A stretch of DNA of 15,188 nucleotides from Candidatus Methanomethylophilaceae archaeon. Its GTDB lineage: Archaea > Thermoplasmatota > Thermoplasmata > Methanomassiliicoccales > Methanomethylophilaceae. Below the pieces are notes generated by a model. It was not told the origin of the DNA and did no database searches. It saw only the letters and a list, made by a program, of their open reading frames with translations. The DNA is taken from assembly GCA_017455785.1 (NCBI GenBank), contig JAFSYZ010000048.1, positions 1-15,188 on the forward strand. Direction: 5' to 3'. Within the stretch, counting starts at the first letter, position 1. Each line of letters starts with the position of its first letter. Below are positions 1 through 15,188 of this stretch, in pieces. Made by a program: the position numbers and the translations under genes.

Positions 1-683
1 ATGATTATCTTATGCATCAGCTCACCGCCTATTCCATACTCGTGGCGAACAACAGTCTGCTCGATGACGTGAGCGACAATCCCAACAGCTTGAAAGGTAA
101 ACTGGGATTACTGTTCCTCAACCCGGCCATCAAAAGGGCGGTCAAGGAGTTCCCCGACTACAACGATGTGATCCTGAAAGGATACGATATCCTGTGTGAA
201 GCGGAGAGGAACGGTGAGAAGAATCCCATCGCCATGGGAAGACTGTCCTCACAATCCATGATCGATGTTTTGGACATAATGTTAGGCGACAGGATGGATA
301 ACGACATCAGGGAACTGTTCAGAGGTTTCGGCATCTGGGTATATGTGATGGATGCCATCGAGGACCTTGATTCAGATCATAAAGATGGTACATACAACCC
401 CTTCCTTGTTGGAAATGATTCGTTCAATGACAAGAAGGAATTCGTGAGGAACAACATCTTCCCTATCGGGGAGCTCATGGGAAGATGCATCGAGGACATA
501 CGGAAGCAGTACGTCAAACTGCGCCCCAGACTAAGATTCAATCAGGAGATCATTGACAACATAATCTACAAAGGGCTGTCATTCTCCGCTCATAGGATAA
601 TCCGCGGGGACAAGATGGATCTGAGTATCAAGAATATGCTTAATTCGAGGATGAACAGAGGGCTTCCGCCCTCTGCCATCTAG
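1..683 (+). CDS. DUF5685-like protein, C-terminal part (5' end outside window)
   Basis: The reading frame is open from the first base (first full codon at position 3) and ends at TAG 681-683, so about 226 residues are visible. The ATG at 12 is probably internal, because the text around it (DYLMHQLTAYSILVANN) resembles the middle of DUF5685 proteins, which carry an N-terminal cysteine-bearing part that would lie upstream. Counting from that Met, two acidic motifs stand out: LLDDVSD at about residues 16-22, and WVYVMDAIEDLDSDHKDG at about 109-126, followed at once by TYNPF. This pairing, with all-helical sequence between, matches my memory of DUF5685, a family without assigned function. The two Asp-rich motifs in a helical protein recall class I isoprenoid synthases, but I infer no activity. 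There is no signal peptide or membrane segment in the visible part. The gene is convergent with asd, 2 bp apart. It is the only gene in the window ending in TAG. Confidence 0.72.
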   Translation, partial: DYLMHQLTAYSILVANNSLLDDVSDNPNSLKGKLGLLFLNPAIKRAVKEFPDYNDVILKGYDILCEAERNGEKNPIAMGRLSSQSMIDVLDIMLGDRMDNDIRELFRGFGIWVYVMDAIEDLDSDHKDGTYNPFLVGNDSFNDKKEFVRNNIFPIGELMGRCIEDIRKQYVKLRPRLRFNQEIIDNIIYKGLSFSAHRIIRGDKMDLSIKNMLNSRMNRGLPPSAI

Positions 684-685
684 AC

Positions 686-1768
686 TCATTTCTTAGCGAT
701 GAGTCCTTTCTTTGTAAGGAGTTCCGCACAGAGTACAGCACCGCCTGCGGCTCCGCGCAGTGTGTTGTGTGAGAGACCTACGAACTTCCAATCGAATATG
801 GAATCCTCACGCAGCCTTCCTACTGTTACACCCATACCGTTCTCGTAGTTCACATCCGCCAATACCTGCGGGCGGTTGTCATCCTCCAGGTACTTGATGA
901 ACTGCTTAGGAGCACTGGGAAGACCAAGGTCCTGAGGCTCTCCCTTGAAACTGTTCATCTTCTCGATGAGCTGTTCCTTTGTGGCCTTCTTCCTCAACCT
1001 AACGAACACTGCCGCTGTATGTCCATAGAGCACGGGGACACGGATGCACTGACTTGTGATCTTCGGTACCGTGGCAGGAACTATCCCCCCGTTCTCCACC
1101 TTACCCCAGATACGCAGTGGCTCCCTCTCGCTCTTGTCCTCCTCCCCCGAGATGTACGGGATGACGTTACCTACCATCTCGGGCCATGTGTCGAAATTCT
1201 TTCCAGCACCTGAAATGGCCTGATATGTCGTCACTACTACCTCGTAGGGCTCGAACTCCTTCCATGCCTCCAGGATGGGTGTATAGCTCTGTATCGAACA
1301 GTTGGGCTTAACAGCGATGAATCCTCTCTTTGTTCCGAGACGCTTCTTCTGCGCATCGATGACAGCGATATGATCGGGATTGATCTCCGGAAGGATCATG
1401 GGAACATCCGGGGTCCAACGGTGCGCACTGTTGTTGGATACGACAGGAGTCTCATGTTTCGCGTACTCGTCCTCGATCTTCCTGATCTCCTCCTTGGGCA
1501 TGTTGACCGCACTGAACACGAAATCCACCTTGCTGCAGATATCGTCCACCTCCATGATGTTCTGAACGACCATCTTCTTGACCTTCTCGGGAACAGGTGT
1601 CTCGATGCTCCAGCGTCCGCCCAATGCCTCCTCGTATGTCTTGCCTGCAGAGCGTTCGCTTGCTGCAAGAACCACTATCTCATACCAAGGATGGTCCGCA
1701 AGCAAGGCTATGAACCTCTGTCCCACCATCCCGGTGGCCCCCAGTATACCTACCTTGAGTTTTTCCAT
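686..1768 (-). CDS. asd: Aspartate-semialdehyde dehydrogenase, archaeal/fungal type
   Basis: A 360-residue cytoplasmic enzyme that reduces aspartyl-4-phosphate with NADPH to aspartate semialdehyde, the branch point for lysine, threonine and methionine/homocysteine. The N-terminal dinucleotide-binding loop GATGMVG is at residues 10-16. The catalytic cysteine is Cys157 in KPNCSIQ, followed by TTYQAISGAGK (about 180-190). A likely catalytic His250 sits in RVPVLYGHTAAVF. Length and the NCSIQ and SGAGK motifs fit the archaeal/fungal class rather than the classical bacterial class. An open frame continues 16 codons further upstream, but the ATG at 1768 is preferred: it gives the family's usual N-terminus and has GAGGATGA just upstream. 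The gene appears monocistronic, with a TATA box at 1887-1894. Its product is the carbon substrate of the sulfur-assimilation operon 5 kb away on the same strand. Confidence 0.95.
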   Translation of the reverse strand: MEKLKVGILGATGMVGQRFIALLADHPWYEIVVLAASERSAGKTYEEALGGRWSIETPVPEKVKKMVVQNIMEVDDICSKVDFVFSAVNMPKEEIRKIEDEYAKHETPVVSNNSAHRWTPDVPMILPEINPDHIAVIDAQKKRLGTKRGFIAVKPNCSIQSYTPILEAWKEFEPYEVVVTTYQAISGAGKNFDTWPEMVGNVIPYISGEEDKSEREPLRIWGKVENGGIVPATVPKITSQCIRVPVLYGHTAAVFVRLRKKATKEQLIEKMNSFKGEPQDLGLPSAPKQFIKYLEDDNRPQVLADVNYENGMGVTVGRLREDSIFDWKFVGLSHNTLRGAAGGAVLCAELLTKKGLIAKK

Positions 1769-1802
1769 GTAATCATCCTCTGTTGATCTTGTCCTTCTGA
1801 AG

Positions 1803-1862
1803 GGAGCACACGACATCCGATACCTTTCTAAAGATTGTCCTTCCCGTGCTCCTTAAGATGTC
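1803..1862 (-). other. Possible pseudoknot-forming leader of asd
   Basis: Read on the minus strand, the proposed asd leader contains GACATC (1862-1857), GGAGCAC (1852-1846), GATGTC (1817-1812) and GTGCTCC (1809-1803). The first pairs with the third (6 bp) and the second with the fourth (7 bp, extendable by an AAG/CTT arm with one bulged C). This is the interleaved order of an H-type pseudoknot. The elements lie between the predicted transcript start (about 1864) and the asd ATG. Helices this short can arise by chance, so this is a weak call. Confidence 0.25.
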
Positions 1863-1886
1863 AGTAGCCACCACTATCTTCACTTG

Positions 1887-1894
1887 TATTTAAA
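1887..1894 (-). promoter_or_regulatory. TATA box of asd
   Basis: The minus strand reads TTTAAATA preceded by an A-rich BRE-like stretch (CGAAAACCG). It predicts a transcript start near 1864 and a leader of about 95 nt before the asd ATG. A weaker TATA-like CTTTAGAA near 1826-1833 would give a shorter leader. Confidence 0.5.
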
Positions 1895-2018
1895 CGGTTT
1901 TCGCTAAATCATATCGACATGACGTAGGAATCGATGATAATGCGAATACACGGCTCTACCAGTCACAATCACCGATGAATATGGCATCTTCCTTATGCAA
2001 GGGTATCTGAATGAATAT

Positions 2019-2036
2019 CCGGCAATCAACTGCCGG
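2019..2036 (-). terminator. Hairpin across the acyl-CoA ligase stop codon, possible weak terminator
   Basis: CCGGCA (2019-2024) and TGCCGG (2031-2036) form a perfect 6-bp stem with a 6-nt loop that contains the TGA of the ligase gene. On the minus strand the following bases (GATATTCATTCAG) are only moderately T-rich, so termination here is possible but weakly supported. Confidence 0.3.
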
Positions 2037-3819
2037 CACTCTGGTCCTTCTTCTCCCTCTCTTCCTTTTCCTTCTGCTCTAGAACAGTATAAGCAATCTT
2101 GCCGACCTTTGTCATTGGCATCTCATCGATGAACTCGAACAGCTTGGGAACAGCGTAGGCTGCAACATACTCCCTGCAGTGCTCTATCAGCTCCTGCTTG
2201 AGCTTATCATCGCCCACATAACCGGGATTGAGGACGGCATAGACCTTGACCCTCTGCTGTCTGACGGGATCGGGAACACCGATGGCACATGATATCTTAA
2301 TTGCAGGGTGCTTGTCGACAGCATTCTCGATCTGACTCGGATAAATATTGTAACCTGAACTGACGATGAGCCTCTTGTACCTCTGCCTGAAGTAGATGAA
2401 ACCGTCCTCGTCCATGTAACCTGCATCGCCGGTGTGGAGCCATGTCCTTCCGTCGGAATGTACACGGAGTGCCCTGGCGTTATCCTCTTTGGTCTCCTCG
2501 TCGTCGCCCCAATACTTTATCATGACATCCGGACCGGAGATGCATATCTCACCTTCCTCGCCGTACGGGACCTCTTCCTCGGTGTCGAGTTTGACTATCT
2601 TGTAGTAGACATCAGGGAACGGGATTCCTATGCTTCCCTCCTTGTATACGTTAATGGGAGTGAGGCATGATGCCGTCACACACTCTGTCAGGCCGTAACC
2701 CTCCCTGATGACCGTCTTCCCATTATGGGTGGCCAGGAACTCATTGAACTTCTTCCTGGTCTCCATCGGCAGTGAATCTCCTCCGGAGAATATCCCCTCC
2801 AGACAGGACATGTCGGCATCCTTCATGACATCAAGACCGATCATCTTCTCGTACAATGTCGGAACTCCAGCGATAAAATTGGGCCTCTTAACCTTGATCA
2901 GCTTCGCATATGATTCCGGTGTGAACGTAGGTACGAGGATACAAAGACCTCCGAACGAGAGGAATGTGTGGATTCCGATGCCCAATCCGAAACCATGGAA
3001 GATCGGCATGACTGAGAGTACGATGTACTTCCTCTTCGCCAGACACTCCTTGATATAATCGCTGTAGAGCAGATCCAACTCACATGGGATCTTCTCGCTG
3101 ATCGCCAATGTACCCATGGCCAACGAGTTAAGATTGAGATTGGACAGGAGCATACCCTTGGATCTGCCCGTGGTCCCTCCGCTGTAGAGGATGACACACC
3201 CGTCCTTTCCGGTATTCTCCGGAACATCGACAACATCATCGTTGGTAAGCTTGAGGAAATCGCGCCACATCATCATGTAGTCCTGCTTCACGAACTTGGG
3301 GATCTTCCTTCCCAATGTCAAAGAGAATCCGATGCTCTTCAGTGTGCTGAGCTCATCCTTGATGGAAGATATGATCAATGTCTCCAAGGGTGTCCCGTCC
3401 TTCACCGCCGCGAAGTTGTTGACGAAAGCGTCCAATGTGATCGCGACCTTGGCTCCTGAATTGTTGAGATAATACTGAATCTCATTCTTGGCCGATAATG
3501 GATGTATCATGGCTGAGATCGCACCGAGTTTGGATACGGCATAGAACGCCTGTATGGCCTGAGGACAGTTCGGCATACAGACCAGGACCCTGTCGCCCCT
3601 TTTCACGCCGACCTTGGCGAGACATGCCGCCACGTGGTCCGTCTTCTTCATGAAGTCACGGTATGTAGTCCTCTTGTCCTGGAACTCGTAGGCACACTCA
3701 TCAGGGACCCTCTCGGCAGCCCTGCGCACTATCTCATAGATCGATATGTCCGGATAATCTATATGTGCTGGAGTCAACTTCGGATTGTAGAACTTCAACC
3801 ATGGCGCCTTAACATCCAT
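2026..3819 (-). CDS. Long-chain acyl-CoA ligase-like AMP-forming enzyme
   Basis: A 597-residue member of the ANL adenylating superfamily, expected to activate a carboxylic acid with ATP to an acyl-adenylate and transfer it to CoA in the cytoplasm. The core motifs are present in order: P-loop-like YSGGTTGRSKG (212-222), YGLTE (375-379), TGDAGYMDEDGF (463-474), the hinge region through SSGYNIYPSQIE (487-498), and the C-terminal catalytic lysine K574 in MTKVGKIAY. The overall pattern resembles FadD-type long-chain fatty-acid ligases, but substrate cannot be read from sequence, and aryl or medium-chain acids remain possible. The tail (from about 581) is highly charged. ATG 3819 is preceded by AAGGGATAAG. 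A TATA box at 3861-3867 gives it its own promoter, although the hydrolase gene lies 73 bp upstream on the same strand. No other fatty-acid catabolic gene is in the window. Confidence 0.85.
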   Translation of the reverse strand: MDVKAPWLKFYNPKLTPAHIDYPDISIYEIVRRAAERVPDECAYEFQDKRTTYRDFMKKTDHVAACLAKVGVKRGDRVLVCMPNCPQAIQAFYAVSKLGAISAMIHPLSAKNEIQYYLNNSGAKVAITLDAFVNNFAAVKDGTPLETLIISSIKDELSTLKSIGFSLTLGRKIPKFVKQDYMMMWRDFLKLTNDDVVDVPENTGKDGCVILYSGGTTGRSKGMLLSNLNLNSLAMGTLAISEKIPCELDLLYSDYIKECLAKRKYIVLSVMPIFHGFGLGIGIHTFLSFGGLCILVPTFTPESYAKLIKVKRPNFIAGVPTLYEKMIGLDVMKDADMSCLEGIFSGGDSLPMETRKKFNEFLATHNGKTVIREGYGLTECVTASCLTPINVYKEGSIGIPFPDVYYKIVKLDTEEEVPYGEEGEICISGPDVMIKYWGDDEETKEDNARALRVHSDGRTWLHTGDAGYMDEDGFIYFRQRYKRLIVSSGYNIYPSQIENAVDKHPAIKISCAIGVPDPVRQQRVKVYAVLNPGYVGDDKLKQELIEHCREYVAAYAVPKLFEFIDEMPMTKVGKIAYTVLEQKEKEEREKKDQSAGS

Positions 3820-3860
3820 CTTATCCCTTTGAAATCAGTAAAAGGTGATTCCATCTGTCT

Positions 3861-3867
3861 ATTTATA
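3861..3867 (-). promoter_or_regulatory. TATA box of the acyl-CoA ligase gene
   Basis: The minus strand reads CTATAAATAG, a near-consensus archaeal TATA box. It predicts a start near 3838 and a leader of about 19 nt containing the GGGAT ribosome binding site. Confidence 0.6.
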
Positions 3868-3892
3868 GGAGATGCCGAAGTCTCTTAGATTA

Positions 3893-4759
3893 TCATGCTA
3901 CGTGCTCCATTATCTTCGGGAAGACCTCATTGGCCTGCTTTATCGGTTGGAGCGGGAACACATGAGACATACCTTCATATTCACAGTAGTACAACGAAAC
4001 ACCCTCCTTTCCGACACGGTCCCTGAGACGTTCCGAATCCAATAGAAGGACCTCCTCCGTGCCTACGAATACAGCGATATTGAGCCCGCTCAGATCACCG
4101 TACAGCGGACTGATCAATGGATCGTGCCTGTCGTCCCCTCCCGACCACAGTTCGCTGCATCTCCTCAGTTCATTCAAGGAAAGACGGGGCTCTCTTTTAT
4201 AGTACTCCTCGTACCTCGGATCCTCGATCGTCATATCCAGGAAAGGCGATAGAAGCACTGTGCTTTCCGGTTTCCTCTCCACATGCTCGGACAGTGCCAG
4301 TGCAATGTTACCACCCATGGAGTCACCCATGACTGTGATTATCTGATGATCTTTACAGATGTCATCATACAGCGGATCCAACATGGCGTAGCAATCCCTG
4401 TAGTTGTAGTTCGGTGCCAAAGGATATGCGGGAAGGTAAACCGTGACATCCTCAGCACCGACCATCTTCCTGATGAATCTGTAATGGTAGACCAACATCT
4501 GATGGATACCGGAACCGCCATGCAGATAGAGGACGGCACGTCCTTTTCCGGAGTTGATCACAAAACAAGGATGTCCATTGTAATCACGTTCCTCCATGGG
4601 CTTCCCAAAATCCCACTTCTCTGGGATGGAATACCTGACCGCATTGACCTTCCTGCATTCTTCGAGATGTCTCTCGAACTTCTCGACATCCTCATATTTC
4701 CTCTGTCTGCCGCTCATCCTGAGGTATGTCTGTACGATTGCATTCGGCACGGTCACCAT
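3893..4759 (-). CDS. Alpha/beta hydrolase, hormone-sensitive-lipase (acetyl-esterase) family
   Basis: A 288-residue carboxyl-ester hydrolase by fold. The oxyanion-hole HGG (80-82, in LYLHGGSG) places it in the hormone-sensitive lipase family. The nucleophile is Ser147 in GDSMGG, and the catalytic histidine is likely His266 in GMSHVF. Where the family normally has an Asp two residues after a Gly, this protein has Glu235 and Glu236 in FVGTEEVLLLD, so the acid may be a Glu or the later Asp241. There is no signal peptide, so it is probably cytoplasmic. The natural substrate is unknown; short acyl esters are typical of the family. It lies upstream of the acyl-CoA ligase on the same strand, which could mean release of an acid by the esterase and its activation by the ligase, but the ligase has its own TATA box. 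It is divergent from the coiled-coil gene with 60 bp between. Confidence 0.82.
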   Translation of the reverse strand: MVTVPNAIVQTYLRMSGRQRKYEDVEKFERHLEECRKVNAVRYSIPEKWDFGKPMEERDYNGHPCFVINSGKGRAVLYLHGGSGIHQMLVYHYRFIRKMVGAEDVTVYLPAYPLAPNYNYRDCYAMLDPLYDDICKDHQIITVMGDSMGGNIALALSEHVERKPESTVLLSPFLDMTIEDPRYEEYYKREPRLSLNELRRCSELWSGGDDRHDPLISPLYGDLSGLNIAVFVGTEEVLLLDSERLRDRVGKEGVSLYYCEYEGMSHVFPLQPIKQANEVFPKIMEHVA

Positions 4760-4787
4760 GAATATCCATCACAATGATGGCGGTAAT

Positions 4788-4796
4788 CTATTTATT
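4788..4796. promoter_or_regulatory. Shared AT-rich core promoter between divergent genes
   Basis: CTATTTATT reads as TATTTATT on the plus strand and AATAAATAG on the minus strand. It is centred about 27 bp before the plus-strand ATG at 4820, which would make that mRNA leaderless, and about 33 bp before the minus-strand ATG at 4759, giving a leader of under 10 nt. The whole divergent spacer is 60 bp, so one element may serve both genes. Confidence 0.4.
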
Positions 4797-4819
4797 GGAT
4801 TGTTCTATAGTGCACTCTG

Positions 4820-5395
4820 ATGGGTACCAATCGTTCTGACCCCGGAGTATCAATCCTTGACCTAATGTGCAAGGATAAGCATTCTGACGCCCTTGAGCAC
4901 AAGCGTGCCAGGGATGAGTACAGCAGGGAGTCCAGACATTGGAGGGAGATGTGCACCAAGTACAATGAGATGTCCAAGGAGGCATCCGTAAAGGCCGCGG
5001 AAGCCAAGAAGGACCGTGACGTGTACAATGCGAAGATCCAGGAGCTCAAGGCCCAAAGGAATGAGGTACAGGCCAAGGCGGCCGAACTCAAAGAACAGGG
5101 CGGACCGGAGTACGATGCTCTGAAACAACAAGGTAACAAGCTCCACGAGGAAATGGTAGAATACACCAAGAAAGGACAGCTGGCACATTCCATCATGGTC
5201 CAGTCCTACGAGGATACGAACGTCTCAAGGAAGCTTGCGACCGCTGCTCATAAGAAGTCCATCGAATGCAGGAAGAAGGCCGATGCGGAACATGAGGCCT
5301 ATTTGAACTCACTGCAGTTCATCGAGGACATGAAGAAAGATCCTTTTAAGGATTCTAAGAAGGACAAAAAGGAAGATTCAAAGAAGGATGCGTGA
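4820..5395 (+). CDS. Archaeal coiled-coil protein (COG1340-like), unknown function
   Basis: A 191-residue, highly charged, almost wholly helical protein. From about residue 20 to 170 it shows continuous coiled-coil character in segments such as KDRDVYNAKIQELKAQRNEV. This resembles the archaeal coiled-coil group COG1340, some members of which are wrongly named phosphoserine phosphatase; no phosphatase motif is present here. The C-terminus is a lysine/aspartate repeat (KKDPFKDSKKDKKEDSKKDA). There is no signal peptide or membrane segment. I chose ATG 4820 because a TATA-like element lies about 27 bp upstream and no Shine-Dalgarno is visible, which fits a leaderless mRNA. Met16 is a later alternative. 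The last 18 bp overlap the end of the convergent UPF0280 gene. Function is unknown. Confidence 0.72.
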   Translation: MGTNRSDPGVSILDLMCKDKHSDALEHKRARDEYSRESRHWREMCTKYNEMSKEASVKAAEAKKDRDVYNAKIQELKAQRNEVQAKAAELKEQGGPEYDALKQQGNKLHEEMVEYTKKGQLAHSIMVQSYEDTNVSRKLATAAHKKSIECRKKADAEHEAYLNSLQFIEDMKKDPFKDSKKDKKEDSKKDA

Positions 5396-6094
5396 AGCAT
5401 TCTCAGCGTCGACCCTTCTCCTTACTAATTCTGGCACATCACCTTGCAGGCAGACCTTCCCGTCGACTGATGCGATACATCCTTCCACTCCCGGGATAGA
5501 ACATATCCTTTCCGATGCTGATGCGATATCATCACCGTTCTTTACCAGATTCCCGAAGGCAGTGGCACAACCGTCCGCCAAAAGGACATCCGAAGATATC
5601 ACAGTACATATGTCACTCATACCGAATGATACGGACGGACCTATCTTTCCGGATGACGAACAGATACCGAAAATACCATCCCTTGGTTGGACCTGCATGG
5701 CAATATCCTTCAGCCTGTCATCCCCCGTGAACAATCCCACTGTGACAGGTCTGTCGATCATCAATGCAATATCGCCCCCGTTCTCCACTATCGCAAATGC
5801 AGCACCTTCCTCTACCATCCTGGTGACGGCATGATTTGCCACCGCCCCTGCGACACAGGCCATAGGTCCCACATCCGCCAACAAGGAACATCTGCACATA
5901 TGACGGATAAGAGGATCATCAGCAAGATCCTCCTTATAAGGATAGAAGGTCGTGGCGAAGAATGGATCCTCCGCTATCTTACCATGAAGGATATCCCTGG
6001 CCTCGAATATTGCATCCTTCGCTACCCTGTGGTAGACATCATCGGCCACTATGGTGACCGCCGACTCCTCCACCTCGAAATGGATACGCTTCAT
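5378..6094 (-). CDS. UPF0280/COG2122 protein, sulfide-assimilation (homocysteine synthesis) factor
   Basis: A 238-residue protein with the UPF0280 hallmarks GPMACVAGA (76-84), ENGGD (104-108), GICSSSGKIG (143-152) and DGCATAFGN (174-182). The fold is related to the ApbE-type flavin transferases. The Methanosarcina acetivorans member MA1715 has been reported to make sulfide assimilation into homocysteine efficient; its chemistry is not settled. The start is the ATG at 6094. The frame stays open a further 45 codons upstream, but those codons overlap the ferredoxin gene and lack family similarity. This ATG overlaps the ferredoxin stop as ATGA, and no Shine-Dalgarno is visible, so translation is probably coupled. 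It is the last gene of the three-gene operon, and its 3' end overlaps the convergent coiled-coil gene by 18 bp. Confidence 0.88.
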   Translation of the reverse strand: MKRIHFEVEESAVTIVADDVYHRVAKDAIFEARDILHGKIAEDPFFATTFYPYKEDLADDPLIRHMCRCSLLADVGPMACVAGAVANHAVTRMVEEGAAFAIVENGGDIALMIDRPVTVGLFTGDDRLKDIAMQVQPRDGIFGICSSSGKIGPSVSFGMSDICTVISSDVLLADGCATAFGNLVKNGDDIASASERICSIPGVEGCIASVDGKVCLQGDVPELVRRRVDAENASRILL

Positions 6095-6495
6095 AGGGTC
6101 AGCTTGATCGCGTTGGTCGGGCATGCTGAGATGCATGCACCGCAGGCGACGCAGGTCTGTATCTTCAGTTCGACCTCGAAAGTTACGGGATCGTGATACA
6201 GGGACCTTGTCGGACACACCGATACGCATGAACCGCAGTCATAGCATTTCACATCGTCACGAAGAATGTGATCGCCAAGTTCCGTTGTCTCTATACCCTG
6301 CTCTGCGAAGAAGTCGATTGCCTCGTTGACCTTGGAATCCTCACCCTTCATCTTCAGGATCAGTATTCCGCCGCTGCCCTCGATCTCGGCACGCAGGATG
6401 CTGGGCTCGATGTTGAATCTGGATACCAAAGTATATGCGACCGAATCCTGTAGAGTCGCATCCGTGAACTTCATCTTGTACTTCTTATCAATCAT
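6091..6495 (-). CDS. NIL-domain ferredoxin, iron-sulfur subunit of L-aspartate semialdehyde sulfurtransferase
   Basis: A 134-residue protein with an N-terminal NIL domain (about 1-75) and a C-terminal two-[4Fe-4S] ferredoxin domain. The first cluster motif is C84-x2-C87-x2-C90-x3-C94 and the second C115-x2-C118-x2-C121-x3-C125, each followed by Pro. This is the architecture of MA1822 of Methanosarcina acetivorans, the partner of the DUF39 protein in making homocysteine from aspartate semialdehyde and sulfide; the clusters are thought to supply electrons. The ATG at 6495 follows the DUF39 stop by 4 bp, with its GGAG ribosome binding site (6506-6503) inside the end of the DUF39 gene. It overlaps the UPF0280 start by 4 bp. 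All eight cluster cysteines are intact. Confidence 0.92.
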   Translation of the reverse strand: MIDKKYKMKFTDATLQDSVAYTLVSRFNIEPSILRAEIEGSGGILILKMKGEDSKVNEAIDFFAEQGIETTELGDHILRDDVKCYDCGSCVSVCPTRSLYHDPVTFEVELKIQTCVACGACISACPTNAIKLTL

Positions 6496-6499
6496 GTTA

Positions 6500-7675
6500 T
6501 CACTCCTTCACAGCAAGTCCCTTTACGAATGACTTCTCCGGCAGTTTCTTCACGGGTTCTGTGAGCAGGAACTCACCCTTCTCGATCCAATCCTTCAATT
6601 TTCCTGCGACCTTCCTCGCACCCGCATATGACGATAATGAGGAAGTCCTGATCTTACGGCCCTCGTACTCTATGGTACCGGACCTCAGCTGAGCGTAATT
6701 GTACTGAGCAAGAACAGGTCTGCTCTTGGATGTCACACTGTAATCGATGAGATTGGCATAGATGTCCTCATCGGATATCGATGCCCTCTTAACGACATCC
6801 ACATTCAAGACAGGGATCGGGATTCCGACTCCTAAGGCGATGGATGTACCGTAACCGTGAACGTTCAATCCTCTGACGAAGTCCTTGTCCATCTGTTTCA
6901 GATCACCAATGAGGGCGAGTGTCCTAGCTCCTGAGATCGGAACACCGTTCTTCTCTGCGACTTGGGTATTGAACTGCGTCCCCTGCCATGTGACGTAACC
7001 CTCTCCACCTCCGAGGAAGATGTGTGTTCCCATTCCGATGGTATCTAGATGCGGGTCGTTCATCAAGGGCGACAGCTGTCCTGCCGAACTGAAGGTGGCG
7101 TTCTTCATCCTGGGCAGGAGTTTTCCCATGTAGGTGTACAACGTCCTGTCCGAACAGTTCGTTGCCACATTGTAGTTCTGATATACGTTACGGGGATTGT
7201 ACATGTACGCTTCATTGAGGTCATCGAGTGTGATGTAGGTGTTGATGTCCTTCCTCACGTAGCAATCGGTACCCGGGCCCCAGGCGTGGAGGTGGATCTT
7301 CTTGCCTGCGATAAGGTCCTCGATGACGTGTCCTCCGCCGTATCCGTCAGGATCGTCGGATTTGGATGTCGATGCTATGTAAGTATCGACTGCGGCGAGA
7401 CCTCCGTATGCCTCGACATCATTGAGCCTGATATTGGCCATCCTGATGGGCGGGTCCGAATGTCCGAAATTGAGGAATGCTCCGGATGAACACATCGCAC
7501 CGAATGTACCGGTGGTTATGACATCCACTTCCTCGGCTACCTGCTCGGCACCCTTCTCCTTGACGAGATCTATGATCTCCTCCGCTGTATAGACCACTGC
7601 TTTGCCCTTGGATATCTTCTCGTTGATCTCCTCGTAAGTCTTCGCCACTATATCCCTCGATTCGGAATACCCCAT
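6500..7675 (-). CDS. DUF39/COG1900 protein, L-aspartate semialdehyde sulfurtransferase (homocysteine-forming)
   Basis: A 391-residue DUF39 protein. The Methanosarcina acetivorans member MA1821, with its NIL ferredoxin, forms homocysteine from aspartate semialdehyde and sulfide without O-acyl homoserine intermediates, probably through an enzyme persulfide. Features here are GTFGAMCSSGAFLNFGHSD (56-74, with Cys62), GYGGGHVIEDL (111-121), and HAWGPGTDCYV (130-140). Cys138 in the last motif is the likely counterpart of the essential family cysteine. Another conserved-looking stretch is NYNVATNCSDRTLY. The C-terminal CBS pair of longer homologues is absent. I prefer ATG 7675 over the in-frame GTG at 7690: GGAGTG lies 12 nt before the ATG and itself contains the GTG, and the TATA box predicts a start near 7700. 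It is the first gene of the operon. Confidence 0.9.
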   Translation of the reverse strand: MGYSESRDIVAKTYEEINEKISKGKAVVYTAEEIIDLVKEKGAEQVAEEVDVITTGTFGAMCSSGAFLNFGHSDPPIRMANIRLNDVEAYGGLAAVDTYIASTSKSDDPDGYGGGHVIEDLIAGKKIHLHAWGPGTDCYVRKDINTYITLDDLNEAYMYNPRNVYQNYNVATNCSDRTLYTYMGKLLPRMKNATFSSAGQLSPLMNDPHLDTIGMGTHIFLGGGEGYVTWQGTQFNTQVAEKNGVPISGARTLALIGDLKQMDKDFVRGLNVHGYGTSIALGVGIPIPVLNVDVVKRASISDEDIYANLIDYSVTSKSRPVLAQYNYAQLRSGTIEYEGRKIRTSSLSSYAGARKVAGKLKDWIEKGEFLLTEPVKKLPEKSFVKGLAVKE

Positions 7676-7698
7676 CTGACTGGTCGGCACTCCGTTTC

Positions 7699-7718
7699 CG
7701 AAATCGAGACAGATTTCG
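7699..7718. promoter_or_regulatory. Palindromic operator candidate at the homocysteine operon start site
   Basis: CGAAATC (7699-7705) and GATTTCG (7712-7718) form a perfect 7-bp inverted repeat with a 6-bp spacer. It lies just downstream of the TATA box and over the predicted transcript start, where a dimeric repressor would block transcription. No second intergenic copy was seen in this window. Confidence 0.45.
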
Positions 7719-7721
7719 ACC

Positions 7722-7730
7722 TATAATAAA
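7722..7730 (-). promoter_or_regulatory. TATA box of the DUF39-ferredoxin-UPF0280 operon
   Basis: The minus strand reads TTTATTATAG. It predicts a transcript start near 7700 and a leader of about 25 nt before ATG 7675. It is the only good core promoter between the mgtA terminator and the operon. Confidence 0.6.
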
Positions 7731-7753
7731 CGATTGTAAGGAAAGTAAGGGAT

Positions 7754-7774
7754 ACCCCGTCCAGAGGACGGGGT
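7754..7774 (-). terminator. Hairpin terminator after mgtA
   Basis: ACCCCGTCC (7754-7762) and GGACGGGGT (7766-7774) form a perfect 9-bp, mostly G-C stem with a 3-nt loop. It starts 12 nt past the mgtA TAA and is followed on the minus strand by pyrimidine-rich ATCCCTTACTTTCCTT. This probably separates mgtA from the downstream sulfur operon. Confidence 0.65.
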
Positions 7775-7785
7775 GTTGAATGTGT

Positions 7786-10527
7786 TTAACAGGCGAAGTA
7801 CCCGTGGGTCTTCAGCATGTGCTTCTTGACCAGATGCGATCCGAAGAAGTACACGCATGCGATGAACGGCATCCATATCATGGCTGTCGGTGCCAGGTTG
7901 TTGATGAACACGTCCTTGTACAGGTCCATCGGGAAACTGGATATCGCTTCCCACAGTCCACCGGTGAAGGGGAGTATGGTACCTACGGCCAATGCCAACA
8001 ACGTCGTGACGACCAGGATCTTACTTGACCATGCCTGGAAGAACGGCAGTTTGTTGGTACGGACGATATGGATGGCCCATACCTGCATCCAATACTGCTC
8101 TATCACCCATATAGCCTGGAACCAGGCCTCGACGTTGGTATCGCTCAGATCCACCCTCTGTAGTATCAGATCCGCCACGCTTCCGTATGTTCCCGCCGCA
8201 TAGAGAATCTCACCGTCGGCATTCATGATGTTCACCATGGTGACCGAACCGAATACAACGAAGGTCATGAACGCCCATGTCATCACATCCGTTATCGGAC
8301 ACATCGGACCGAATCTGAACATAACGTTCTTCAGGTTGATGGCATCCCATTTACGCGGCTCCCTGACGAACTCATCCTCCACCTTGTCCCATGGGATGAT
8401 GAGACATGCGAAGTCGTTGATGAGATTGAAGATCAGGATCATGACCGCACCCATCGGGTTGAAGTTGAACAGCAATGTTGCCAATATCAGCGAGAACATG
8501 TAACCGAAGTTGATCGAACCGATCATCTTGACGTACTTGATGGTGTTGACGTACACCTTCCTTCCTTCGATCACACCGTTCTTCAGTATTCCGAGGTCCT
8601 TCTCCAGAAGGATCATACTGGCCGTATCCTTCGCGATATCGGTACCTGTATCCACCGAAATGCTGACATCGGCCGCCTTCATGGCCAGGACATCGTTGAT
8701 ACCGTCACCCATCAATCCGACCGTATGGCCGTTGGCACGCAATGCCTTCACGACACGCATCTTGTTATCGGGTGTGAGTCTGGCGAACATATCGGTCTCT
8801 TCGACATGCTGCTTAAGCTCCTCGTCGGACATGGCATCGATCTGCGGACCCACCAGCATCTTCTCAGTGCTGATGTCGATCTCCTCACCGATGTAACGGG
8901 AGACGTACTCGTTGTCTCCCGTAAGCACCTTGGTGGTGACACCGTAGTCCCTCAGTTCCTTGATAGCGACCTTCGCCGATTCCTTTACTGGATCGGTGAA
9001 CACGACGAATCCTGTGAAGATGAGCTCGCATTCGTCCTCCACGGACACCTCCTTCCCATTGGGGATGTACTTGTATCCGACTCCGAGGACACGCATGCCC
9101 TTCTCGCTGTACCATTCCACCAGTCCCATCACATCGTTCTTGACCTTGTCGTCGATGGGCTGGATGTTCCTCTCCTTATCCAGATATGCGGACGATATGG
9201 AGAGGATCTCAGGTGTGGCACCCTTTGTGATAAGGACGTTGACCTCATCATCCTGTTTCACTACTACGGTCGCTCTTCTCCTGAAGAAATCGAAGGGTAC
9301 ATCGGCCACGTAGGGGTACTGGTCCAACTCATCGGTGAAACCATACTCGTCGGCATATTCGTCGATGGCCCAATCGATCTGATTGGTGGATGATTTGAGA
9401 TTCCTGCTGTTCAGACATGTGAAGACCTCCACCATGTGACTGCTGTTACCATGGATATCATTGCAATCCTTGACGGAGATCCTGTTCTGTGTCAATGTAC
9501 CCGTCTTATCGGAGCACAGTACATCCATCGCACCCAGATTCTGGATGGATGTGGCCTCCTTCACAATGACCTTCTTCTTTGCCATGTCGATGGAACCCTT
9601 GGCGAGGTTCGTAGAGACTATCGTGGCGAGCATCTCGGGCATCAATCCTATTGCAAGGGTCAAAGCGAATATGAAGGCGTTCTTCACATCGTCGAATAAG
9701 AACTCCCCGGCATTGAAGTAACCCTTGAGGAGCATGATGATGAAGACAGGCGGCACCATGTAGATCATGAGTTTGACCAGCACATTTGTGATGGCCTTGG
9801 AACCCTTGTCGTATGTTGTGGCATCCTTCTTCCTTGTCAGCTTCTCCGCCATTGATCCAAAGATCGTATCGTCACCGACAGCGACGACTATGGCCTCCGC
9901 TGAACCGCTGATGACGTTTGAACCCATGAATGCCATGTTGCTGCATCCGAGGATGTTGTCCGCATCCTGTATGGGCTGGTCGGTCTTGGTCACTGCTGCG
10001 GATTCCCCGGTCAGAGACGACTGGTCGACCTTCAGGTGATTGGATTTCAAGATCCTGACATCCGCCGGGATCATGTCACCTGCATCTAAAATGACGATAT
10101 CACCGACGACGAGGTCACTTGAATCGACCTCGATCTCCACATCCTCACGGCGCAGAGTGATGATGGTCGTTACCATGCTCAGAAGTTTCGCCGCCGCATT
10201 ACTGCTGCGGGTCTCCTGAATAAATGTCATCGTACCGCTGACCAGGATTAGGGTCGTCAGTATAATGATGTAAGGGATATCGATCTCCTCACCCTGAATG
10301 ATAGCACAGACAGGCCAAAGGATATCGATTATAGCTAAAGCGATTATGAAGACGTTAACGAATGCGTGATAGAGTCTTTTCAGAACCACGTGCTTGTTAT
10401 GATTGGTGACGACGTTGTCCCCGAATTTGATACGGGACGTGGTCACTTCTTCATTATAGTGTCCCTCAGGTCTGCTGTCGAGCTCTTTCATCAGAGTATC
10501 GGCGTCGGCTGACACCGCATACTTCAT
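7786..10527 (-). CDS. mgtA: P3B-type Mg2+-transporting P-type ATPase (MgtA-like)
   Basis: A 913-residue membrane ATPase expected to import Mg2+ at the cost of ATP. Domains in order: a short cytosolic N-terminus; M1-M2 (about 52-104); an actuator domain with TGES (173-176); M3-M4 (about 249-305) with the MPEM motif; the phosphorylation motif DKTGTLTQN with Asp340; a nucleotide domain with KGA (435-437); TGDN (536-539); hinge MGDGIND (606-612); then M5-M10 to the end. The stretches IGLMPEMLATIVSTNLAKG and ADVSISVDTGTDIAKDTAS match MgtA rather than Ca2+ or heavy-metal pumps. I chose ATG 10527 (weak GGA at 8 nt) because it aligns with the conserved start of the family's LDSRPEG region. An in-frame GTG at 10560 would add 11 residues. 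It ends in TAA, the only one here, 12 nt before a strong hairpin. Confidence 0.9.
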   Translation of the reverse strand: MKYAVSADADTLMKELDSRPEGHYNEEVTTSRIKFGDNVVTNHNKHVVLKRLYHAFVNVFIIALAIIDILWPVCAIIQGEEIDIPYIIILTTLILVSGTMTFIQETRSSNAAAKLLSMVTTIITLRREDVEIEVDSSDLVVGDIVILDAGDMIPADVRILKSNHLKVDQSSLTGESAAVTKTDQPIQDADNILGCSNMAFMGSNVISGSAEAIVVAVGDDTIFGSMAEKLTRKKDATTYDKGSKAITNVLVKLMIYMVPPVFIIMLLKGYFNAGEFLFDDVKNAFIFALTLAIGLMPEMLATIVSTNLAKGSIDMAKKKVIVKEATSIQNLGAMDVLCSDKTGTLTQNRISVKDCNDIHGNSSHMVEVFTCLNSRNLKSSTNQIDWAIDEYADEYGFTDELDQYPYVADVPFDFFRRRATVVVKQDDEVNVLITKGATPEILSISSAYLDKERNIQPIDDKVKNDVMGLVEWYSEKGMRVLGVGYKYIPNGKEVSVEDECELIFTGFVVFTDPVKESAKVAIKELRDYGVTTKVLTGDNEYVSRYIGEEIDISTEKMLVGPQIDAMSDEELKQHVEETDMFARLTPDNKMRVVKALRANGHTVGLMGDGINDVLAMKAADVSISVDTGTDIAKDTASMILLEKDLGILKNGVIEGRKVYVNTIKYVKMIGSINFGYMFSLILATLLFNFNPMGAVMILIFNLINDFACLIIPWDKVEDEFVREPRKWDAINLKNVMFRFGPMCPITDVMTWAFMTFVVFGSVTMVNIMNADGEILYAAGTYGSVADLILQRVDLSDTNVEAWFQAIWVIEQYWMQVWAIHIVRTNKLPFFQAWSSKILVVTTLLALAVGTILPFTGGLWEAISSFPMDLYKDVFINNLAPTAMIWMPFIACVYFFGSHLVKKHMLKTHGYFAC

Positions 10528-10715
10528 TCTAAGTTCCGGTGAATCAATACCATTTACCACGAAAAGTTAAAATGAATCCTGGGCTTAAAACTATGCCCGC
10601 AGACGCCGTAAGAAAAACCGTTAATTGTCGATATAGGGACTATATGTCACATATGGGGCAAACTGAACGCCTATGGTCATCTGACTTCTATGCAGACAAC
10701 ATGCCCGTTTTTGGG

Positions 10716-10898
10716 TCAAATAATAATACGGTTAGAAAAATCGTAAATCATAGCTTTGACCCTCCGGATCGAAAAAAGGATTTTCATGCTAAACCCGCGG
10801 AACAACATGATCGGCCTAACAATAAGTCGAGCAAATCCCAAGACTAGGGCAAGCAGTTGGAACAATCTGCCCTGGTCGTCCTTTTCATCAGACGTCAA
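10716..10898 (-). CDS. Possible small membrane protein upstream of mgtA
   Basis: A 60-codon frame with an acidic N-terminus (TSDEKDDQG), one hydrophobic stretch (RLFQLLALVLGFARLIV, about residues 11-27) and a basic C-terminus, consistent with a single-pass peptide. The start would be TTG 10898. It is preceded by a perfect AGGAGG (10907-10902), although only 3 nt separate them, and by a minus-strand TTTATAG (10938-10932) that predicts a transcript start near 10910. It points the same way as mgtA and ends 189 bp before it. In bacteria small peptides such as MgtS and MgtR modulate MgtA, but there is no visible similarity to them and the link is conjecture. Alternatively the AGGAGG serves a 14-codon frame from ATG 10888, or the frame is not translated. 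Confidence 0.3.
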   Translation of the reverse strand: MTSDEKDDQGRLFQLLALVLGFARLIVRPIMLFRGFSMKILFSIRRVKAMIYDFSNRIII

Positions 10899-10930
10899 GG
10901 TCCTCCTAAGAACTCCAATCCGGATGTCCA

Positions 10931-10938
10931 GCTATAAA
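10931..10938. promoter_or_regulatory. TATA-like element in the mgtA/TrpY-like spacer
   Basis: GCTATAAAGG on the plus strand is CCTTTATAGC on the minus strand. On the minus strand it would start a transcript about 25 nt on, right before AGGAGG at 10907-10902. On the plus strand it would start near 10960 and give the regulator a leader of about 60 nt. Direction cannot be decided from sequence. Confidence 0.35.
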
Positions 10939-10974
10939 GGAGTCCGGTGCACAGAACTCCACACTTATCTGCAG

Positions 10975-11001
10975 TGTACATATGATGTACATTTATGTAC
11001 A
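10975..11001 (+). promoter_or_regulatory. Three phased TGTACA boxes over the core promoter of the TrpY-like gene
   Basis: Perfect TGTACA hexamers start at 10975, 10986 and 10996, spaced 11 and 10 bp, so all lie on one helix face. Boxes 2 and 3 flank or overlap an ATTTATGT TATA-like element (10991-10998) centred about 26 bp before ATG 11021. TGTACA is the reported TRP-box sequence bound by TrpY in Methanothermobacter thermautotrophicus. This layout suggests autorepression by covering the TATA box. Confidence 0.65.
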
Positions 11002-11020
11002 TGAAAGTATATTACCATCC

Positions 11021-11518
11021 ATGCAGAACATACTTGATCTTTTCGAAGGAATGCACTCACAAAGGTCTGTTGCGAAAACGATGCTTCGTTACGGTCTCAG
11101 AGTAGAAGGTGAGGATGTCTACTGTGGTAAGATCAAGATTGCTGACGCATCACTTGCCAGGGCGGCAGGTGTCGACAGAAGGGTGGTCAGATCCACTGTC
11201 GAGAGCATCAATGCCGACCCGAGACTCAAAGACATATTCTCAAAAATGAACTCCACATCATTGCTCTCGGATGTGGCCCCTGTCATCGGTTGTTCGGTGG
11301 TGGAGATCATACCTACCAACGCCGGACAGCCCGGGATCCTGGCAGATATAACACAAGCGATCTACAATGCCGGTGTCTCGTTGAAACAGGTGGTCGTCGA
11401 CGATTTCGCCTTCGATGACGGGCCCAGGCTAATAATAGTGCTGGATGGACAGCTCCCGGCGGAGTACATACCCCGCCTGAGAGCATGTCAAGGTGTCGCC
11501 TCTGTCATCTTGAGATGA
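11021..11518 (+). CDS. TrpY-like transcriptional regulator, HTH plus ACT domain (COG2150)
   Basis: A 165-residue predicted amino-acid-responsive regulator. A helix-turn-helix lies at about 38-62 (KIADASLARAAGVDRRVVRS) and an ACT-like domain at about 94-165, beginning VEIIPTNAGQPGILADITQA, with the usual ligand-loop glycines and aspartate. The layout matches the archaeal 'regulator of amino acid metabolism' group, to which TrpY of Methanothermobacter, a tryptophan-sensing repressor, belongs to my knowledge. I chose ATG 11021: the earlier in-frame ATGs at 10982 and 10985 would translate through the TGTACA boxes and the TATA-like element, and the residues they add do not look like the family. 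With TATA about 26 bp upstream and no Shine-Dalgarno, the mRNA is probably leaderless. The gene is not beside trp genes here and abuts carB tail to tail with no gap. The effector amino acid is unknown. Confidence 0.82.
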   Translation: MQNILDLFEGMHSQRSVAKTMLRYGLRVEGEDVYCGKIKIADASLARAAGVDRRVVRSTVESINADPRLKDIFSKMNSTSLLSDVAPVIGCSVVEIIPTNAGQPGILADITQAIYNAGVSLKQVVVDDFAFDDGPRLIIVLDGQLPAEYIPRLRACQGVASVILR

Positions 11519-14500
11519 TCATTCCACAAGGTTGTGGTATTCCCTCATGGAGCGGACGCCCACGTCCTTCTCCTTAGCTACACGGATAGCCATTACAGCG
11601 GCGTTGGCACCGTTGATAGTGGTGTAGATCGGGATCTCCAATTCCACTGCCAGACGGCGGATCGCATGTCCGTCCCTGATGGGGCCCGACCTCTGTGTGG
11701 GGGTGTTGATGATCATGTTGATCTTCCCTGCCCTCATCAGTTCCATGACTGTCATTCCGCTCTGGTTATCCGATACCCTGAAGGCCGTTTCGCATTCTAT
11801 ACCATGACTTCTGAGGACCGATGCGGTACCCTTGGTCGAGTAGATATGGAAGCCCATCTCCTGGAGCTTCTCCGCACTGTCCACGATCTCCTCCTTATCA
11901 GAGTCTGCGACTGTGATGAACACACCGCCCTCGGTCGGGATCTTGTCTCCGCATGCCTTGAATGCCTTGTAGCAAGCGACATCGAAATCCTCATCGATAC
12001 CCATGACCTCACCTGTGGATTTCATCTCCGGTGTGAGGATGGAATCGATTCCCTCGAGCTTCAGGAACGGGAAGACGGATTCTTTGATAGCATAGTGATC
12101 TATGATCCTGTACTCATCCTTGATGCCCAGTTCCTTGAGGGTCTTACCGAGCATGATCTGTGTTCCGAGCTTGGCAAGCGGGACACCGGTGGCCTTCGAG
12201 ATGAATGGTACCGTACGTGACGCCCTCGGGTTCGCCTCGATCATGTAGATCTCGTAACCCTTTGCTGCGAGCTGAAGGTTCAGGCATCCCTTGATGTTCA
12301 ATGCCAATGCCACCTTCTTGGAGATGTCCAGGACCTTGTCGATGTATATCTTACCGAGTGTGCACGGCGGAAGTACCATCGTAGCATCACCTGAGTGCAC
12401 TCCCGCGTACTCCACGTGTTCCATAATGCCTCCGATGTAAACATCGGTACCATCTGAGATGACATCCACATCTATCTCCACCGCATTGGTGAGATACTTG
12501 TCGATTAGTATGGGATGATTCCTTGATACCTTCACGGCTGTCTCTACATATGTCTGCAGCTCGTTGGTGGAGTAGACTATCTCCATACCGCGTCCTCCGA
12601 GGACGTATGACGGCCTCACAAGTACCGGATAGCCGATGGATTCGGCAATGTCCCTGGCTTCCTCGAACGAGTAACCTGTTCCGGACTTGGGCTGTTTGAT
12701 GCCCAATTCGTCCATAAGCTTGGAGAACCTCCTCCTGTCCTCTGCGATATCCATCGAGTCCGGAGTGGTTCCGAGGACCTTGGTCTTCGTTCCCTTCAGC
12801 GCCTTCTCCAGATCAACAGCAAGGTTGACACTGGTCTGTCCGCCGAACTGGACGATCACACCGTCCGCATCCTCCTTCTCGATGACATTCAGAACATCTT
12901 CTAAGGTAAGGGGTTCGAAATACAGCCTATCGGAAATATCGAAATCTGTAGAAACGGTCTCGGGGTTGTTGTTGATGATGACCGCATCCACGCCGGCCTC
13001 CTGAAGAGCCATGACGCTGTGAACACAGCAGTAATCGAACTCGATACCCTGTCCGATACGGATGGGCCCTCCACCGACGATTATGACACGCTTCCTGTCC
13101 TTGTCGTACTGTACCTCGCAGGAATCGCCGTATGTTGAATAGAAATACGGTGTCTTGGCAGGGAACTCCGCTGCGCATGTGTCCACCATCTTGTAGACAG
13201 GGACGATTCCATTCTCCTTCCTCATGGCACGGATATCCATCTCGTCCTTCCCTGTGAAGGATGATATGGTGACATCGGCGAATCCCATGGATTTGGCCTC
13301 CTTGAGCAGTTCCACCGTCAGAGACTCGTTCTTCAGCCTGTTCTCCATATCTATGATGTTCTTCACTTTCAATATGAAGAACTCGTCCCATTTGGCGAGA
13401 TCCGCGACCTTCTTAGTGTCCCATCCTCTCCTGAGGGCCTCCGCTATTTCGAAGAGACGCCTGTCGGTGGCATGGATGAGACCTTCCGTAAGCTCTTCAT
13501 CGGTCTCGTTGAGCGTATCGAAGTAGATGGATCCGATCTCCAGTGATTTCACACCTTTCAGAAGTGCCTCCTCGAAGGTCCTTCCTATGGCCATCGTCTC
13601 ACCGGTGGACTTCATCTGGGTTCCGAGACGCCTGTCCACCGTACGGAACTTGTCGAAGGGCCACCTAGGTACCTTCAATACGACGTAATCCACGGTGGGT
13701 TCGAAGCATGCGTATGTGTTACCTGTGACCCTGTTAGGTATCTCGTCCAATGTGTGTCCCAATGCCACTTTGGCGGAGACACGTGCGATCGGATAACCTG
13801 TGGCTTTTGATGCCAATGCGGATGACCTTGATACACGGGGGTTGACCTCAATCAACCTGTAATCGCCGTTGGCAGGGTTGAATGCGAACTGAACGTTACA
13901 TCCTCCTTCTATACCAAGAGCACGGATGACCTTCAATGATGCTGTCTTGAGACGTACGTGGTCCGCCGCAGACATGGTCAGACACGGTGCACAGACTATA
14001 CTCTCTCCGGTGTGGATTCCCATGGCGTCGATGTTCTCCATGTTACAGACGACTATGGCGTTGTCCTTGGAATCCCTCATCACCTCATATTCTATCTCCT
14101 TCCATCCAAGAACTGATTCCTCGATCAGGACCTGATGGATACGTGAATAGGCGAGACCTCTGCCGCAGACATCCTTGAGCTCCTCCTCGTTGTAGGCGAT
14201 ACCTCCGCCGGTACCTCCCAGTGTGTATGCAGGACGGATGAGGACAGGGTAATGACCTATGTACTCCACAGCTTTCAATGCCTCTTCGTAGGAGTTGACA
14301 CTCATACTCTTGGGAACGGGTTCGCCGATCTCCTCCATGGTCTCCTTGAACAGTTCACGGTCCTCGGATTTCGCTATCGCTTCGGGCTGTGTACCGAGGA
14401 GGTCGACGCCGTACTTGTCCAGAACGCCTTTCTCTGCAAGTTCCGAACAGATGTTCAATGCGGTCTGTCCTCCCATTCCAGCCAATATACCATCCACGCC

Positions 14501-14737
14501 TTCCTTGGCGATGATCTTCTCGATGATGTCCGCCTGCAGCGGTTCGATGTAGACGCTCTCAGCCATATCCACATCCGTCTGGATGGTGGCGGGATTGCTG
14601 TTCACCAACACCGTGGTGTAGCCCTCCTCTCTGACCGACTTACAGGCCTGTGAACCGGAGAAATCGAACTCGGCCGCCTGACCTATGACGATAGGTCCTG
14701 AACCTATAACCATGAGCTTCTTGTAATCCTTGGTCAC
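11519..14737 (-). CDS. carB: Carbamoyl-phosphate synthase, large (ammonia-using) subunit
   Basis: A 1072-residue full-length cytoplasmic enzyme that makes carbamoyl phosphate from bicarbonate, ammonia and two ATP, for arginine and pyrimidine synthesis. The two homologous synthetase halves are both intact. The first has GSGPIVIGQ (12-20), MGGQTALN (88-95), an ATP-grasp with RPAYTLGGTGGG, and EVNPRVSRSSALASKATG (297-314). The second has GGGPIRIGQGIEFDYCC (555-571), FGGQTSVN, RPSYVLGGRGMEIVY, and EANPRASRTVPFISKATG (834-851). The oligomerisation region lies between (about 400-550), and the C-terminal MGS-type allosteric domain spans about 937-1072. The start is GTG 14737, which overlaps the carA stop as GTGA and has AGGAGG at 7 nt. 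With an apparently glutaminase-dead CarA, the large subunit would have to take free ammonia. Confidence 0.97.
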   Translation of the reverse strand: MTKDYKKLMVIGSGPIVIGQAAEFDFSGSQACKSVREEGYTTVLVNSNPATIQTDVDMAESVYIEPLQADIIEKIIAKEGVDGILAGMGGQTALNICSELAEKGVLDKYGVDLLGTQPEAIAKSEDRELFKETMEEIGEPVPKSMSVNSYEEALKAVEYIGHYPVLIRPAYTLGGTGGGIAYNEEELKDVCGRGLAYSRIHQVLIEESVLGWKEIEYEVMRDSKDNAIVVCNMENIDAMGIHTGESIVCAPCLTMSAADHVRLKTASLKVIRALGIEGGCNVQFAFNPANGDYRLIEVNPRVSRSSALASKATGYPIARVSAKVALGHTLDEIPNRVTGNTYACFEPTVDYVVLKVPRWPFDKFRTVDRRLGTQMKSTGETMAIGRTFEEALLKGVKSLEIGSIYFDTLNETDEELTEGLIHATDRRLFEIAEALRRGWDTKKVADLAKWDEFFILKVKNIIDMENRLKNESLTVELLKEAKSMGFADVTISSFTGKDEMDIRAMRKENGIVPVYKMVDTCAAEFPAKTPYFYSTYGDSCEVQYDKDRKRVIIVGGGPIRIGQGIEFDYCCVHSVMALQEAGVDAVIINNNPETVSTDFDISDRLYFEPLTLEDVLNVIEKEDADGVIVQFGGQTSVNLAVDLEKALKGTKTKVLGTTPDSMDIAEDRRRFSKLMDELGIKQPKSGTGYSFEEARDIAESIGYPVLVRPSYVLGGRGMEIVYSTNELQTYVETAVKVSRNHPILIDKYLTNAVEIDVDVISDGTDVYIGGIMEHVEYAGVHSGDATMVLPPCTLGKIYIDKVLDISKKVALALNIKGCLNLQLAAKGYEIYMIEANPRASRTVPFISKATGVPLAKLGTQIMLGKTLKELGIKDEYRIIDHYAIKESVFPFLKLEGIDSILTPEMKSTGEVMGIDEDFDVACYKAFKACGDKIPTEGGVFITVADSDKEEIVDSAEKLQEMGFHIYSTKGTASVLRSHGIECETAFRVSDNQSGMTVMELMRAGKINMIINTPTQRSGPIRDGHAIRRLAVELEIPIYTTINGANAAVMAIRVAKEKDVGVRSMREYHNLVE

Positions 14738-15188
14738 TGTACCGCCTCCTTCATCATGGCCTCGAATGAATCGGTGATGAATGATGTGTCCGAGGATCCT
14801 TCGGTGACCTCGGGATAATATGATGACATGACGATCGGCAACTCCTTGTGCTTCAATCCCTCGACGCTCTTGTCGTTGAGGTTGATCTGATCTATTATGA
14901 AACCTGCCGCTTCGGCCGAAGGTGCATCGATGGCGAAACCGCGGTTCTGTGCGGTTATCAGCACCCTGTTCTCATGCCTGACGGACTGTCCACCTCTGTG
15001 ACCGAACTTCATCTTTTCCACTTTAACTCCCATCGCCACGGACACGACCCCTCCGCCGTATCCGATACCGAGGATCGGCAGCTTGCCTTTCAACGCCTTG
15101 ATGGTCTCCACGGCGCATGATTTATTGGGATTACCTGGTCCGTCGGAAACGATGACGCCCTTGACACCGCTCTTGAGGATTGTGTCTG
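14734..15188 (-). CDS. carA: Carbamoyl-phosphate synthase small subunit, C-terminal part, glutaminase residues missing
   Basis: The frame is open to the window edge, giving about 150 C-terminal residues of the class I glutamine amidotransferase domain. SDGPGNP matches the family's SNGPGDP, and FGHRGGQSV, TAQNRGFAID and VEGLKHKELP align clearly. Where active enzymes read GICLGHQ, this protein has GIGYGGG, so the cysteine nucleophile is Gly and the following His-Gln are Gly-Gly. Where they read Q-G/F-HPEA, it has SSYYPEV, so the catalytic His is Tyr; only the triad Glu remains. The QNHGFA histidine is Arg. The frame is otherwise undamaged with normal CarA ends, so it is a substituted protein and not a decayed one. 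An internal GTG (15111) is not a start, since conserved sequence continues upstream of it. It is co-translated with carB. Confidence 0.93.
   Translation of the reverse strand, partial: DTILKSGVKGVIVSDGPGNPNKSCAVETIKALKGKLPILGIGYGGGVVSVAMGVKVEKMKFGHRGGQSVRHENRVLITAQNRGFAIDAPSAEAAGFIIDQINLNDKSVEGLKHKELPIVMSSYYPEVTEGSSDTSFITDSFEAMMKEAVQ
14745..14750 (-). promoter_or_regulatory. Ribosome binding site of carB inside carA
   Basis: The minus strand reads AGGAGG, then 7 nt (CGGTACA), then the GTG start of carB. This strong site inside the end of carA fixes the GTG start and supports coupled translation of the two subunits. Confidence 0.75.

Follow-up and report, generated by a model that had tools for sequence, protein, structure and literature searches.

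Carbamoyl-phosphate synthase (CPS) of Escherichia coli is a glutamine-hydrolysing CarA–CarB enzyme in which Cys269 and His353 of CarA are essential for glutamine hydrolysis; in vivo, CarB by itself reportedly synthesizes carbamoyl phosphate from NH3. The engineered single mutants C269S (1c30) and G359F (1m6v), in which the nucleophile is gone and another site is changed, respectively, keep the same fold. Human CPS1 has Ser294 in place of the nucleophile, retains a glutaminase-like domain and is supplied with external ammonia, which may reach the same gate by a bypass; the same structure paper states that every CPS type but CPS1 uses glutamine (PMC4655335). The CPSs of a eukaryotic 'urea' clade (stramenopiles, haptophytes, chlorarachniophytes and metazoans) are also called ammonia-dependent (PMC7542463). 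NAD synthetase (NadE), which belongs to a glutamine amidotransferase family, is described as running on free ammonia in vivo in prokaryotes, and Table 1 of the paper concerned, which counts by gene arrangement, contains no entry among its 600 genomes for a carAB that is missing its glutaminase component (PMC3376133).

Here we describe a carAB operon (carAB2) from a Candidatus Methanomethylophilaceae archaeon, the small subunit of which (CarA2) lacks the catalytic Cys. The window analysed, 15,188 bp, is the entire contig C153 of a draft genome (1.76 Mb, 303 contigs, 84.87% complete). CarA2 differs from E. coli CarA at Cys269, His353, His312, Gln273 and Ser47 and has Lys202, Asn311 and Glu355 in common with it; unlike those of the engineered mutants, its changes are natural and multiple. 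It resembles vertebrate CPS1 in having a glutaminase-like domain without a nucleophile, but CPS1 is a fused 1500-residue chain that needs N-acetylglutamate, whereas here there are two subunits, encoded by separate carA and carB genes, and the enzyme has an archaeal origin separate from that of CPS1. Single-domain NadE lacks the glutaminase domain altogether, whereas CarA2 keeps the domain minus its nucleophile, and the 'urea' clade is a single eukaryotic clade, in contrast to the repeated losses in archaea reported below. Convergence with vertebrate CPS1 is the best reading of the CarAB of this lineage. Ammonia-dependent CPS is known already; what would be new is its repeated origin in prokaryotes. 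A search of the open-licence PMC literature brought up no description of a prokaryotic CarA lacking the Cys.

Loss of the glutaminase triad in CarA2

Alignment with E. coli CarA bears out the central observation of the preliminary description, namely that both the catalytic Cys and the catalytic His have been lost, as well as its reading of the QNHGFA His as Arg (Table 1). The segments FGICLGHQL (266–274), QNHGFA (310–315) and GHPEA (352–356) correspond to LGIGYGGGV, QNRGFA and YYPEV in CarA2, giving the replacements Cys269Gly, His272Gly, Gln273Gly, His312Arg and His353Tyr; Ser47 is Ala. Glu355 alone survives of the Cys-His-Glu triad, and the conclusion that CarA2 would be unable to use the known Cys-His-Glu mechanism is supported by these residues. 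The pocket is not gone as a whole: Lys202, Asn311, Gly313 and Glu355 are retained, as is GPG at 241–243. The change of His-Gln to Gly-Gly, also claimed earlier, is correct for both letters, but that of His272 is not a special loss, because His272 is unconserved in this group (position 272 is Asn in 58% of the 101 aligned CarAs with the catalytic Cys, hereafter Cys+ rows). TEGSS follows SSYYPEV where E. coli has SPGPH, so that Pro358, Pro360 and His361 are replaced; among Cys+ rows only Pro360 is nearly invariant (98%).

Table 1 Features of the window (contig C153)
Feature	Position	Strand	Remarks
carB2, intact large subunit	11519..14737	(-)	1072 aa; TIGR01369 1495.5 bits (cut-off 1027)
carA2 3' part, Cys-less carbamoyl-phosphate synthase small subunit	14734..15188	(-)	150 of 350 aa; continues on contig C25
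carA2 reading frame in the window	14734..15186	(-)	150 aa; open at contig end
GTGA, overlap of carA2 stop and carB2 GTG start	14734..14737		
GIGYGGG replacing GICLGHQ	15049..15069	(-)	codon at Cys269 (15061-15063) encodes Gly
QNRGFA replacing QNHGFA	14932..14949	(-)	His312 to Arg
SSYYPEV	14806..14826	(-)	His353 to Tyr; Glu355 retained
TrpY-like regulator	10982..11518	(+)	165.1 bits, below cut-off 180; faces carB2 end
Methanogenesis marker 16 relative	6500..7690	(-)	146.8 bits, below cut-off 363.95
4Fe-4S protein	6091..6495	(-)	adjoins the marker 16 relative
PRK04334-type protein	5378..6229	(-)	in the same three-gene set as the marker 16 relative

By domain content (the CPSase_sm_chain domain PF00988 and the class-I GATase domain PF00117, both above cut-off and together spanning its whole length), CarA2 is a CarA by descent, and it scores 286.7 bits against NF009475 (cut-off 221). 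The glutamine-hydrolysing equivalog TIGR01368 (cut-off 307.35 bits) is not reached by the database clusters of CarA2 and of one relative (P0001, 292.4 bits; P0002, 287.6 bits), but six Cys-less CarAs from other lineages do exceed it; the model is therefore blind to the triad. CarA2 and three relatives (P0002–P0004) lack one residue of the TGYQ motif. In CarA2 this gap falls at Gly38, which even Cys-less rows retain in at least 90% of cases, and together with the long branch of CarA2 (1.11, or about 1.1 replacements per site, with the frame still full-length) it hints at looser constraint.

The kept reading frame and the GTGA coupling to an intact CarB, likewise part of the preliminary description, stand: the frame is of 350 aa, and the catalytic sites of the CarBs are intact, CarB2 included, with the gate residues also unchanged. 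CarB2 is conserved, with an end branch of 0.26 and 86% identity to the CarB of G092 over 327 compared columns. Root-to-tip medians are 0.80 for the 27 CarBs with Cys-less partners and 0.64 for the 62 set against them (p 0.054); faster evolution of CarB beside a Cys-less CarA is not clear from this difference.

The altered sequence is real and old

Contig C25 encodes, at its end, the N-terminal 246 aa of CarA2. Its terminal overlap with C153 is an exact 141 bp, and once joined the two contigs yield the complete frame without stops; the shared 141-base ends are probably an assembly-graph fork between strains. The contig break inside carA2 coincides with the altered motif. An assembly or sequencing artefact could be suspected on account of this position, but cluster P0001 (nine sequences on four contigs, the longest of 18,497 bases) is an uninterrupted protein identical letter for letter to the joined CarA2, conserved relatives exist, and like losses occur in one-contig genomes. 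Sequencing error and chance are therefore excluded, and we give an artefact of any kind a negligible probability.

The relatives P0002–P0004 (77, 71 and 68% identity; 349–350 aa) carry GIGYGGC, GIGLGGC and GIGFGGC, respectively, each with QNRG and YYPEV. Because relatives this distant have the same losses, the loss in CarA2 is real and old. The preliminary description had proposed comparing the catalytic columns across relatives; the loss proves to be common to P0002–P0004 and to recur in 30 of 95 family CarAs. Confinement to the window's genome is rejected, since other family genomes are also Cys-less.

Cys269 was lost repeatedly in the family

Of 102 genomes searched in the family, 95 gave a protein match, and the order search took in 147; the other families of the order contributed 45 genomes, of which 38 had a PF00988 match, 37 were fetched and 36 gave a full-length protein. 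The resulting set comprises 131 full-length CarAs, 95 of them from Methanomethylophilaceae. Nine pieces were left out as too short (two each from G010 and G036, one each from G003, G026, G046 and G128, and the C25 half of CarA2, which entered rejoined), together with the unfetched or fragmentary G022, G129 and a second G029 fragment on C96. The carA of G010 (L054), a single-contig genome, consists of two open pieces split by one TAG; this order uses TAG for pyrrolysine.

Cys269 is kept in all 36 CarAs from the other families and in 65 of the 95 from Methanomethylophilaceae. At this position 15 of the remaining 30 carry Gly, 10 Ala and 5 Ser, and 20 of the 30 have also lost His353. In three other rows His353 is gone although the Cys persists, and decay can therefore begin by another first step. 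On a tree built without the catalytic columns the fewest changes of Cys269 number nine; the careful tree minus its two longest branches (window and G001) again gives nine, and six are left when branches below 95/95 support are collapsed most favourably. Cys269 has been lost separately at least six to nine times in the family. A single loss followed by descent was tried by forcing the Cys-less rows together and is rejected, with caution, as long branches are in play. In one clade (g9) all 35 cluster representatives are Cys-less (25 Ala, 8 Ser and 2 Gly) and Asp/Glu is fixed at position 273.

In relatives, purifying selection acts on the Cys-less CarAs even as their glutaminase pocket decays, the pocket columns being among those that change most. 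The dN/dS ratios are rough, with dS above 1 in several pairs; the highest of all pairs, 0.27, is that of the Cys-less CarAs of G062 and G064, both of which also own an intact copy. The tips behind the faster rate of the GATase domain in Cys-less CarAs are not mutually independent.

A second, intact carAB in the same genome

The preliminary description had suggested looking for a second, intact carA and named one that pairs with CarB2 as grounds for refutation. An intact carA exists on contig C289, followed by its own carB, which goes half way towards that refutation. This CarA1 contains GICLGNQ, QNHGFA and QYHPEA; its triad is intact, and CarAB1 looks glutamine-dependent. The cell is therefore not forced onto ammonia for carbamoyl phosphate. 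C289 matches the window in GC content (0.512 against 0.510) and shows the smallest tetranucleotide difference among 17 stretches compared with it. Bin contamination is not favoured given this composition, although a near relative of equal composition is a possible source.

On C289, pyrG lies divergently before carA1. CarA1 groups with the CarAs of G016, G062 and G064, from two other genera (SH-aLRT 100), and the matching CarA in G062 and G064 also adjoins pyrG; the pyrG–carAB block of C289 looks acquired. In the window's genome (C289), G062 (C4) and G064 (C11), the CTP synthase gene adjoining the intact carAB is the only one found. A PF06418 search for CTP synthase gave no match in G004, G005, G006 and G016; this is odd, as the enzyme is usually held essential.

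Genomes with a Cys-less CarA as their only copy

Full-length CarA is present in 87 family genomes: 58 have the Cys+ form only, 6 have both forms (the window's genome, G013, G021, G023, G062 and G064) and 23 have the Cys-less form only. Of these 23, 11 are at least 90% complete, and two, G049 and G054, are one-contig genomes in which PF00988 matches once, the sole CarA being Cys-less. G013 (L077) and G021 (L105) carry tandem carAB–carAB arrays in which one copy has the catalytic Cys and the other does not, a natural isoenzyme pair.

Carbamoyltransferases and carbamate kinase were searched for in 16 genomes, including 11 of the 23 Cys-less-only ones. All 16 contain a carbamoyltransferase and 10 of the 11 contain two, so cells with a sole Cys-less copy appear to need carbamoyl phosphate; NCBIfam typing identifies the lone enzyme in G005, in G006 and in the window's genome as an aspartate carbamoyltransferase. 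Carbamate kinase reached its cut-off in none of the 16 genomes; as an alternative source it was represented by weak partial matches in 13 (at most 33 bits against 358, a strict cut-off that 2 of 14 control genomes reach). The only source of carbamoyl phosphate seen in the sole-copy genomes searched is a CarAB without the glutaminase nucleophile. G004, of the same genus and 96% complete, has aspartate and ornithine carbamoyltransferases (NCBIfam), yet no CarA or CarB match.

Other PF00117 proteins served as a control. All 13 non-CarA matches in the window's genome (G000), G049, G054 and G063 keep Cys, in the motifs GVCAG, GICAG, GICIG, GVCIG, GVCNG, GVCLG and GICGG, 4 of the 13 being weak or, in a fifth genome set, below the family cut-off and judged by motif only (L009, and L246–L249 in part). 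The loss is therefore specific to CarA in those four genomes, and a general loss of glutamine use is not favoured. In G024, PF00117 found carA alone, and this genome provides no control.

An ammonia-fed synthase as the likely state

We put the probability at roughly three in four that CarA2–CarB2 is a CPS without glutamine hydrolysis, fed by free ammonia, in which CarA2 is kept as a structural partner. CarB2 would make carboxyphosphate, ammonia from outside would react with it on CarB2, and CarB2 would phosphorylate the resulting carbamate; CarA2 would be retained as a folded structural, perhaps regulatory, partner that stabilizes or regulates CarB2. Given a missing nucleophile and an intact CarB, the simplest way for the enzyme to work is by the known reaction of CarB with free ammonia. 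In CarA2 itself, the nucleophile and other pocket residues are lost while the full-length frame, the predicted CarA fold, the operon and the CarB active sites are kept; relatives add the repeated loss, the purifying selection and, among those searched, the lack of another carbamoyl-phosphate source. From these we infer that residual glutamine activity is missing by any route and that ammonia is the donor, as well as its entry path and the role of CarA2. Against this reading counts the intact CarAB1 in the same genome: CarB2 could be served by CarA1, or the cell could do without CarAB2. The earlier proposal that CarA has become structural and CarB ammonia-fed fits relatives with a Cys-less CarA alone, in which an ammonia-dependent CarAB is the natural conclusion and is supported, but it was stated for an organism that has CarAB1; the ammonia proposal holds better for the lineage as a whole than for the window's organism.

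It is unlikely that carAB2 is a spare copy being discarded, with carAB1 covering all needs while carA2 loses function, even though the second carAB is intact and of the same composition, the CarA2 branch is long and dN/dS is raised in G062 and G064, which likewise have two copies. Against it, the frame is full-length after about 1.1 replacements per site, and the three relatives at 68–77% identity preserve the length together with Arg312 and Tyr353; CarB2 is conserved too, catalytic residues included. It is more doubtful still that glutamine-derived ammonia arrives in trans, through docking of CarA1 or another glutaminase on CarB2, with CarA2 as a spacer or regulator. Unchanged catalytic and gate residues of CarB and the presence of CarA1 would suit such an arrangement, but CarA2 keeps its place in the operon and would occupy the docking site, relatives with a Cys-less CarA alone have no CarA to borrow, and the other class-I amidotransferases of G049, G054 and G063 look, by motifs and lengths, like enzymes of other pathways.

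The glutaminase site might instead have been rebuilt or reused, with a new nucleophile, a different amide donor or a pocket that now senses a ligand. Some clades do fix new residues, such as the Asp/Glu at 273 in the g9 clade or Arg312 and Tyr353 in P0001–P0004; yet position 269 is Gly or Ala, neither a nucleophile, in 25 of the 30 Cys-less family rows, two-thirds of these rows have lost His353, and the pocket columns are among the most changeable. We consider this slightly less probable again than supply in trans.

Cys-less CarA beyond the archaeal family

A scan of named genomes with alignment A1 returned 79 loci, of which 23 are Cys-less (8 archaeal and 15 bacterial); this proportion is not a frequency, because the scan patterns were derived from Cys-less sequences. 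The same kind of scan with the joined CarA2 protein found no relative. The bacterial sequences (L188, L191–L193, L195, L196, L201, L206, L212, L216, L221, L223, L226, L231 and L234) are mostly from Clostridia and include those of Acetivibrio straminisolvens, A. mesophilus and metagenome-assembled genomes of Clostridia or Oscillospiraceae. Among eight bacterial genomes checked, four also have an intact CarA (both Acetivibrio, G153 and G154), and in the other four, of unstated completeness, Cys-less CarA was seen alone (G151, G152, G155 and G156).

We lean towards the wider view that ammonia-specific CPS has arisen many times among prokaryotes through inactivation of the CarA glutaminase, which keeps a structural or regulatory role, both in Methanomethylophilaceae-type archaea and, independently of them, in gut Clostridia and Acetivibrio. 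Some lineages would then run glutamine-fed and ammonia-fed CPS together, by tandem duplication (G013 and G021) or with a carAB acquired from relatives (the window's genome, G062 and G064). If so, lineages with repeated glutaminase loss would amount to a natural repetition of the way CPS1 arose, in which one could ask what purpose a dead glutaminase domain serves, how ammonia enters CarB and whether the change is driven by ammonia-rich surroundings. Automatic annotation calls several Cys-less CarAs glutamine-hydrolysing (P0057, P0065, P0069, P0071 and P0128), and nitrogen models built on such errors may therefore be wrong. Nine of the 15 bacterial record titles name the rectum or cecum of sheep, goat, yak or deer.
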